The notes below the pieces were generated by a model, which made no database searches, was not told the DNA's origin, and worked only from the letters and a program-made list of their open reading frames with translations. A stretch of DNA of 64,000 nt, from contig NZ_FQXQ01000001.1 of the NCBI RefSeq assembly GCF_900130035.1, positions 744,001-808,000 of the forward strand, in the 5' to 3' direction. The position numbers were made by a program, and so were the translations under genes. Within the stretch, counting starts at the first letter, position 1. The number at the start of each line of letters is the position of its first letter. Shown here piece by piece: positions 1 through 64,000 of this stretch. The stretch comes from Wenyingzhuangia marina (GTDB taxonomy: Bacteria > Bacteroidota > Bacteroidia > Flavobacteriales > Flavobacteriaceae).

Positions 1-1
1 C

Positions 2-1102
2 AATGTGCAAACGGATGATAGACCATTATCTTCTAGAGAAAACACTTTGTTAAGGTTTAGGGAATTGAATTTTGCGGTAAATAATGCTGTTTTATACGCC
101 ACTATTACTGATGAAAACAGAATTGCTTACATCAGTAAAAAGTTTGAAGAATATTTAGGACATAATGAAGATTTAACTTTTAGGAAGTTTGAGGAAGTTC
201 TTACTTATAAACACAATCAACATCATAAAATTAGAAAAGTTTTAAGCTCTGCTACTGAGGAATTGGTAAATAAAGAACTAAGGTTAACCAATCATGCAGG
301 TGATATTTTTTGGATTGAAATGTCTATTATTAACATGGACAATCTTAAAAACTCCCAACGAAGATTAATAGTTTGTCACGACATTACCAAGCGTAAACAC
401 GCTGGAATGGAAATGCAACGTGTAAATAGAAATAAGTTTGTGGCCGAGGTACAATCTCAAAAAGATTTATCTCAACAAATTATGACTGCTCAAGAAGATG
501 AGCGTAAACGTATAGCCAAAGATATTCACGATGGAATTGGACAAATGCTAACCGCTTTGCGTTTTAATATTGATGGAATTGACTTTTCTAATAAGGAAAA
601 AGCAGAAGAGAGTTTAAATTCTTTAAAAGAAGTTTTTGGTCAATTAATTAAAGATGTTAGAGCTGTTACTTTTAGTTTGGCTCCACCAGAATTAACAGAT
701 CATGGAGTGGCTTCTGCCATTCGTAAAATGAGTAATATGGTGGGTAATTTTACTGGCCATAAAGTTTTGTATGAAAATATTTCTGAGTTTGATAAACGTT
801 TGGATAATAATGTTGAGGTAAATATATACAGGGTGGTGCAAGAAGCGGTTAACAATGCTTTAAAATACTCTGAATCTGAATATATTTTGGTTACTTTAAA
901 TCATACGGATTCCTATTTGAAAATTAAGGTTGAAGATGATGGAATTGGTTTTAATCCTAAAATCACAGATTCTTATAAAGGAACGGGTAACGGTTTAAGA
1001 TTCATGAAGGAAAGAGTCAATTATATTGGGGGAGAATTAAGAATAACTTCAGAAGAAAATCAAGGAACTACAGTACACATTGTAGTACCAATTGAGAAAT
1101 AA
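2..1102 (+). CDS. PAS-domain sensor histidine kinase (5' partial)
   Basis: Signal-transducing kinase of the HisKA_3 (NarX/DesK-like) class that autophosphorylates on histidine and normally passes phosphate to a LuxR-type response regulator. A PAS-like segment fills about residues 20-135 (ending in a PAC-like 'VCHDITKRK'). The dimerisation helix holds the phospho-acceptor in DIHDGIGQ (about residue 175). The C-terminal HATPase has an N box (QEAVNNALKYS) and G boxes (DDGIGF, GTGNGL). No transmembrane segment is visible in this part. The frame is open to the window edge and the first in-frame start is only a GTG at 5, so the N-terminus, which could hold more sensor domains, probably lies upstream. 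The signal sensed is unknown. Confidence 0.85.
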   Translation, partial: NVQTDDRPLSSRENTLLRFRELNFAVNNAVLYATITDENRIAYISKKFEEYLGHNEDLTFRKFEEVLTYKHNQHHKIRKVLSSATEELVNKELRLTNHAGDIFWIEMSIINMDNLKNSQRRLIVCHDITKRKHAGMEMQRVNRNKFVAEVQSQKDLSQQIMTAQEDERKRIAKDIHDGIGQMLTALRFNIDGIDFSNKEKAEESLNSLKEVFGQLIKDVRAVTFSLAPPELTDHGVASAIRKMSNMVGNFTGHKVLYENISEFDKRLDNNVEVNIYRVVQEAVNNALKYSESEYILVTLNHTDSYLKIKVEDDGIGFNPKITDSYKGTGNGLRFMKERVNYIGGELRITSEENQGTTVHIVVPIEK

Positions 1103-1161
1103 TTTCAATTTTGGAGCGTTTTTTGTACAATCATTAATGTATTAACATAAAAACGAATATT

Positions 1162-1713
1162 ATGAAATTGAAATTTTTAGTTGTTGCAATGCTATTTTCG
1201 GTAATTGCTTTTTCACAAGAGAACAAATCTTTTTTTGGTATTAAAGCTGGTTACAACCTTTCCTCGTTAAGAAATGGAGATGTTGATAATAGAAATGGAT
1301 TTCACTTAGGAGTTTATGGAGAACATCAAATAAGTGAACATTTTTCTCTTCAACCCGAGTTGGTTTATTCTCAATTAGGCTTTAAAGATAGTGCTTCTAA
1401 AACTGTTAAAATGGACTATATACAAGTGCCCTTAATGTTTAAAGGATATATTTTTAAGCCTTTGTATGTAGAATTAGGTCCTCAAATAGGAGTGAATATT
1501 AACAAAAAAGAAGAAATAGATTTTGGAATAGGAACTGCAACAGAAACTTCTGAACCTAATACTTTTGATTGGGGAATTAATGGAGGTGTAGGTTTTGCTA
1601 TTAATCCTGGAATTACTTTAGGAGTTAGATACTACCACGGGTTGAGTAGCGCTTATAAAGATGCAGATGAGTTTAATACCTTGTATCAAGTTTTTGTAGG
1701 GATTAATTTGTAA
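1162..1713 (+). CDS. Outer-membrane beta-barrel protein (PorT-like family)
   Basis: Exported protein of 183 residues. The first 19 residues form a signal peptide ending near AFSQ. The rest alternates hydrophobic and polar residues with glycines and aromatic girdles, for example FFGIKAGYNLSSL at the start and a C-terminus ending in aromatic-rich strands (VFVGINL), as in the small 8-strand 'outer membrane beta-barrel' family common in Bacteroidota. It follows the kinase gene by 59 bp, so it may be cotranscribed or have its own promoter. The specific role (structural or transport) cannot be read from the sequence. Confidence 0.75.
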   Translation: MKLKFLVVAMLFSVIAFSQENKSFFGIKAGYNLSSLRNGDVDNRNGFHLGVYGEHQISEHFSLQPELVYSQLGFKDSASKTVKMDYIQVPLMFKGYIFKPLYVELGPQIGVNINKKEEIDFGIGTATETSEPNTFDWGINGGVGFAINPGITLGVRYYHGLSSAYKDADEFNTLYQVFVGINL

Positions 1714-1733
1714 TCTATAAAAAAACAAAAAAA

Positions 1734-1771
1734 GAGTCGATTTAGAAATATTTCTAAATCGACCCTTTTTT
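1734..1771. terminator. Bidirectional intrinsic terminator
   Basis: A near-perfect hairpin with GTCGATTTAGAAA arms (1736-1763) is flanked by an A-run on the left and a T-run on the right. It therefore serves both the barrel-protein gene (plus) and obgE (minus), which converge here. Confidence 0.9.
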
Positions 1772-1788
1772 ATTTTATAAAAAGATGC

Positions 1789-2787
1789 TTAAGCTTCTTT
1801 ATTTAACATTTTCCAAAGCTCATCTTTCAACTCCATAATTCCAATGTTTGCTACAGAAGATATAAACATGGTTTTAATCCCTTCAGGAAGCTCTTGTTCC
1901 ATTTCTGCTTTTAACTCATCATCTAGCATGTCTGATTTTGTGATGGCTAGCAACCTGTCTTTATGAAGCAATTCAGGATTGTGAAGTTCTAATTCGTTTA
2001 AAAGGATTTTATAATCCGTTCTAATGTCATCAGAGTCTGCAGGAATCATAAATAACAAAGTAGAGTTTCGTTCAATATGGCGTAAGAAATAATGTCCTAA
2101 TCCTTTTCCTTCATTAGCTCCTTCAATAATTCCAGGAATATCAGCCATTACAAAACTTTGAAAGTTTCTATATTCTACAATTCCAACATTTGGTTTTAAG
2201 GTTGTAAAAGCATAATCGGCAATTTTAGGTTTTGCTGCACTTACTACAGATAACAAGGTTGATTTTCCCGCATTAGGAAAACCTACCAAACCGACATCGG
2301 CTAGTATTTTAAGTTCTATTTGAAACCATCCATCAACAGATGGCATTCCTGGTTGTGCGTATCTAGGAGTTTGGTTGGTAGCACTCCTAAAATGCCAGTT
2401 TCCCAAACCACCTTTACCACCTTCACACAAGATTACTTCTTCTTTGTCTTCAGTAATTTCAAATAAAATTTCTTGTGTATCAGCATCACGAACAATGGTT
2501 CCTAAAGGTACTTCCAAATACTTGTCTTCTCCATCAGCACCAGTACTTCTACTAGCGCTTCCAGCACCTCCATGTCCGGCTCTACTATGTTTCAAAAAAC
2601 GTAAGTGATGCAAAGTCCACATTCCTTTATTTCCACGTAAAATTATGTGACCACCACGTCCACCATCACCACCATCAGGACCACCTTTTTCAATAAACTT
2701 CTCTCTGTGTAAGTGCATTGATCCTTGTCCTCCTTTTCCAGAAGCAGCGTATATTTTAATATAATCTATAAAATTCCCGTCAGTCAT
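1789..2787 (-). CDS. obgE: GTPase Obg/CgtA
   Basis: Essential ribosome-associated GTPase acting in 50S maturation and stress response. The glycine-rich Obg fold fills residues 1-160 ([23 protein letters not shown]). The G domain follows with G1 GFPNAGKST (about 170), switch region [10 protein letters not shown]3 DIPG and G4 TKSD. At 332 residues it lacks the long C-terminal domain of some Firmicutes and resembles short Bacteroidota Obg proteins. It is downstream of adk on the same strand, with 118 bp between them that contains an inverted-repeat cluster. The ATG at 2787 gives the conserved N-terminus MTDGNFIDY. Confidence 0.97.
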
Positions 2788-2905
2788 AATTGTAGCAATT
2801 GGCTATTGGCCTTGGCCGCTAGCAAATAAATAAGAAATAAAAAGCTATTAGCATTTACAAGTAAACACTAATAGCCATATGCTATTGGCTAAAAGCCTTA
2901 AATTT
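2788..2905. repeat. Intergenic inverted-repeat cluster between adk and obgE
   Basis: This gap holds several copies and near-copies of GCTATTGGC/GCTATTAGC in both orientations. The clearest hairpin has arms GCTATTAG (2844-2851) and CTAATAGC (2868-2875), with a further complementary GTAAA/TTTAC core inside. There is no T-run typical of a terminator. It may be an mRNA-level structure between adk and obgE or a dispersed intergenic repeat. Confidence 0.55.
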
Positions 2906-3478
2906 TTATAATGAATCTACTACATCTGAAATTAATCCAGTAATTCCTTCAATAGAACCCACTCCATTAATTCCGTAGTATTTATTTTGTCTTTCGTAGT
3001 AATCTTTTACAGGTGCTGTTTCAGCATTGTATGTGTCAATTCTTTTTTGAATAACAGCAGGGTCTGCATCATCTGCACGTCCACTAGTTTTTGCTCTTTC
3101 TGTTAAACGAGTTTTTAATTCATCTTCATTTACTTCTAAAGCAATCATTCCATTAATTCCAGCATCTTTTTTAGCTAAAAAAGTATCTAAAGCTTCTGCT
3201 TGAGATTCTGTTCTAGGAAAACCATCAAAAATAAATCCGTTTGCTTGTGGATTTTTTTCGACTTCAGCTTCTAACATGTTGATGGTTACTTCATCAGGAA
3301 CTAATTGTCCTTTTTCGATATATGATTTGGCTAATATCCCTAACTCAGTATCATTTTTCATGTTAAAACGGAAAACATCTCCTGTAGAAATGTGAACCAA
3401 ATTGTATTTATCTTTTAAAACTTCTGCTTGAGTTCCTTTTCCTGCTCCCGGAGGGCCAAATAAAACAATGTTTTTCAT
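2906..3478 (-). CDS. adk: Adenylate kinase
   Basis: Interconverts ATP + AMP and 2 ADP in the cytosol. The P-loop is GPPGAGKGTQ at residues 7-16. The AMP-binding segment (STGDVFR) and the DGFPRTESQAEAL motif are present. The LID region (RLTERAKTSGRADDADPAVIQKR) is the short type without zinc-binding cysteines. The length of 190 residues is normal for Bacteroidota. It sits between hpt and obgE on the minus strand, in a nucleotide-metabolism neighbourhood. Confidence 0.97.
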   Translation of the reverse strand: MKNIVLFGPPGAGKGTQAEVLKDKYNLVHISTGDVFRFNMKNDTELGILAKSYIEKGQLVPDEVTINMLEAEVEKNPQANGFIFDGFPRTESQAEALDTFLAKKDAGINGMIALEVNEDELKTRLTERAKTSGRADDADPAVIQKRIDTYNAETAPVKDYYERQNKYYGINGVGSIEGITGLISDVVDSL

Positions 3479-3583
3479 CTAGATTTGTTTAAATTCCTGT
3501 ATATCAGAAAATAATAATAGTTTAATAAAGAAAGCAAATGTACGGATATCCGTTGAATTCTTGAAAAAAGAATAACGAAACTT

Positions 3584-4123
3584 CTAAGAGTCTTTTAAAA
3601 CATAGACTTCTGATAGATTTCTTCCTAATCCATCATAATCCATTCCGTATCCTAAAATAAATTTATTAGGGATTTCTATACCTATATAATCTATTTTGAT
3701 GTCTTTATTGTACACGGTTGGCTTTAGGAACAATGTTGCTATTTTAATTTTTTTTGCAGAGGTTTTTTTAAGCAATGCAACTATTTTTTCTAAAGTATTT
3801 CCAGTGTCGATAATATCTTCTACTACAATTACAGTTCTGTTGGTTAAATCTTCATTAATACCAATAAGTTCTTTTACCTGTCCTGTAGATTGTGTTTTTT
3901 CATAAGATGCTAATTTGATAAAGCTAATTTCACAAGGGTTTTGGTAGGCTTTTAACAAATCACTACAAAACATAAAAGAGCCGTTTAATACGCCTAGAAA
4001 TAAAGGGATTTCGTTTTTACAATCAACAGCAATATCGTTGGTTAATTTTTTTACAGCCTCATTAAGTTTCTGTTCAGAAATATAAGGTTCAAATATTTTG
4101 TTGTGTATTTGTAACATCGTCAT
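3584..4123 (-). CDS. hpt: Hypoxanthine phosphoribosyltransferase
   Basis: Purine salvage enzyme converting hypoxanthine (and often guanine) plus PRPP to IMP or GMP. The PRPP-binding loop is VVVEDIIDTGNTL (about residues 96-108) and the flexible-loop region precedes it. Length is 179 residues. Two in-frame ATGs (4123 and 4117) are equally plausible starts. It follows secDF by only 64 bp, but a strong terminator lies between, so it probably has its own promoter or depends on readthrough. adk lies downstream on the same strand. Confidence 0.95.
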   Translation of the reverse strand: MTMLQIHNKIFEPYISEQKLNEAVKKLTNDIAVDCKNEIPLFLGVLNGSFMFCSDLLKAYQNPCEISFIKLASYEKTQSTGQVKELIGINEDLTNRTVIVVEDIIDTGNTLEKIVALLKKTSAKKIKIATLFLKPTVYNKDIKIDYIGIEIPNKFILGYGMDYDGLGRNLSEVYVLKDS

Positions 4124-4133
4124 AGGGATTGAT

Positions 4134-4165
4134 AAAAAAAACCGTTCTAAAAATAGAACGGTTTT
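4134..4165 (-). terminator. Intrinsic terminator after secDF
   Basis: Hairpin with arms AAAACCGTTCTA (4138-4149) and TAGAACGGTTTT (4154-4165). Read on the minus strand it ends in a U-run, directly 3' of the secDF stop codon. Confidence 0.85.
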
Positions 4166-4187
4166 AAATATTATAAAAATAAATGTC

Positions 4188-7154
4188 TTATTCTTTTTTA
4201 GAAGCTTTTTTGCTTACTGTATCATACATAATTGGTGAAGCAATAAATAAAGAAGAGTAAGTACCTACTACAACTCCAATAATTAAAGCAAACATAAATC
4301 CTTTAATGCTATCTCCTCCAAATAAGAAGATGGCGATTAATACAACCAATGTAGTAATAGAGGTGTTAATAGTACGCCCTAAAGTAGAACTTAATCCTCT
4401 GTTTACTACCTCTGAGAAAGCCCATTTAGTGTGCTCCGCAGTATATTCTCTAATCTTATCAAAAATAACCACAGTATCGTTTAATGAGTATCCTACTACT
4501 GTTAAGATAGCAGCAATAAATGCTTGGTCAATTTCCATGTCAAAAGGCATTAACTTATAAGTAATAGAGAATACTGATAATACAACCAATACATCGTGGA
4601 ATACAGCTATTACTGCTCCTAATGAATATTCCCATTTCTTAAATCTTAGTAAGATGTATAAGAATACTACTAATAAAGATCCTATAATAGCCCATCCTGC
4701 AGCTTCTTTAATGTCATCAGCAATAGTTGGTTCTACCTTAGCGTAAGATAAAACACCAATTTTTTGTCCAATAAACCCACCTTTAAAATCTTGTAAAGTA
4801 GTTCCTTCTGGCAAGTAAGGTTTTAATCCGTTGAATAAAGCCGTTTCTACTTTTACATCAGTAGCAGCTCCTTCTTCATTAATTAAATATTTAGTAGTAA
4901 TTTTTAATTGATTGTCATTACCATAAGTTTTTACCTCTGGAGCAGATTGAAATACTTCTTTTAAAGATGTGGCAACTTCGTTAGATTTTACTGCTTGGTC
5001 AAAACGCACTGTATAAGTTCTACCTCCAACAAAATCAACTCCGTAGTTTAATCCGTTTGTAAATAAAGAACCAATACCTATAAGAATGATGATTCCAGAA
5101 AAGATGTAAGCTTTTTTACGTTTTTGTAAAAACTCAATTTCAATTCCTGTAAACCAATTTTTTGTTGTAGGTGTGTTAAAAGCTAAAGTTTTTCCTTTAC
5201 CTGTAGCAGCATCTAATAACAATCTAGTAATAAAGATAGCTGTAAATAAAGAAGTTAAAATACCTACAATTAATGTGAAAGCAAAACCTTGAATAGGTCC
5301 TGTTCCAAATACATATAAAATACCACCAGTTAATAAAGTAGTAATGTTTGCATCAATAATAGCAGATAAAGCTCCTTTAATACTAAATCCTCCATCAATA
5401 GCAGCGGTAATTCCTTTACCAGCTCTTAGATTTTCCTTAATACTTTCGAAAATAATTACGTTAGCATCTACAGACATACCGATGGTTAAAATGATACCTG
5501 CAATACCAGGTAATGTTAACACGGCTCCAAAAGAGGTTAAAATTCCGAAGATGAATAAAATGTTAACTAACAAAGCAACATCAGCATACCAACCTGCTTT
5601 TCCGTAGTATAAAATCATCCAACCTAATACTAATACAATGGCAATGGCAAATGAAATTAATGAAGCATTAATAGCTTCTTGTCCTAAAGATGGACCTACT
5701 ACTTCAGATTGAATAATGTGAGCAGCAGCAGGTAATTTACCTGCTTTTAACACGTTTGCTAAATCCGTAGCCTCTTCAATAGTGAAGTTTCCAGAAATAG
5801 AAGTTCTACCTCCTGTAATTGCATCGTTAACTCTTGGGGCAGTGTACACGTAGTTGTCTAAAACTACGGCTACAAATTTACCAACATTTTCACCAGTCAT
5901 TTTTGCCCATAACTTAGTTCCGTTCCCATTCATAGACATACTAACTTCTGGGTTGGCACCTAATTGGTCAAATTGTTGACTTGCATCAGAAATAACATCT
6001 CCTTCAATAGGGGCTTTGTCATTTCTGTTAGATTTAATAGCATATAAAGGTAAAATATCGTTTGTTGCTTTAGCATCCCATAAGAATTTAGCATACTTGT
6101 ATTCACCAGTTAATAATGCTCTAACTTGTTTGTTGTTTAAGTATTCGTTTACTTTAGCAGTATCTTTTACAGCAGCATATCCTATGACAGATGAAGCTTG
6201 ACCTGTTGGTTGTAAATAACTAAATAAACTTGTGTTGTTGTTTGAGATGGAATCGTTTTCAGTTTCAGCTTCTCCTAATAAAGCATCAATTGAGTCATCA
6301 GCAGTTTCTTCTTTTTTTACTTCTGTTTTCTCTTTTGGAGATTCAGTAGCAATAATTTCAGATACTTTTTGATTAGCAGCTACTAAGAATTGAACCAATT
6401 CCTGACCTGTATATACTTCCCAAAATTGTAATTCTGCAGTAGATTGTAATAATTTTTTAACACGCTCTACATCTTTAGCACCAGGTAATTCAATTAAAAT
6501 TCTTCCTGAGTTTCCAATTCGTTGAATGTTAGGTTGCGTTACCCCAAACTTGTCAATACGAGAACGTAATACTTGGAATGCAGTTGATATTGAAGCATCA
6601 ATTTCACCAGCTAAAATAGCTTTAGCTTCAGCATCAGTAGTGTTAAAAGTAATTTTTTCTCTTAAGTTTTTAGTTCCAAAAATAGATGGATCACTTAATT
6701 TGGTATCACCAGCAATTTTTTCAAACTCTTGGTAAAACAATTCAAAATAACTATCTGATGAATTCTTTTGAGCAACAGTCGCTGCATCTAAAGCTTGGTT
6801 AAAAATTGGATTTTTAGAATCGTTAGACAATCCAATTAAAATGTCTTTAACAGAAACTTGTAAAGTAGCGTTAATACCTCCTTTTAAATCAAGACCTAAG
6901 TTAATTTCTTTGTCCTTAATGTCATTGTAAGTAAAATCTCCAAAACCTAATACACCTGGTATATTAGCTACAGAATCAAGATATTTCTTCTCTAATTTAG
7001 CAATTTCTCTCCCGTCGTTTTCCTGTGCGTTTGCTGTTGCGTAAGTAAGTGCTTCTTTTTCTACTTTATTTGCGAAAAAAGTAAAAGATAAAGAGTACAA
7101 ACTCACTAATCCAAAAAGGATGGCAAATAGTCTGATAAGTCCTTTGTTTTGCAT
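4188..7154 (-). CDS. secDF: Fused protein translocase subunit SecDF
   Basis: Membrane component of the Sec translocon that uses the proton gradient to pull exported proteins across the inner membrane. At 988 residues it is the fused SecD-SecF form usual in Bacteroidota. The SecD half has one N-terminal TM helix, GLDLKGGI, a large periplasmic P1 region, and a membrane domain with GMSVDANVIIFESIKE. The SecF half starts near residue 675, with NYGVDFVGGR and the parallel motif SLNDTVVIFDKIRE. A low-complexity acidic insert (about residues 270-300, many E, K, D, S) interrupts P1. A single gene replaces separate secD and secF. A -7 promoter box lies upstream. Confidence 0.97.
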   Translation of the reverse strand: MQNKGLIRLFAILFGLVSLYSLSFTFFANKVEKEALTYATANAQENDGREIAKLEKKYLDSVANIPGVLGFGDFTYNDIKDKEINLGLDLKGGINATLQVSVKDILIGLSNDSKNPIFNQALDAATVAQKNSSDSYFELFYQEFEKIAGDTKLSDPSIFGTKNLREKITFNTTDAEAKAILAGEIDASISTAFQVLRSRIDKFGVTQPNIQRIGNSGRILIELPGAKDVERVKKLLQSTAELQFWEVYTGQELVQFLVAANQKVSEIIATESPKEKTEVKKEETADDSIDALLGEAETENDSISNNNTSLFSYLQPTGQASSVIGYAAVKDTAKVNEYLNNKQVRALLTGEYKYAKFLWDAKATNDILPLYAIKSNRNDKAPIEGDVISDASQQFDQLGANPEVSMSMNGNGTKLWAKMTGENVGKFVAVVLDNYVYTAPRVNDAITGGRTSISGNFTIEEATDLANVLKAGKLPAAAHIIQSEVVGPSLGQEAINASLISFAIAIVLVLGWMILYYGKAGWYADVALLVNILFIFGILTSFGAVLTLPGIAGIILTIGMSVDANVIIFESIKENLRAGKGITAAIDGGFSIKGALSAIIDANITTLLTGGILYVFGTGPIQGFAFTLIVGILTSLFTAIFITRLLLDAATGKGKTLAFNTPTTKNWFTGIEIEFLQKRKKAYIFSGIIILIGIGSLFTNGLNYGVDFVGGRTYTVRFDQAVKSNEVATSLKEVFQSAPEVKTYGNDNQLKITTKYLINEEGAATDVKVETALFNGLKPYLPEGTTLQDFKGGFIGQKIGVLSYAKVEPTIADDIKEAAGWAIIGSLLVVFLYILLRFKKWEYSLGAVIAVFHDVLVVLSVFSITYKLMPFDMEIDQAFIAAILTVVGYSLNDTVVIFDKIREYTAEHTKWAFSEVVNRGLSSTLGRTINTSITTLVVLIAIFLFGGDSIKGFMFALIIGVVVGTYSSLFIASPIMYDTVSKKASKKE

Positions 7155-7494
7155 TTTTTTATATGTGTTTTCTCTACGTATTTTTTATGTAAGTGTGCAA
7201 ATATAATATTTCAACTTAATAAAGTCGAATTTTAAGATATTAATTCTTAGCATATTCGTAAATCTTAATGATTTAGGAATATGAATTTAATTTTTTAGGG
7301 TATTACATCTACTTTGGTATGATAATAGTAAAATAAAAATTTATTCATGCTGATTTAAGAGTATTGGTAGATAAGAACATTGTAAACCACGTAATAAGTT
7401 GTTTATATTTAATGTTTTAAGAGTTTTAAATTGTGTTGTAATTTCTATTATAATATTTGTTTCAATAATCTACTTTGTGTAATTTCGCCGTGAA
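7155..7494. other. 340-bp AT-rich gap between divergent secDF and the small exported ORF
   Basis: No ORF or RNA gene is recognisable. The left part carries a -7-like box for secDF. The right part has CTACTTTG about 25 bp before the plus-strand ATG, close to but not matching the TAnnTTTG consensus. Otherwise it is AT-rich sequence with no clear palindrome. Confidence 0.4.
7198..7205 (-). promoter_or_regulatory. Putative -7 box for secDF
   Basis: On the minus strand this reads TATATTTG, a full match to the Bacteroidota TAnnTTTG element, about 44 bp before the secDF ATG. A well-spaced -33 TTG was not found, so it remains tentative. Confidence 0.4.
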
Positions 7495-7896
7495 ATGAAG
7501 AAATTATTAATTAAATTTTTACTGCTAAGTATTGTCCTGTTAAGTGGATACGGTCAGTTATATGGTTATATAACTGAGGTAAATACTCCTAATAATTTCA
7601 TTCAAGCAGAAAATACTAGTGCAAATGTTTATGGAAATCATCAAACATACGTAGCTAAATCTACTCTGGCACATTTCGAAAAATTTAATTGTGAAATTGA
7701 AATCACAGATAGTGAAGATGATGAAATTACATCATTAAAAAAGAATTTTACTGCAAGTCCTTATTTTGCAAATAAAAATTCTATTCCTACAAGTGATTAT
7801 ATTATTCACTACATTCAACAGGCTTCATTCTTTAAGAAGCTATCTCACTTAATATCTTGTAAAAGATATATCTTATTACGAGTAATCAGAATCTGA
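7495..7896 (+). CDS. Small exported protein of unknown function upstream of RND operon
   Basis: I do not recognise this 133-residue protein. It has a lysine-start signal peptide with a leucine-rich core (residues 1-24, cleavage probably after LYG). A hydrophilic middle contains an acidic patch (DSEDDE), and the C-terminus is short and basic-hydrophobic (ISCKRYILLRVIRI). No TM helix is evident after the signal peptide. It precedes the RND efflux operon by 161 bp on the same strand and may be cotranscribed, suggesting a periplasmic accessory. The gap to the adaptor gene holds a GTGTG...CACAC inverted repeat. Confidence 0.6.
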   Translation: MKKLLIKFLLLSIVLLSGYGQLYGYITEVNTPNNFIQAENTSANVYGNHQTYVAKSTLAHFEKFNCEIEITDSEDDEITSLKKNFTASPYFANKNSIPTSDYIIHYIQQASFFKKLSHLISCKRYILLRVIRI

Positions 7897-8057
7897 TTCC
7901 CAAACATTCGCTAGGTATTGTTTCTACATTGTCTAGACTTCTTGCGTTTTGTCCATTGGTAAATTTAAAAATCCAATAGGGCTATGTGTGCTGTTGTACA
8001 CACTTTTCAAAATAAAATATCAACAAATTATATTATTCAATTCAAAACAAATTAATC

Positions 8058-9140
8058 ATGAAGAGAGTTCTTATGCTCGCGAGTTTGTGTGTGCTTTTGT
8101 TACATACAAGTTGCAAAAAAGAAAAAGAGAAGGAAGAAGTGGAAACTAAGTTTCCTGTAACTAATCCTATTAAAAAGGACACGGCTATTGTTAGAGATTA
8201 TGTGTGTCAGGTTCATTCTATACAACACATTGAACTAAGAGCCCAAGAAAGAGGTTATTTAGAAAAGATTTTTGTAGATGAAGGTCAGTTTGTAAAAAAG
8301 GGAGAGCCTTTGTTTCAAATTATGCCAAAATTATACGAAGCAGAATATCAGAGTGCAAAAGCGGAAGTAAAGTTTGCAGATATTGAATACCAAAACACCA
8401 AAAAGTTAGCTGATCAAAATGTAGTGGCTCCAAATGAGTTAGCAATGGCAGAAGCTAAGTTGGCAAAGGCAAATGCCGAATTGGCTTTGGCTCAAGTGCA
8501 TTTAGATTTTACTTTAATTAGAGCGCCTTTTGATGGAATTATTGATCGTTTTCACGTAAGACTTGGAAGTTTGGTTGATGAAGGAGAGTTGTTAACAAAT
8601 CTTTCTGATAACAGTGAAATGTGGGTATATTATAATGTTCCTGAAGCGGAATATTTAGATATCAAAACTCAAATCAATAAAAAAGATCCTATTAAAGTAA
8701 ATCTTTTAATGCCTAATAATAAGGTGTTTGGTCATTCTGGAGTTGTAGAAACTATTGAAGCAGACTTTAATAACGAAACAGGAAATATTTCTTTTAGAGC
8801 AACTTTTCCAAATCCTGAAGGGTTGTTAAGACATGGAGAAACTGGGAATATTTTATCCACCATTAAATTAGACAATGCTTTATTAATTCCTCAAAAAGCA
8901 ACTTTTGAAGTGTTAGATAAAAAGTATGTGTATGTGGTAGATAAAAATAATGTAATCAAATCAAGAGAAATTATTATTGGAGAAGAAATGCCTCATTTAT
9001 ATGCAGTTGTAGGAGGATTATCTGAAAATGATAAAATCCTTATTGAAGGATTACGATTGGTAAGAGAAAACGAAAAAATACACTCTGAATATGTAAAACC
9101 AGATTACGTGATCTCGCATTTAAACTTATATGCAGAGTAA
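8058..9140 (+). CDS. RND efflux periplasmic adaptor (membrane fusion lipoprotein)
   Basis: Periplasmic adaptor linking an inner-membrane RND pump to an outer-membrane channel. The lipoprotein signal ends in the lipobox HTSC (Cys20), followed by a run of Lys and Glu. Domains run in order: barrel-sandwich hybrid (about 45-75 and 150-175, with ERGYLEKIFVDEGQFVKKGEPLFQI), a short alpha-hairpin (about 85-150), a beta-barrel, and a membrane-proximal domain. Its 360 residues match AcrA/MexA-type proteins. It is followed after 20 bp by the permease gene. The substrate is not deducible. An overlapping plus-strand frame starting at 7949 is a shadow. Confidence 0.93.
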   Translation: MKRVLMLASLCVLLLHTSCKKEKEKEEVETKFPVTNPIKKDTAIVRDYVCQVHSIQHIELRAQERGYLEKIFVDEGQFVKKGEPLFQIMPKLYEAEYQSAKAEVKFADIEYQNTKKLADQNVVAPNELAMAEAKLAKANAELALAQVHLDFTLIRAPFDGIIDRFHVRLGSLVDEGELLTNLSDNSEMWVYYNVPEAEYLDIKTQINKKDPIKVNLLMPNNKVFGHSGVVETIEADFNNETGNISFRATFPNPEGLLRHGETGNILSTIKLDNALLIPQKATFEVLDKKYVYVVDKNNVIKSREIIIGEEMPHLYAVVGGLSENDKILIEGLRLVRENEKIHSEYVKPDYVISHLNLYAE

Positions 9141-9160
9141 GCCACTTAAATTAAGAAGAT

Positions 9161-12100
9161 ATGTTTAATAAATTTATACATAGACCGGTTTTTGCCATTG
9201 TAATTTCGATTATTATCGTTTTTATAGGGACTTTGTCCATCAAGCAATTACCGATCTCACAATTTCCAAAAATAGCTCCCACAACAGTCAATATTTTTAT
9301 AGCCTATCCTGGAGCAAGTGCCGATGTATTGGTAAAGTCAACCCTTGTTACTCTTGAAAATTCTATCAACGGAGTTCAAGGAATGAGATATATGGCAACC
9401 GATGCAACTAGTGCGGGGGAAGCTACCTTAAGAATTATTTTTGAACCAGGTACAGATCCTAACCAAGCTGTAATTAGAGTAAAAACTCGTGTCGATCAAG
9501 TAATGCCCCTCTTGCCAGAATTGGTGCAACGTGAAGGGGTGGTTATCACACCTATCCAGCCAAGTATGTTAATGTATGTTAACTTATACGCTAAGGATAA
9601 AAATATGGACGAAAAGTTTTTATATAACTATGCCAACGTAAAAATGATTCCTGAAATCAACAGGATTAAAGGAGTTGCAAGATCACAAATTTTGGGGAGC
9701 CGTAGATATGCGATGCGTATTTGGTTAAAACCAGATAGAATGAGAGCTTACAATATTTCTATTGATGAGGTGATGGAAGCTTTACAAGAACAAAGTATTG
9801 TAGGTCGTCCTGGTAGAATTGGTCGAAGTTCAGGGATTGAAGCACAATCTTTAGAATATGTACTTACCTATAAAGGTAGATATAACGAGCCAGAACAATA
9901 TGGAAATGTGATTCTACGTGCCAATGCAGATGGAGAAAGTATACACTTAAAAGATGTTGCGAATGTTGAGTTAGGAAGTGAGTTTTTTGATATTTACTCA
10001 AACTTAGATGGTCATCCATCAGCAGCTATTGTATTAAAACAGAACTACGGAAGTAACGCAAGTGATGTTATTGAATCTGTAAAAGAAAAATTGGAGGAAA
10101 TGAAAGCTACGTTCCCTCCAGGATTAGATTATAAAATTAGTTATGACGTTTCTAAATTCTTAGATGCTTCCATAGAGCAAGTAGTTCATACACTTAGAGA
10201 TGCCTTTATTTTGGTAGCATTGGTGGTATTCATTTTCTTAGGAGATTGGCGTTCTACTTTAATTCCAATTTTAGCGGTACCAGTATCTTTGGTTGGAGCA
10301 TTCTTTATCATACAAGCGTTTGGCTTGTCTATCAACCTAGTAACTTTGTTTGCGTTGGTGTTAGCCATTGGTATTGTGGTAGATGATGCTATTGTAGTGG
10401 TAGAAGCTGTACATGCTAAATTTGATGAAGAGCCAAATATTACTCCTTATAAAGCAGTGAAAAAGGTATTAGGAGAAATTAGTGGAGCTATTATCGCAAT
10501 TACAGCCGTAATGGTGTCTGTGTTTTTACCAATTTCATTTATGTCAGGTCCGGTGGGTACGTTCTATAGACAGTTCTCTATCACCATGGCAAGTTCAATT
10601 GTAATTTCTGCATTAATAGCCTTGACATTAACACCAGTATTGTGTGCTATGTTGTTAAAAAATCACCATGGTCATGAAAAGAAATCGAATGTATTAACTA
10701 GGTCTCTAGATAAATTTAATGCAGGTTTTGATAAGTTAACAGGTCGATATGTTGCGGTTTTAAAAAGAATTGTAAGCAGACGTTGGTTAACTTTTGGAAT
10801 TTTAGCAGCCTTTTGTGCTAGTATTTTCTTTGCAAATAAAATATTACCATCAGGATTTATTCCAAGTGAAGATCAAGGGACTATTTATGCCATCATCCAA
10901 ACACCTCCAGGAGCTACTTTAGAAAGAACAAATGAAGTAGCAAGAAATCTTCAAAAAATATGTGAAGAAGTTGATGGAGTAGAATCTGTATCATCATTAG
11001 CAGGTTATGAAATCATGACAGAAGGTCGTGGTTCTAATGCAGGTACTTGTTTAATTAACTTAAAATCTTGGTCAGAACGTGAAGGAACTGTAAAAGATGT
11101 GATGGAAGAATTGGAAGAAAAATCTAAAGGTCTTGGAGCGGTGATCGAATTTTTTGAACCGCCAGCAATTCCAGGATTTGGTTCTTCAGGAGGTTTTTCT
11201 ATGCGTTTGTTAGATAAAACAACCACTACAGATTACCAAGAGTTTGATAAGATCAATAAAAAATTCATGGATGATTTAAGTAAGCGTAAAGAGTTAACAG
11301 GTTTATTTACCTTCTTTGCCGCAAATTATCCTCAGTATGAATTAGAGATTAACAATGATCTTGCTATGCAAAAAGGAGTTTCTATTGGTAAAGCCATGGA
11401 AAACTTAAACATTTTAATTGGTAGTACTTATGAACAAGGATTTGTGAAATTTGGACGTTTCTTTAAAGTGTACGTTCAATCGGATCCAAAATATAGAAGA
11501 TTACCATCGGATGTATTGAATTTATATGTTAAAAATGACCATGGAGAAATGGTGCCTTATTCAGCTTTTATGAAGTTGAAAAAAACACAAGGACCAAACG
11601 AGGTAACACGTTATAATATGTATAATTCAGCTGCTATTCGTGGACTTCCTGCAAAAGGATATAGTACTGCCGATGCCATTGAGGCTATTAAAGAAGTAGC
11701 GGCTGTAAGCTTGCCAAAAGATTATGATATTGCTTGGGAAGGACTTTCTTATGATGAATCTAATAGAGGGAATGAATCTCTTTATATTTTCTTAATTGTA
11801 TTGGTGTTTGTATACTTTGTATTGGCAGCACAATATGAAAGTTTTATTATTCCTTTGGCAGTAATTTTATCATTACCGGTGGGTATTTTAGGTTCGTTTG
11901 TGCTTTTAAAAATAATGGGGCTTGAAAATGATATTTATGCTCAAATTGGACTAATCATGCTGGTTGGTCTGTTAGGTAAAAATGCGGTATTGATTGTTGA
12001 GTTTGCGGTATTAAAACGTCATCAAGGAGCAACTATTTTAGAGGCAGCTATTGAAGGTGCAAAAGTACGTTTTAGACCTATTTTAATGACATCGTTTGCA

Positions 12101-12361
12101 TTTATTGCTGGGTTAATTCCTTTAATACTTGCTTCGGGAGCTGGAGCAATTGGTAACCGTACTATTGGAGCTTCTGCACTTGGAGGAATGTTATTTGGAA
12201 CTGTTTTCGGAGTAGTAATTGTTCCAGGGCTGTACTTTATTTTTGGAAGCTTGGCAGATGGTAGAAAATTAATTAAAGATGAGGATGATACTTCTTTATC
12301 AGAAGATTTTGTACATCAAATAGATGATTTTAACGAAAAAGAAGAAAATCATGATAAATAA
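9161..12361 (+). CDS. RND (HAE1/AcrB-type) multidrug efflux permease
   Basis: Proton-driven inner-membrane pump of 1066 residues with 12 predicted TM helices and two large periplasmic loops. The proton-relay Asp pair is visible in TM4 (IGIVVDDAIVVVEAV) and the partner Lys in TM10 (GLLGKNAVLIVEFA). The N-terminus FIHRPVFAIVISI and the segment GPVGTFYRQFSIT are typical of the HAE1 family. The hydrophilic C-terminus overlaps the outer-membrane factor gene by 11 bp, indicating translational coupling. The three genes form a complete tripartite exporter. Its substrates could be drugs, bile-like compounds or lipids. Confidence 0.96.
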   Translation: MFNKFIHRPVFAIVISIIIVFIGTLSIKQLPISQFPKIAPTTVNIFIAYPGASADVLVKSTLVTLENSINGVQGMRYMATDATSAGEATLRIIFEPGTDPNQAVIRVKTRVDQVMPLLPELVQREGVVITPIQPSMLMYVNLYAKDKNMDEKFLYNYANVKMIPEINRIKGVARSQILGSRRYAMRIWLKPDRMRAYNISIDEVMEALQEQSIVGRPGRIGRSSGIEAQSLEYVLTYKGRYNEPEQYGNVILRANADGESIHLKDVANVELGSEFFDIYSNLDGHPSAAIVLKQNYGSNASDVIESVKEKLEEMKATFPPGLDYKISYDVSKFLDASIEQVVHTLRDAFILVALVVFIFLGDWRSTLIPILAVPVSLVGAFFIIQAFGLSINLVTLFALVLAIGIVVDDAIVVVEAVHAKFDEEPNITPYKAVKKVLGEISGAIIAITAVMVSVFLPISFMSGPVGTFYRQFSITMASSIVISALIALTLTPVLCAMLLKNHHGHEKKSNVLTRSLDKFNAGFDKLTGRYVAVLKRIVSRRWLTFGILAAFCASIFFANKILPSGFIPSEDQGTIYAIIQTPPGATLERTNEVARNLQKICEEVDGVESVSSLAGYEIMTEGRGSNAGTCLINLKSWSEREGTVKDVMEELEEKSKGLGAVIEFFEPPAIPGFGSSGGFSMRLLDKTTTTDYQEFDKINKKFMDDLSKRKELTGLFTFFAANYPQYELEINNDLAMQKGVSIGKAMENLNILIGSTYEQGFVKFGRFFKVYVQSDPKYRRLPSDVLNLYVKNDHGEMVPYSAFMKLKKTQGPNEVTRYNMYNSAAIRGLPAKGYSTADAIEAIKEVAAVSLPKDYDIAWEGLSYDESNRGNESLYIFLIVLVFVYFVLAAQYESFIIPLAVILSLPVGILGSFVLLKIMGLENDIYAQIGLIMLVGLLGKNAVLIVEFAVLKRHQGATILEAAIEGAKVRFRPILMTSFAFIAGLIPLILASGAGAIGNRTIGASALGGMLFGTVFGVVIVPGLYFIFGSLADGRKLIKDEDDTSLSEDFVHQIDDFNEKEENHDK

Positions 12362-13781
12362 GATAAATAAATATGCAGGGGTAGTATTGATACTATTAAG
12401 TTTTACGGCTTGTAAAACCCCTGCTTTGGTTCAAAAAAATGAAGACACAATATTAGCTGAAACTTTTAATGGAGTAAAGGATACGGTAAATGTGGCAAAA
12501 GTTCAGTGGAAAGATTATTTCAAAGATCCTTATTTGGTAAAGTTGATAGATACAGCTTTGGTAAATAATCAAGAGTTGAATATTACACTTCAGGAAATTG
12601 AAATTGCAAGAAATGAAATACAAGCCAAAAAAGGGGAGTATTTGCCTTTTGTTGGTTTACAAGCTGGAGCAGGAGCAGAAAAGGTTGGTAGATATACCAG
12701 TCAAGGAGCGAATGATGCGACCACTCCATTTAAAGATGGAAAAGAGAATCCAGAGTTTTTGCCAGATTTTATGGTAGGAGCTTATGCTACTTGGGAAATA
12801 GATATTTGGAATAAATTGCATAACGCTAAAAAGGCAGCAGTAAGTAGATATTTAGCAACTGTTGAAGGAAAGAATTTTATGGTTACAAACTTGATTGCTG
12901 AAATAGCCAATTCATATTATGAATTATTGGCTTTAGACAATCAATTAGCAATTGTAAAGAGAAATATTACTTTACAAAGTAATGCACTTGAGATAGTAAA
13001 GTTGCAAAAACAATCTGCCAAAGTAACAGAATTGGCTGTAAAGAGATTCGAGGCACAAGTTTACAGTACAAAAAGTATTCAGTTTCAAATTCAGCAACAA
13101 GTCATAGAAGCAGAAAATAAAATTCGATTTTTAATTGGAGGTTATGCTGGTACTATTGAAAGAGATGATGAAGGTTTTGTTGATTTGACTCCTGATGTTG
13201 TTCATGCAGGAATACCATCAGAGTTATTGGCTAATAGACCAGATATTAAGCAAGCTGAGTTAGAATTGGCTGCGACTAAGTTAGATGTAAGAGTTGCAAA
13301 AGCTAGATTTTATCCTTCTTTGGGACTTTCTGCAGGTATAGGCTATCAGGCTTTTAATGCTAAATATTTATTAAGTACCCCAGAATCTTTGTTGTATTCT
13401 ATTGGTGGAGATTTAACAGCTCCGTTAATCAATAGAAAAGCAATCAAAGCGGAATATTACAATGCCAATGCAAAGCAAATTCAAGCTGTTTATAATTATG
13501 AACGAACTATTCTAAATGCTTATGTAGAGGTAGTGAATAAACTTTCTAAAATATCTAACCTAGAAAGTAGCTTTGATTTAAAACATAAAGAGGTTGAAGC
13601 GCTTACGGAATCAATCAATATCTCAAATAATCTATTTAGATCTGCAAGAGCAGACTATATGGAGGTATTATTAACGCAACGTGATGCCTTAGAGTCTAAA
13701 TTTGAATTAATTGAGACCAAAAAGAACCAAATGAATGCTTTTGTAAATATGTACAAAGCTTTAGGAGGTGGATGGAAATAA
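12351..13781 (+). CDS. TolC-like outer-membrane efflux lipoprotein (NodT family)
   Basis: Outer-membrane channel of the tripartite efflux system. I choose the ATG at 12351 because it is followed at once by a lipoprotein signal (INKYAGVVLILLSFTAC, lipobox FTAC). A longer frame from 12324 would put a charged tail before it. Two OEP repeats (about residues 55-240 and 265-470) are coiled-coil rich, with the conserved PSELLANRPDIKQAELELAAT segment between them and RFYPSLGLSAG afterwards. The length of 476 residues is normal. It overlaps the permease gene by 11 bp and ends the operon before a hairpin terminator. Confidence 0.94.
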   Translation: MINKINKYAGVVLILLSFTACKTPALVQKNEDTILAETFNGVKDTVNVAKVQWKDYFKDPYLVKLIDTALVNNQELNITLQEIEIARNEIQAKKGEYLPFVGLQAGAGAEKVGRYTSQGANDATTPFKDGKENPEFLPDFMVGAYATWEIDIWNKLHNAKKAAVSRYLATVEGKNFMVTNLIAEIANSYYELLALDNQLAIVKRNITLQSNALEIVKLQKQSAKVTELAVKRFEAQVYSTKSIQFQIQQQVIEAENKIRFLIGGYAGTIERDDEGFVDLTPDVVHAGIPSELLANRPDIKQAELELAATKLDVRVAKARFYPSLGLSAGIGYQAFNAKYLLSTPESLLYSIGGDLTAPLINRKAIKAEYYNANAKQIQAVYNYERTILNAYVEVVNKLSKISNLESSFDLKHKEVEALTESINISNNLFRSARADYMEVLLTQRDALESKFELIETKKNQMNAFVNMYKALGGGWK

Positions 13782-13812
13782 GAAGAATTGAGTAGTTTTT
13801 TTGTTTTTAATT

Positions 13813-13850
13813 GAAAATGCCGTATTGCGATAATGTAATACGGCATTTTC
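13813..13850. terminator. Bidirectional terminator (RND operon / mpl)
   Basis: Hairpin with arms GAAAATGCCGTATT and AATACGGCATTTTC. It lies between two convergent genes and contains A- and T-rich arm ends usable in both directions. Confidence 0.85.
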
Positions 13851-13874
13851 TATATCTATAGATTTATTTTCTTG

Positions 13875-15230
13875 TTAAGAAATAAGTTGTTTTACTTCTT
13901 CAAAGTCTAATCCACCATAATTTCCAGAACTCATTAATAAAGTTGCAGAATTTTCAAAATTTTGCTCAAATAAAAACTTTTTAAAATCATCTGGATTTGT
14001 ATAAATAATTAAATCCTCTCTTTTAAAAGCTTCTTTTATTTGTTGTGCAGAAACTTCGTCAAGTTGTTTGATGGCTACAGCATCAGGAGAATAAAAAACG
14101 ACTGCCTTGTCTGCTTGGTCTAGCGCTCCTTCGTATTCTTTCAAAAATTCAGCATTCAAACTACTATAGGTGTGTAGTTCTAAACAAGCCAATACGTTTC
14201 TATTTTTGTATTGATTTTTTACAGCCGTTGTGGTTGCTTGCACTTTGCTTGGAGAGTGAGCAAAATCTTTAAAAATAACAGCAGATTTTTTCTCAGCTAT
14301 TTTTTCTAAACGTTTACTAGCTCCTTTAAAACTTTCAATGGCTTCATAAAACTCTTCTTCGCCAACCCCCATGTGTTGACAAATCCATTTGGCACCGGCT
14401 AAGTTTTGTAAGTTGTGTTTTCCAAAAATTTCTAAAGGTAAATCACCCTCTGGAGTATCCAAAAGAGTGGTTCCATCTTCAATAGTGTAGTTTGGAGTAT
14501 GATATGGATATTTCTTTATTTGGTTTTCAGAGTTTTCAACCACGTTTTTTACTTGTTTATCTTCTTGGTTATACACCATAATTCCTCCTGGTGTTAGAGA
14601 ATCGGTAAAAATTGAAAACTGTTCAACGTAATTCTCAAAAGTTGGAAAGACATTAATATGATCCCAAGCAATACCACTTAACAAAGCAATATTAGGTTTG
14701 TATAAATGGAATTTAGGTCTTCTATCAATAGGGCTAGATAAATATTCATCACCTTCTAAAACGATGAATTCATTTTCTTCGGTTAAATGTACCATGGTAT
14801 CAAAACCTTCTAACTGTGCTCCTACCATATAATCAACATTGATGTTATGATAGTTTAATACATGGAGAATCATAGAAGTAATGGTTGTTTTTCCATGAGA
14901 ACCCCCAATCACTACTCTGGTTTTTTGTTTTGATTGTTCATATAAAAACTCAGGATAAGAATATATTTTTAAGCCTAATTCTTGTGCTTTAAGTAATTCT
15001 GCATTATCAGGTTTAGCATGCATTCCTAAAATAATAGCATCTAAATCTTTGGTTATTTTTTCAGGATACCAACCAAAAGTTAAAGGTAAAATTCCTTTGT
15101 TGGATAATCTAGATTTAGAAGGTTCAAAGATTGCATCATCACTTCCTGTTACTCGATATCCTTTGTTGTGTAATGCAATGGCTAAGTTATGCATAGCACT
15201 ACCTCCAATAGCAATAAAATGTATATTCAT
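13875..15230 (-). CDS. mpl: Mur ligase family: UDP-MurNAc tripeptide ligase (Mpl-like)
   Basis: Peptidoglycan recycling ligase that attaches recovered L-Ala-D-Glu-mDAP peptide to UDP-MurNAc in the cytosol. The N-terminal Rossmann region is IHFIAIGGSAMHNLAIAL. The ATP site is GGSHGKTTITSMI (about residue 110). The Mur central-domain pattern includes EGDEYLSSPIDRRPKF and HINVFPTFENY, and the C-terminal domain carries KDFAHSPSKV. Length is 451 residues. GSAMHNLA replaces the GIGMSALA pattern of MurC, which fits Mpl better than MurC. It is divergent from the barrel-protein gene at 15351. Confidence 0.88.
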   Translation of the reverse strand: MNIHFIAIGGSAMHNLAIALHNKGYRVTGSDDAIFEPSKSRLSNKGILPLTFGWYPEKITKDLDAIILGMHAKPDNAELLKAQELGLKIYSYPEFLYEQSKQKTRVVIGGSHGKTTITSMILHVLNYHNINVDYMVGAQLEGFDTMVHLTEENEFIVLEGDEYLSSPIDRRPKFHLYKPNIALLSGIAWDHINVFPTFENYVEQFSIFTDSLTPGGIMVYNQEDKQVKNVVENSENQIKKYPYHTPNYTIEDGTTLLDTPEGDLPLEIFGKHNLQNLAGAKWICQHMGVGEEEFYEAIESFKGASKRLEKIAEKKSAVIFKDFAHSPSKVQATTTAVKNQYKNRNVLACLELHTYSSLNAEFLKEYEGALDQADKAVVFYSPDAVAIKQLDEVSAQQIKEAFKREDLIIYTNPDDFKKFLFEQNFENSATLLMSSGNYGGLDFEEVKQLIS

Positions 15231-15350
15231 CTATCTTGTTGTTTCTAAATTCTTTAAGTAATTAAAAAGTAAATTTACTAAAAGCGAACAACTCATGGCC
15301 TTGTTTTTGTACATTTAATGCGAATAACAAATAATATTAAATAGAAATTT

Positions 15351-15824
15351 ATGAAAAAATTAGTGGTTACATTTGGACTGTTATTAGTAGGTCTTGCTTC
15401 TCAAGCTCAAGATTTATCTAAGCATGCTATCGGTTTGCGTTTGGGTGATAATGATGGTTTAGGGTATGAAATTTCTTACCAACATGCATTGTCTAATTCA
15501 AATAGATTGCAATTTGATTTAGGTTTTAGAGATAGAAATGGAGTGAGTAATTACAAATTAACAGGGTTGTATCAATGGGTTTGGGATTTAAGTGCACTGG
15601 CTCCAGGTTTTAATTGGTTTGCAGGTGCAGGTGCTGGAGTTGGTTCTGAGGATAAAGCTGATGGTAGCGAAACATTTGTAAATGCTGATGGTAATGTTGG
15701 TATTGAATACAATTTTGATTTTCCATTACAATTGTCTTTAGATACAAGACCAGAAATAGGAATTATTAATGGTGATAGTGATTTAGGTTTAGAAATTGCC
15801 TTAGGAGTACGTTACAAATTCTAA
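15351..15824 (+). CDS. Small outer-membrane beta-barrel protein
   Basis: Exported protein of 157 residues. The signal peptide ends near LASQAQ (residue 20). The mature part is glycine- and aromatic-rich with alternating strands (GYEISYQHAL, LQFDLGFRDR, FNWFAGAGAGVG) and ends in ALGVRYKF, a C-terminal Phe as in outer-membrane barrels. It has no close operon partner, with a terminator 17 bp downstream and divergent mpl upstream. The function is unknown. Confidence 0.75.
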   Translation: MKKLVVTFGLLLVGLASQAQDLSKHAIGLRLGDNDGLGYEISYQHALSNSNRLQFDLGFRDRNGVSNYKLTGLYQWVWDLSALAPGFNWFAGAGAGVGSEDKADGSETFVNADGNVGIEYNFDFPLQLSLDTRPEIGIINGDSDLGLEIALGVRYKF

Positions 15825-15840
15825 TTGAAAAAAGAATAAA

Positions 15841-15880
15841 AGAAAAGCCTCTGTATTTTTACAGGGGCTTTTCTGTTTTA
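15841..15880 (+). terminator. Intrinsic terminator
   Basis: Hairpin AGAAAAGCCTCTGTA / TACAGGGGCTTTTCT with a TTTT loop, followed by T-rich sequence, just after the barrel-protein stop codon. Confidence 0.85.
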
Positions 15881-15901
15881 ATTTATTCATCAAAAAAATA
15901 A

Positions 15902-15933
15902 TTGTGAAGCGCTTTTAAGAATACTTATCTTTG
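15902..15933 (+). promoter_or_regulatory. Bacteroidota-type promoter for kdsA
   Basis: TTG at 15902-15904 and TATCTTTG at 15926-15933 match the -33 TTG and -7 TAnnTTTG elements with a 21-bp spacer, 22 bp before the kdsA ATG. Confidence 0.6.
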
Positions 15934-15955
15934 AGCCTCAGAAATACATTAAAAA

Positions 15956-16774
15956 ATGGACTTAAACGTAATCCCAAAAATTAAACACGCAAATAGTGAT
16001 AATTTCTTTTTATTGGCAGGGCCTTGTGCTATTGAAGGAGAAGAAATGGCATTGAGAATTGCAGAACAAGTAGTGAAAATTACAGATAAATTAAATATTC
16101 CTTATGTGTTTAAAGGGAGTTTTAAAAAAGCAAACCGTTCTAGAGTTGATAGTTTTACGGGAATAGGTGATGAAAAAGCCTTAAAAATTTTACGTAAAGT
16201 TTCTGAAACTTTTGATGTACCTACTGTAACAGATATTCACGAAATTTCTGATGCTGCCATGGCTGCAGAATATGTAGATGTATTGCAGATACCTGCTTTC
16301 TTAGTTCGTCAAACAGATTTAGTAGTAGCGGCTGCCGAAACAGGAAAAGTAGTAAACTTAAAGAAAGGACAATTTATGAGTCCCGGAGCGATGCAACATG
16401 CGGTACAAAAAGTAAAAGATACTGGTTCTGATAAAGCTTGGATTACCGATAGAGGAACTATGTTTGGTTATCAAGACATGATTGTAGACTTTAGAGGAAT
16501 TCCAGAAATGAAAAAGTTTGCACCAACAGTGTTAGATGTAACACATTCTTTGCAACAGCCAAACCAAACAAGTGGTGTTACTGGAGGTAGACCAGATATG
16601 ATTGGAACTATCGCTAGAGCTGGAATTGCGGCTGGAGTTGATGGCTTGTTTATAGAAACTCATTTTGATCCTGCTAACGCAAAATCTGATGGAGCCAATA
16701 TGTTAAATATAGCATACTTAGAAAAATTGTTAACGGATTTAACAGCAATTAGAAAAGTGATTAATACTTTATAA
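15956..16774 (+). CDS. kdsA: 3-deoxy-8-phosphooctulonate synthase
   Basis: Condenses arabinose-5-phosphate with phosphoenolpyruvate to Kdo-8-phosphate, the first committed step to lipopolysaccharide Kdo. The DAHP-synthase-like TIM barrel shows GPCAIEGEE (about 22-30), FKGSFKKANRSR, and ETHFDPANAKSDG near the C-terminus. Length is 272 residues, normal for the family. It is preceded by a good promoter and followed by a long inverted repeat that separates it from the convergent DUF3820 gene. Confidence 0.97.
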   Translation: MDLNVIPKIKHANSDNFFLLAGPCAIEGEEMALRIAEQVVKITDKLNIPYVFKGSFKKANRSRVDSFTGIGDEKALKILRKVSETFDVPTVTDIHEISDAAMAAEYVDVLQIPAFLVRQTDLVVAAAETGKVVNLKKGQFMSPGAMQHAVQKVKDTGSDKAWITDRGTMFGYQDMIVDFRGIPEMKKFAPTVLDVTHSLQQPNQTSGVTGGRPDMIGTIARAGIAAGVDGLFIETHFDPANAKSDGANMLNIAYLEKLLTDLTAIRKVINTL

Positions 16775-16790
16775 TTAGAAATGAGATTTA

Positions 16791-16834
16791 AGTAGTGAGA
16801 AATGAGGGGATCTAGTTTCTCACATCTCACTACT
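16791..16834. repeat. Long-loop inverted repeat between convergent kdsA and DUF3820 gene
   Basis: Perfect 10-bp arms AGTAGTGAGA (16791-16800) and TCTCACTACT (16825-16834), with a partly complementary inner region (ATGAG/CTCA). The position suggests a bidirectional transcription end, although the T-run is weak. Confidence 0.55.
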
Positions 16835-16836
16835 CT

Positions 16837-17058
16837 CTATCTTTTTAATTTTCGAATAATATCTTCTAATCCATTCAATTTTAATTCGTAAACTTCTGCC
16901 ATCATTTTACCTAAAGTTCCAGCAGGGAATCCTTTGGTTTTGTACCAAACAATATAATGTTCTGGTAAATTAATCAAATCATAGCCTTTGTACTTTCCAA
17001 AAGGCATTTTAGTATTGGCTAGTTTGATTAAATATTCTTTGTCTGACAAATTGTGCAT
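16837..17058 (-). CDS. DUF3820 family protein
   Basis: Small cytosolic protein of 73 residues. The core MPFGKYKGYDLINLPEHYIVWY is the DUF3820 signature, a short domain also found near exonuclease-like proteins. I prefer the ATG at 17058 (MHNLSDKEYL); the longer frame from 17109 adds residues unlike the family. The function is not established. It is transcribed away from the tmRNA gene, whose promoter region overlaps its 5' side. Confidence 0.75.
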   Translation of the reverse strand: MHNLSDKEYLIKLANTKMPFGKYKGYDLINLPEHYIVWYKTKGFPAGTLGKMMAEVYELKLNGLEDIIRKLKR

Positions 17059-17098
17059 TATTTGTATAATTGGTATATGTTTTGAGCGTATAAATATA

Positions 17099-17106
17099 TA
17101 CATTTG
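17099..17106 (+). promoter_or_regulatory. Putative -7 box for tmRNA
   Basis: TACATTTG lies 19 bp before the mature 5' end of the tmRNA. The same TACATTTGCA string lies before tRNA-Leu at 47113, supporting a promoter role. The -33 element is unclear. Confidence 0.45.
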
Positions 17107-17125
17107 CAATCTTCTTTGACAATTT

Positions 17126-17521
17126 GGGGACGACTGGTTTTGACAGCGAGGTCAATTAACTAGTAAGCATGCCGAGAGATAGAACTCATTCTCGTAAATC
17201 GAGGTTCTAAAACAATAAACGGTGAAGAATCTTTCGCCATGGCTGCCTAATTATCCGAATTAATAGTACGATAAGGCCTAGGCTCACAAGGTGAGCAAGC
17301 TATGCATCTCATGCCAGCGCTGATAGACCGCGTGCAATTTAGAGATGTCGTAAAAGTCTAGATAGGAAAAGTATTACTTAGCTGCTTTTCCGAAACTCAA
17401 TAAGTTAAGCTTAGAGTAAGTTGTTTTTGACTAGCTTTTTGCCGACAATTTGATAAAAACTAAGCATGTAGAAAGCTACGCGATTGCTCGTTTGGACCCG
17501 AGTTCGATTCTCGGCGTCTCC
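17126..17521 (+). ncRNA. ssrA: Transfer-messenger RNA
   Basis: Rescues stalled ribosomes and tags incomplete proteins for proteolysis. The 5' end GGGGACGACTGGTTTTGACAG and the 3' T-arm (CCGAG TTCGATT CTCGG) plus CGTCTCC close a seven-pair acceptor stem. The tag reading frame ends at 17248-17250 and encodes GEESFAMAA from 17221, with Ala-Ala at the end as needed for ClpXP recognition. The resume codon may be this Gly or one before it. CCA is not encoded in full (the discriminator A is followed by CA). A strong terminator follows. Confidence 0.97.
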
Positions 17522-17525
17522 ACAA

Positions 17526-17565
17526 ATAAAAAAGCCCTTACTGTTTTCAGTAAGGGCTTTTTTAT
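17526..17565. terminator. Bidirectional terminator (ssrA / cold-shock gene)
   Basis: Hairpin AAAAGCCCTTACTG-TTTT-CAGTAAGGGCTTTT with A- and T-runs on both sides, between the convergent tmRNA gene and the cold-shock-domain gene. Confidence 0.93.
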
Positions 17566-17577
17566 TAGAATTTTATA

Positions 17578-18018
17578 TTAAGCTACAAACAACTTAACTT
17601 TTACTGCTACTAAGCCTTTAGGCCCTTTTTCAGTTTCAAAAGAAACTTTGTTTCCTTCTTTAATAGTTCCTTCTATATTGTTAACGTGCACAAAAAAACT
17701 ATCTCCTGTTTCTTTTTGGTCAATAAATCCATAACCTTTATCGGTGTTAAAATGATTTACAATTCCAATTTTAACAGGGTCTTCTTGTTCTAAATCTTCT
17801 TTTTTTGGAGTACTAACATGAATATCACTTAATGATATTTCTTCTCTTACATGTGAAGGATCTGGTTTTTCTGTTGTTAATTGTCCATCAGCTCCCATGT
17901 ACATGAATTCAGCAGTCTTTTCTCCAGATTCTTTTAACTGCTCTTTGCGGATCGCTTTCTCTTTACGTTTTTTTGCCTTTTTCTTTTCACGTTCCTTTTT
18001 TTCAAAACTATCTGCCAT
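17578..18018 (-). CDS. Cold-shock-domain protein with charged N-terminal extension
   Basis: Probable RNA-binding chaperone. The C-terminal 65 residues are a cold-shock domain: GIVNHFNTDKGYGFIDQ contains the RNP1-like KGYGFI, and DSFFVHVNNI the RNP2-like FFVHV. The N-terminal 80 residues are extremely Lys/Glu/Arg-rich (KKEREKKKAKKRKEKAIRKEQ) and probably helical or disordered. The length of 146 is about twice a simple Csp. It is monocistronic, ending at the terminator shared with ssrA. The extension could bind ribosomes or RNA; that is inference. Confidence 0.85.
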   Translation of the reverse strand: MADSFEKKEREKKKAKKRKEKAIRKEQLKESGEKTAEFMYMGADGQLTTEKPDPSHVREEISLSDIHVSTPKKEDLEQEDPVKIGIVNHFNTDKGYGFIDQKETGDSFFVHVNNIEGTIKEGNKVSFETEKGPKGLVAVKVKLFVA

Positions 18019-18212
18019 CTGCGGTTTTTTAATTTAAATTATTTCGATTTTTGCTAAGATATTAAATAGTGAACGAATAAGCCGTTGAACTCCCGTCTAT
18101 TTGTAAATTAAGACGATAAATAGCCCTTATTTAGATTTTAAATGGATTAATCTAGAAAATTAACCGATTTAAAACCCAATTAACATAAACCTAATTAGTT
18201 ACCGTTTTTATG

Positions 18213-19001
18213 TTATTTCCACTCTTTAGGAATTTCACAAACAGGAATAGGTTGCATTTTATGTTGATTGGCAGTGTTTAATTTGCTGTAAATAGTAAAG
18301 ACTTCTTTTTCTCTGTCTACAAAATTAGAAGCAGTTTTTCCAGCATCTTGTTGTTTCATAGCCCATTCCAATTCATCATAACTAGCTCCTAATTGATCTT
18401 CATCGGTACGGCTATCACCAAACAATCCATCTGTAGGTGCGGCGGTTTGAATGGCAGAAGGAACTTTTAAGTACTTACCTAAAGCAAAAACTTCACTTTT
18501 CATCAAATCTGCAATAGGACTTACATCTACACCACCATCACCGTATTTTGTGTAAAAACCTACACCAAAATCTTCAACTTTATTTCCTGTACCAGCAACC
18601 AAACTACTGTGTAATCCTGCAATATAATACAAGGTTGTCATTCTAAGTCTTGCTCTTGTATTGGCTAAAGTCAAATTTAAAATAGCTTCATTTTCTGTAG
18701 TAGGAACCGCTTTTTTAAAAGTCTCAAAACTTTCAGTCAAATCTACACGTTGTTCAGAAACATTGCTAAAACGTTTTGACAATTGTGCAATATGTTCTTG
18801 AGCTCTATTTACTTGGTCTGGGTGTTGGTGAATGGGCATTTCTACACAAATGGTAGGTAAGCCTGTGCTAGCGCATAAGGTTGAGGTAACAGCAGAATCA
18901 ATTCCGCCAGATACACCAACAACAAATCCTTTTACACCTGCTTTGGTAGCATAATTTTTTAGCCAACCAATAATATGTTCTGAGATCTTTTGAGTTTCCA
19001 T
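18213..19001 (-). CDS. nadE: NAD(+) synthase (ammonia-dependent)
   Basis: Last step of NAD biosynthesis: amidation of deamido-NAD with ATP. The PP-loop is GVSGGIDSAVTS (about residues 28-39). Further signatures are NTRARLRMTTLYY and GTGNKVEDFGVGFYTKYGDGG. At 262 residues it lacks the glutaminase domain, so it is the short NH3-dependent form. It is divergent from gldB with a 59-bp gap, the conserved flavobacterial neighbourhood for gliding genes. Confidence 0.96.
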   Translation of the reverse strand: METQKISEHIIGWLKNYATKAGVKGFVVGVSGGIDSAVTSTLCASTGLPTICVEMPIHQHPDQVNRAQEHIAQLSKRFSNVSEQRVDLTESFETFKKAVPTTENEAILNLTLANTRARLRMTTLYYIAGLHSSLVAGTGNKVEDFGVGFYTKYGDGGVDVSPIADLMKSEVFALGKYLKVPSAIQTAAPTDGLFGDSRTDEDQLGASYDELEWAMKQQDAGKTASNFVDREKEVFTIYSKLNTANQHKMQPIPVCEIPKEWK

Positions 19002-19022
19002 GTTGCTTATTTCTTATTTTTG
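18990..19022 (+). promoter_or_regulatory. Putative promoter for gldB
   Basis: TTG at 18990-18992 and TATTTTTG at 19015-19022, with a 22-bp spacer, 38 bp before the gldB ATG. The -33 element lies inside nadE. Confidence 0.4.
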
Positions 19023-19034
19023 TTGAGGTTACTA

Positions 19035-19042
19035 CAAACTTA
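19035..19042 (-). promoter_or_regulatory. Putative -7 box for nadE
   Basis: On the minus strand this reads TAAGTTTG, matching TAnnTTTG, 33 bp before the nadE ATG. No well-spaced TTG was seen. Confidence 0.4.
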
Positions 19043-19060
19043 ATCAAAATATACCATAGC

Positions 19061-20020
19061 ATGAAAAAGTGGCTTTGCTTATCTTTTATATTTTTAATGT
19101 TAGTTGCTTGTACATCAACTAATAAAACAGAACAAGAAATTGCGAAGGTTAAAACCAATACTCAGTTTGCTTTGTTTCATAATGCGTTGTTTACCGCAAG
19201 TCCAAAGGATTTACCTGAATTAAAATCTGATTTTCCTTACATGTTTCCTAAACAAATGCCTGATGAATTGGTTTTAGAAAGGATGAAAGATACTAGTCAA
19301 CAATTTTTATACAAACAAGTAAAAAAAGTTTACGGTGATTTTAATACTTATGAAACACAGATTGATGATTTGTTTAAGCATATTAAATATTATTTTAATG
19401 ATTTTAAGATTCCAACCGTGGTAACAGATATCACAGGAGTTTTATATCAAGATAGAGTTTTGTATGCAGATACTTTATTGTTGGTTTCTTTAGATATGTT
19501 TTTAGGAAAAGACAATGAAGTATATGGTGGATATGCAAAATATTTATCAGAAACATTTACTCCAAAACACATGACCTCCGCTATTGCTCAAAAAATAATT
19601 GATACTAAATATCCTTTTGATAAAAACCGTACTTTCTTGGGACAAATGATTTTTGAAGGTAAAAAAGCATATTTACTAGATTTGTTTTTACCTACCATTA
19701 CTGATGAAATAAAATTAGGATATACACCTAAAAAACTAGCATGGGCAAAAGTGAATGAAGCAACTGTTTGGGCCTTTTTCATTAAAAATGAATTGTTGTA
19801 TAGTAATGATGTTAAACTAAAACAACGATTTTTAGAAGTAGCACCTTTTTCTAAATTCTATACTTCTATAGATAGAGATTCTCCTGGGGCTATTGGTAAA
19901 TATACTGGATTACAAATTGTAAGAGCCTACATGAATAAACATGAAATTTCTCCACAAACATTAATTGATTTAGATGCGCAAACTATTTTAAGTCAATCAG
20001 GATATAAGCCTAAGAAATAA
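19061..20020 (+). CDS. gldB: Gliding motility lipoprotein GldB
   Basis: Lipoprotein required for flavobacterial gliding and for assembly of the T9SS/gliding machinery. The signal peptide ends in lipobox LVAC (Cys17). The body shows the GldB pattern: a repeated helical domain with DITGVLYQDRVLYADTLLLVSLDMFLG, YGGYAKYLSETFTPKHM, and a C-terminal SPGAIGKYTGLQIVRAYM. Length is 319 residues. It overlaps the mepB-like gene's start by one base. In Flavobacterium it is normally next to gldC, which here lies 3 kb downstream. Confidence 0.93.
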   Translation: MKKWLCLSFIFLMLVACTSTNKTEQEIAKVKTNTQFALFHNALFTASPKDLPELKSDFPYMFPKQMPDELVLERMKDTSQQFLYKQVKKVYGDFNTYETQIDDLFKHIKYYFNDFKIPTVVTDITGVLYQDRVLYADTLLLVSLDMFLGKDNEVYGGYAKYLSETFTPKHMTSAIAQKIIDTKYPFDKNRTFLGQMIFEGKKAYLLDLFLPTITDEIKLGYTPKKLAWAKVNEATVWAFFIKNELLYSNDVKLKQRFLEVAPFSKFYTSIDRDSPGAIGKYTGLQIVRAYMNKHEISPQTLIDLDAQTILSQSGYKPKK

Positions 20021-20481
20021 TGAAAGAGTTATTAAGAGAAGTAAAATCAAAAGTTTTTAATGGTGTTGATGTAAAACTTACTGATGTTGTTGTAGAAGCT
20101 GAAAGTAAAGAATATAATGCATGTCGGTTTTCATTAAAGGGGAAGCGAATCATTAGTAGAACTTCTAAAATCACTCCAAAGAAAAAAGGTCAGTTTGTAA
20201 CGTTTTATCAAAGAAATAATAACGGAGTTATTGAACCATTACATGAGCAGGATCATCTTGATTACTTTTTAGTAACCATTCAGAATAACAAAGGATTCTT
20301 TCTTTTACCTAAACAAGTATTAATAGAAAAAGGAATACTTTCTACGCTTGAAAAAGAAGGGAAAAGGGCTTTTAGAGTGTATATGCCTAGTGATGAACTT
20401 ACAAGTAAACAAGCATTGGCGACACAAAAATGGCAATCAGATTATTTTTATGATGTTAAAAAGGAGATCGTGGAAAAATAA
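20020..20481 (+). CDS. MepB family protein
   Basis: Cytosolic protein of 153 residues matching the MepB family: RTSKITPKKKGQFVTFYQR (about 47-65), LDYFLVTIQNNKGFFLLPKQVLIEKGI, and GKRAFRVYMPSDELTSKQALATQKWQSDYF. MepB was named from the Staphylococcus mepRAB locus, but its biochemical role is unknown. The ATG overlaps the gldB stop (TAATG), so it is translationally coupled to gldB. A terminator follows. Its place between gldB and gldC looks like a lineage-specific insertion. Confidence 0.85.
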   Translation: MKELLREVKSKVFNGVDVKLTDVVVEAESKEYNACRFSLKGKRIISRTSKITPKKKGQFVTFYQRNNNGVIEPLHEQDHLDYFLVTIQNNKGFFLLPKQVLIEKGILSTLEKEGKRAFRVYMPSDELTSKQALATQKWQSDYFYDVKKEIVEK

Positions 20482-20487
20482 TAAGAT

Positions 20488-20523
20488 AAAAAGGAGGTGA
20501 TCTTAAGAGCACCTCCTTTTTTA
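20488..20523. terminator. Bidirectional terminator (gldB-mepB / secreted Ig protein)
   Basis: Hairpin with AAAAAGGAGGTG and CACCTCCTTTTTT arms between convergent genes. Confidence 0.9.
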
Positions 20524-20545
20524 AGTTATTAAAAAATTCTTGTTA

Positions 20546-22713
20546 TTACTTTACAATGAACTTGGTGGTCTTTTTAGCACCTGTCTTTATAGATGTAATT
20601 TTAGCTATATAAATACCTGAGTTAAGAGTAAAGTTAGTATCCTCAGAAGTTATAATTGATTTTACAATAGCTCCTGTTAAGTTGTATATAGTTATTGTTG
20701 TAGATTCATTAATATTTGTAACATAAACATGTCTATCAACGGTAGTTAAATTTGTTTGACTGATTTGATTGTCATCAATACTTAATTGTCCTTCTTGAGC
20801 TACACTAATAGCTTTTGTAATGGTATTGTCAAATGCGTCTGTAGCTGTAACGTTTACAACTATTTGTGTTGTTAAGTCAGTTCCTGCAGCTATATCTTGA
20901 GTAACGGTAATTGTTGCGTTAGCAGTAGTATCTCCTGAAGAATAATTAGGAAATAAGGTAGAGAAATCAGGAACAGTAAACATTGCTGTTTCAGAAGTAA
21001 CTTCGTATGAAGAAGGTAAGGATATATCGACACTGCTTATTTGTAAAGCATCTGTAGTGTATGTTAATAATGAACCCTCAGCAGGAATAATTCCATGAAG
21101 ATCTCCAAATGATTTAAGTATTGCTGCATCTGTATGGCTTACAATTCCTTCATTGCTTATTATAACACGGGCATTGTTAATAATAGCCCCTTCTTCGTTT
21201 TTATTTCTCCACGGTGCCATACCTTCTAAGGCAACAGTTCCTCCATTTGCATAGATTTTGGTATCATCTTCGTCCCAACGCCCCCAATTCCAGTTTTGTT
21301 TAGCGGAAAGAGAACCACCTTCTAGGACATGAATATTTCCACCCTGAAATCTACTCACACCTCTAACATTAACATCACCTCCGTTATTAATATAGATATC
21401 AGAGTTTTCACCAGCGGTACTGTGTAAGTTGTCAAAATAAATTTGAGCATTTACATTAAGTACACCACCTTGTTTCATATATATTACAAAGTGTCCACCA
21501 AGATTATTACGACCAGGTATGTCACAAGAATTTGTAGTTGCACCAATGTGATAATCACCTTCATATTGATCAAAAGTAGCTGGTTTACCTGCCCAGTTTG
21601 AATCATCTCCAAAATCTGATGAAGTTGCACCTGTCCAGTATATTTCTGAATCGTTCTCATCTGCAATTCCATCTTCATCGTAATCGGTGATTACCATCAC
21701 GGTTCTTGTTACTTCTGTTGCTGCATTGCTGTCGCTATCTGTTACGTTATAAGTTATTGTATAGGTTCCTTTTATTGAGGTGTCTACAGTGTTAACAGTA
21801 ACGATATTTGAAGTTAAATCACCGTCAGTCGAATCAAAAGCAGTAGCTCCTTCGTCAATGTATGTAGAACCAAGTAAAACCTGTACTGTTGCGTCTCCAG
21901 TTAAAGTAATAATTGGATTAACACCAGCTATAACATTTACGGTTCTAGTTACTTCAGTAGCAGCATTTCCATCGCTGTCAGACACGTTATAAGTTACTGT
22001 ATAGGTTCCTTCTGTAGAGGTGTCTACTGTACTTACTGTGATGATATTAGCAGTTAAACTACCATCTGCTAAATCCAATGCAGAAGCACCTTTGTCATTA
22101 TATACAGAACTAACATAAGCTTCAACTGGATTAGCACCAATAATACTAATTTTAGGAGTATTAGCTCCAATATTATCGATTCTGTATAATTCGAAGTTAT
22201 CAATATGCACTTCTGAGGCAGTTGCATTTTGATCACAAGTGTTAAGTGTTATAAAACCTGAAGCAGCAATAGTTGTGGTAAACTCATGAGTAATAACTTG
22301 CCATTCACCTCCGGTATCAACAGATTCGTTTAAAGGGAAATTATCTCCATTTTTAACTACGAATCCTACGTTACCTCCAATGGTTTTTACGGCAACTTGA
22401 ACCCTGTAAGTAGCAATTTCCCAATCCATATTAATGTCTAAGGCAGAGTCTTCACGTTGTTACCAGGATATACGCAGCCAGCTTGCCCGTTTGATACTAT
22501 TTTAATGTATGTGTCTCCACAAAAAGCTGTGTTTGGATCGGTAATAACTTCTCTATGTGGACCCCATCCATTCCATAGTGATAAATCTGTTGCTTGTGGA
22601 TCTGGGCATAAGTTTGTTGGGTTTTCAGGAAATGTAGTAAAACATTGCGCGTTCACATTATAGCTAATCAATGATAGAAAAGCAATGATAAAAAAACGAG
22701 TAATTTTTTTCAT
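20546..22713 (-). pseudogene. T9SS-secreted Ig-repeat protein, interrupted by a frameshift
   Basis: Two abutting frames form one secreted protein of about 720 residues. The first (22713-22438) has a signal peptide (ending NVNAQ) and the start of a CBM-like jelly-roll. The second (from about 22460 to 20546) continues that domain (MDWEIATYRVQVAVKTIGG...FELYRID), then two DUF5011-type Ig repeats (about 85 residues each, both with TYTVTYNVSDSD-like cores), a long beta-helix-like glycine/asparagine region, and a type A T9SS sorting domain ending KTTKFIVK. The frame changes near 22455; adding one G would give GNNGEDSALDINMDW in phase. It may be a true loss, a sequencing error or phase variation. 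It is probably an adhesin or carbohydrate-binding surface protein. Confidence 0.75.
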
Positions 22714-22978
22714 AAATATTTAGAATTTAATTAGTTAATAAAGTAGTTTTATTTTTGCTATAAATGTATTGAACTTAGTGAGTGAGTTCTATCCTGCACT
22801 ATCCTGTTTGTTTGTTTTTTATTTATTATTTTTTGTTTTTATTCGAGTATTTATTAGTTTTTATTGTTTTTTGTTGATTATTTGATAATTTTAGGGTGAG
22901 AGGGGTTTTAGTACATGTAGATTAATGTATTTGTTTTAAGAATGATTTTCATCGTCATGCTATCGAAAACAAATTCTT
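22714..22978. other. AT-rich gap between divergent secreted-protein gene and gldC
   Basis: Contains long T-rich stretches (22800-22880) and no ORF or RNA gene that I recognise. A -7-like box for gldC lies at its right end. Confidence 0.35.
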
Positions 22979-22986
22979 TATCTTTG
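22979..22986 (+). promoter_or_regulatory. Putative -7 box for gldC
   Basis: TATCTTTG, 19 bp before the gldC ATG, matches TAnnTTTG and the same octamer used before kdsA. Its presence fits gldC being uncoupled from gldB here. Confidence 0.45.
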
Positions 22987-23005
22987 CCATTCAAAATTTA
23001 AGAAG

Positions 23006-23356
23006 ATGGCAGTAGCGCATAAATCAAAAATAGAGTTCGAAATAGGACTTGACGAAAATAAAATTCCAGAAACCATTCATTGGTCAGCAACCGATGGGGG
23101 AGTAACGAAAGACTCATCAAAAGCAACGTTGATTTCTGTTTGGGATAGTAAAGAAAAAGAAACTTTGTATTTACCACTATGGACAAAAAAAATGCCTGTA
23201 GATGAAATGAAAGTGTTTTTTCATCAAACATTGGTGCAAATGGCTGATACTTTTGAAAGAGCTACCAATGATGAAAAAATGTCTGCAACCATGAGAGATT
23301 TTTGTGAATATTTTGCAGAAAAATTAGAGTTAGAAGATAAGACAAAAAAGAACTAA
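23006..23356 (+). CDS. gldC: Gliding motility protein GldC
   Basis: Small cytosolic protein of 116 residues that aids gliding in Flavobacterium johnsoniae. The match to GldC is strong along its length: KIEFEIGLDENKIPETIHWSATDGG, SVWDSKEKETLYLPLWTKKMPVDEMKVFFHQTLVQMADTF and RDFCEYFAEKLEL. There is no signal peptide. It is normally next to gldB; here it is separated by a mepB-like gene and a secreted-protein gene and has its own promoter-like box. A bidirectional terminator separates it from recA. Confidence 0.93.
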   Translation: MAVAHKSKIEFEIGLDENKIPETIHWSATDGGVTKDSSKATLISVWDSKEKETLYLPLWTKKMPVDEMKVFFHQTLVQMADTFERATNDEKMSATMRDFCEYFAEKLELEDKTKKN

Positions 23357-23370
23357 ACAAGTTCGCATAA

Positions 23371-23406
23371 AAAAAAGACCGATAACATTGTTATCGGTCT
23401 TTTTTA
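23371..23406. terminator. Bidirectional terminator (gldC / recA)
   Basis: Hairpin AAAAAGACCGATAACA / TTATCGGTCTTTTT, with A- and T-runs outside the stem, between convergent genes. Confidence 0.93.
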
Positions 23407-23428
23407 TTTTTATAAAATCTGTTAAAGA

Positions 23429-24448
23429 TTAAGCTTCTTCAACAGGATTTTTAATAGCATCAATAATTTTTGCTTCTAGTTCTTCGGCCAATTCAGGGTT
23501 GTCTTTAATCAAACCTTTTACTGCATCTCTACCTTGACCTAATTTGGTTTCACCGTAGCTAAACCAAGAACCACTCTTTTTGATAATTCCGTAGTTTACT
23601 CCAATATCTAAAATCTCCCCAACTTTAGAAATACCTTCTCCATACATGATATCAAATTCTGCTTGTTGAAATGGTGGAGCAACTTTGTTTTTAACAATTT
23701 TTACTTTGGTTGCATTACCAATTACAGTGTCTCCATCTTTTAACTGAGTTTTTCTTCTAATATCTACTCTAATAGAAGCGTAGAATTTTAAGGCGTTACC
23801 TCCAGTAGTAGTTTCAGGATTTCCAAACATCACCCCAATTTTATCACGTAATTGGTTAATAAATATAACGGTACACTTGGTTTTACTAATAGTTCCTGTT
23901 AGTTTTCTTAATGCTTGAGACATCAAACGAGCATGTAACCCCATTTTAGAATCTCCCATTTCTCCTTCAATTTCACTTTTAGGAGTTAAAGCTGCAACCG
24001 AGTCAATAACTACAATGTCAATTGCTCCAGAGCGGATTAAGTTTTCAGCAATTTCTAAAGCTTGCTCTCCATGGTCTGGTTGTGAAATAATTAAGTTGTC
24101 TATATCAACTCCTAAGTTTTGAGCATAATAACGATCAAAAGCATGTTCCGCATCAATAAAAGCAGCAATACCACCAGCTTTTTGAGCTTCTGCAATGGCG
24201 TGTAAAGTTAAAGTTGTTTTACCAGAAGATTCAGGTCCGTAAATTTCAATAATACGTCCTCTAGGATAACCGCCTACTCCTAAGGCTAAGTCAACCCCTA
24301 AAGATCCAGAAGAAATTACTTCTACATCTTGCACAGCCATATCTCCCATTTTCATTACAGCTCCTTTACCATAAGTTTTGTCCAATTTATCTAAGGTAAG
24401 CTGTAGCGCTTTTAACTTCGCATCTTTTTCGTTCGTCTCTTTTGCCAT
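23429..24448 (-). CDS. recA: Recombinase RecA
   Basis: Strand-exchange ATPase for homologous recombination. Walker A is GPESSGKTT (about residues 70-78), with [24 protein letters not shown] for Walker B and loop L1, then [20 protein letters not shown] for loop L2. Length is 339 residues, normal. It stands alone, ending at the terminator shared with gldC. No SOS/LexA box was recognised upstream. Confidence 0.98.
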
Positions 24449-24489
24449 TTTGACTCTCTTTTTGTTTGTTTTGATTGATAGCTAAAATA

Positions 24490-24497
24490 CAAATTTA
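24490..24497 (-). promoter_or_regulatory. Putative -7 box for recA
   Basis: Reads TAAATTTG on the minus strand, 41 bp before the recA ATG. The -33 TTG is not clear. Confidence 0.4.
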
Positions 24498-24664
24498 TAG
24501 AGGATAAACATCTCTTGTTTCTTTTTTTGAATAGAATTGATTTTTAAGGTTTATCTATTTGTTTATTAGTGTTTTGTGTTTGGTTTTTTCTTTTTGAATT
24601 TATTTGATGAAAAGTGTGTGTGAAATCACCACACATATAAAAGCCTATTCTTATTAAAACAAGT

Positions 24665-26980
24665 TTATATTCCGAATTTTAGTCCTATAAAAAAGGTTTT
24701 TGGTCTTTGAGGTCCATAGATATAGGTAACATCTCTATCAACACCTTGGTCAAAGTCTTTTTGATATGCATTGAGGATATTTTGTATTCCAGCAGAAACT
24801 TCAAAATAAGTGTGTTTGTGATCATCTAAATAAAATTGATAAGATGATTTGCAATTAAGTTCTATAAAAGAAGGTGATTTTTCTAATTTGTCATTTGGAA
24901 TATATCCTGCTAAATGTTGAACGTACATTGGTCCTGTAAAAACAGCAGAAATATTATTCTGAAAAGCTTTTGTAGGAGCATAAGTAATAATAGTATTTGC
25001 GTATATATTTGGAGTTTTGTTAAATTCTCTGGTTGCTTGATTAGAATCGGTATCAGACCATTCTATTTTGTTATTATACAATGTTCTTTGTAAAGTAGCT
25101 CCACTTTGTATTAACCACTCTTTGTTGGGAGCATATTTTAATTCCATATTTACACCGTACACTTTTGCTCCTGAAGAATTACTTCTAATCCATTCAAAAA
25201 TTCCAGAATCTGGAGCTGTTTGGGTTCCTTGTTCTAATGCAAAAGCATCGTTTAGTTGTGTGTAGAATAGTTCTGTAACCAAAGAAAAATCGCCATTGGT
25301 TAATTCTTTTGTCCAATCTAAAGAGGTTAAAAAACTATGGGAGGTTTCTGATTTTAAATTGTCAGCATTTCTAATTCTACTAATTTCTCCTGCTGCTAAT
25401 CCGGAATGTACATCTTCTCCATAAATTTGTGGGGCTCTAAAACCTTTGGCATAACTGGTTCTCCACCTTAAGTCGTTGTTAATATTGTATAAAATATTTA
25501 TTCTTGGGTTTAAAACTAAAAACTCCTCAGCAAGGTTGTGTATATCTCCTCTTAAACCTCCTAAAATTTTAAGTTTATTGTTAACCATCCATTCTTGTTG
25601 TGCATAAATTCCTAGAATATGAGTGGTTTGTAGTATTGGGAAAAATGCGGGATTTTCTTTTCGGTCATCAATATTGTTGTATTTATATTCAATTCCACCA
25701 GTAAAGGTTCCTTTATTGTTTAAGAAGCTATCAAAGTTATGAGCGTATTGTGTTCCAGTAACAAACGTAATGTCTTTTGATTTTCCAAAACCTCTAATAC
25801 TTTCTTTAATGTTTGTATCAGTTGGTTCGTTGCCTGCTAAACCTCCGTAAAAATTTTTGTTTTTAGAAAAAGAAGTTGAAGCATAAACGGAATAATTATC
25901 TTTTTTAGAAGGTGATAAATATTCGTAAGTCAATCCTCCGGAAAAAACGGTAGATTCAATTTGTTCTGTAACATCCGCTAAAAAAGGAAGGAAGTCTAAG
26001 TTATTACCTCCTCGTCTAAATTCGTTATTTGCATTAAATTCAGCTGTAATTTTTTTTCTATCATTAGGTCTAGTAAATGCTTTTAAACCAAAAGAAGTGT
26101 TTTCCATTTTAGTGATTTCTGAAAAACCATCATTGTCCGCATCGTAAGAGTCTCTTTGCCTTTTCATTCCAAAAAGTGCCATTCCTGTGTCGAAATCCTC
26201 ATTAATAACGGTTCCATTAAACATCAATGTTTTGTCTTGAGCGGTTCCGTCTATCAAAGCTAAATTACTTCCTATGGTAAAACTATTTTCTGAAGGATCT
26301 TTGGTAATAATGTTAATGGTTCCTGCAATAGCATTAGAGCCGTATAAGGCGGAACCACCTCCACGAACTACTTCTATTTGTTTGATGATGTTTGCAGGAA
26401 TTTGATCTAATCCATAAACACTGTTTAAAGCACTAAAAATAGGACGACTGTCTATTAATATTTGTGAATAAGAACCTCCTAGACCATTCATTTTTACTTC
26501 CGATGTTCCACAGTTTTGGCAATTGGTTTCCATTCTTAAACCTGGCTGAAAGTTTAAACCTTCAGATAGGCTTACGGCTTGTGTAGCTTCTAAAACTTTT
26601 GCATCTGTAACGGTCACAATTACAGGGGCTTTTTTTCTGTTTAAGTATCCTCTGGTAGCAGTAATTACTACTTTGTCTAGTCCTAAAACATCTTCTTTAA
26701 GTTCAATATTTAAGTTTTTAATATTTTCTTTATTTATAGTAATGTCAATTTCTTTTGGCTTGTAACCAATAGCACTGATATAAAGTGTGTGAATACCTTT
26801 AGTGGTTTTTAAAGTATAGTTTCCGTTTAAATCAGAATTAGTACCTGTGTTGCTTTCTTTTATAAGAATGTCTGCCAATACAGGACTGTCTTTACATGTA
26901 ATTTTTCCTTGTAGTAGTACTTCTTGGGCATTTGTGATAAAAGAAATAAAGAGACAGATTTTAAGGGTTATAGTTTTCAT
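24665..26980 (-). CDS. TonB-dependent outer-membrane receptor, probably metal-related
   Basis: TonB-energised importer of 771 residues. A signal peptide (residues 1-18, ending TNAQ) precedes a CarboxypepD_reg-like beta-sandwich (about 20-105). The plug (about 110-225) contains NCQNCGTSEVKMNGLGG, whose two cysteines are CxxC, and RGGGSALYGSNAIAGTINIITK. A 22-strand barrel fills the rest, ending GLKFGI. It is divergent from a DtxR/MntR-type repressor gene, with a perfect palindrome between their starts, so it probably imports a metal or metal chelate under the same control as the adjoining ABC importer. The substrate is inferred, not shown. Confidence 0.9.
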   Translation of the reverse strand: MKTITLKICLFISFITNAQEVLLQGKITCKDSPVLADILIKESNTGTNSDLNGNYTLKTTKGIHTLYISAIGYKPKEIDITINKENIKNLNIELKEDVLGLDKVVITATRGYLNRKKAPVIVTVTDAKVLEATQAVSLSEGLNFQPGLRMETNCQNCGTSEVKMNGLGGSYSQILIDSRPIFSALNSVYGLDQIPANIIKQIEVVRGGGSALYGSNAIAGTINIITKDPSENSFTIGSNLALIDGTAQDKTLMFNGTVINEDFDTGMALFGMKRQRDSYDADNDGFSEITKMENTSFGLKAFTRPNDRKKITAEFNANNEFRRGGNNLDFLPFLADVTEQIESTVFSGGLTYEYLSPSKKDNYSVYASTSFSKNKNFYGGLAGNEPTDTNIKESIRGFGKSKDITFVTGTQYAHNFDSFLNNKGTFTGGIEYKYNNIDDRKENPAFFPILQTTHILGIYAQQEWMVNNKLKILGGLRGDIHNLAEEFLVLNPRINILYNINNDLRWRTSYAKGFRAPQIYGEDVHSGLAAGEISRIRNADNLKSETSHSFLTSLDWTKELTNGDFSLVTELFYTQLNDAFALEQGTQTAPDSGIFEWIRSNSSGAKVYGVNMELKYAPNKEWLIQSGATLQRTLYNNKIEWSDTDSNQATREFNKTPNIYANTIITYAPTKAFQNNISAVFTGPMYVQHLAGYIPNDKLEKSPSFIELNCKSSYQFYLDDHKHTYFEVSAGIQNILNAYQKDFDQGVDRDVTYIYGPQRPKTFFIGLKFGI

Positions 26981-26996
26981 TAAAAATAATTTTACG

Positions 26997-27004
26997 CAAA
27001 TCTA
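26997..27004 (-). promoter_or_regulatory. -7 box of the TonB receptor promoter
   Basis: On the minus strand TAGATTTG matches TAnnTTTG, 16 bp before the receptor ATG. The palindrome at 27011-27030 covers the spacer and -33 region just upstream, the expected position for repression. Confidence 0.55.
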
Positions 27005-27010
27005 TATAAA

Positions 27011-27030
27011 TTTTTAGATTTGTCTAAAAA
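27011..27030. promoter_or_regulatory. Candidate DtxR/MntR-type operator
   Basis: Perfect 8-bp inverted repeat TTTTTAGA-TTTG-TCTAAAAA in the 92-bp region between the TonB receptor gene and the DtxR-family repressor. It resembles DtxR-family operators, which have TTAG/CTAA-type half-sites. It could control both divergent transcripts. Confidence 0.6.
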
Positions 27031-27072
27031 ATATTTTAAACTTGTATTTTAAAAATGTTTACCTTTGGCTTA

Positions 27073-27741
27073 ATGGAAATAGAATTATCACAAGCAGAAG
27101 AAAATTACCTTAAAGCTATATATAGTTTGTTTGTTGTAGCTAACAAAGCGGTAAGCACTAATAAAATTGCAGAAAAATTAGAGACAAAAGCCTCATCAGT
27201 AACTGATATGGTTAAAAAGTTATCTGATAAAAACTTGGTAAATTATGTAAAATATCAAGGCGTTTCTTTAACAACTGAAGGGAAAGAATTTGCCATACAC
27301 GTAATCAGAAAGCATAGACTTTGGGAAGTTTTTTTAGTACGTCATTTGGGATTTAAGTGGGATGAAGTTCACGAAGTAGCTGAACAATTAGAGCATGTAA
27401 AGTCTAGAAAATTAACAGATGGATTGGATGCTTTTTTAGATTTTCCAAGATATGATCCACACGGAGATCCCATTCCAGATAAAGAAGGGAATTTCATTAA
27501 AAGAAATATTACTGTTTTGTCTGCCTTAAAAATAAATGAAGAAAGTAAAATAGTAGGGGTAAAAGACAGTTCTAGCGCTTTTTTAAAGTATTTAGACAAT
27601 GCTGAAATTAAATTGGGAGCAGAAATAAAAGTATTGCATAAAGAAAGTTTTGATAATTCTATGATGTTACTTATTGAAGGTCAAAAAATATCGATATCAC
27701 AACAAATTTCTAGCAATTTGTACGTAAAACAAAACGATTAA
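27073..27741 (+). CDS. DtxR/MntR-family metal-dependent transcriptional repressor
   Basis: Metal-sensing repressor of 222 residues. The N-terminal winged helix runs from EENYLKAIYSL to VSLTTEGKEFA (about 5-75), with the recognition helix in KASSVTDMVKKLSDKNLV. The dimerisation and metal-binding region contains HVIRKHRLWEVFLVRHLGFKWDEVHEVAEQLEHV and DPHGDPIPD. A C-terminal SH3/FeoA-like domain (NITVLSALKINEE...) follows. I choose the ATG at 27073; an upstream ATG at 27055 is possible. The ABC importer genes start 1 bp after the stop, so it heads a metal-uptake operon that it probably represses. Mn is the likelier signal, Fe possible. Confidence 0.93.
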   Translation: MEIELSQAEENYLKAIYSLFVVANKAVSTNKIAEKLETKASSVTDMVKKLSDKNLVNYVKYQGVSLTTEGKEFAIHVIRKHRLWEVFLVRHLGFKWDEVHEVAEQLEHVKSRKLTDGLDAFLDFPRYDPHGDPIPDKEGNFIKRNITVLSALKINEESKIVGVKDSSSAFLKYLDNAEIKLGAEIKVLHKESFDNSMMLLIEGQKISISQQISSNLYVKQND

Positions 27742-27742
27742 A

Positions 27743-28657
27743 ATGAGAAAGATTATAACGTTTTTTGTATTGTTTATAAGTTTAATAGCTTGTAAGCCAT
27801 CGGCTAAAAAAGAAAACATAAAGTTTACTGTGGTAACCACTACCACAATGATTACTGATTTGGTAAAAGTTTTAGGAGGAGATGCCATTGAGGTAAAAGG
27901 AATTATGGGGGCTGGTGTAGATCCTCACTTGTACAAAGCATCAGAAGGAGATGTTACCAAATTAAGTCAGGCAGATTTAATTATTTATAATGGTTTGCAT
28001 TTGGAAGGAAAATTGGTTGATGTGTTTGAGAAAATGAATCAGATGGGAAAACAGACCATTGCTTTGAGTGATTTTTTATCACACGATCAAATTATCAATT
28101 CTGAAATGTTTGCTAGTTCTCACGATCCACATATTTGGTTTTCTATTGAGAACTGGAAAACAATAACAAGTGGATTGGTAAAAGCTTTGTCAAAAGCAAA
28201 TCCTGAAAATAAAGATGTTTATCAAAAAAATGGAGCTGCTTATTTAAAAGAATTAGAACAATTAAAAACTGAAATGACGGTTGTCATTGAAAGCTTACCT
28301 AGGAAAAAAAGAATTTTGGTTACCGCACATGATGCTTTCTCATATTTTGGAAAAGAGTTTGATTTTGAGGTAGTCGGTTTACAAGGATTGTCAACCGCAA
28401 CCGAGGCAGGAGTAAAAGATGTACAACGCATTTCTGATTTTATTATAGAAAATAAAGTAAAGGCCATTTTTATAGAAAGTTCAGTGCCTAAAAGAACGGT
28501 GGAAGCTTTACAAGCTTCTGTGGAATCTAAAGGGCATGAGGTTAAAATTGGTGGTCAATTATTCTCAGATGCTTTGGGAAATCCAACCGAAGAAACTGGA
28601 AAATATATAGGAATGTATACATACAATGTAAATACCATTGTAAATGCATTAAAATAG
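27743..28657 (+). CDS. Metal ABC transporter substrate-binding lipoprotein (PsaA/MntA type)
   Basis: Cluster A-I (ZnuA/PsaA) binding protein of 304 residues anchored by lipobox LIAC (Cys17). Ligand candidates are His in VDPHLY, His in HDPHIWF, Glu in IFIESSVP and Asp in LFSDALG. That His-His-Glu-Asp set is the Mn/Fe type (PsaA) rather than the three-His zinc type, and the His-rich loop of ZnuA is absent. It starts 1 bp after the repressor gene. A 117-bp gap separates it from the ATPase gene, so the operon may be interrupted or contain an extra promoter. Confidence 0.93.
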   Translation: MRKIITFFVLFISLIACKPSAKKENIKFTVVTTTTMITDLVKVLGGDAIEVKGIMGAGVDPHLYKASEGDVTKLSQADLIIYNGLHLEGKLVDVFEKMNQMGKQTIALSDFLSHDQIINSEMFASSHDPHIWFSIENWKTITSGLVKALSKANPENKDVYQKNGAAYLKELEQLKTEMTVVIESLPRKKRILVTAHDAFSYFGKEFDFEVVGLQGLSTATEAGVKDVQRISDFIIENKVKAIFIESSVPKRTVEALQASVESKGHEVKIGGQLFSDALGNPTEETGKYIGMYTYNVNTIVNALK

Positions 28658-28679
28658 TATAAAGGTTTTTGAGTATGAT

Positions 28680-28725
28680 TATCGAGCGGAGTTGAGATAG
28701 CGTTGAGAACCGAGTGAATTAATTT
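28680..28725. repeat. Possible decayed intergenic repeat in importer operon
   Basis: The gap between binding-protein and ATPase genes contains TCGAGCGGAGTTGAG followed by AGCGTTGAGAACCGAG, which look like two diverged copies of one unit. It is too decayed to classify and no promoter is evident. Confidence 0.25.
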
Positions 28726-28774
28726 TAAAAAGTATCTGATATTTGTTACCAGCTACTAGATTCTAAGTAATATT

Positions 28775-29515
28775 ATGGAAGATAAAATTGCCATTGCTAT
28801 TGATGATTTAACAGTAGCGTATAATTATAAACCAGTTTTATGGGATATTGATTTGCAAATTCCAGAAGGGGTATTGATGGCTATTGTTGGTCCTAACGGA
28901 GCTGGAAAGTCTACTTTGTTAAAATCTATTTTAGATATTATAAAACCTTTGGCGGGATCGGTAACGGTGTATGGAAAGCCCTACAAAAAACAACGTCATT
29001 TGGTTGCTTATGTACCTCAAAAAGGAAGTGTCGATTGGGATTTTCCCACTACGGCTTTAGATGTAGTAATGATGGGAACTTATGGTTCTTTGGGGTGGAT
29101 TAAAAGACCTGGAAAAGCTGAAAAGAAATTGGCTTTAGAGGCTTTGGAAAAAGTAGGAATGTTGACCTTTCAAGATCGACAAATTTCTCAGTTGTCTGGA
29201 GGACAGCAACAACGAATTTTCTTAGCTAGGGCTTTGGTGCAAAATGCAGCTATTTATTTTATGGATGAACCTTTTCAAGGGGTTGATGCGACTACAGAAA
29301 AAGCCATTATTCAAATTTTAAAGGAGTTGAGAAAAGCCGGAAAAACAGTGGTGGTGGTGCATCATGATTTACAAACCGTTCCAGAATATTTTGATTGGGT
29401 TACCTTTTTAAATGTCAAAAAAATTGCCACAGGTCCTGTTGCACAGATTTTTAATGATGACAATTTAACCAAGACTTACGGAATTAATTACAAAACAAGT
29501 ATTGTAGAAGAATAG
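28775..29515 (+). CDS. Metal ABC transporter ATP-binding protein
   Basis: ATPase subunit of the Mn/Fe/Zn (cluster A-I) importer, 246 residues. Walker A is GPNGAGKST (about 40-48), the Q-loop region [15 protein letters not shown], signature LSGGQQQR, Walker [10 protein letters not shown], and the H-loop HHDL. The segment [15 protein letters not shown] is typical of MntB/ZnuC-like ATPases. It is followed after 4 bp by the first permease gene. Confidence 0.95.
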
Positions 29516-29519
29516 GAGT

Positions 29520-30629
29520 ATGAAACAATATTTTGATTTACTAATGGTGGATTACACTTTGCAAATTATTACACTAGGAACAGCGGTGTTGGGAGCTTTG
29601 TGTGGTATGTTGGGAAGTTTTGCCGTATTGCGAAAACAAAGTTTGTTGGGGGATGCTATTTCTCATGCTTCCCTACCCGGAATTGCTATTGTGTTTTTAG
29701 TTTTAGGTGTAAAAAATAATAACGGATTGCTATTAGGAGCTTTACTAAGTGGTTTGGTAAGCGCTGTTTTTATCAAGGGAATTATATCAAAAACTCATTT
29801 AAAATCTGACACTGCTTTGGGAGTGGTCTTATCTACTTTTTTTGGTTTTGGAATGTTATTGTTAACATACATTCAAAAATTACCCAATGCCAATCAATCA
29901 GGATTGGAAAAGTATTTATTTGGTCAGGCAGCTACTTTGTTAGCTAGTGATGTTTGGTTGATGTCTTCTATTGCTGGAATTGCATTGATGGTGGTTTTAT
30001 TGTTTTGGAAAGAATTTAAAATGGTGTTGTTTGATGCTGATTATACCACAACTTTAGGCTTTCATGTAAAGTTTATAGATACTTTAATGACGTCATTTAT
30101 TGTGATTGCGATTGTGATGGGATTACAAACCGTTGGAGTGGTTTTAATGAGTGCAATGTTGTTGGCTCCGGCAGCTGCTGCAAGACAATGGACGAACAAA
30201 TTATCTACCATGGTTTTTTTAGCAGGAATTTTTGGAGCTACTTCTGGAGTGTTAGGAACTGCTATTAGTGCCAGTGCTAATAACTTATCTACAGGGCCTG
30301 TTATTGTCTTAATCGCAACTAGTTTTGTAATGATATCTTTTGTGTTTTCTCCTATAAGGGGTTTGTTGTTTAGGCAAATTAAATTATGGAACAATAGAAA
30401 CGATTTAAAACTGATGAAAACGTTGTTATTTATGTATAACATCGCTAAAAATCATGAGAACATATCTCATCCTCATAAAATTCAGTTGTTGAATAATTTT
30501 CAAGGATATACTCGTAAAAGTTTAAAAAGTTTAGAATCTGAAGAATTAATCGTTTTAGAAAAAGGCGATTGGTCTTTAACGGAAAAAGGATTTCATACGG
30601 CTAAAAATTTATATACAAATCAGTCATGA
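29520..30629 (+). CDS. Metal ABC transporter permease 1 with C-terminal winged-helix-like tail
   Basis: ABC-3 family integral membrane protein, 369 residues. About eight TM helices lie within residues 1-280, with the conserved LLGDAISHASLPGIAI motif and LMSAMLLAPAAAARQ. After the membrane part, residues 290-369 form a soluble tail (LLFMYNIAKNH...TRKSLKSLESEELIVLEKGDWSLTEKGFHTAKNL) resembling the winged-helix N-terminus of DtxR proteins. Standard permeases end near residue 280. The gene overlaps the second permease gene by 4 bp. Confidence 0.93.
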   Translation: MKQYFDLLMVDYTLQIITLGTAVLGALCGMLGSFAVLRKQSLLGDAISHASLPGIAIVFLVLGVKNNNGLLLGALLSGLVSAVFIKGIISKTHLKSDTALGVVLSTFFGFGMLLLTYIQKLPNANQSGLEKYLFGQAATLLASDVWLMSSIAGIALMVVLLFWKEFKMVLFDADYTTTLGFHVKFIDTLMTSFIVIAIVMGLQTVGVVLMSAMLLAPAAAARQWTNKLSTMVFLAGIFGATSGVLGTAISASANNLSTGPVIVLIATSFVMISFVFSPIRGLLFRQIKLWNNRNDLKLMKTLLFMYNIAKNHENISHPHKIQLLNNFQGYTRKSLKSLESEELIVLEKGDWSLTEKGFHTAKNLYTNQS

Positions 30630-31786
30630 CAAATGCACAATTAGAAATACAAATCATTTTGAGTTTGGTGGCGGTAGCATGTGCTTTGCCTGGTGTTTTT
30701 TTGGTGCTAAGAAAAATGGCTTTGATTAGTGATGCTATTAGTCATTCCATTTTGCCAGGAATTGTCATCGGATTTTTTATAACTCAAGATTTAGCATCAC
30801 CTTTATTGATATTGATGGCAACTTTAACAGGAGTATTAACCGTAGTATTGGTAGAGTACATTCAGAAAACGGGTTTGGTGAAAGAAGATACGGCTATTGG
30901 TTTGGTTTTTCCTGCTTTATTTAGTTTGGGGGTAATTCTGATTGCTAGAAATGCTGGAGATGTTCATTTAGATGTTGATGCTGTTTTGTTGGGAGAAGTA
31001 GCTTTTGCTCCTTTTGATAGATGGATGTACAATGGAATAGATATGGGACCAAGATCGCTTTGGATGATTGGAACTATTTTATCAGTTTCTATGATCATGT
31101 TAATATTATTCTATAAAGAATTAAAAATAGCCACTTTTGATGCAGGTTTGGCAGCTTCTTTAGGATTTACACCTATTGGAATTCACTATGGATTAATGAC
31201 TGTTTCATCAGTTACAACTGTTGGTGCTTTTGATGCTATTGGTGCTATTTTAGTCGTGGCATTTATGATTGTTCCCGCAGCTTGCGTGTATTTGTTAACC
31301 ACCAATTTAAAAAAGATGTTAGTAGGTTCTTCTTTGGTGGGAATTTTTGCATCTATTACAGGATATTGGTTGGCACATGCTTTAGATACTTCTATTGCAG
31401 GAACCATTGCTACGGTTTTAGGATTGTTGTTTTTTATGGTGTATTTATTTGCTCCCAACAAAGGATATATTTCTCAATGGTACAAAACCAAACAACAAAA
31501 AACAGAAGTAGCTATGTTGGTGTTTATGTTGCATCTGGCAAATCACGAAGATGAGCGTGAAAGAAATATCAATCATTTACAAGAACATATCAATTGGAGT
31601 AAACAACGTGCGAAAAAAGTACTAAGGTTAGCGTATCAAAATAACATGATTGAAGTTAAAGATGAGGTTATTAATCTAACAGAGAAAGGGTTAGCTTTTA
31701 CAGAAAAAGCAATTTCTTATATATCGGACAACAAGAACTCAGAATTAGAGGGAATCAAACAAAATTTTTTCCTATTTAGGGGCTAG
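30626..31786 (+). CDS. Metal ABC transporter permease 2 with C-terminal winged-helix-like tail
   Basis: Second ABC-3 permease, 386 residues, probably forming a heterodimer with permease 1. It has the motif LISDAISHSILPGIVIGF, about eight TM helices in residues 1-285, and GAILVVAFMIVPAAC. The tail (about 300-375: AMLVFMLHLANHEDERERNINHLQEHINWSKQRAKKVLRLAYQNNMIEV...NLTEKGLAF) again resembles a DtxR-like winged helix. The start overlaps the previous stop (ATGA). It ends the regulon; no hairpin terminator was seen directly after. Confidence 0.93.
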   Translation: MTNAQLEIQIILSLVAVACALPGVFLVLRKMALISDAISHSILPGIVIGFFITQDLASPLLILMATLTGVLTVVLVEYIQKTGLVKEDTAIGLVFPALFSLGVILIARNAGDVHLDVDAVLLGEVAFAPFDRWMYNGIDMGPRSLWMIGTILSVSMIMLILFYKELKIATFDAGLAASLGFTPIGIHYGLMTVSSVTTVGAFDAIGAILVVAFMIVPAACVYLLTTNLKKMLVGSSLVGIFASITGYWLAHALDTSIAGTIATVLGLLFFMVYLFAPNKGYISQWYKTKQQKTEVAMLVFMLHLANHEDERERNINHLQEHINWSKQRAKKVLRLAYQNNMIEVKDEVINLTEKGLAFTEKAISYISDNKNSELEGIKQNFFLFRG

Positions 31787-31863
31787 ATTATTTTGGCTTA
31801 AATATTGTATTATTATCTATTAAATACTATTTTTAGTAGATAACCCTTAAATAAGTACAGAAT

Positions 31864-32304
31864 ATGTCAATTTTAAATATATTTTTGAGTGGAACTCAAA
31901 GAACCAACAGAGGTCATTTAGCAAGTATTGTTAAAATAGCAAGGTCAAATGATAAATTATCAAGAGAAGAAATTACTCTATTAAAGAAAATAAAAGCAGA
32001 TTTAGGAATTAGTGATTTAGTGTTTAGAAGTATCATTCGTAAGCCTGAACAATATCCTTTAAATCCTCCTTTAAGTTATGAAGAGCGAATAGAAAGGTTG
32101 TATGCTTTGGCTAACATGTTACATGTAGATAAAGAATCTTATGATTTGTCTCTTAAATTATTGGAAAAATTAGCTGTTGGAATTGGGTTTCCAATAAAAA
32201 CACATCAAGAAGTTGTGAAAACCGCTGTAGAGTTAGCAGCTTCTAATGCTGATTTAGAAACCTTTGCCAAAGCAGTTAGAAAAGCAAATGAAAGCAAAGA
32301 GTAA
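31864..32304 (+). CDS. TerB-like all-helical protein
   Basis: Cytosolic, all-helical protein of 146 residues. The pattern ASIVKIARSNDKLSREEITLLKKIKADLGIS resembles the first half of TerB (tellurite-resistance, metal-binding) domains, and YALANMLHVDKESYDLSLKLLEKLAVGIGF the second. No other ter genes are nearby, so a tellurite role is not implied. It is preceded by a 77-bp gap after the metal importer and followed by a hairpin terminator. Confidence 0.6.
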   Translation: MSILNIFLSGTQRTNRGHLASIVKIARSNDKLSREEITLLKKIKADLGISDLVFRSIIRKPEQYPLNPPLSYEERIERLYALANMLHVDKESYDLSLKLLEKLAVGIGFPIKTHQEVVKTAVELAASNADLETFAKAVRKANESKE

Positions 32305-32325
32305 TTCTTATTTTAACCTTATATT

Positions 32326-32362
32326 AAAAGAGATTGTTTAATTTAGACAATCTCTTTTTTTT
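32326..32362 (+). terminator. Intrinsic terminator
   Basis: Arms AAAAGAGATTGT and ACAATCTCTTTT followed by a T-run. It ends 6 bp before the ATG of the AddA-like gene, which is unusually close. Confidence 0.85.
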
Positions 32363-32367
32363 ATGCT

Positions 32368-35300
32368 ATGATTTCAGAAAGCCCTTTTAAAGTTTACAAT
32401 GCATCAGCTGGTAGTGGTAAAACATTTACCTTGGTAAAAGAATATTTAAAAATTCTTTTGGTGGCTAAAAATGAGTTTGAATTCCAGAAAATTCTTGCCA
32501 TTACGTTTACCAACAAAGCAGCTGCTGAAATGAAACAGCGTGTGCTAAAAACTTTAAAAGATGCTTCACAAAATGTAGAGAATAATATTGTTGTTGATTT
32601 GTTAAAAGAAACTGGATTATCATCTAGTATAGTTCAAGAGAAGTCACAACGAATTTTAAAGAATATTCTATACAACTATGCTAGCTTTCATATCAATACC
32701 ATTGATAGTTTTACTCATAAATTGATTAGAACTTTCTCTTTAGATTTAGGACTTCCGTTGGATTTTGAAGTAGAAATGGATACAGATCCGTTATTAGAAG
32801 AAACCATAGATTTGTTGATTTCTAAAATTGGAGAGGATAAAGACTTAACGGAAGTTTTGGTAAAATATACCTTGGATTTGGTGGAAGACGATAAATCTTG
32901 GAACATTACAGATTCATTGGTTTCTGTGGCCAAATTATTATTAAATGAGGAAAATGAAGTGGAGGTTTCTAAGTTAATCAACACCAATTTATCTGATTTT
33001 ACCGCTTTAGAAAAAAAGCTAAGAACTTATTTAAATGATACCGAAAAAGCATTTAAAGATATTGGTGAACAAGCTTTGGCTGTGATTGATGAACAAGATA
33101 TTGCTTATAATTCATTCACTTCTAGTGTTGTTCCAAACTATTTTAAAAAGTTTGTTTCTGGTTGGAATGATAAAGAAGAGGAAATTGCCACAAAGACTGT
33201 AGAAAAATGTTTTGACACTGGAAGTTTTTATGCAAAAGCAAAACCCAAAGATCCTAAAAAATTAGAGGACAGAGATAAAATAGATGCGATTCAAAATGAT
33301 TTATATCCTTATTATGAATTGTCTAAACAGTTAATTGCTACTCAATTTGGACAATACTTTTTAGTTAAGAAAATATTAAAATCGTTAGTGCCTTTAGCGG
33401 TGTTGAGTCACATTAATAAAGAATATACACAGTTAAAAGAAGAAAATAATATTTGTGTAAATGCGGAGTTTAACCGTGTGATTAGTAAACAAATTAAAAA
33501 CGAACCGGTTCCTTTTATTTATGAACGTTTGGGAGAAAAATTTCAGTATTTTTTTATTGATGAAATGCAAGATACTTCCGAATTGCAGTGGGAAAATTTA
33601 ATTCCGTTAATTGCCAATACTTTGTCACAAGGAAATGGTCAATTGATGTTGGTGGGAGATGCTAAACAATCCATTTACAGATGGAGAGGAGGAAAAGCAT
33701 CACAATTTGTAGCGCTTTCTGATGAAGCAAATCATGATTTATTTCATGTAGATAAAAAGGTTGTGACCTTGGGAACAAACTATAGAAGTTATAGTAATGT
33801 CATCAATTTTAATAATGATTTTTTTGCGTTTTTATCATCTTATATAAAAGAACCCGCTTATCAGGATATTTATGCTCAGGAAAAACATCAACAAACAAAC
33901 TCGAAAGAGGGGGGGTATGTTCGTTTAGAAGTTTTTGAAAGAGATGAGGAGTTTGTGGCTCATGAAGTGTATCCGGAAAAAATACATCAAATGATTTTAG
34001 AAATAAAATCAAAAGGATTTTACTACGGAGATATTTGTGTGTTAACAAGAAAAAAGAATGATGGAATTGCTGTAGCGGATTATTTGGTGTCTAAAGGAAT
34101 TGAAGTGATTTCTCCAGATAGTTTGTTGTTAAAAAATAATAAGGTTGTTCAGGTTTTTGTCTTTCTATTAAGATGGATAGAAAACCCTGAAGACAAAGAA
34201 GTTTTGATCCAGGTACTATATTATTTATACAATCATTTAAATATTGATATTCCTGAGCATGAGTTTTATGAAAACTGTTTGTCTAAAACCAATACAAAAG
34301 AGTTATTTGCGTATTTAGAATTGGAGTTTAGTTTAACCAATTTTTTCTCATTGTCTTTATATGATGGATTGGAATATTTAATTCGTGTTTTTCATTTTCA
34401 GGACATATCAGATGTTTTTGTACAAGCTTTTTTAGATGTTGTTTTGCAATATCAATTAAAAGAATCGGGTAGCTTACAAATGTTTTTATCTTATTGGGAT
34501 AAAAAGAAAAAGAATTTAAAAGTAGAAGTAGCTCCAAGTGAAAATGCGGTACAAATTATGACCATTCATAAATCTAAAGGATTGGAGTTCCCGGTGGTAA
34601 TTTTTCCTTTTGATTTAAATACTGAAGACATCAATAGAGAAAAAGTATGGTATCAAACTCATGATACAGATTTGTTTAATGACTTTGAAAGTTTTCAAAT
34701 AAAAGCATCAAGCAAATTGTCTTTATATGGTAGTCAGGGAGAAAATCATTTAAACAAAATAAGTGCAGAAATTCAATTAGATAACTTTAATCTTTTATAC
34801 GTTGCTTTAACAAGAGCAGAAGAACAATTATATATTCTGAGTGATACTAAAAAAAAGAAGGCCGATACACCAAAACTATTTTCTGACTATTTTCAAGAAT
34901 ATATGTCTCAAAAAAATGCAGAAGGAGTTTATGAAATTGGAAATAGTGAAAGGTTGTCAACTATCAAAAAATCTGAAGAGGATTATTTATTAAAATCTTT
35001 TTACAGTGTTGATAAAAAAGACAATCAAATTTTTATTGTTCAAAAAGAAAGTAATGAAGACGATGCAAGGCTGTATGGAAATTTAATCCACAATGCTTTT
35101 GAGAAAGTGATCTCAGTAAAAGATGTTGATTTAGCCATTACTTATATAGAACAACAAGGATTACCTACTGAGGTTTTTAGTAGTGCTAAAAAATTAATAA
35201 AAGATGTTGTTAACCATCCACAATTGTCAGAATACTATAAAGAAGGACTAGAGGTTTACACGGAAAGATCTTTTTTAACTCATAGTGGAGAAATTAATAT

Positions 35301-35484
35301 TATGGATAGAGTTGTTTTTTATGACAATGAAGTTGTAATAATAGATTATAAAACAGGAGTTTTTAACAAATCACATGAGCTACAAATAGAGAATTATACC
35401 AATGTATTAGTAGGTTTAGGGTATACTGTGAAAGAAAAATTGTTGGTTTATTGTGATGATTTAGTGAAGGTGTTTAATATTTAA
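32368..35484 (+). CDS. UvrD/Rep-family helicase-nuclease (AddA/RecB-like)
   Basis: Helicase-nuclease subunit of the Bacteroidota double-strand-break processing complex, 1038 residues. The SF1 motifs are in order: ASAGSGKT (I, about 10-17), TFTNKAAAEMK (Ia), FIDEMQDTS (II), GDAKQSIYRWRGG (III), LGTNYRS (IV), TIHKSKGLEFPVV (V) and YVALTRAEEQL (VI). A C-terminal PD-(D/E)XK nuclease is marked by GNLIHNAFE, MDRVVFYDN and IIDYKTG. The partner AddB-like gene lies 3.1 kb downstream beyond two OmpA-type genes. Confidence 0.93.
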   Translation: MISESPFKVYNASAGSGKTFTLVKEYLKILLVAKNEFEFQKILAITFTNKAAAEMKQRVLKTLKDASQNVENNIVVDLLKETGLSSSIVQEKSQRILKNILYNYASFHINTIDSFTHKLIRTFSLDLGLPLDFEVEMDTDPLLEETIDLLISKIGEDKDLTEVLVKYTLDLVEDDKSWNITDSLVSVAKLLLNEENEVEVSKLINTNLSDFTALEKKLRTYLNDTEKAFKDIGEQALAVIDEQDIAYNSFTSSVVPNYFKKFVSGWNDKEEEIATKTVEKCFDTGSFYAKAKPKDPKKLEDRDKIDAIQNDLYPYYELSKQLIATQFGQYFLVKKILKSLVPLAVLSHINKEYTQLKEENNICVNAEFNRVISKQIKNEPVPFIYERLGEKFQYFFIDEMQDTSELQWENLIPLIANTLSQGNGQLMLVGDAKQSIYRWRGGKASQFVALSDEANHDLFHVDKKVVTLGTNYRSYSNVINFNNDFFAFLSSYIKEPAYQDIYAQEKHQQTNSKEGGYVRLEVFERDEEFVAHEVYPEKIHQMILEIKSKGFYYGDICVLTRKKNDGIAVADYLVSKGIEVISPDSLLLKNNKVVQVFVFLLRWIENPEDKEVLIQVLYYLYNHLNIDIPEHEFYENCLSKTNTKELFAYLELEFSLTNFFSLSLYDGLEYLIRVFHFQDISDVFVQAFLDVVLQYQLKESGSLQMFLSYWDKKKKNLKVEVAPSENAVQIMTIHKSKGLEFPVVIFPFDLNTEDINREKVWYQTHDTDLFNDFESFQIKASSKLSLYGSQGENHLNKISAEIQLDNFNLLYVALTRAEEQLYILSDTKKKKADTPKLFSDYFQEYMSQKNAEGVYEIGNSERLSTIKKSEEDYLLKSFYSVDKKDNQIFIVQKESNEDDARLYGNLIHNAFEKVISVKDVDLAITYIEQQGLPTEVFSSAKKLIKDVVNHPQLSEYYKEGLEVYTERSFLTHSGEINIMDRVVFYDNEVVIIDYKTGVFNKSHELQIENYTNVLVGLGYTVKEKLLVYCDDLVKVFNI

Positions 35485-35571
35485 ATATCTGTTTATTAGT
35501 AAGTTATTTTTTAAAAAGATTGTATTGTTTCTTTGTTGATATTAATTTTCACTACTTTTAAGAAAAAAATT

Positions 35572-36963
35572 ATGAATAGACTAAAATTAACTTTATCGCT
35601 TATAGGAGTTTTTACGTTAACTTCTTTAAGTATGAAAGCTCAGGATGAAAAAAATCCATGGGCTATTGGAGTAGGTGTTAACTTTGTGGATCTAACATCT
35701 TATGGTATTTCTAATTTAGGAAATCAAATAGGAGATTATGTAGGGTTAAAAGATGTAAATGCATTACCGGTATTATCTAGACTTTATGTTGCAAAATATT
35801 TAGACAATGGTTTTACAGCAGATTTTACAGGAGCTATTAATTCTATTGATGAAATTCCCTCTGGAGAAGTATCAGAAAAATCATACTACTCTTTAGATTT
35901 AGGGTTAAGGTATGATTTAAATAAATTATTTGGTGAAACAGGTTGGTTTGATCCTTATGCCAAATTTGCCGTTGGAACTTTTTGGGTAGATGGTGATTTA
36001 GCAGGAGCAGTTTCTCCATCTTTTGGATTTAATACTTGGTTTAATGATTCAGTAGGTTTAAATTTTGAGACATCTTATAAAACAAATGCATTATTTGGAG
36101 ATTCTAATTTAGGAAACACCATATATATTGCAGATTACCATTTTCAACATTCAGTCTCATTGGTATTAAGGTTTGGAGCTAAAGATTCCGATGGAGATGG
36201 TGTGTTAGATAAAGATGATTTGTGTCCTCAAATAGCAGGAAAACAAGAACTATTTGGGTGTCCTGATACTGATGGAGATGGTGTTGCTGACAAAGATGAT
36301 GCATGTCCTGATTTAGCTGGTTCATTAAATGGTTGTCCAGATTCTGATGATGATGGAGTGATTGATTCAGAAGATAAATGTCCAAATTTAGCAGGTGATG
36401 CTAAAGATGGAGGTTGTCCAGATTCTGATAAAGACGGCTTGTCTGATAATAAAGATAAATGCCCAAATACATTTGGTCCTATCAAAAATAATGGATGTCC
36501 TTGGCCAGATACTGATGGAGATGGTGTAACAGATAATTTAGACAATTGTATTAACGAAAAAGGACCTAAAACAAATAATGGATGTCCAGTTCAATTAACT
36601 GAAGAGGCTAAAAAGACATTAGGAACTTATGCTAAAACCATTCAGTTTAATTCTGGTAAGGCAGAGTTTAAACCTGGTGTTACTGAAACTTTAGATATTA
36701 TTGTAGGTATAATGAAAGAATTTGATGGAGTTCGTTTTGATATTGAAGGTCATTCAGATAGTTCTGGAGATGATGCAAGCAATTTAAAATTATCGCAAGA
36801 AAGAGCACAAGCGGTAGTAGATTATTTAACTTCTCATGGAATTGATAATTGGCGTTTACATGCAGTTGGTTATGGAGAGACAAAACCAATAGCTAGTAAT
36901 AAAACGGCAACAGGTAGAGCTTTAAACAGACGTGTGGTTTTAAAAGCTATAGAAACAGAATAG
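35572..36963 (+). CDS. OmpA-family outer-membrane protein with TSP3 repeats (copy 1)
   Basis: Cell-envelope protein of 463 residues. I choose the ATG at 35572, directly before the signal peptide (ending MKAQ); an upstream frame from 35533 adds a non-signal tail. Order: an N-terminal barrel (about 22-205), five calcium-binding thrombospondin type 3 repeats (DSDGDGV-xD-xDxCP pattern, about 205-340), and an OmpA peptidoglycan-binding domain (about 355-460, with IQFNSGKAEFKP and GHSDSSGDD...LSQERAQAVVDYL). The TSP3-OmpA half is almost identical in DNA to the next gene. A terminator follows. Confidence 0.93.
   Translation: MNRLKLTLSLIGVFTLTSLSMKAQDEKNPWAIGVGVNFVDLTSYGISNLGNQIGDYVGLKDVNALPVLSRLYVAKYLDNGFTADFTGAINSIDEIPSGEVSEKSYYSLDLGLRYDLNKLFGETGWFDPYAKFAVGTFWVDGDLAGAVSPSFGFNTWFNDSVGLNFETSYKTNALFGDSNLGNTIYIADYHFQHSVSLVLRFGAKDSDGDGVLDKDDLCPQIAGKQELFGCPDTDGDGVADKDDACPDLAGSLNGCPDSDDDGVIDSEDKCPNLAGDAKDGGCPDSDKDGLSDNKDKCPNTFGPIKNNGCPWPDTDGDGVTDNLDNCINEKGPKTNNGCPVQLTEEAKKTLGTYAKTIQFNSGKAEFKPGVTETLDIIVGIMKEFDGVRFDIEGHSDSSGDDASNLKLSQERAQAVVDYLTSHGIDNWRLHAVGYGETKPIASNKTATGRALNRRVVLKAIETE
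36199..36684. repeat. Near-identical tract in OmpA copy 1 (partner at 37742-38227)
   Basis: By eye this 486-bp tract matches 37742-38227 with a single mismatch (36419 C versus 37962 T), then divergence resumes on both sides, including silent positions. That sharp contrast with the N-terminal halves indicates recent gene conversion. Confidence 0.8.
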
Positions 36964-36985
36964 TAAACAAAAGTTTTACGGAAAT

Positions 36986-37025
36986 AAAAAACCTTTTTTG
37001 ATATTAAATCAAAAAAGGTTTTTTT
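36986..37025 (+). terminator. Intrinsic terminator
   Basis: Hairpin AAAAACCTTTTTTGAT / ATCAAAAAAGGTTTTT with a T-run after it, following OmpA copy 1. Confidence 0.85.
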
Positions 37026-37114
37026 ATGAATAGCGTTCAACTAAGATTCATATGCGACAATTCTTTTTATAGATGCAAAATATATTTGTTGTTAGAAACA
37101 AAAAAATAAAAATT

Positions 37115-38509
37115 ATGAAAGCATTAAAATTACTTCTATTTACAGGTTTATTTGTTCTTATAAGTTATAGCACTCAAGCACAAAACGAAAAACATCCATG
37201 GGCAATAGGTATTGGTACAAATTTTATAGATGTTTCAGAAGCTGGAATTGGAAGATTTGGAACACAAGTAAAAGATTATTTTAGAATTGATAAAGATTTA
37301 AACAATGTGCCTCTTCCTACTCGTTTGTATGTGGCTAGGTATTTAAAAAATGGATTTACTGCTGATTTAACAGGATCCTTTAATAAAATTGATGAAGGAG
37401 CTTCTGGTTCAGTAGCAGAAGGAAATTATTATTCTGCAGATTTAGGTATTAGATATGATATTAACAAACTATGGGGGAAATCAGGTTGGTTTGATCCTTA
37501 TGCCAAATTTAGTGTAGGAACCATATGGGTTGATAAAGATATGGGAGCTGTTCTATCACCCGCTTTAGGTTTTAATACTTGGTTTAATGAATCGGTAGGT
37601 TTAAACTTTGAAACATCATATCGCTCTAATGCTGCCTTTGGTAATTCAGAATTAGGTCGTGTAAAAAAGATTGGAGGATATCACTTTCAACACTCAATAT
37701 CTTTAGTTTATAGATTTGGTGATAATGACTCAGATGGAGACGGTGTGTTAGATAAAGATGATTTGTGTCCTCAAATAGCAGGAAAACAAGAACTATTTGG
37801 GTGTCCTGATACTGATGGAGATGGTGTTGCTGACAAAGATGATGCATGTCCTGATTTAGCTGGTTCATTAAATGGTTGTCCAGATTCTGATGATGATGGA
37901 GTGATTGATTCAGAAGATAAATGTCCAAATTTAGCAGGTGATGCTAAAGATGGAGGTTGTCTAGATTCTGATAAAGACGGCTTGTCTGATAATAAAGATA
38001 AATGCCCAAATACATTTGGTCCTATCAAAAATAATGGATGTCCTTGGCCAGATACTGATGGAGATGGTGTAACAGATAATTTAGACAATTGTATTAACGA
38101 AAAAGGACCTAAAACAAATAATGGATGTCCAGTTCAATTAACTGAAGAGGCTAAAAAGACATTAGGAACTTATGCTAAAACCATTCAGTTTAATTCTGGT
38201 AAGGCAGAGTTTAAACCTGGTGTTACTAAAACTTTAGATATTATTGTAGGTGTAATGAAAGAATTTGACGGAGTTCGTTTTGATGTTGAAGGTCACTCCG
38301 ATAGTTCTGGAGATGATGCTAGCAATTTAAAATTATCGCAAGAAAGAGCTCAAGCAGTAGTAGATTATTTAACTTCTCATGGAATTGATAACTGGCGTTT
38401 ACATGCAGTTGGTTATGGAGAGACAAAACCAATAGCTAGTAATAAAACGGCAACAGGTAGAGCTTTAAACAGACGTGTAGTGTTGTCAGCAATAGAATCT
38501 GAAGAATAA
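37115..38509 (+). CDS. OmpA-family outer-membrane protein with TSP3 repeats (copy 2)
   Basis: Tandem paralogue of the previous gene, 464 residues. The ATG at 37115 precedes a signal peptide ending STQAQ. It has the same architecture: N-terminal barrel, TSP3 repeats, OmpA domain. The barrel halves differ clearly in sequence, while the 3' halves are nearly identical, including silent sites. One change in the shared tract turns a repeat's CPD into CLD (codon at 37961). Long minus-strand frames inside both copies are shadows of the repeat codons. Confidence 0.93.
   Translation: MKALKLLLFTGLFVLISYSTQAQNEKHPWAIGIGTNFIDVSEAGIGRFGTQVKDYFRIDKDLNNVPLPTRLYVARYLKNGFTADLTGSFNKIDEGASGSVAEGNYYSADLGIRYDINKLWGKSGWFDPYAKFSVGTIWVDKDMGAVLSPALGFNTWFNESVGLNFETSYRSNAAFGNSELGRVKKIGGYHFQHSISLVYRFGDNDSDGDGVLDKDDLCPQIAGKQELFGCPDTDGDGVADKDDACPDLAGSLNGCPDSDDDGVIDSEDKCPNLAGDAKDGGCLDSDKDGLSDNKDKCPNTFGPIKNNGCPWPDTDGDGVTDNLDNCINEKGPKTNNGCPVQLTEEAKKTLGTYAKTIQFNSGKAEFKPGVTKTLDIIVGVMKEFDGVRFDVEGHSDSSGDDASNLKLSQERAQAVVDYLTSHGIDNWRLHAVGYGETKPIASNKTATGRALNRRVVLSAIESEE
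37742..38227. repeat. Near-identical tract in OmpA copy 2 (partner at 36199-36684)
   Basis: Second copy of the shared TSP3-to-OmpA tract, offset by 1543 bp from the first. Only one mismatch was found within it. Confidence 0.8.
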
Positions 38510-38528
38510 AAACTTTTTATAATACTTT

Positions 38529-38560
38529 AAAAAGCCGTTCCTTTAAGGAACGGCTTTTTT
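38529..38560 (+). terminator. Intrinsic terminator
   Basis: Palindromic hairpin AAAAAGCCGTTCCT / AGGAACGGCTTTTT with a T-run, following OmpA copy 2 and ending 12 bp before the AddB-like ATG. Confidence 0.88.
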
Positions 38561-38571
38561 GATTTTATTTT

Positions 38572-41325
38572 ATGAAAACATTTTTACAAGAAACGGCTCT
38601 AGCCATTGTAAACACTACTCAGGATTATAAAAATACTATTTGTGTGGTTCCAAGTGAACGAGCGGGTATTTATTTAAAAAATGCTTTTAAAGAAGAGTTA
38701 AAAGGAAAGGTATCTTTTTTGCCAAAAATCATTAGTATAGAAAATTTTATCAAAGAAATTTCAGGATTGGAAACCATGGATCAGGTTTCTTTGTTGTTTG
38801 AGTTTTTTAAAATTTACAAGCAAGAAAATCAAAAAGCTGAGGCAGATACTTTTGAAAGATTTATAGGTTGGGCAACCATTGTTATTCAAGATTTTAATGA
38901 GATTGATAGACATTTGGTAAATGCCTCTGAAATTTTTTCATATTTAACAGATATTCAAAAAATAAAAGATTGGTCTCCGTCTAAAGATGAGGTTACGGAT
39001 ACTGTTAAAAATTATATGAGTTTTGTGGGAGATTTACATCTGTATTATCAAGAATTGAATAAAGTTTTGATTCATAAAAAAGCAGGTTATCAAGGATTGG
39101 TGTACAAACAAGCCTATAAAAATCATCAAAACTATTTAAAAGAGCATCAACAAAATGATTTTCATTTTATAGGTTTTAATGCGCTGAATAAAGCAGAGGA
39201 AGAAATTTTTAAAAGTTTTTTGTCTTTAGAACAAAATCATATTTATTGGGATGCTGATGACTATTATATCAATAGTGAACATGAGGCAGGAACTTTTATG
39301 AGAAAGTTTTTTAAGGAATGGGATTGTTTGCAAAAAGAGGATAGAAAAAACTGGGTAAATAACCATTTTGGAGAAAAAAAGAATATTCAGATTTTAGGAA
39401 GTCCTTTGAATGTTACAGGAATAAAATCGGTAACTACTTTTTTGGAAAAAGAATTGGTGCCAAAAGACACTGCTTTGGTGTTGGCAGAAGAAACTATTCT
39501 TCCAGTGGTGTTAAACTCAATTCCAACATCTGTAAACAAAGTAAATATTACCATGGGTTACCAGTTGAGTAATATTCCATTATCAGGTTTGTTTCAATCT
39601 GTTTTTGAATTACACCTCAATAAAGAAAAATTAGGGAAAAATGCCTTTTACTACAAAGATATTCTATCGTTTTTAAGACATCCTTATATTGCCAAAATCA
39701 GTAAAAACAATAGTGAAAAAGTAATTAAAACCATCACTCAGAATAATTTAGTATTTGTTACAAAAGAGCAAATTCAGACTTTTTTTAGGACTGCTGAGTT
39801 AGATGATAAGGTGACAGATTTGTTTGAGTCTGTACAAAACATTACTGTTTTTATTGATAAAATTATTCAATTCATCAATCACTTAAATGATGAACTAGAA
39901 GGAATTGAATTGTTGTATGTAGAAGGATTTAGAAAAGTTTTTCAGGAAATATCTACTTTAAATTTAGAATACAAATACATCAACAACATAAAAGTACTGT
40001 ATAAGATTTTCAAGAAAATATTGCCTTTAGAAAGTATCGATTTTAGAGGAGAAGCGTTAGAAGGAATGCAGTTAATGGGAATGTTAGAAACCCGTTGTTT
40101 AGATTTTAAAAATGTCATCATCACCTCTGTAAACGAAGGGGTTTTGCCAACAGGAGGAAGCGAACGTTCTTTTATTTCTTTTGAAGTAAAAAAACAATTT
40201 AACATGCCAACTTATTTGGCTAAAGATGCTATTTTTTCTTATCACTTTTATAGATTGATTCAAAGAGCAGAAAATGTTTATTTGTTGTACAATACAAAGT
40301 CTGATGATTTTGGTGGTGGAGAAATGAGTAGATTCTTAACACAATTAATGATTGATAAGGAAGAAGATGTTACTCATAGAAACATTGTAGCGAATATTTC
40401 TAGTACCAATAACGATGCTGTTGAGGTTGAAAAAACACCAAAAGTAATAGATTTGTTACAGGCTTATTTTAAAAAAGGAGCATCGCCAAGTAGAATTACG
40501 GAGTACATGAACGATCCTTTGTCTTTTTACAATAAAATTGTTTTAAAAATTAGAGAAACAGATAAGGTAGAAGAAGAAGTTGCTAGTAATACGCTAGGAA
40601 CTGTGGTGCATGATTCTTTAGAATTTTTGTACAAAGACTACATTGGAAAAGTATTAATTGCTGAGGATATAAAAAAAATGAAATCCGAAGCTAAAAACAT
40701 GGTGCAGTCTAAGTTTAAGGAATATTTTAAAGATGGAGATATCAACACTGGTAAAAATAAGTTGATTAGTGAAGTGGCAGAACAGTTTGTATTGAATTTT
40801 TTAAACAAAGAATTGTCCGAGATCAAAGCGGGAAAAGAAATTATTGTTAAAGATTTAGAAAGGGAATATAATGTAGCAATTACCACTCCAAATGGACATC
40901 AAGTAAATTTAAAAGGAAAAATAGACAGGGTTGATGAAGTAGATGGTGTTCGTAGAATTGTAGATTATAAAACAGGAATGGTTAAATCTACAGATTTAAA
41001 ATTGGGAGATTTAAGTTTAGCAACCACAGATTTTAAATATCATAAAATTGTTCAAGTAATGACCTATGTGTTATTGTATACTCAAGTTCAAAATTTTGAC
41101 TTGGATACAAATGAACTTCAAACAGGAATTTATTCTTTTAAAAACTTTAAACAAGGATTTTTAAGCATGAACTTTTCTAGCAATAATTTTGGAAAAGACT
41201 ACAGAGTTACCACAGCCTATTTAGAAGAGTTTAAGCAGAGTTTATTTGCTTTAATTGATGAAATTTTAGATAACAAACTTACTTTTGTAGAAAATTTAGA
41301 AAACCCCTATAAACTAGAAGCGTAA
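38572..41325 (+). CDS. PD-(D/E)XK nuclease, AddB-like
   Basis: Probable second subunit of the AddAB-type helicase-nuclease, 917 residues. The N-terminal part has a degenerate helicase start (VVPSERAGIYLKNAF) instead of a classical Walker A. The middle contains ITSVNEGVLPTGG and LLYNTKSDDFGGGEMSRFL, both AddB-like. The C-terminal nuclease has GTVVHDSLEFLY, LKGKIDRVDEVDG and RIVDYKTG. I did not see the four cysteines of the AddB iron-sulphur cluster, as is usual for Bacteroidota homologues. It overlaps the next ATG by 1 bp (TAATG). Confidence 0.88.
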   Translation: MKTFLQETALAIVNTTQDYKNTICVVPSERAGIYLKNAFKEELKGKVSFLPKIISIENFIKEISGLETMDQVSLLFEFFKIYKQENQKAEADTFERFIGWATIVIQDFNEIDRHLVNASEIFSYLTDIQKIKDWSPSKDEVTDTVKNYMSFVGDLHLYYQELNKVLIHKKAGYQGLVYKQAYKNHQNYLKEHQQNDFHFIGFNALNKAEEEIFKSFLSLEQNHIYWDADDYYINSEHEAGTFMRKFFKEWDCLQKEDRKNWVNNHFGEKKNIQILGSPLNVTGIKSVTTFLEKELVPKDTALVLAEETILPVVLNSIPTSVNKVNITMGYQLSNIPLSGLFQSVFELHLNKEKLGKNAFYYKDILSFLRHPYIAKISKNNSEKVIKTITQNNLVFVTKEQIQTFFRTAELDDKVTDLFESVQNITVFIDKIIQFINHLNDELEGIELLYVEGFRKVFQEISTLNLEYKYINNIKVLYKIFKKILPLESIDFRGEALEGMQLMGMLETRCLDFKNVIITSVNEGVLPTGGSERSFISFEVKKQFNMPTYLAKDAIFSYHFYRLIQRAENVYLLYNTKSDDFGGGEMSRFLTQLMIDKEEDVTHRNIVANISSTNNDAVEVEKTPKVIDLLQAYFKKGASPSRITEYMNDPLSFYNKIVLKIRETDKVEEEVASNTLGTVVHDSLEFLYKDYIGKVLIAEDIKKMKSEAKNMVQSKFKEYFKDGDINTGKNKLISEVAEQFVLNFLNKELSEIKAGKEIIVKDLEREYNVAITTPNGHQVNLKGKIDRVDEVDGVRRIVDYKTGMVKSTDLKLGDLSLATTDFKYHKIVQVMTYVLLYTQVQNFDLDTNELQTGIYSFKNFKQGFLSMNFSSNNFGKDYRVTTAYLEEFKQSLFALIDEILDNKLTFVENLENPYKLEA

Positions 41326-42170
41326 TGGTTCAAAAGAATATCCAAATCTCAGGAAAACATCAAAAACCTATTTTAACTGATTTGCATTACACCAAAAATA
41401 AAGTGCAAAAGCCGGTGGTTATTTTTTGTCACGGATATAAAGGATATAAAGATTGGGGAGCTTGGAATTTAATGGCTACGGAATTTGCTAAGCAAGGTTT
41501 CTTTTTCGCAAAGTTTAGTTTTTCTCATAATGGAGGAACGGTAGAACAACCTATAGATTTTCCGGATTTAAAAGCTTTTGGACAAAATACTTTAACCAAA
41601 GAATTAGATGATTTACAATCAGTGTTGGATGAAATTACCAACAATCCATCTTTTTCTGATGAAATTGATTTTGATAATATTACTCTTATTGGACATTCTA
41701 GGGGGGGCGGAATTGTAACGTTAAAAGCCAATGAAGATCATCGAGTAAAAAATGTAATTTCTTGGGCAGGAGTTTCAGATTTCGAAATGAGATTTCCTAC
41801 TGGAGCCAAATTGTTTTGGTGGAAGTTAAGAGGTGTTGCTTACATTAAAAATGCCAGAACCAAGCAAAAAATGCCTCATTACATTTCTTTTTATAACGAT
41901 TTTATTCAGAACAAAGAAAGGTTGAATGTTAAAAACGCAGTCGAAAACTTAAAAGCCAATCATTTGTTGGTTCATGGTACTGCCGATGTGGTGGTAAAAC
42001 CAATAGAGTCAAAAAATGTAAAAAAATGGAATCCAAAATGCGAATTGATTTGGATAGAAAACATGAATCATGCTTTGGGTTCTAGCCAACCATATACAGA
42101 AAAAGAAATGCCAAAAGATTTACAACAAGTGGTTCAGAAATCTATAGATTTTATCAATGAGCAATCGTAA
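41325..42170 (+). CDS. Alpha/beta hydrolase
   Basis: Serine hydrolase of 281 residues. The nucleophile elbow is GHSRGGG (about residue 123-129), the oxyanion segment FCHGYKGYKDWGAW, and late acid/base candidates VHGTADVVV (Asp) and ENMNHALG (His), completing a Ser-Asp-His triad. There is no signal peptide. It is translationally coupled to the AddB-like gene upstream (1 bp overlap) and overlaps the MATE gene downstream by 14 bp. The substrate is unknown; an esterase or peptidase is most likely. Confidence 0.85.
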   Translation: MVQKNIQISGKHQKPILTDLHYTKNKVQKPVVIFCHGYKGYKDWGAWNLMATEFAKQGFFFAKFSFSHNGGTVEQPIDFPDLKAFGQNTLTKELDDLQSVLDEITNNPSFSDEIDFDNITLIGHSRGGGIVTLKANEDHRVKNVISWAGVSDFEMRFPTGAKLFWWKLRGVAYIKNARTKQKMPHYISFYNDFIQNKERLNVKNAVENLKANHLLVHGTADVVVKPIESKNVKKWNPKCELIWIENMNHALGSSQPYTEKEMPKDLQQVVQKSIDFINEQS

Positions 42171-43488
42171 ATTTTCTTTTAAATATATAAACAGTATTGC
42201 GGTTCCAGCTATTATATCTGGAGTCATAGAGCCCATTTTATCTTTAACCGATACTGCTATTGTAGGAAATGTATCTATCAATGCCACAGAAGCTTTGGCA
42301 GCAGTAGGATTGGCGGGTTCTTTTATTGCTACATTAGGATGGATTTTTACTCAAAGTAAAGTGGCTATTGCTGCTTTGGTGGCAGAATATTTAGGAAAAA
42401 ATCAGTTAGATAAAATTATAGGGTTACCTGCTCAAATGATTGGAATCAACATGATTTTAGGATTCCTAGTGTATGTAATCACCTATGCTTTAACAGTATC
42501 TATTTTTCAACTCTATAATGCCGATAATTTAGTGTTAGATTATACGGTTTCTTATTACAGAATTAGAGCTTTAGGTTTTCCGTTATTATTATTTATAGTC
42601 TCTGTCTTCTCTATTTTTAGAGGGCTTCAAAATACTTTTTGGCCTATGGTAGTTAGTGCAACAGGAGCCATTTTAAATATTGTGTTAGATGTGGTTTTGG
42701 TTTATGGAATTCAAGATGTTATTCCAGCCATGCATGTAGAAGGAGCGGCTTGGGCAAGTGTCATTTCTCAATTAGCCATGTTTGTTTTTGCTTTAATTTT
42801 ATTGTTTGTAAAAACCCCTTTTAGATTAAAAATTATTTTTAATGTACATCCAGAGCTCAAAAGAACTATTGGTATTAGTTTAAATATGTTGGTAAGAACC
42901 ATTGCGTTAAATACTAGTTTGGTCATGGCAAATGCTTACGCTACAAAATACGGATCTAATTATATAGCAGCATTTACCATTGCTTTCCAAATATGGTTGT
43001 TTTTTGCATTTTTTATGGATGGTTATGCAAGTGTATCCGCAATTGTATCAGGTAAGCTAAAAGGAGAAAACAATTATAAAGATTTATCTCTTTTGGTAAA
43101 AACCATTACCAAATATGCTTTGGGAGTTGCGCTGTTATTACTTATTATTTTTAGTTTTACTTATTCTTATATTGGATCGGTATTTACGAAAGATAAAGAA
43201 GTGATTGCGACTTTTAATTCCTTTTTTTGGATGGTGTTATTAATGCAGCCGCTAAATGCTGTTGCATTTGTATATGATGATGTTTTTAAAGGAATGGCAG
43301 AAGCAGTTACCTTAAGAAATACTTTGTTAAAGGCAACTTTTTTAGGATTTGTACCTACATTGATTATCTTAGATTATTTGGAGTTTAAAATGTTAGGTAT
43401 TTGGATTGCTTTTTTGGTATGGATGTTACTAAGGGCGATAATTTTACGTGTTAAGTTTATAAAACTCCTTAAATTGAATCTTGAATAA
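42157..43488 (+). CDS. MATE-family efflux transporter
   Basis: Cation-coupled multidrug or metabolite exporter with 12 predicted TM helices over 443 residues. Features include ALAAVGLAGSF in the first part, RALGFPLLLFIVSVFSIFRGLQNTFWPMVVSATGAILNIVLD, which is typical of DinF-like MATE proteins, and the matching segments in the second half. It starts inside the hydrolase gene (14 bp overlap) and is followed by the enoyl-CoA hydratase gene after 10 bp. The substrate is unknown. Confidence 0.9.
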   Translation: MSNRKFSFKYINSIAVPAIISGVIEPILSLTDTAIVGNVSINATEALAAVGLAGSFIATLGWIFTQSKVAIAALVAEYLGKNQLDKIIGLPAQMIGINMILGFLVYVITYALTVSIFQLYNADNLVLDYTVSYYRIRALGFPLLLFIVSVFSIFRGLQNTFWPMVVSATGAILNIVLDVVLVYGIQDVIPAMHVEGAAWASVISQLAMFVFALILLFVKTPFRLKIIFNVHPELKRTIGISLNMLVRTIALNTSLVMANAYATKYGSNYIAAFTIAFQIWLFFAFFMDGYASVSAIVSGKLKGENNYKDLSLLVKTITKYALGVALLLLIIFSFTYSYIGSVFTKDKEVIATFNSFFWMVLLMQPLNAVAFVYDDVFKGMAEAVTLRNTLLKATFLGFVPTLIILDYLEFKMLGIWIAFLVWMLLRAIILRVKFIKLLKLNLE

Positions 43489-43498
43489 AATTGTTGAT

Positions 43499-44254
43499 AT
43501 GGAAGCATATGTAAAGACTACTATAAAAGATAAAGTAGCAGAAATAGAATTTTTTAGTCCTGCTAGTAATTCTTTAGCAAGTGAACAATTAACTCAGTTG
43601 TCTGCTGCAATTAAAGGTTGGGGAGAAAATGACGGAATTAGTGTAATTCATTTAAAAAGTGCAGGAACTAAAGTGTTTTGTGCAGGGGCTTCTTTTGATG
43701 AATTATTAGCAATTGAGGATTTAGAAAGTGGAACTAATTTTTTTATGGGTTTTGCCAATGTCATCAATGCCATTAGAACTTGTGGGAAAATAGTAGTGAC
43801 TTCAGTTCAAGGAAAAGTTGTAGGTGGTGGAGTAGGAATTGCTGCAGCCAGTGATTATGTGTTTGCTACTGAAGGAGCTTTTGTTAAACTATCAGAGTTA
43901 AGTATCGGTATTGGTCCTTTTGTGATAGAACCAGCAGTAACAAGAAAAATAGGGTTGACTAACATGGCAAAATTATCTTTAAATGCTACTACTTGGAGAA
44001 CGGCAAAATGGGCTGCACAAGCTGGTTTGTATCATGAGGTAGAAACAACCTTGTCAGAATTAAATGATAGTTTAGATAAATTTTTAAAACAATTAGTGAG
44101 TTACAGTCCACAAGCTTTATCTGCCATGAAAAAAACTTTATGGGAAGGTACAGAGCAATGGGATGTTTTGTTAAAAGAAAGAGCAGGAGTTAGTGGGCAA
44201 TTGGTATTGTCTGAGGAAACTAACAAGGCTTTAACTCAATTTAAAAGAAAATAA
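43499..44254 (+). CDS. Enoyl-CoA hydratase/isomerase family protein
   Basis: Crotonase-fold enzyme, 251 residues from the ATG at 43499. A TTG-initiated frame from 43481 is longer but less likely. The oxyanion-hole segments are FCAGASFDELLA and VQGKVVGGGVGIAAASDYVFA. The catalytic-Glu region is SELSIGIGPFVIEPAVTRKIG, where the second oxyanion-loop and Glu pattern resemble methylglutaconyl-CoA hydratases. It likely acts in leucine or fatty-acid breakdown. It is in a tight run with the MATE gene and queD (1 bp gap). Confidence 0.88.
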   Translation: MEAYVKTTIKDKVAEIEFFSPASNSLASEQLTQLSAAIKGWGENDGISVIHLKSAGTKVFCAGASFDELLAIEDLESGTNFFMGFANVINAIRTCGKIVVTSVQGKVVGGGVGIAAASDYVFATEGAFVKLSELSIGIGPFVIEPAVTRKIGLTNMAKLSLNATTWRTAKWAAQAGLYHEVETTLSELNDSLDKFLKQLVSYSPQALSAMKKTLWEGTEQWDVLLKERAGVSGQLVLSEETNKALTQFKRK

Positions 44255-44255
44255 G

Positions 44256-44711
44256 ATGAATAGAAAGATTAGGATTACAAAGAAGTTTGATTTTGAAACA
44301 GGTCATGCTTTGCATGGATATGATGGAAAATGTAGAAATGTACACGGGCATAGTTATAAATTATATGTAACAGTTATTGGTTCTCCTATTCAAGATCCTA
44401 ATCATGTTAAAAATGGAATGGTGATTGATTTTACGGATTTAAAAGAAATAGTAAAATCAGAGGTAGAAGATGTCTTTGATCATGCAACTGTTTTTAACAA
44501 AAACACGCCTCATGTTGAGTTGGCAAAAGAGTTACAAGAGCGAGGTCATAATGTTATTCTGGTAGATTACCAGCCTACTAGTGAAATGATGATTTTAGAT
44601 TTTGCAGAAAAAATAAAAAAGAGATTGCCTAATCATATACAATTACATTCGTTAAAATTACAAGAAACAAGTAGTTCCTTTGCAGAATGGTATGCTAGTG
44701 ATCAAGAGTAA
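44256..44711 (+). CDS. queD: 6-carboxytetrahydropterin synthase (QueD/PTPS family)
   Basis: Converts dihydroneopterin triphosphate to 6-carboxy-tetrahydropterin for queuosine-type 7-deazaguanine synthesis. The zinc histidines are in FETGHALHG and VHGHSYKLYV, with catalytic Cys in GKCRNVHGH (about residue 28). The end carries the conserved LQETSSSFAEW Glu. Length is 151 residues; the internal insert (IQDPNHVKNGMVIDFTDLK) is normal. It ends the operon and faces pth across a long inverted repeat. Confidence 0.92.
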   Translation: MNRKIRITKKFDFETGHALHGYDGKCRNVHGHSYKLYVTVIGSPIQDPNHVKNGMVIDFTDLKEIVKSEVEDVFDHATVFNKNTPHVELAKELQERGHNVILVDYQPTSEMMILDFAEKIKKRLPNHIQLHSLKLQETSSSFAEWYASDQE

Positions 44712-44712
44712 T

Positions 44713-44773
44713 GGTTTTTAGTTGTTTGTTGTTGGAATTGTTTGTTAAAACTATCAACAAACAACTATCAACC
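44713..44773. repeat. Long-loop inverted repeat between convergent queD and pth
   Basis: Perfect 13-bp arms TAGTTGTTTGTTG (44719-44731) and CAACAAACAACTA (44755-44767), extended outside by GGTT/AACC, with a 23-base loop. It probably acts as a bidirectional transcript end. There is no U-run of the usual kind. Confidence 0.6.
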
Positions 44774-44779
44774 AAAAAG

Positions 44780-45415
44780 CTATAGATCCTCAACTTGTTT
44801 TCCGTTGTATTGATTCATGGTGTTTCCAATACCAGCAGTTCCAAATGAAAGGATTAGTTTGGAGGCTTTATCTAAGAGTTCAGGAAAGTATCTCATCTCG
44901 TCTTTGTCCCACTCCCCAAGAACATAATCTACTTGTCTACCTTTTCCAAACATGGCACTAATTCCAAACCTAAAACGAGCATAATTTTGATTTCCCAGTT
45001 TTTCGTTAATGTCTTTTAAACCGTTGTGTCCACCGGCACTTCCTTTTGCTTTTAGTCTAAAGGTTCCGAAGTCAATATTTAAATCATCAGAAATAACTAA
45101 TATATTTTCTTGAGCTATTTTTTCTTTATCCATCCAATATTTTACAGATTTACCGCTTAGGTTCATGTAGGTTGATGGTTTTAGTAAAATAAAAGTTCTT
45201 CCTTTAAATTTAAAAACAGCTACATCTCCTAGTTTATCGGTTGTAAAAGAAGTTTCTTGTTGTTTGGCTAATTCGTCTAATACTTTAAAACCGATGTTGT
45301 GTCTTGTGTTTTCATATTTTGGACCAATGTTACCTAGACCAACTATTAAGAATTTTTTCATGGGATCTTCGTTAGAAATTTGTTTGGGCTGAAACCATTT
45401 AGAAAATAATGTCAT
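44780..45415 (-). CDS. pth: Peptidyl-tRNA hydrolase
   Basis: Recycles peptidyl-tRNA released from ribosomes. The core starts MKKFLIVGLGNIGPKYENTRHNIGF with the catalytic His in RHNIGF, and continues with KPSTYMNLSGKSV, DDLNIDFGTFRLKAKGSAGGHNGLK and FRFGI. At 211 residues it is about 18 longer than E. coli Pth because of an N-terminal extension (MTLFSKWFQPKQISNEDP). The internal ATG at 45361 would remove it; I keep the longer form because similar leaders occur in flavobacterial homologues. It is followed in transcription only by the inverted repeat. Confidence 0.95.
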   Translation of the reverse strand: MTLFSKWFQPKQISNEDPMKKFLIVGLGNIGPKYENTRHNIGFKVLDELAKQQETSFTTDKLGDVAVFKFKGRTFILLKPSTYMNLSGKSVKYWMDKEKIAQENILVISDDLNIDFGTFRLKAKGSAGGHNGLKDINEKLGNQNYARFRFGISAMFGKGRQVDYVLGEWDKDEMRYFPELLDKASKLILSFGTAGIGNTMNQYNGKQVEDL

Positions 45416-45454
45416 TATCTTTTTATGTCAAATATAAGATTCTATCGCATAAAA

Positions 45455-45482
45455 AAAGAGCGTTACTACTGTAACGCTCTTT
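45455..45482 (-). terminator. Intrinsic terminator after rplY
   Basis: Hairpin AAAGAGCGTTAC-TACT-GTAACGCTCTTT with an A-run on its left, giving a U-run in the minus-strand transcript, between rplY and pth. Confidence 0.9.
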
Positions 45483-45500
45483 AAATATTTTAAGTAAAGA

Positions 45501-46073
45501 TTACTTAGCCTCTGCAGCAGCTTTAGCAGCATTACGAGACATTCTTACTTGAGCAACAACAGTGTTGTCGTTATGTAAGATTTGGTATTGATCGTTTCTT
45601 AATTTAGAAACATATAATTTGTTACCAATTTGTAATTCAGTAATGTTAGCTTCAACAAAATCAGGTAAGTTAGCAGGAATTGCTTTTACTTTGATTTTTC
45701 TTAAGTTTTGACGTAAAGCTCCACCGGCAATAACACCTTTAGAGTTACCAACTAATTTTACAGGCACGTTTAAAGAAATTTCTTTATCAGCTTGTAATTG
45801 GTAAAAATCTACGTGTAAAATTCTATCGTGAATCGGGTGAAACTGAATATCTTGTAACACAGCTTCGTAAGATGCACCTCCTACTTCAATCTTAGCAGTA
45901 TATACATTTGGAGTATAAACTAAGTTTTTAAATTGTTTTTCATCTGCTGAAAAGTGTAAAACTTTGTCCCCTCCGTATATAACGCAAGGTACCTGTCCAG
46001 CATTACGTAAGGCTTTAGTCGATGACTTACCCACGCTTTCTCTTTGAGATCCTTTGATTGTAATTGATTTCAT
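45501..46073 (-). CDS. rplY: 50S ribosomal protein L25 (Ctc form)
   Basis: 5S rRNA-binding ribosomal protein of the long general-stress (Ctc) type, 190 residues. The L25 domain covers about 1-95 ([29 protein letters not shown], and [22 protein letters not shown]). The C-terminal TL5/Ctc beta domain covers about 96-180 ([42 protein letters not shown]). The tail is Ala/Lys-rich. It follows prs by 8 bp on the same strand, a widely conserved pair. Confidence 0.97.
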
Positions 46074-46081
46074 AATATATA

Positions 46082-47023
46082 TTAAATGATAAATTTATCC
46101 GTAATTGACTTGAAGTTTTGAACTTTCTCCATTACCTCCGCAAATAAGGGAGCGCAAGATAACACTTTTATTTTAGAACTCTCCTTTTTTAATGGAATAG
46201 TATCAGAAGTAATAAATTCGCATAATTTTGAGTTCTCTATTTTCTCATATGCATCTCCAGATAAGATAGAGTGAGTTACAATGGCTCTAACACTTAAAGC
46301 TCCTCTTTCCATCATTAAATCTGCTGCTTTGGTTAAAGTTCCAGCAGTATCAGCCATATCATCTACTAATACAACATGTTGACCTTCTACCTGTCCAATT
46401 AATTCCATGTGAGAAACTTCATTGGCTTTAATTCTTTGTTTATAACAAATAACAACATTGCTATTTAAGTACTTTGCGTATGCATAAGCTCTTTTAGAAC
46501 CTCCCATATCAGGAGAAGCGATAGTTAAGTTGTCTAATTTTAAGCTTTCTAGGTAAGGTAAGAAAATAGTAGAACCATATAAATGATCTACTGGTTTTTC
46601 GAAAAAACCTTGAATTTGTCCTGCGTGTAAATCCATAGTCATGACACGAGTAGCACCAGATGCTTCAAGTAGGTTCGCTACCATTTTTGCACCAATTGCA
46701 ACACGGGGTTGGTCTTTTCTATCTTGGCGGGCATATCCAAAATAAGGGATTACGGCAGTAATGTGTTTAGCTGAAGCTCTTTTACAGGCATCTAAAATTA
46801 GTAACAATTCCATTAAGTTATCAGCATTGGGGAATGTAGAACCAATAATGAAAACTCGTCTTCCTCGAACAGTTTCATTAATTACTGGTTGAAATTCGCC
46901 GTCGCTAAATCTAGAAACGGTTAAATCACCTAGTTCAGTTCCGTAATGTTTAGCTATTGATTGTGCTAATTCAGTGCTTTGGGAACAAGCAAATACTTTT
47001 GGAGTTAATTGATTAACAGACAT
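46082..47023 (-). CDS. prs: Ribose-phosphate pyrophosphokinase
   Basis: Makes PRPP from ribose-5-phosphate and ATP for nucleotides, His and Trp. Signatures are [43 protein letters not shown], the metal/PRPP site VDHLYGS and the PRPP loop [14 protein letters not shown]. Length is 313 residues. It is the first gene of the prs-rplY unit and lies divergent from tRNA-Leu. PRPP also feeds the Hpt enzyme encoded elsewhere in this window. Confidence 0.97.
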
Positions 47024-47112
47024 TTGTGTGATTGTTGTTGTTGTTGGTTTAGTTTGGTTGCAAAAGTAGAAATTTTTTTCGTTTGATTAGTGTGAATACA
47101 TTGATATTTTTT

Positions 47113-47120
47113 TACATTTG
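47113..47120 (+). promoter_or_regulatory. Putative -7 box for tRNA-Leu
   Basis: TACATTTG, 15 bp before the mature tRNA 5' end and followed by CA as in the tmRNA promoter at 17099. No well-spaced -33 TTG was found. Confidence 0.5.
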
Positions 47121-47135
47121 CAGCACCAATAAAAT

Positions 47136-47217
47136 GCCTAGGTGGCGGAATTGGTAGACGCGCTGGATTCAAAATCCAGTTTCTTCGGAAGTGCGGGTTC
47201 GATTCCCGCCCTAGGTA
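47136..47217 (+). tRNA. tRNA-Leu (CAA)
   Basis: The 82-nt tRNA folds with a seven-pair acceptor stem (first pair G-U), an anticodon stem CTGGA/TCCAG and loop TTCAAAA giving anticodon CAA. It has the long variable arm of class II tRNAs, a T-arm GCGGGTTCGATTCCCGC, and discriminator A. CCA is not encoded. The T-arm to 3' end (from 47201) is duplicated at 54741-54759, so this gene is the integration site of a mobile element and remains intact. Confidence 0.97.
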
Positions 47218-47219
47218 CA
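47201..47219 (+). repeat. Left attachment site (attL core, within tRNA-Leu)
   Basis: GATTCCCGCCCTAGGTACA is repeated exactly at 54741-54759. The bases just outside differ (C versus T before, T versus A after), so the shared core is 19 bp. Confidence 0.9.
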
Positions 47220-47224
47220 TAAGA

Positions 47225-47267
47225 AAACCCTTAGCTATTTGATTATAAATAGATTAAGGGTTTTTTG
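47225..47267 (+). terminator. Terminator after tRNA-Leu, supplied by the element
   Basis: Imperfect long hairpin: AACCCTTA ... CTATTT-GATTAT-AAATAG ... TTAAGGGTT, then a T-run. It lies just inside the element, so the tRNA transcript now ends on element DNA. Confidence 0.75.
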
Positions 47268-47278
47268 TTTTTTATAAT

Positions 47279-47297
47279 CCCCACATGTTCCCCACAT
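47279..47297 (+). repeat. CCCCACAT pair, left cluster (candidate integrase arm sites)
   Basis: CCCCACAT starts at 47279 and again at 47290, exactly 11 bp apart. The second copy continues TTTGCA, much like the last copy of the right cluster (TTTGTA). The pair is about 60 bp inside the left att core. Confidence 0.7.
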
Positions 47298-47368
47298 TTG
47301 CAAGACTAACTATCTATTATTTACAACGTGTGCATAAGTATTGCCTTAAATGATTTTACTTTTGTTTT

Positions 47369-47650
47369 ATGGGATTGGATATAAAAATAGTGGGTTTAGA
47401 AGACGTGTATAATCAAGATGTTTATGATTATTATGATAGTTTAGCGGGTACTTTAAATCTAATTTATTCTAACGCATACCCTAAAGAAATAGATTATCAC
47501 TATAAAAAATTAGATTTTACTTTGGTTGTAAGTGCTAATTTAAAAGGTAGATGTTTTGATTTTGTTAGAATAGATGGAGTTTACAATAAGCATAAACATA
47601 TTGAAGCTATGCAAAACGATAAAGTAAGATTGTTTTTTAAAGCGGTATAA
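47369..47650 (+). CDS. Hypothetical 93-residue protein of the element
   Basis: I do not recognise this protein. It is small, rich in Tyr, Asp, Lys and Val, has no signal peptide, TM helix or cysteine cluster except one Cys in KGRCFDFVRIDGVY, and no known motif. It is the only plus-strand gene of the element, directly next to the left arm sites. That position is often used by recombination directionality or anti-restriction/regulatory genes, but no function can be assigned. A TACTTTTG -7-like box lies only 4 bp before the ATG. Confidence 0.55.
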   Translation: MGLDIKIVGLEDVYNQDVYDYYDSLAGTLNLIYSNAYPKEIDYHYKKLDFTLVVSANLKGRCFDFVRIDGVYNKHKHIEAMQNDKVRLFFKAV

Positions 47651-48054
47651 TTAATATTTATAATAAGTGTTAAGTTTTGTGAAGTTTTAACTTTCTAAAT
47701 TTATAACCTAAAATAACCTCAGCAACTTATTTTAGGTTTAACAGATAAAATGAATAGTTTTCAATGTCAGGTTTTAACAGGTTCTTTGTTGTTTACCCGC
47801 ACGTTGTGACCCCTAAAAAATCTTTGACTTTATGTTTAAGTAATAAATTAGTTTTCTTACACTATAAAAAGGTTATATCTCTTTTTTTACCGTTTCTAAA
47901 ACAATTAACATTCTTTTACTGGCTCGAAAACAATTGAGTGTTCTTTTTTACCGTGCGAAAAACAATTAAATATTTTCTCTTTTACCGTTTAAAAAACAAT
48001 ACTTTAAAATTGAAAAAATATTGATTATTCAATTTTGAATAGAAAACTAACTAA
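47651..48054. other. 404-bp non-coding region of the element with repeat array
   Basis: The left part has no clear ORF but contains a GC-rich spot (TTACCCGCACGTTGTGACCCC, 47799-47819) that stands out in AT-rich DNA. The right part holds the four-copy repeat array described separately. The region separates the small plus-strand ORF from the 3' end of the RM gene. Confidence 0.5.
47885..48001 (+). repeat. Four iteron-like direct repeats
   Basis: Copies start at 47885, 47914, 47946 and 47980 (spacing 29, 32 and 34 bp). Each is 22 bp: TTTTACCGT, four variable bases, then AAAACAATT. Copy 2 has TTTTACTGG at the first part and copy 4 ends AATA. In all four the distance between the ACNG and CAAT parts is the same. 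They may bind Rep, integrase or another element protein. Confidence 0.7.
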
Positions 48055-51000
48055 TTAACTATTTTCCACAATGGCAATTTCTTCATCTGTTAGATTGTAT
48101 AGTTGGTAAACCATAGTATCTATTTCTTTATCTGTTTGGTTAATTTGGTTTTGTAAATCTTGTGCCTTTTGTTTGTTTTCTTCAAACAGGTCTAGCCATT
48201 CAAATTCATCTTTTTTAGTTAAAACGGGTACTTCATATAACCCTGCTTTTAAAAGTTCTTTATTGTTGCTCTTAATAGCTTTGTTTAGTTCTTTTATAAA
48301 GTCTCCAAATTCTAACTCATGCCAGTTTTGCAGTTTTTTTGATGGTTTTTGTAAAAGAAATAATTTACATAGGTAGTTTTGAAATTTATTTAGATGTTTT
48401 GAATAGATGGTGTTGTGTTCTATTGAATTGTTTACTTCTTTTATTAATTCATTGTCTTTTTCAATGATTATAGGTATTTGACTAATGTAATCTGATTTGT
48501 ATAGAAAGTAACCACCATTTATCATGCTACTTGTATTCTTCATGTAAAAATCAGTTAGTTTTGAGTTTAAAATACCTAATATTTGAATTTTTGAAATGTC
48601 TTTCTTTATTTCAATACCATATACATTTTGATTAAAATAATTAGCTTCTAGTGCTAAGGTAAATGATGGTGATATTGAGGTATGCGATGTAATAATTTTG
48701 TCTGCTTCTAAAAATCTCATATCTCTTGCTCTGTGAAAACCATACCATTCATTAATGTTGGTTTTGTACTTTTTTCTTAACTCAATTAAAAAAGTTCTGT
48801 ATGTATTTAAATATTCATAAGCTAAAGGGAAGCGTTTGTTTAATTCATCTAGGTCTAAAATATTTTGTTCATGATTAACTAAATGATAAGGGTAAATTAT
48901 TATATAATCATTCGTAGGCGGTGCATATCTTTTAATATTGTTTCCTTTTGTGATTTTTCTTGTTATTTCTTTCTCTATGTAAAATATTTTCCCTTCAAAT
49001 TCACTCTTTACTAAGTAGCTGTTTGTTAATTCTTCAATAACTTCAAGATAGTAGATTTTATCACTTCCTGGAATTACTCCTTGAGATATGTTTAATGAAA
49101 TATCTAATAGTTTTTTATGTTGCCTTAGTTTCTTTAATAATTTTAATTCATTTTCATTTTTAAACTCCCAATTATCAAGATTCTGATATTTTGTTTTTAT
49201 AAAATCATTATCATCTAATATATTTAAATTCTCAGCTATATAGTGAGCTTTCTTGTTTTTGTATTCTTTATATAAAACATACTTTTGAGCTTTTTTTTCT
49301 ATAAAAAATATCCCAGTATAAGTTGTAGCTCCTTCAAAAATATCAATATCAGAAAAAGATATTATTTTTTTCAAATACTGGTTAGTTTTAAAAAAAAGTC
49401 TTAATCCTTTTCCAAAATCAGTTATGATAAACCTATGAGGTTGTATATATGCCATCAAGCCTGATTGTTTTAATAGCTTTACTCCAAGTTCGTTAAACAA
49501 AACGTATAAGTCAAATTTTCCAGTGGATGAAACATAATTTTGTTCAAAATAATCAATATTGTTTTTTTCTAAATTTTGAACTCTAACATAAGGCGGATTC
49601 CCAATAATCACATCAAAACCACCCTTTGCAAATACTTTAGGAAATTGAGTTTCCCAGTTAAAAGCCTTATTACCTGCTACAGATTTGTTATCTATTAAGG
49701 AATTACCACATTTAATATTAGAACTTAAATCGTTTAACTTTCTGCGGGGTTGTGCGGTACGTAACCATAAAGATAGTTTTGCAATTTCTACAGATTCTTC
49801 GTTTAAATCTACTCCGTAAATATTGTTTTCTAGTATGGTAGTCTCTATATCGGGGAATATAAAACCACCTCCTAAAATTTTAGTCTTTAGTTCATCAATA
49901 TAATTATGTTCTTTAATTAAAAAATCTAAAGCTTGGTTTAAAAACGCACCACTCCCACAGGCGGGGTCGCAAATGGTTAATTGTAGTAACCAATCTCTAT
50001 AAATATCTAATATAGATACTAGGTTTTCAATCGTGCTTTTGTTTCTACCTTTACGACCTTTAAAATATTCATCTTCTTTAAAACCTAATTCGTTTTTCTT
50101 TTCGGTACATAGTTTACCAATGGTGTTTTCTACTATGTATTTGGTAATGTATTTGGGTGTGTAAAAAACACCGTCTTTTTTTCTCTTACTTTTTTGTTTG
50201 TCAAATTCACCTCCTTGAATTTCTGCGTTAACGCTTTCTATTTCGTTTAAAGAGTTTTCAAAAATATGCCCTAGTATGTTAACGTCTACTTGACTTTCAA
50301 AATCATAAGCGGCTAATTTTTTAGTGTGTTTAAAAAGTAGTTCGCTATCTATTTCTAAATTATCTAAAACAAGGTCTTGTTTAAATAAACCACCGTTATA
50401 AGCGTAAATTTCTGCCCTTGCGGTTGTACCCTTTCTACCAGTATCTAAAAAGTTAAAATATTGCTTAAAAAGGTCGTATAATGGTCTTTCGTCTCCAAAA
50501 TCTATATCGGCTTTCCACTTGTCTAATATTTGTTGTGTACTGTTAGGGGGTAATAAACCCCTATCTTCTGCAAAAAATATAAATAGATACCTATCAATTA
50601 ACTTTTGAGACTTTTGAAATAAAGTAAGTTTTACGTTTTTTTCTAGTTGTAAAAGTTCTGTTTTGGCTTCTATATCATTTTCATCAATAACAGGACTATT
50701 GCTTTTTAGTTGTTTGGCATTACGTTTTACTAAATCTCTGTATAGTTCACGTTTAAAGAGTGAATAATCTTTATAAAATTGATTGGTAATTTGTTCTTCT
50801 ATTACTATGGAAGCTTCTTTTATTTGTAAAGGAACGTTGTTAAGTAAATTATCTTTGTGTAGGCATAAATACAATAATTCAAAACGGTCTTTGCTTAGTT
50901 CAAATAAATTAAATTCTTCAAACTCTGTGGCATCATTAATATAAAAACGTAGCTTTTCGTAGTTAGATGTAACCACATAAATACACTCTTTTTGGTTAAC

Positions 51001-51366
51001 CTTATAATCAAAAGCCTGTTTACGTATGCTTTCTAAATCCTTAGTCTTTGTGCTTTTTAATTCTATAACTGCAATAGCATTGTTGTTGCTTAGTATTGCC
51101 CCGTCTGCCTTTCTTGAATTGTTTTGATTTTTATATTCAGCAACTAAATTAAAATCGGCATTAGGTTTTAGAGTATAGTCTAAAATATTAACAAACAAAT
51201 CTGTTAAAAAGATCCCTTGATATTCTTCTTCTTTAGATTTTCTAATGTTATCTTGAATAGTAGGGTTTAAAAAGTGTTTAACGTACTTTTTATAAGCTTT
51301 TTCTACTTTAGACGTATCTAACTGGTTAATATGATTTTTAAGTACAGATTTTTGATATAGTGCCAT
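48055..51366 (-). CDS. Type IIG restriction-modification enzyme (Eco57I-like)
   Basis: Single-chain restriction endonuclease and N6-adenine methyltransferase of 1103 residues. The N-terminal PD-(D/E)XK nuclease shows ADGAILSNNNAIAVIELKSTKTK (about 95-115), with catalytic Asp and ExK. A helical connector precedes the methyltransferase core, with SAM motif I DPACGSGAFLNQ (about 475) and catalytic motif IV NPPYVRV (about 615). The last 350 residues are a TaqI-C-like target-recognition domain (for example NKIYYLEV, RYAPPTNDYIIIYPYH), which defines the specificity. No separate methylase gene is needed. It is the cargo of the element and probably gives phage defence or element maintenance. Confidence 0.92.
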   Translation of the reverse strand: MALYQKSVLKNHINQLDTSKVEKAYKKYVKHFLNPTIQDNIRKSKEEEYQGIFLTDLFVNILDYTLKPNADFNLVAEYKNQNNSRKADGAILSNNNAIAVIELKSTKTKDLESIRKQAFDYKVNQKECIYVVTSNYEKLRFYINDATEFEEFNLFELSKDRFELLYLCLHKDNLLNNVPLQIKEASIVIEEQITNQFYKDYSLFKRELYRDLVKRNAKQLKSNSPVIDENDIEAKTELLQLEKNVKLTLFQKSQKLIDRYLFIFFAEDRGLLPPNSTQQILDKWKADIDFGDERPLYDLFKQYFNFLDTGRKGTTARAEIYAYNGGLFKQDLVLDNLEIDSELLFKHTKKLAAYDFESQVDVNILGHIFENSLNEIESVNAEIQGGEFDKQKSKRKKDGVFYTPKYITKYIVENTIGKLCTEKKNELGFKEDEYFKGRKGRNKSTIENLVSILDIYRDWLLQLTICDPACGSGAFLNQALDFLIKEHNYIDELKTKILGGGFIFPDIETTILENNIYGVDLNEESVEIAKLSLWLRTAQPRRKLNDLSSNIKCGNSLIDNKSVAGNKAFNWETQFPKVFAKGGFDVIIGNPPYVRVQNLEKNNIDYFEQNYVSSTGKFDLYVLFNELGVKLLKQSGLMAYIQPHRFIITDFGKGLRLFFKTNQYLKKIISFSDIDIFEGATTYTGIFFIEKKAQKYVLYKEYKNKKAHYIAENLNILDDNDFIKTKYQNLDNWEFKNENELKLLKKLRQHKKLLDISLNISQGVIPGSDKIYYLEVIEELTNSYLVKSEFEGKIFYIEKEITRKITKGNNIKRYAPPTNDYIIIYPYHLVNHEQNILDLDELNKRFPLAYEYLNTYRTFLIELRKKYKTNINEWYGFHRARDMRFLEADKIITSHTSISPSFTLALEANYFNQNVYGIEIKKDISKIQILGILNSKLTDFYMKNTSSMINGGYFLYKSDYISQIPIIIEKDNELIKEVNNSIEHNTIYSKHLNKFQNYLCKLFLLQKPSKKLQNWHELEFGDFIKELNKAIKSNNKELLKAGLYEVPVLTKKDEFEWLDLFEENKQKAQDLQNQINQTDKEIDTMVYQLYNLTDEEIAIVENS

Positions 51367-51425
51367 TCTTTACAAAGTCCAATTTTATTAATGAACTATA
51401 AATATATAGAATTGTATAGCTAGTT

Positions 51426-52421
51426 TTAACTACTGATTGAGAATAAATTTTTAGTATTTTCTAGGAGTGATTTAAAGGTAAGGTTTAACTCTATATTAGA
51501 ACTGTTAAATATTACCCTTTTTTTATTGTTAGGGGGTCGGTTAATGATTACCCCTTTTTTTAATAAATCGTTTCTTAATTGTAGATGTAAATTGTTAGAA
51601 TTGTGAATGATAAAATCTTTTAATCTTTTTTTGTGTTCGTCTCTTTTATTGGGTTTTAAAGTATCTATCCAGTAAGTTATATTTGAATAATTGTTTAGGT
51701 TTTTTATTTGTGGTTTGCTTAGTCCTTTTTTGCTAATGGTTTTATCGTAGTACACCACCTCGTCAAAACGCATTATAAGTAGTTTTAAGGCTTTATTTAA
51801 TGTTGAGGTGTTCACGTCTGCAAAAGTTACAATACCAGTTCTATTAAACTCTATTGATTTCTTAAAACCTGTTTCTATTCTTAATGTATGTTTTTCCATA
51901 TTGTACTGATATGATTTGTTGTAAATTTTTATTCTGTAATTATTGTGTTCTACTTGTCCGTAATTTCTACTATATTTAAATTCAAAAGATTTTCCAGTAT
52001 GATACAATAGTCCTTTTATGAATTGTTTAGGGCAAAATAAAGGATTCGTATTAATTCCAAATTCTATGTTTTGAAAAGTCATTTGTTGAGGTTCGCAAAA
52101 TAATAACTCACATAAGTGTTTTCTTACTTCTAAAATGTTTTCTAAAGTAAACATATTACCATTATAGCCTTTGTAATTGTTGGGGTTATAGTTTGGTGCT
52201 TTTATTTCTTTTAAAGAGTTAAAAAGCTTGTGTATGCTACCTGTAAATAAAACTATTCCAGTATCATAAATAATAATATTACAGAAATGATGGATTGCTA
52301 CTGTTTTGGGTGAGCAATCACCATTTTTTTCTGAAACCTCAACTCTAAAATCAAATAAAGAATTGTTTTTTATTTTGTCTATGTTGGGGTTGTTGATTAA
52401 TATTTTAACGTAGTCAATCAA
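51426..52421 (-). CDS. Putative replication initiation protein of the element
   Basis: Protein of 331 residues starting MIDYVKILI. Motif-like segments are HHFCNIIIYDTGIVLF, QNIEFGINTN, NNYRIKIYNKSYQYNMEKHTLRIETGFKKSIEF, and a basic C-terminal helical part with KRDEHKKRLKDFI. The KIYNKS...LRIE pattern resembles rolling-circle replication initiators of filamentous-phage and small-plasmid type, where the Tyr/Lys of this stretch would be active. Similarity is by eye only. It lies upstream of the RM gene and next to an inverted-repeat region that could be the origin. It could instead be a DNA-binding protein of another family. Confidence 0.5.
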   Translation of the reverse strand: MIDYVKILINNPNIDKIKNNSLFDFRVEVSEKNGDCSPKTVAIHHFCNIIIYDTGIVLFTGSIHKLFNSLKEIKAPNYNPNNYKGYNGNMFTLENILEVRKHLCELLFCEPQQMTFQNIEFGINTNPLFCPKQFIKGLLYHTGKSFEFKYSRNYGQVEHNNYRIKIYNKSYQYNMEKHTLRIETGFKKSIEFNRTGIVTFADVNTSTLNKALKLLIMRFDEVVYYDKTISKKGLSKPQIKNLNNYSNITYWIDTLKPNKRDEHKKRLKDFIIHNSNNLHLQLRNDLLKKGVIINRPPNNKKRVIFNSSNIELNLTFKSLLENTKNLFSISS

Positions 52422-52671
52422 ATATATAAGGTTGATAAAGAAATAATATACTAAGTGTATTTGTTTTATATTACTATTCTAAAACACCATAAAACAGTTG
52501 ATTAAGCGTTGTTTATAAGTGTAAAGAATAGTAATGTTAAAACGTGTTTGTTTTCTCAGATATTAAAACAACTTTTTAAATAGGTTGTTTTATCTGTTTA
52601 AATACGGTTTGTTATAAGACGTTTTAAAAAACGTTGCTTATATCAATAAAATTTGGATGTATTAAGCCTAA
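52422..52671. other. Palindrome-rich gap between Rep-like and HTH genes
   Basis: Contains TAAAACAAC (52564-52572) facing GTTGTTTTA (52584-52592), and a second hairpin at 52613-52642 with arms TATAAG...CTTATA around CGTTTT-AA-AAAACG. Also present are AAACAGTTGATTAAGCGTTGTTT-like sequences further left. No ORF. Suits a replication origin or regulatory region. Confidence 0.45.
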
Positions 52672-52956
52672 TTATTGAAGTTTAATAATAGATTTCATAA
52701 TGTCCGAACGCTTATAGTAAACACGACCTTGAATACCAAAAGGAATTAATTTTCCTTGTTTCTGCCAATTATGTAAAGTTGAGAGGTTGACTTTTAGGAA
52801 TTGAGAAGTTTCTTCTCTAGTCATTAGTTCTTCGGGTTCTTGTAATTGCTTTTTAAATTCTGAAAGGTGTTCTTTTACACCGTCTAAAATAGTTTGTTGT
52901 AACTGCTCTGGAGTTACTGAAATGAATTGGATTTGTTTCATGTAATTTTGTTCCAT
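52672..52956 (-). CDS. MerR/excisionase-like helix-turn-helix protein
   Basis: DNA-binding protein of 94 residues. The C-terminal half is a HTH_17 domain: MTREETSQFLKVNLSTLHNWQKQGKLIPFGIQGRVYYKRSDIMKSI, a pattern shared by excisionases and element-encoded regulators in Bacteroidota. The N-terminal half (TPEQLQQTILDGVKEHLSEFKKQL) is a helix probably used in dimerisation. A second ATG at 52941 (MKQIQF) is an alternative start. It lies 257 bp downstream of the integrase gene on the same strand and may control excision or Rep expression. Confidence 0.8.
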   Translation of the reverse strand: MEQNYMKQIQFISVTPEQLQQTILDGVKEHLSEFKKQLQEPEELMTREETSQFLKVNLSTLHNWQKQGKLIPFGIQGRVYYKRSDIMKSIIKLQ

Positions 52957-53213
52957 GTAATAAAAATTTAAATTATTATTATGGCAAATCCTTACGTCTG
53001 TTTCCTAAATTATTTTAACTTTGTGGTTCTCAAGACACAAGTTAAAGGGCATTAGATTTACTTAGGTAAAGATTTTGCCTTTTTTGATTTATACAAATTT
53101 AATACTATCTAAAATTCCCTAGATTATGAAACGTTTAAACTTATTAACAAATCCAATTTGTTGTTGATAAAACTTATAAATGTATGCAAAACGGTTTATT
53201 GCTATAGTTTGCT

Positions 53214-54566
53214 TTATTGATTTTCTACTTTTTTTAATACAGTCATTTTTGGTTTATCATTAGGTTTTAATTCTTCCTTTATTTTTAGCAATTGATTGTA
53301 TTCGTTTCTCAATTTTTTAACCTGTGATAGTTTTCTACTTCTATCTTGATTTACATAAATATTTACAGTTTCTTCTTTGCTGTGTCCTGTAATGTGTTTT
53401 ACTTTAGCTCCAAACACTTGGTAATAATGTGTCGTAGCTGTTTTTCTTAACGTGTGTGATGTTATTAATTGCCATTTAGGGTAAACTCCCTCTATGTTGC
53501 GTTTGCGTTTTTTACCGTCTATTTCTATCGTTTTAGAAATTGCTCCTTTTGTAGGTCTATCGATTTCAGCCATTTTACAAATTTCTTTTAGGTACTCGTT
53601 AAAGCGTTGGTCTGAAATAGGTGTAGGTAAACCGTCTTTTATTATTTCTTCAATAACCTCATCAATTGGTATTACTATTTCTTTTGTGTTTTGAGATTTT
53701 TTTTGAGTAAAAACAAAACATTTTGTTAAGTTATGGTCTAAATCAGGGTGATATTGTATATTATATTCAGTTAAAGGAAGTAAATCACTAATTCTTTGAG
53801 CTACTTGTAAGCCTAGTAAAAACCATTTACGAGTGTTTAAAAGTCTTTCGTTTGTGATTTCTAAGTTTTCAATTCTTAGTATTTCATCATGTTCCAGTAC
53901 TATAGTTTTAGAGCTTCTTGTTTTAATTCTTTTAATATAGTCTAACTCTTGGGATACTGGTATTTTATAACGTCTTGCATGCCTGCCAATAGCAATTAAA
54001 TCATCTGAATATTTTTTTGCTGTATTATGACCATATTTTTCTTTGTTTAATAACCAATGATTAAAATTATCATAAAAGAATTGGTCTATCTCAACAATTT
54101 TATAAACGTGGTTTTTTTGATATTTTTTAAAAACCTTGAATAAGGTGTTTAATTGTCTTATTCTGTTTATTGATAATCCTTTTTCACCTATGCTGTTTTC
54201 AAATAAATTTGGATTATCAATTATATATTTAATCCAGTACTCAATACTTGCATTTTGTTCTTTTTCTTCTTTGTTGGTAAACTTGTTGTATGTGGTTTCT
54301 AGCCATCTTTTAGACGGTTCTAGTCCATCTGTAGTAATGTTGTTGAGGTTTTCTTGAATATGGCTAACAATAGCGTCTAATATGTTTTTCAATTGTTTTA
54401 GTTCGGCTGTGGTTTCTTTGGGTCTTTTGGTTTTAATATTCCATTTTTTACCGTCTATTGTTAAGCCTGTAGAAATTGTATAATCATGTTTTCTACCACT
54501 TCTTAATCTAATGTAGATTGTTGAGGTTTGTCCTTTGGTTCTAATTATAGGTGAAATGCTAGCCAT
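53214..54566 (-). CDS. Tyrosine recombinase (phage-type integrase)
   Basis: Site-specific recombinase of 450 residues for integration at tRNA-Leu. N-terminal arm-binding region and SAM-like core-binding region (about 80-230) precede the catalytic domain. Catalytic residues are visible: Arg in QVAQRISDLLPL, Lys in FTQKKSQ, HTLRK with the HxxR pair, the second His in HITGHSKEE and nucleophile Tyr in NIYVN. I choose the ATG at 54566 (MASISPIIR); the longer frame from 54629 would run through the CCCCACAT repeats. It resembles the CTnDOT/flavobacterial integrase group and appears functional. Confidence 0.93.
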   Translation of the reverse strand: MASISPIIRTKGQTSTIYIRLRSGRKHDYTISTGLTIDGKKWNIKTKRPKETTAELKQLKNILDAIVSHIQENLNNITTDGLEPSKRWLETTYNKFTNKEEKEQNASIEYWIKYIIDNPNLFENSIGEKGLSINRIRQLNTLFKVFKKYQKNHVYKIVEIDQFFYDNFNHWLLNKEKYGHNTAKKYSDDLIAIGRHARRYKIPVSQELDYIKRIKTRSSKTIVLEHDEILRIENLEITNERLLNTRKWFLLGLQVAQRISDLLPLTEYNIQYHPDLDHNLTKCFVFTQKKSQNTKEIVIPIDEVIEEIIKDGLPTPISDQRFNEYLKEICKMAEIDRPTKGAISKTIEIDGKKRKRNIEGVYPKWQLITSHTLRKTATTHYYQVFGAKVKHITGHSKEETVNIYVNQDRSRKLSQVKKLRNEYNQLLKIKEELKPNDKPKMTVLKKVENQ

Positions 54567-54601
54567 GATTATCTGTTTTAGAGTTGTAAAGATATAACTA
54601 T

Positions 54602-54631
54602 CCCCACATTTTCCCCACATAATCCCCACAT
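54602..54631 (+). repeat. CCCCACAT triplet, right cluster (candidate integrase arm sites)
   Basis: CCCCACAT starts at 54602, 54613 and 54624, each exactly 11 bp apart, all on the plus strand like the left pair. It lies 35 bp upstream of the integrase ATG and 110 bp inside the right att core, so it may also affect int expression. Confidence 0.7.
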
Positions 54632-54740
54632 TTGTACAATTTCATTAAATGCTATTAAATTAAAAACACTCTGTATGTGTTGTATATATTGGGTTTTTCA
54701 GTTTTTTGGTTTTTTGAGATTGTTTAAAAATTAGTTTGGT

Positions 54741-54759
54741 GATTCCCGCCCTAGGTACA
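54741..54759 (+). repeat. Right attachment site (attR core)
   Basis: GATTCCCGCCCTAGGTACA, identical to 47201-47219 in tRNA-Leu. No other tRNA sequence precedes it, so it is the duplicated target end left by integration. Confidence 0.9.
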
Positions 54760-54791
54760 AAGCCCAACTCAAATGAGTTGGGCTTTTTTTA
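54759..54791 (+). terminator. Original tRNA-Leu terminator, displaced
   Basis: Hairpin AAAGCCCAACTCA / TGAGTTGGGCTTT with a T-run, directly after the right att copy, the expected spot for the tRNA terminator before integration. Confidence 0.85.
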
Positions 54792-54879
54792 TGCAACTTA
54801 TTTATATGATTATTTATACCGTGTATCTTTTTGTATTTCTTAATTTAGGAGGTATAAAATAAATTTATCATAAAAACAT

Positions 54880-54895
54880 ACCAGTACATACTAGT
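54880..54895. promoter_or_regulatory. Candidate operator before the galactose regulator
   Basis: Imperfect palindrome ACCAGTACATACTAGT (12 of 16 positions symmetric), close to AraR-like GntR operators with GTAC-centred half-sites. It lies 18 bp before the regulator ATG. A TATATTTG -7-like box follows at 54902 but is too close to the ATG for a normal leader. Confidence 0.35.
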
Positions 54896-54913
54896 TTTTG
54901 TTATATTTGTGTT

Positions 54914-55912
54914 ATGAATCTTGAACCCGTAAAAAGACAGATAGGAATTCCTAAGTATAAGCAGATTATAAAGTCTGTAGAAAACGCCATTACTAAAAAA
55001 GAAATGGTAAAAGGAGATAAATTACCATCTATTAGTCATATTCAAAAAGTGAATAAGGTTTCTAGGGACACTGTACTAACTGCTTTAAATGAATTAAAAA
55101 CAAGAGGTATTGTACAGTCTATTGCCGGTAAAGGATATTATGTTTTATCAGAAAATATAGAGGTAGAGAAAAAAGTCTTTTTGTTGTTTGATGAATTAAA
55201 CGGATTTAAAGAGGAATTGTATAACTCGTTTTTAAGCAATTTAGAAGAGAATACAAATGTTGATATCTATTTCCACCATTTTAACCATACGGTTTTTAGT
55301 AAGTTGATTTATGACAATATTGGGAGTTATAATTCTTATATTATCATGCCAGCGAATTTAAAAAACACACTCCAAGTAATTGAAAAATTACCGAAAGAGA
55401 AGGTTTATATTTTAGATCAAATGCATCCGGAACTTTCTTCATATGCTGCTATTTATCAAAATTTTGAAAAAGATATTTATACTAACTTAATTAAAGGTTT
55501 GCCTCTGATTAAAAAGTATAAAAAGTTGATTTTATTGTTTGATGAAAAAATTCAGCCTTCAGGAATGTTAACTGGCTTTCAACTTTTTTGTAATGAAAAA
55601 AATATAAAAAGTGAAGTCATTAATTCTTTACAAGATAGAGTGCTGCAAAAAGGAGAGGCGTATATTATTCCTGATGATAAAAATTTAATCAGTATTATAA
55701 AAAAAAATAGAGAACAGGGATTAAAAATTTCTGAAGACATAGGGATAATATTATACAATGAAACGTTGCTTAAAGAAGTTGTAGAAGGTGGAATTACCAC
55801 TATTTCTACGGATTTTAATGAAATGGGTAAACGTTTGGCTCAAATGATTAATTATAAAGAACAAACACAAGTAGAGAACACAAACCGTCTTATTCTAAGA
55901 CAATCACTATAA
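54914..55912 (+). CDS. GntR-family regulator with sugar-binding-like domain
   Basis: Transcription factor of 332 residues. The GntR winged helix occupies about residues 15-80 (IKSVENAITKKEMVKGDKLPSISHIQKVNKVSRDTVLTALNELKTRGIVQSIAGKGYYV). The remaining 250 residues resemble a LacI/periplasmic-binding-protein effector domain, as in AraR. It heads the galM-galK-galT cluster (11 bp to galM), so it probably senses galactose or a related sugar and controls the cluster and perhaps the GH43 gene. The effector is inferred. Confidence 0.87.
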   Translation: MNLEPVKRQIGIPKYKQIIKSVENAITKKEMVKGDKLPSISHIQKVNKVSRDTVLTALNELKTRGIVQSIAGKGYYVLSENIEVEKKVFLLFDELNGFKEELYNSFLSNLEENTNVDIYFHHFNHTVFSKLIYDNIGSYNSYIIMPANLKNTLQVIEKLPKEKVYILDQMHPELSSYAAIYQNFEKDIYTNLIKGLPLIKKYKKLILLFDEKIQPSGMLTGFQLFCNEKNIKSEVINSLQDRVLQKGEAYIIPDDKNLISIIKKNREQGLKISEDIGIILYNETLLKEVVEGGITTISTDFNEMGKRLAQMINYKEQTQVENTNRLILRQSL

Positions 55913-55923
55913 AATTATTAACA

Positions 55924-56814
55924 GTGTATAAAATCAATAAATTACAAGAAAATGGACTTAACTATATAGAAATAGTTGAGGACGATTATATTTCTTCTGC
56001 AAAAATATGTTTAGACAGAGGAGGAGCTTTAGAAACGTTGACTTTAAATCGTCAGTCAGTTATTGTAGACTTACATCCGTTAGACTATAAAAACACTTAT
56101 GCTTCTTCAATTTTATTTCCTTTTGCGAACAGAATTAAAGATGGAAAGTATACGTATAAAGATGTAAAGTATCAATTTGATTGTAATGAAGTAAATAACA
56201 ACAATGCTTTACATGGTTTGGTGTATAATAAATCTTTTGTAGTAGTAGATTCTGAAATTTCTGACGAAGATGCTTCTGTTACGATGGTTTATACAGCATC
56301 AACTAGAAATAAAGCATTTCCATACTTATTTACCATCGCTTTAAAATTTACTTTAACAGATAATAGTCTTGATTTACATGTAGAAGTGGATAATAATGAT
56401 ATCAATTCTTTTCCATTCACCATTGGGTGGCATCCTTATTTTTTAAGTGATGACTTGTATAATAGTACATTAAACTTTACTGTAGCTAAAACAATTGAGT
56501 TTGATGAAAGAATGATTACAAAAAATGTAATTGAAGGAGAATTGGAAATGCCAATTGAAATTAAAGATCAGCAATTAGATAATTGTTATGCTTTGAGTGA
56601 TGGTAAAGTAGTATTTAATACTCCTAAATATAAAATGACCATTGATACATCGGGGGATGAAAATTTCTTTCAAATGTACACGCCACCAAAAGAAAATGTA
56701 ATTGCATTGGAGCCAGTAACTGGAGTTTCTGATAGCTTTAATAATAAGTTGGGATTACAAGAATTAAAAGCGGCTGATAAGTACGAAATCAATTGGACGG
56801 TTACTGTAGAATAG
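55924..56814 (+). CDS. galM: Aldose 1-epimerase family protein (galactose mutarotase-like)
   Basis: Cytosolic mutarotase-fold enzyme of 296 residues that interconverts alpha- and beta-galactose for galactokinase. Beta-sandwich features include SSILFPFANRIKDGKY (substrate Arg), NALHGLVYNKSF (His), FPFTIGWHPYFL (catalytic His) and EPVTGVSDSFNNKLG (catalytic Glu). The ATG-less start here is GTG at 55924 (coding MYKINKL); the next codons offer no better choice. It begins 11 bp after the regulator. It is shorter than E. coli GalM and could be the related glucose-6-phosphate or uncharacterised epimerase type. Confidence 0.85.
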   Translation: MYKINKLQENGLNYIEIVEDDYISSAKICLDRGGALETLTLNRQSVIVDLHPLDYKNTYASSILFPFANRIKDGKYTYKDVKYQFDCNEVNNNNALHGLVYNKSFVVVDSEISDEDASVTMVYTASTRNKAFPYLFTIALKFTLTDNSLDLHVEVDNNDINSFPFTIGWHPYFLSDDLYNSTLNFTVAKTIEFDERMITKNVIEGELEMPIEIKDQQLDNCYALSDGKVVFNTPKYKMTIDTSGDENFFQMYTPPKENVIALEPVTGVSDSFNNKLGLQELKAADKYEINWTVTVE

Positions 56815-56849
56815 TTAAAATAAATCATACTTAACTTTTTAATCAATAG

Positions 56850-56861
56850 TTAAGTACTTAA
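56850..56861. promoter_or_regulatory. Short palindrome upstream of galK
   Basis: Perfect 12-bp palindrome TTAAGTACTTAA in the 69-bp galM-galK gap, centred on AGTACT and 22 bp before the galK ATG. It may be a regulator half-site pair; low confidence because it is short and AT-rich. Confidence 0.25.
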
Positions 56862-56883
56862 TAATGTTTAAATTCATAAAAAC

Positions 56884-58029
56884 ATGGATACTAAATTAGT
56901 AAAAAAAGTAACAGATAGCTTTGCTAAAAATTTCACATCAGAGCCTGTACTTATTTATTCACCAGGTCGTATTAACCTAATTGGAGAGCATACGGATTAC
57001 AATGCAGGATTTGTTTTTCCAGCAGCTATTGATAAAGGAATTGTAGCGGCTATTCAAAAAAGTGATAAAAATGTTTCTACTGCTATTGCGATAGATATGA
57101 ATGAAACTTATCAATTTGATACTGAGAATTTAGATACTTCTAACTTATCAGGATGGAATAGTTATGTAGTTGGTGTTGTTGCCGAAACTCAAAAATTAGG
57201 AAAAAAAGTAGGAAATTTTGATATCGTATTTGGTGGTAATATTCCTGATGGAGCTGGAATGTCATCGTCTGCAGCTTTAGAAAACAGTGTGGTTTTTGGA
57301 ATTAATGAGCTGTTTAATTTAAACTTAACCAAATATCAAATGATTTTAATTTCTCAAGCTGCCGAACATAATTATGTTGGGGTAAAATGTGGAATTATGG
57401 ATCAATACGCAAGTATGTTTGGTATTGAAAACAGTGCTTTGTTATTAGATTGTAGAACTGCTCAAGCAGAACCTTTTACTATTGATTTTAAAGATTATCA
57501 ATTGTTGTTGTTTAACACCAATGTAAAACATAAATTATCTGATAGTGCTTATAATGACAGACGTGCTGTGTGTGAAAAAACGGCTGAAATGTTAGGAATA
57601 GAGGCGTTAAGAGATGCTACTATTGTTGATTTAGATAAGGTAAAAGAGCAATTGTCTGAAGAAGATTATCAAAAAGTATTATATGTAGTGCAAGAAAATG
57701 CAAGAGCTGAGGCTGCTGCGATTGCTATTAAAAGTGATGATTTAGTAAGTTTAGGGAAATTGATTTATGGTTCTCATAACGGATTACAACATCAATATAA
57801 AGTAAGTTGTGATGAGTTGGACTTTTTGGTAGACATGGCAAAAGAAAACTCAGATGTTCTTGGGGCAAGAATGATGGGTGGTGGTTTTGGTGGTTGTACC
57901 ATTAATTTGATCAAAAAAACAGCTGTAGAAGATTTTAAGAAAACAGCTATTGAAGCATATACAAAAAAATTCGGTCATGAATGTTCTCCTTATGAGGTAG
58001 CATTATCCGATGGAACAAAATTAATCTAA
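56884..58029 (+). CDS. galK: Galactokinase
   Basis: GHMP kinase phosphorylating alpha-galactose to galactose-1-phosphate, 381 residues. The galactose-binding motif RINLIGEHTDYNAGFVFPAAI is near residue 30. The ATP loop is GGNIPDGAGMSSSAAL (about 120), with KCGIMDQYASMFG carrying the catalytic Asp, and motif 3 GARMMGGGFGGCTINL. It lies between galM and galT (19 bp gap), so the Leloir steps follow in order. Confidence 0.97.
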   Translation: MDTKLVKKVTDSFAKNFTSEPVLIYSPGRINLIGEHTDYNAGFVFPAAIDKGIVAAIQKSDKNVSTAIAIDMNETYQFDTENLDTSNLSGWNSYVVGVVAETQKLGKKVGNFDIVFGGNIPDGAGMSSSAALENSVVFGINELFNLNLTKYQMILISQAAEHNYVGVKCGIMDQYASMFGIENSALLLDCRTAQAEPFTIDFKDYQLLLFNTNVKHKLSDSAYNDRRAVCEKTAEMLGIEALRDATIVDLDKVKEQLSEEDYQKVLYVVQENARAEAAAIAIKSDDLVSLGKLIYGSHNGLQHQYKVSCDELDFLVDMAKENSDVLGARMMGGGFGGCTINLIKKTAVEDFKKTAIEAYTKKFGHECSPYEVALSDGTKLI

Positions 58030-58048
58030 TCAAGAAAAACAATATATC

Positions 58049-59071
58049 ATGGATAAGCATTTAGAAGATTATTCACATAAAAGATTTAATATTTTAACCG
58101 GAGAATGGGTGTTGGTCTCTCCGCACAGATCTAAACGTCCTTGGCAAGGTCAAAATGAAGCAGTAAATAACGAAAAGAGACCTGAATATGACGAGTCTTG
58201 TTATTTATGTGCAGGGAATACAAGAATTAGTGGTGATGTAAATCCTAAATATACAGGAACCTATGTTTTTACTAATGATTTTGCTGCTTTACAAAGTGAT
58301 TCACCATCTTTTAAAGTAAACGATGGTTTGTTACAAGCAGAAAGTGAAACAGGTATTTGTAAAGTAATTTGTTTTAGTCCAGATCACTCAAAAAGTTTGG
58401 CTGATATGGATGTTCCAGGGATTACACAGGTTGTAAAAACTTGGCAAAAAGAGTACAAGGAAATTGGAGCAAATGATGCAATTAAATATGTACAAATTTT
58501 TGAAAACAAAGGAGCGGTAATGGGATGTAGTAATCCGCATCCACACGGGCAAATTTGGTCTCAATCTAGTTTGCCAAATGAGGTTTCTAAAAAAGATACT
58601 ACTCAAAAAGCATACTTTGCTGATAAAAAATCTAGTTTGTTAGGAGATTATTTAAAGCAAGAATTGAACGGAGACAGAGAACGTATTATTTTTGAAAATG
58701 ATGCATTTGTAGTCTTAATTCCTTTCTGGGCAGTTTGGCCTTTTGAAGCGATGATTGCACCAAAAAATAAACAAAATAGTATATTGGATATGACAGAAAA
58801 AGAAGCGGAATTATATGCTGAAGCAATTTCTGTTTTGACAAAAGTGTACGATAAATTATTCAATACTTCTTTTCCGTATTCTAGTGGAATTCATCAAGCT
58901 CCTACCGATGGAGGAGACAATGCTCATTGGCATTGGCACATGAGTTTTTATCCACCTTTATTAAGAAGTGCAACGGTTAAAAAATTTATGGTAGGTTACG
59001 AAATGTTTGGAACCCCACAACGTGATATTACTGCCGAAGGTGCTGCGCAAAGATTGAGAGATTTGTTGTAG
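58049..59071 (+). CDS. galT: Galactose-1-phosphate uridylyltransferase
   Basis: HIT-superfamily enzyme exchanging UMP between UDP-glucose and galactose-1-phosphate, 340 residues. The zinc-type site CYLCAGNTRISGDVNPKY has two Cys, and the active-site HPH is in GCSNPHPHGQIWS (about residue 165). The second HxHxH is AHWHWHMSFYPP near 295. No UDP-galactose 4-epimerase gene lies in the window. It is convergent with the GH43 gene across a bidirectional terminator. Confidence 0.96.
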   Translation: MDKHLEDYSHKRFNILTGEWVLVSPHRSKRPWQGQNEAVNNEKRPEYDESCYLCAGNTRISGDVNPKYTGTYVFTNDFAALQSDSPSFKVNDGLLQAESETGICKVICFSPDHSKSLADMDVPGITQVVKTWQKEYKEIGANDAIKYVQIFENKGAVMGCSNPHPHGQIWSQSSLPNEVSKKDTTQKAYFADKKSSLLGDYLKQELNGDRERIIFENDAFVVLIPFWAVWPFEAMIAPKNKQNSILDMTEKEAELYAEAISVLTKVYDKLFNTSFPYSSGIHQAPTDGGDNAHWHWHMSFYPPLLRSATVKKFMVGYEMFGTPQRDITAEGAAQRLRDLL

Positions 59072-59093
59072 ATAAAAATATTTCAGTAAAATT

Positions 59094-59130
59094 AAAACCC
59101 ACTCAAGATTTGTTTTGAGTGGTTTTTTTT
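59094..59130. terminator. Bidirectional terminator (galT / GH43 gene)
   Basis: Arms AACCCACTCAA and TTGAGTGGTT flanked by an A-rich left side and a long T-run on the right, between convergent genes. Confidence 0.88.
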
Positions 59131-59154
59131 TATAAATAGTGATATGTAGATTAA

Positions 59155-62100
59155 TTATTTTATAAAGTATTTTTTTACTGACAAAGCTCCATTTTCATAA
59201 GTGTCTCTAATGATATATATACCTGTTTTTAGGTTTTGAATGTTCTTTCCTATATAAATGCCCAAAAAGTTATAAACATCTCTGTCAATTCTTTTTAAAT
59301 TCTGTTGATTAAGTTGATCATCAATGCTTAAATCATTTGGATTTTCATGATCTAAAAATATAGGATTAATTCCTTTTTGACTTGGCGTAACTTGAACAAT
59401 CGCACCATTTTCGTCAAAAGTTAATGGATCTATACAAACTTCTCGATGAGTCCCAGGGTCTGCATTGATATAGTTTTTGTTAATACGATGATATACGATA
59501 TACCATTCATCTTTACCAGGGATTTTAATGGTTGAGTTGTGCCCTGTACCGTATAGTTTATTTGTAGAATCTTGATTAATTACAATAGGCTGGTTTGCAA
59601 CGTTGATAGGGCCTGTAGGTGATGTTGAGGTTCCATAGGCTACATGATAATTTGCAGATCCTGTATCATCAACTGACCATAAAAAGTAATAAATTCCTTC
59701 TCTATAAAAAACATGTGCTCCTTCTCTATAGGCATGTGTGTTTAGATTTCCTCCAGAAGGAGTGATTACCTGAGTAGTGTTTGGTTTTATAGAAATCATA
59801 TCATCATTAAGCTCAGAAACAGCCATAAATCCATTACCCCAATACAGATAATCTTTACCTGAAATAGGATCATTAAAAATATCTCCATCAATTATTTGTC
59901 CACCAGTACCGGAAGGTGTCTCAGATATTAAAGGAGTTCCAGAGTCAGTAAAAGGACCTAGTGGATCATCTGAAACTGCTACCCCAATTTTTTTATTACT
60001 TCCAGTATTACCACTATAGTAATAGTAGTATTTGTAAGTGTTGTTTACTTTCTTTTCAATAATTGATGGTGCCCAAGCATTTCCAAAAGCCCATGATACT
60101 TGGTTGGTACTTAAATCTAAGATGGTTCCTTCGTCTGTCCAATTTACTAAGTCTGGTGAAGAAAATACGTTAAAAGAACTGCTTCCCCAGCCTGGGAATC
60201 CATCAGTTGTTGGATATATATAAAAACGTCCAGTTTTTTCGGAATACATAATGTCTGGATCTGCATGGAAATCTGGTAAAACAGGATTGGCATGGATGTT
60301 TACATATACAGAATAGATGTTAGTATTACCGTTTTGTTTAAAAGTATAATTGATAGCTCCATTACTGAAATCTTGAGGTCCTTGAGGTAGTATTTCAGTT
60401 CCTGGAGAAGCATATAATTCAGGATCAAAATTGGCAATATCAATACCATAGCGCGTTGATATATTAATGGTTTTATTTGTGTTATTGACGTTAAATCCAT
60501 CTTTTTTAATCATTGTATTTCTAGCTCCTTGAGGGGTAGAGGATAAAGCGTTACTAGGCCATTTTTGTGTAAGTCTTTTGGCTTCCTCATTTGAAATAGA
60601 GATGGTAGTTCCATGGCGAGCATTGATATTGTAGTTATCTTTTGCAAATGTAAAATCGTTAAGATTAGGAGAAGTACAGTATTGATAATGTCCACTAGTG
60701 TAACAATCGTACATTAGTACCCAGTCACTTGTGTTGATTAGTCTAAAAACTCCAGATCCTTCAACGGCTTTATTGGTTTGTTGTAGTCTTGGAGAGGGTT
60801 CGCTCCATTGAGATCCAGGCTCTTGACCAGAAGAAGAGGTTAATGTTGGTGAGGTTACTTTACTAATACCTCCTAGAGATTCATTTTTAAAAAACATATG
60901 ATATAAACCATCTATTTCGTTGTAAACAATATCTCCATCAATAGTAGCTGTCCCTCTGTCAAAAAGAATCTTAGGTTCTCCTATTAAATCGGTAAAATCT
61001 TCATTTGCATAACAATAATATATCTTGTCGTAAGATGCATTTGGCCCATTGTCAAATAATGAAAAATAAACCATATATTTTTTTTCTATGGGGTCATAAA
61101 TGGTTTGTGGAGCCCAAACACGCAACACATTTGACCATGTTGATGGAAATTTAGTAGGAAAGTGAACAGTTGAATGTGTCCAGTTAACTAAATCATTAGA
61201 TCTTAACAAAACCATTCCTCTATTGCTACTCCAACCTTCACCAGACTTCATGTCTGTAACAACCATGTAAAATGTGTTTCCGTCTTCTCCTCTTAAGATA
61301 TGAGGGTCACGAACTCCTTTTTTAATAGATATAGTATCTGAATTAATAATGGGTTGTCCGTTGTTTAAAGGAGTATAATCGTATCCATCGTTACTTACAG
61401 CAAAACGAATTTGTTCTCCATAAGCATCATTTCCAGTGAAATATGAAAATAAATAAGCAGATCTATTCTCTTTTTCAGCAATTGAAACATTAAAATTTTT
61501 GTTTGCTTTTTCATCTCCTTTGATGATTGTAGCAGTTAAAACCACGTCTTGTTTACCACTTTCCGTTTCTGATAGTTTTAATACTTTACCAGTATTGCTT
61601 ATAAATTCAGGATGGCTTGATGTCCATACTATTTTTGTTCCTTCTTTTGTGGTAATAGGTAAGTAAATGTTACTTCGGATATTGTTGACATTACCTTTTA
61701 TAGATAGCTCCTCTAGGTCTTTTTGAACACTTTCTGCATCGGAAAGCAGAGGTAATATAGTAACTTCTATTTGTTTTGTTTGTGTGTCATTGTTATATTC
61801 TAAAGTTGCAGTTAGTGTAGCCTTTATAGCATTAGAGCCAATCTCAGGTCTAGTAATTTGACCGTTGTTTGTTATTACGTTAGGGTTTGAAGAGATCCAT
61901 GTGATCTTAATGTTTTCTCCAATTGTTGAGGGTAAAAATAGATTAGTATTTACTGAATTCGCATTGGGAATTTCTAAAGTATTTAAAGCTTCTGTTAATA
62001 TTTCTTGATTTAATACCCCATTTAAAGGAGTTAATTCGTTTGTTAATGATAATATTTCAGAAGTTGTTAAAGCTCCCTGATAAATAATAAAGTTATCATA

Positions 62101-62742
62101 TTTGGCTTTTTTTAAGTATTGGTCATTTTGGTAACAGGATTTTCCTAAAAAATTAAAACTAGTTGATCCTAATTCGTTAGGATTAATGGTTATTTCTCCT
62201 TCGGATTTAAGTTCTCCATTGATATAAATTTTACCAATTCCATTAAGTTGTGTGTACGTAAGATTAATCCATACTCCTTTTGGAAGTTGATTTTGAATGC
62301 TAACAGTAGATTCTGCCCTGTAATTGGTTTTAGAAATAGTATATCGTGAGTTTTTAGAACCAAAGAAAATATTTCCGTTTGATGTTAATGCCATGTTTGT
62401 AGAGTTGGCAAAGGTCCATACAAAATTACCATTACCATTAATATCATAATCGTTGGCTATCATCATGTTTGTGGAAACGCTAAAATTCTCTAATTGAGAA
62501 ATAATAGAACCAAAGCTTGATCCAAAATCAAAATATCCATCATCATTTCCAAGGGATAAAACTCCTAGGTTATTATATGAGATTAAGGTTGCACCATTGT
62601 TTAAAGTTCCTTGATAGTTTCCTGAGGTATCTTGAGTAGTGTCAAAATCATATTTTGCTAATATTGATGCTGTTTGAGCATTTAATATTGATGTAAATAA
62701 TAAAGCAGCTAATATAATTTTATTTAAAAGTCGTTTTTTCAT
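59155..62742 (-). CDS. T9SS-secreted protein with two GH43 glycosidase domains
   Basis: Large secreted glycosidase of 1195 residues. Order: signal peptide (1-22, ending LNAQ); LamG-like jelly-roll (about 25-235); two 'atrophied' bacterial Ig repeats (about 245-335 and 340-430, each with ITWISSNPNVI-like cores); first GH43 five-blade propeller (about 430-730, base Asp in GVRDPHILR, acid Glu in KAVEGSGVFRL); a linker; second GH43 (about 830-1125, ADPDIMYSEKTGRFY, REGAHVFYREGIYYFLWS); and a C-terminal T9SS-like sorting segment ending VKKYFIK. It probably releases arabinose or galactose side chains from plant or algal polymers, which fits the convergent galactose genes. Confidence 0.9.
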   Translation of the reverse strand: MKKRLLNKIILAALLFTSILNAQTASILAKYDFDTTQDTSGNYQGTLNNGATLISYNNLGVLSLGNDDGYFDFGSSFGSIISQLENFSVSTNMMIANDYDINGNGNFVWTFANSTNMALTSNGNIFFGSKNSRYTISKTNYRAESTVSIQNQLPKGVWINLTYTQLNGIGKIYINGELKSEGEITINPNELGSTSFNFLGKSCYQNDQYLKKAKYDNFIIYQGALTTSEILSLTNELTPLNGVLNQEILTEALNTLEIPNANSVNTNLFLPSTIGENIKITWISSNPNVITNNGQITRPEIGSNAIKATLTATLEYNNDTQTKQIEVTILPLLSDAESVQKDLEELSIKGNVNNIRSNIYLPITTKEGTKIVWTSSHPEFISNTGKVLKLSETESGKQDVVLTATIIKGDEKANKNFNVSIAEKENRSAYLFSYFTGNDAYGEQIRFAVSNDGYDYTPLNNGQPIINSDTISIKKGVRDPHILRGEDGNTFYMVVTDMKSGEGWSSNRGMVLLRSNDLVNWTHSTVHFPTKFPSTWSNVLRVWAPQTIYDPIEKKYMVYFSLFDNGPNASYDKIYYCYANEDFTDLIGEPKILFDRGTATIDGDIVYNEIDGLYHMFFKNESLGGISKVTSPTLTSSSGQEPGSQWSEPSPRLQQTNKAVEGSGVFRLINTSDWVLMYDCYTSGHYQYCTSPNLNDFTFAKDNYNINARHGTTISISNEEAKRLTQKWPSNALSSTPQGARNTMIKKDGFNVNNTNKTINISTRYGIDIANFDPELYASPGTEILPQGPQDFSNGAINYTFKQNGNTNIYSVYVNIHANPVLPDFHADPDIMYSEKTGRFYIYPTTDGFPGWGSSSFNVFSSPDLVNWTDEGTILDLSTNQVSWAFGNAWAPSIIEKKVNNTYKYYYYYSGNTGSNKKIGVAVSDDPLGPFTDSGTPLISETPSGTGGQIIDGDIFNDPISGKDYLYWGNGFMAVSELNDDMISIKPNTTQVITPSGGNLNTHAYREGAHVFYREGIYYFLWSVDDTGSANYHVAYGTSTSPTGPINVANQPIVINQDSTNKLYGTGHNSTIKIPGKDEWYIVYHRINKNYINADPGTHREVCIDPLTFDENGAIVQVTPSQKGINPIFLDHENPNDLSIDDQLNQQNLKRIDRDVYNFLGIYIGKNIQNLKTGIYIIRDTYENGALSVKKYFIK

Positions 62743-62907
62743 TAATCCTACATAGTTATAAAATACTAAAATAAGACATAGTTAGAGACAGAAGAGTACT
62801 TAAATAGGATAAAAAAGGTAGTAAAACAATATTCTTTAAATAAAACTAACAAATGTTATGTTGAATGTTGTTTTTATTGAGTAAGTTATTGATATTATAA
62901 AAAACAT
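62743..62907. other. Short gap between GH43 and acs genes
   Basis: AT-rich, with no ORF. It ends at the acs terminator. No clear TAnnTTTG box for the GH43 gene was found. Confidence 0.35.
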
Positions 62908-62940
62908 AAAAAATCCCAACTCATTGAGTTGGGATTTTTT
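62908..62940 (-). terminator. Intrinsic terminator after acs
   Basis: Hairpin AAAAATCCCAACTCA / TGAGTTGGGATTTTT. Read on the minus strand it ends in a U-run 8 bp after the acs stop. Confidence 0.88.
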
Positions 62941-62947
62941 ATGTTTT

Positions 62948-64000
62948 TTATAATACATTTTGTTTTATTTCTTCTACCACTTCAGGGTTTAATAATGTAG
63001 AAATATCTCCTAAGTTTTCAGCATCGTTAGAGGCTATTTTTCTTAAGATTCTTCTCATAATCTTTCCAGAACGTGTTTTTGGCAACCCACTTACAAATTG
63101 AATTTTGTCTAATTTGGCAATCGCTCCAATGGTTTTGGTAATTACTTGATTGATTTCTTTTCGTAATACATCTTCATCAGTCGCGATGTCATTGTATTTT
63201 GTTACATATGCGTATAATGCATTTCCTTTAATGTCATGAGGAAACCCTACAATAGCACATTCAACAATAGCTTCGTGTTCGTTAATTGCATTTTCAATAG
63301 GAGCAGTTCCTAAATTATGCCCAGAAACAATAATAACATCATCCATACGACCTGTAATTCTATAGTTCCCCATAGCATCACGATAAGCACCATCACCTGT
63401 AAAATATTTACCAGGGAAGGCTGAAAAATAAGTTTCTTTATATCTTTGATGATTTCCGTAAATGGTTCTAGCCATAGAGGGCCAAGCTCCTTTAATTGCT
63501 AAGCTTCCTTCTGCAGGAGATTCTGTAATTTCTTTTCCGTTTTCATCTAATAGTACAGGTTGTACTCCAGGTAAAGGTTGTGTTGCAAAAGTTGGTCTTA
63601 AAGGAGTAATTCCTGCTAAAGCTGAAATCATAATTCCTCCAGTTTCTGTTTGCCACCAAGTGTCTACAATTGGACAAGTTCCTTTTCCAATATTATCGTT
63701 ATACCAATGCCAAGCTTCTTCGTTAATAGGTTCTCCAACGGATCCTAGTACTTTAAGACTATTTAAATTATGTTTTTCAACAAAATGGATAGGTTGTTTT
63801 TCTAAAGCTCTAATAGCGGTAGGTGCAGTGTAGAAATGAGTTACTTTTAGTTTTTCTATAATTTCCCAAAAACGACCATAATCTGGGTATGAAGGAACTC
63901 CTTCAAACATTACGGTAGTTGCTCCAGAAGCAAGAGGTCCGTATATAATATATGAATGTCCTGTAATCCACCCAATATCAGCAGTACACCAATATACATC
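62948..64000 (-). CDS. acs: Acetyl-CoA synthetase, C-terminal part (gene runs off the window)
   Basis: Activates acetate with ATP and CoA. The frame is open to the window end: upstream of the internal ATG at 63910 it reads WCTADIGWITGHSYIIYGPL and ASGATTVMFEGVPSYPDYGRFWEII, both Acs signatures. Further motifs are VDTWWQTETGGIMISALAG (adenylate-forming motif), YFTGDGAYRDAMGNYRITGRMDDVI (hinge), and LPKTRSGKIMRRILRKIA, which carries the regulatory Lys acetylated in other Acs proteins. About 350 residues are visible, so roughly the first half lies beyond the edge. Confidence 0.96.
   Translation of the reverse strand, partial: DVYWCTADIGWITGHSYIIYGPLASGATTVMFEGVPSYPDYGRFWEIIEKLKVTHFYTAPTAIRALEKQPIHFVEKHNLNSLKVLGSVGEPINEEAWHWYNDNIGKGTCPIVDTWWQTETGGIMISALAGITPLRPTFATQPLPGVQPVLLDENGKEITESPAEGSLAIKGAWPSMARTIYGNHQRYKETYFSAFPGKYFTGDGAYRDAMGNYRITGRMDDVIIVSGHNLGTAPIENAINEHEAIVECAIVGFPHDIKGNALYAYVTKYNDIATDEDVLRKEINQVITKTIGAIAKLDKIQFVSGLPKTRSGKIMRRILRKIASNDAENLGDISTLLNPEVVEEIKQNVL

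Follow-up and report, generated by a model that had tools for sequence, protein, structure and literature searches.

The DNA analyzed here, a window of 64,000 nucleotides from Wenyingzhuangia marina, carries a 7,540-bp element inserted at the 3′ end of a tRNA-Leu(CAA) gene (47136..47218, + strand, as placed by ARAGORN), bounded by a 19-bp core repeat, GATTCCCGCCCTAGGTACA. The left core (47201..47219, + strand) closes the tRNA gene and recurs as the right core (54741..54759, + strand), and the two form the longest exact repeat between both ends. The sister genome G228 provides the empty site: there the tRNA gene, the insertion target, is joined straight to the right flank at the 19-bp core, from which it follows that 7,540 bp are inserted in the window. 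Next to the right end, on the − strand, lies a tyrosine integrase of 450 amino acids (53214..54566) with arm-binding, core-binding and catalytic domains (PF17293, PF13102 and PF00589, all above cut-off), followed on the same strand by an HTH_17 protein (52672..52956; PF12728 above cut-off, excisionase-type PHROG) that is likely a directionality factor. The cargo is a type IIG restriction-modification enzyme (48055..51366, − strand), which PADLOC REase_MTase_IIG matches over almost its full length (E 2.3e-269) together with PF07669. A 331-residue protein (51426..52421, − strand) and a 93-residue reading frame (47369..47650, + strand) were without a match in Pfam, PHROGs, PADLOC and NCBIfam. Relatives of the former in 24 of 80 related loci, the best 80 of at least 538, possibly mark it as element backbone. 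Adjoining the end of the restriction-modification gene are four iteron-like 26-bp direct repeats (47883–48003; TTTTTTACCGTTTCTAAAACAATTAA-like, at least 76% alike, spaced 29–34 bp). In a megablast search against phage records the element found no match, and a scan of viral contigs with the window integrase alone gave two pattern matches, neither of them a relative.

Within the window the octamer CCCCACAT occurs five times, with starts at 47279, 47290, 54602, 54613 and 54624, on the + strand throughout and with no further copies. A preliminary description had placed these copies in two clusters with an 11-bp step and a single orientation, and all positions were confirmed. Dinucleotide shuffling yields 0.75 copies on average and four at most, and none of 100 shuffles reached five. 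The preliminary proposal to count the octamer elsewhere in the genome was followed with the 11-bp phased pair CCCCACATNNNCCCCACAT rather than with the single octamer: the pair has three occurrences in 3.24 Mb, all within the two clusters and none outside them, and the reversed-pattern control gave 0. Among 299 genomes of the same family, the own genome counted, 7 contain the pair, at 11 places, with a reversed-pattern control of 0 among the matches listed. In genomes G042 and G153 both clusters share one orientation and lie near a tRNA gene, before an integrase that is about 30% identical to that of the window.

Both clusters are inside the element, on either side of the core and in one orientation. 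Read on the integrase strand, the distal cluster (47276..47297, − strand) consists of two 11-bp units, ATGTGGGGATT and ATGTGGGGAAC, and the integrase-side cluster (54599..54631, − strand) of three, ATGTGGGGATT, ATGTGGGGAAA and ATGTGGGGATA. The distances to the core, described beforehand as about 60 and 110 bp, measure 59 bp from the left core to the first octamer at 47279 and 109 bp from 54631 to the right core. Likewise, the integrase-side cluster does lie directly before the integrase, as its start is 36 bp from the ATG (54566).

For comparison, we sampled 30 integrases from family genomes, the window's included, and 80 from named genomes, the best 80 of at least 538 confirmed. The phasing that the preliminary description suggested looking for beside related integrases was found there, with differing sequence: a lag-11 self-match (8 of 9) within 150 bp before the integrase gene is present in 74 of 79 loci of the best 80 of at least 538, one locus being too short, and in 26 of 30 loci of the family set. 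Controls gave 4/73 further upstream, 2/80 inside the integrase gene and 7/79 for shuffles. The 110 integrases were reduced to 94 non-redundant loci by removing those with less than 100 bp upstream, proteins below 380 amino acids, repeated proteins and loci without a pair at 7 of 9. A register search over these 94 defined the unit as x[TG]GT[TCG]G[AG][CG][AT]AA, and its sequence varies widely among integrases, e.g., TGTGGGGA, TGTTGACTAA, GGTTGGCAAA and ACCGTACAAA.

A second cluster matching the locus's own unit, in the place and orientation of the distal cluster of the window, occurs in 34 of the 77 loci with a pair, in all 34 on the same strand and downstream of the integrase gene, whereas searches with mismatched units found 2, 0 and 1 of 77. 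It was not found in the other 43, some of which span less than 10 kb of flank. In 31 of these 34 loci the clusters are enclosed from outside by identical sequences of 14 bp or more, although three of the calls are doubtful (L056, L070 and L105); in the other 28 the repeat is 112–150 bp from the integrase-side pair and 31–62 bp from the distal pair. In 31 of the 34 loci, ARAGORN identifies a tRNA next to the distal cluster, a tRNA-Leu in 28 of these. Two spacing classes can be discerned. Six loci, mainly Flavobacterium, have the distal arm at 31–36 bp and the integrase-side arm at 112–116 bp and sit at tRNA-Leu(GAG) or tRNA-Arg, and the rest have mostly 45–62 bp and 113–150 bp. The shift of about 20 bp between the classes corresponds to roughly two helical turns.

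Judged by their sequence context, the CCCCACAT copies very probably serve the tyrosine integrase of the element as its arm-type sites. The empty site, the layout in relatives and the confinement of the pair to the element support this reading, as do the covariation of repeat and arm domain and the performance of a residue-to-base rule on later loci, both described below.

The position of the integrase-side cluster also bears on expression of the integrase. TAnnTTTG is the −7 consensus of Bacteroidota, and a possible −7 box one base off it, TATCTTTA, lies at 54587..54594 on the − strand. Imperfect in the window, the box is exact in 63 of 94 loci, where it comes after the array (shuffles averaged 4.4 and never exceeded 11), and the array-to-box gaps peak at 4–6, 15 and 26 bp, i.e., in steps of about 11 bp. 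Since the array is just upstream of this promoter-like box, autoregulation of the integrase is plausible: the array would extend over the −33 region, so that integrase bound there could block transcription and repress its own gene, a step that we regard as less firm than the arm-type assignment. Integrase autoregulation was measured in KplE1, where the attachment region overlaps the int promoter (PMC2951348); KplE1 is tRNA-inserted like the window element, in which autoregulation is presumptive. In six of 94 loci (L049, L077, L085, L092, L093 and L120; control 0/94) an inverted unit copy lies between the array and the integrase gene, near the promoter. One might ask whether the units are an operator of the int promoter and nothing else, without a part in recombination, as their place just upstream of the box, at the preferred distance, would suggest. 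We consider this quite improbable, because the distal cluster, which keeps its orientation and lies 31–62 bp from the core, is not accompanied by an int promoter.

Which protein reads the units was approached by covariation over 89 loci, after five of the 94 with a doubtful register (L036, L085, L087, L077 and L027) had been removed. Unit similarity follows the identity of the arm-binding domain (r 0.60, 0/1000 permutations) and only faintly that of the core-binding (r 0.11) and catalytic (r 0.17) domains. The correlation with the arm domain stays at 0.60 as a partial correlation given the other two domains and at 0.59 after removing ten Flavobacterium-type loci. In 3717 column-position tests over the integrase, the top association was residue 9 with base 9 (z 28.6). 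Forty-four tests exceeded z 6, 38 of them for residues of the arm domain, 2 for the core-binding domain and 4 for the catalytic part. The units might instead be sites of the HTH_17 protein, as it is common for small HTH proteins to act at attachment sites and a relative of this one is encoded just downstream of the integrase gene in 71 of 80 loci of the best 80 of at least 538, in 70 of them on the integrase strand. In contrast to the arm domain, however, which on the same 56 loci tracks the unit with r 0.64, the HTH protein barely does so (r 0.10, with 56/1000 permutations as high), and the comparison is similar without one Flavobacterium-type group (0.60 versus 0.09). Binding of the octamer by the HTH protein, as entertained in the preliminary description, thus found no support, and given this covariation we consider it very unlikely, and reject, that the 11-bp units are read by this protein. 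It is hardly credible that the units are repeats arisen by chance in AT-rich DNA or a remnant of common descent. Although lag-11 matches also occur in the controls (4/73 versus 74/79 in relatives), chance is rejected by these counts, by the shuffles and by the confinement of the pair to the element; from one integrase to the next, the unit varies together with the arm domain, and both ends change in concert.

The covariation extends to single residues. Glutamine at residue 9 is accompanied by T at base 9 in 31 of 31 cases, and lysine, leucine, isoleucine or asparagine by A in 27 of 27; arginine at this residue pairs with C (19) or A (12; n = 31) and thus does not fix base 9. Lysine or arginine at residue 30 goes with C at base 8 (45/48), serine at residue 22 with T at base 5 (56/60) and lysine or arginine there with G (10/10), arginine at residue 20 with G at base 6 (67/75) and glutamine there with A (3/3), and arginine at residue 25 with T at base 4 (69/71). 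In general, glutamine prefers adenine, and arginine and lysine prefer guanine. The observed pairings fit such usual preferences on either strand, except R25–T, which has no direct fit. From the covariation we infer that the N-terminal arm-binding domain would read each 11-bp unit, with residues 9, 30, 22, 20 and 25 linked to bases 9, 8, 5, 6 and 4, respectively, and with residues 9 and 30 giving the strongest links.

In a test of independent pairs on a tree built from the integrase minus its arm domain, Q9 changed with T9 in the same direction in 12 of 12 pairs. Support was about 12/13 for K/R30 with C8, about 6/7 for S22 with T5, about 7/10 for R25 with T4 and 6.6/10 for R9 with C9; R20–G6 (4.4/7) and K/R22–G5 (3.9/5) fell short of significance. 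The window integrase, one of the training sequences, agrees with the code at each of the five coded positions of its own unit. The rule was fixed before 59 further loci were fetched, of which 54 yielded a complete integrase together with its upstream DNA; removal of 5 near-training and 5 duplicate proteins left 44. A pair was present in 32 and none in 12, which have more distant arm domains. For base 9 the prediction was right at 29 of the 32, including all 11 cases of Q to T, whereas shuffling bases among loci in 20,000 trials gave a mean of 14.0 and a maximum of 24 of 32. The other bases were correct in 27/30 (base 6), 23/26 (base 5), 16/21 (base 8) and 15/21 (base 4), figures in which the register, picked with the trained profile, may favor conserved positions, chiefly 4 and 6. 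In the viral contigs, a distant and mixed test set (42 of 70 loci) scored before the rule was fixed, Q9 occurred with T in two of the five having a pair. Judged by these sequence comparisons, the code holds inside the integrase group and weakens beyond it.

In the integrase itself, R258 and K290 are invariant and H371, R374, H395 and Y404 are at least 90% conserved over 30 sequences; we take these residues to be the catalytic set R, K, H, R, H, Y. Among known folds, the full integrase model comes closest to lambda integrase bound to core DNA (1z1b), at 13% identity. In the AlphaFold model the arm domain has strands at residues 2–8, 15–23 and 27–37 and a helix at 54–80, with residues 20, 22 and 30 within strands 2 and 3 and residue 9 after strand 1. 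Arm domains of such integrases are known to combine three strands with a helix, but a PDB fold search with the arm domain alone gave no confident match (best E 0.31). Among solved structures searched by sequence, the integrase alone found none at E 0.1 and the arm-domain alignment nothing convincing, whereas the alignment of the whole integrase matched other tyrosine recombinases. The same genome encodes three near-identical tyrosine integrases with a different arm-domain type (L284, L285 and L286, on C4 and C1) that look like a multi-copy mobile element. A lag-11 array is absent before these three, which rules out the array as a feature of every integrase in the genome.

Directly beside the integrase-side arm units, at 54632..54661 on the − strand, lies an AT-rich array phased by 10 bp, AATTTAATAG CATTTAATGA AATTGTACAA, a possible site of the HTH protein. 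Across loci, the stretch upstream of the units has a mean self-match of 0.476 (lag 10) and 0.439 (lag 20); the remaining lags give 0.29–0.37, and control stretches about 0.29. The fitted consensus AATTGAATAA is matched to varying degree, and in 73 of 94 loci the array starts 20, 29–30 or 39–40 bp before the units; a lag-10 match (8 of 9) was found in 37 of 79 loci of the best 80 of at least 538. Similarity of the 10-bp array correlates with the HTH protein (r 0.44, 0/1000; 56 loci) and hardly with the unit (0.02–0.04) or the arm domain (0.07–0.12). Control stretches, however, reach 0.50 (100–140 bp upstream of the units) and 0.23 (50–90 bp) with the HTH protein, and after removal of ten Flavobacterium-type loci the array gives 0.29 (2/1000) against 0.21 and 0.15. 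Because the controls thus reach 0.15–0.50, the HTH protein as reader of the 10-bp array is suggestive only.

The recombination mechanism is of a known kind. In analogy to lambda integrase, integrase protomers sitting on the arms at intervals of one helical turn would bridge to the core, and this arm-core complex would integrate or excise the element. Somewhat less firmly, the HTH protein may bind the adjoining 10-bp array and steer the direction. Lambda integrase, besides being the best fold match, also has arms on both sides of the core, and lambda likewise has five arm sites. In contrast to lambda, at the low identity given above, the window features 11-bp tandem units in one orientation; they are not known to be related in sequence to the lambda P and P′ arm sites. 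From the same host phylum, Bacteroidota, come the CTnDOT and NBU1 tyrosine integrases of Bacteroides in the IntCTnDOT subgroup, which agree with that of the window in domain make-up, including an arm domain at the N terminus. PMC8138268 reports that the CTnDOT integrase binds subterminal arm sites and that CTnDOT lacks the first catalytic arginine, which NBU1 has; with R258, the window integrase resembles NBU1 and differs from CTnDOT. PMC11963761 describes five arm sites in attP for IntS of ICEMlSymR7A, as in the window, although host lineage and arm motif (TGKTGGTATC) differ. It further describes RdfS, a winged-helix directionality factor of which about one molecule is bound per 10 bp next to int and which showed no consensus motif; a directionality factor on the 10-bp array of the window would resemble it.

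A family-wide layout and a residue-to-base code for these integrases were not found in the open literature searched, and subscription work on arm sites was mostly outside its scope, so that parts of the layout or the code may already be in print. To our knowledge, arm-type sites have so far been mapped one integrase at a time. Taking the observations together, we lean slightly toward a joint reading for a large group of Bacteroidota integrases. Its arm domain would use a near-modular code (9–9, 30–8, 20–6, 22–5 and 25–4, residue to base), so that, for an integrase not seen before, the genome alone would disclose both the arm sequence and where the element ends. Arm domain and sites would co-change fast while the catalytic domain lags, keeping the integrases of one cell off each other's sites, and the HTH protein would read the 10-bp array and set the direction. 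For the majority of the integrases examined here, all of one group, arm sites and likely protein contacts can be read from sequence. This would offer a precise way to locate both ends of small mobile elements whose cargo includes defence genes, here that of the type IIG enzyme, and would allow a direct test of how the site specificities of different integrases are kept separate.
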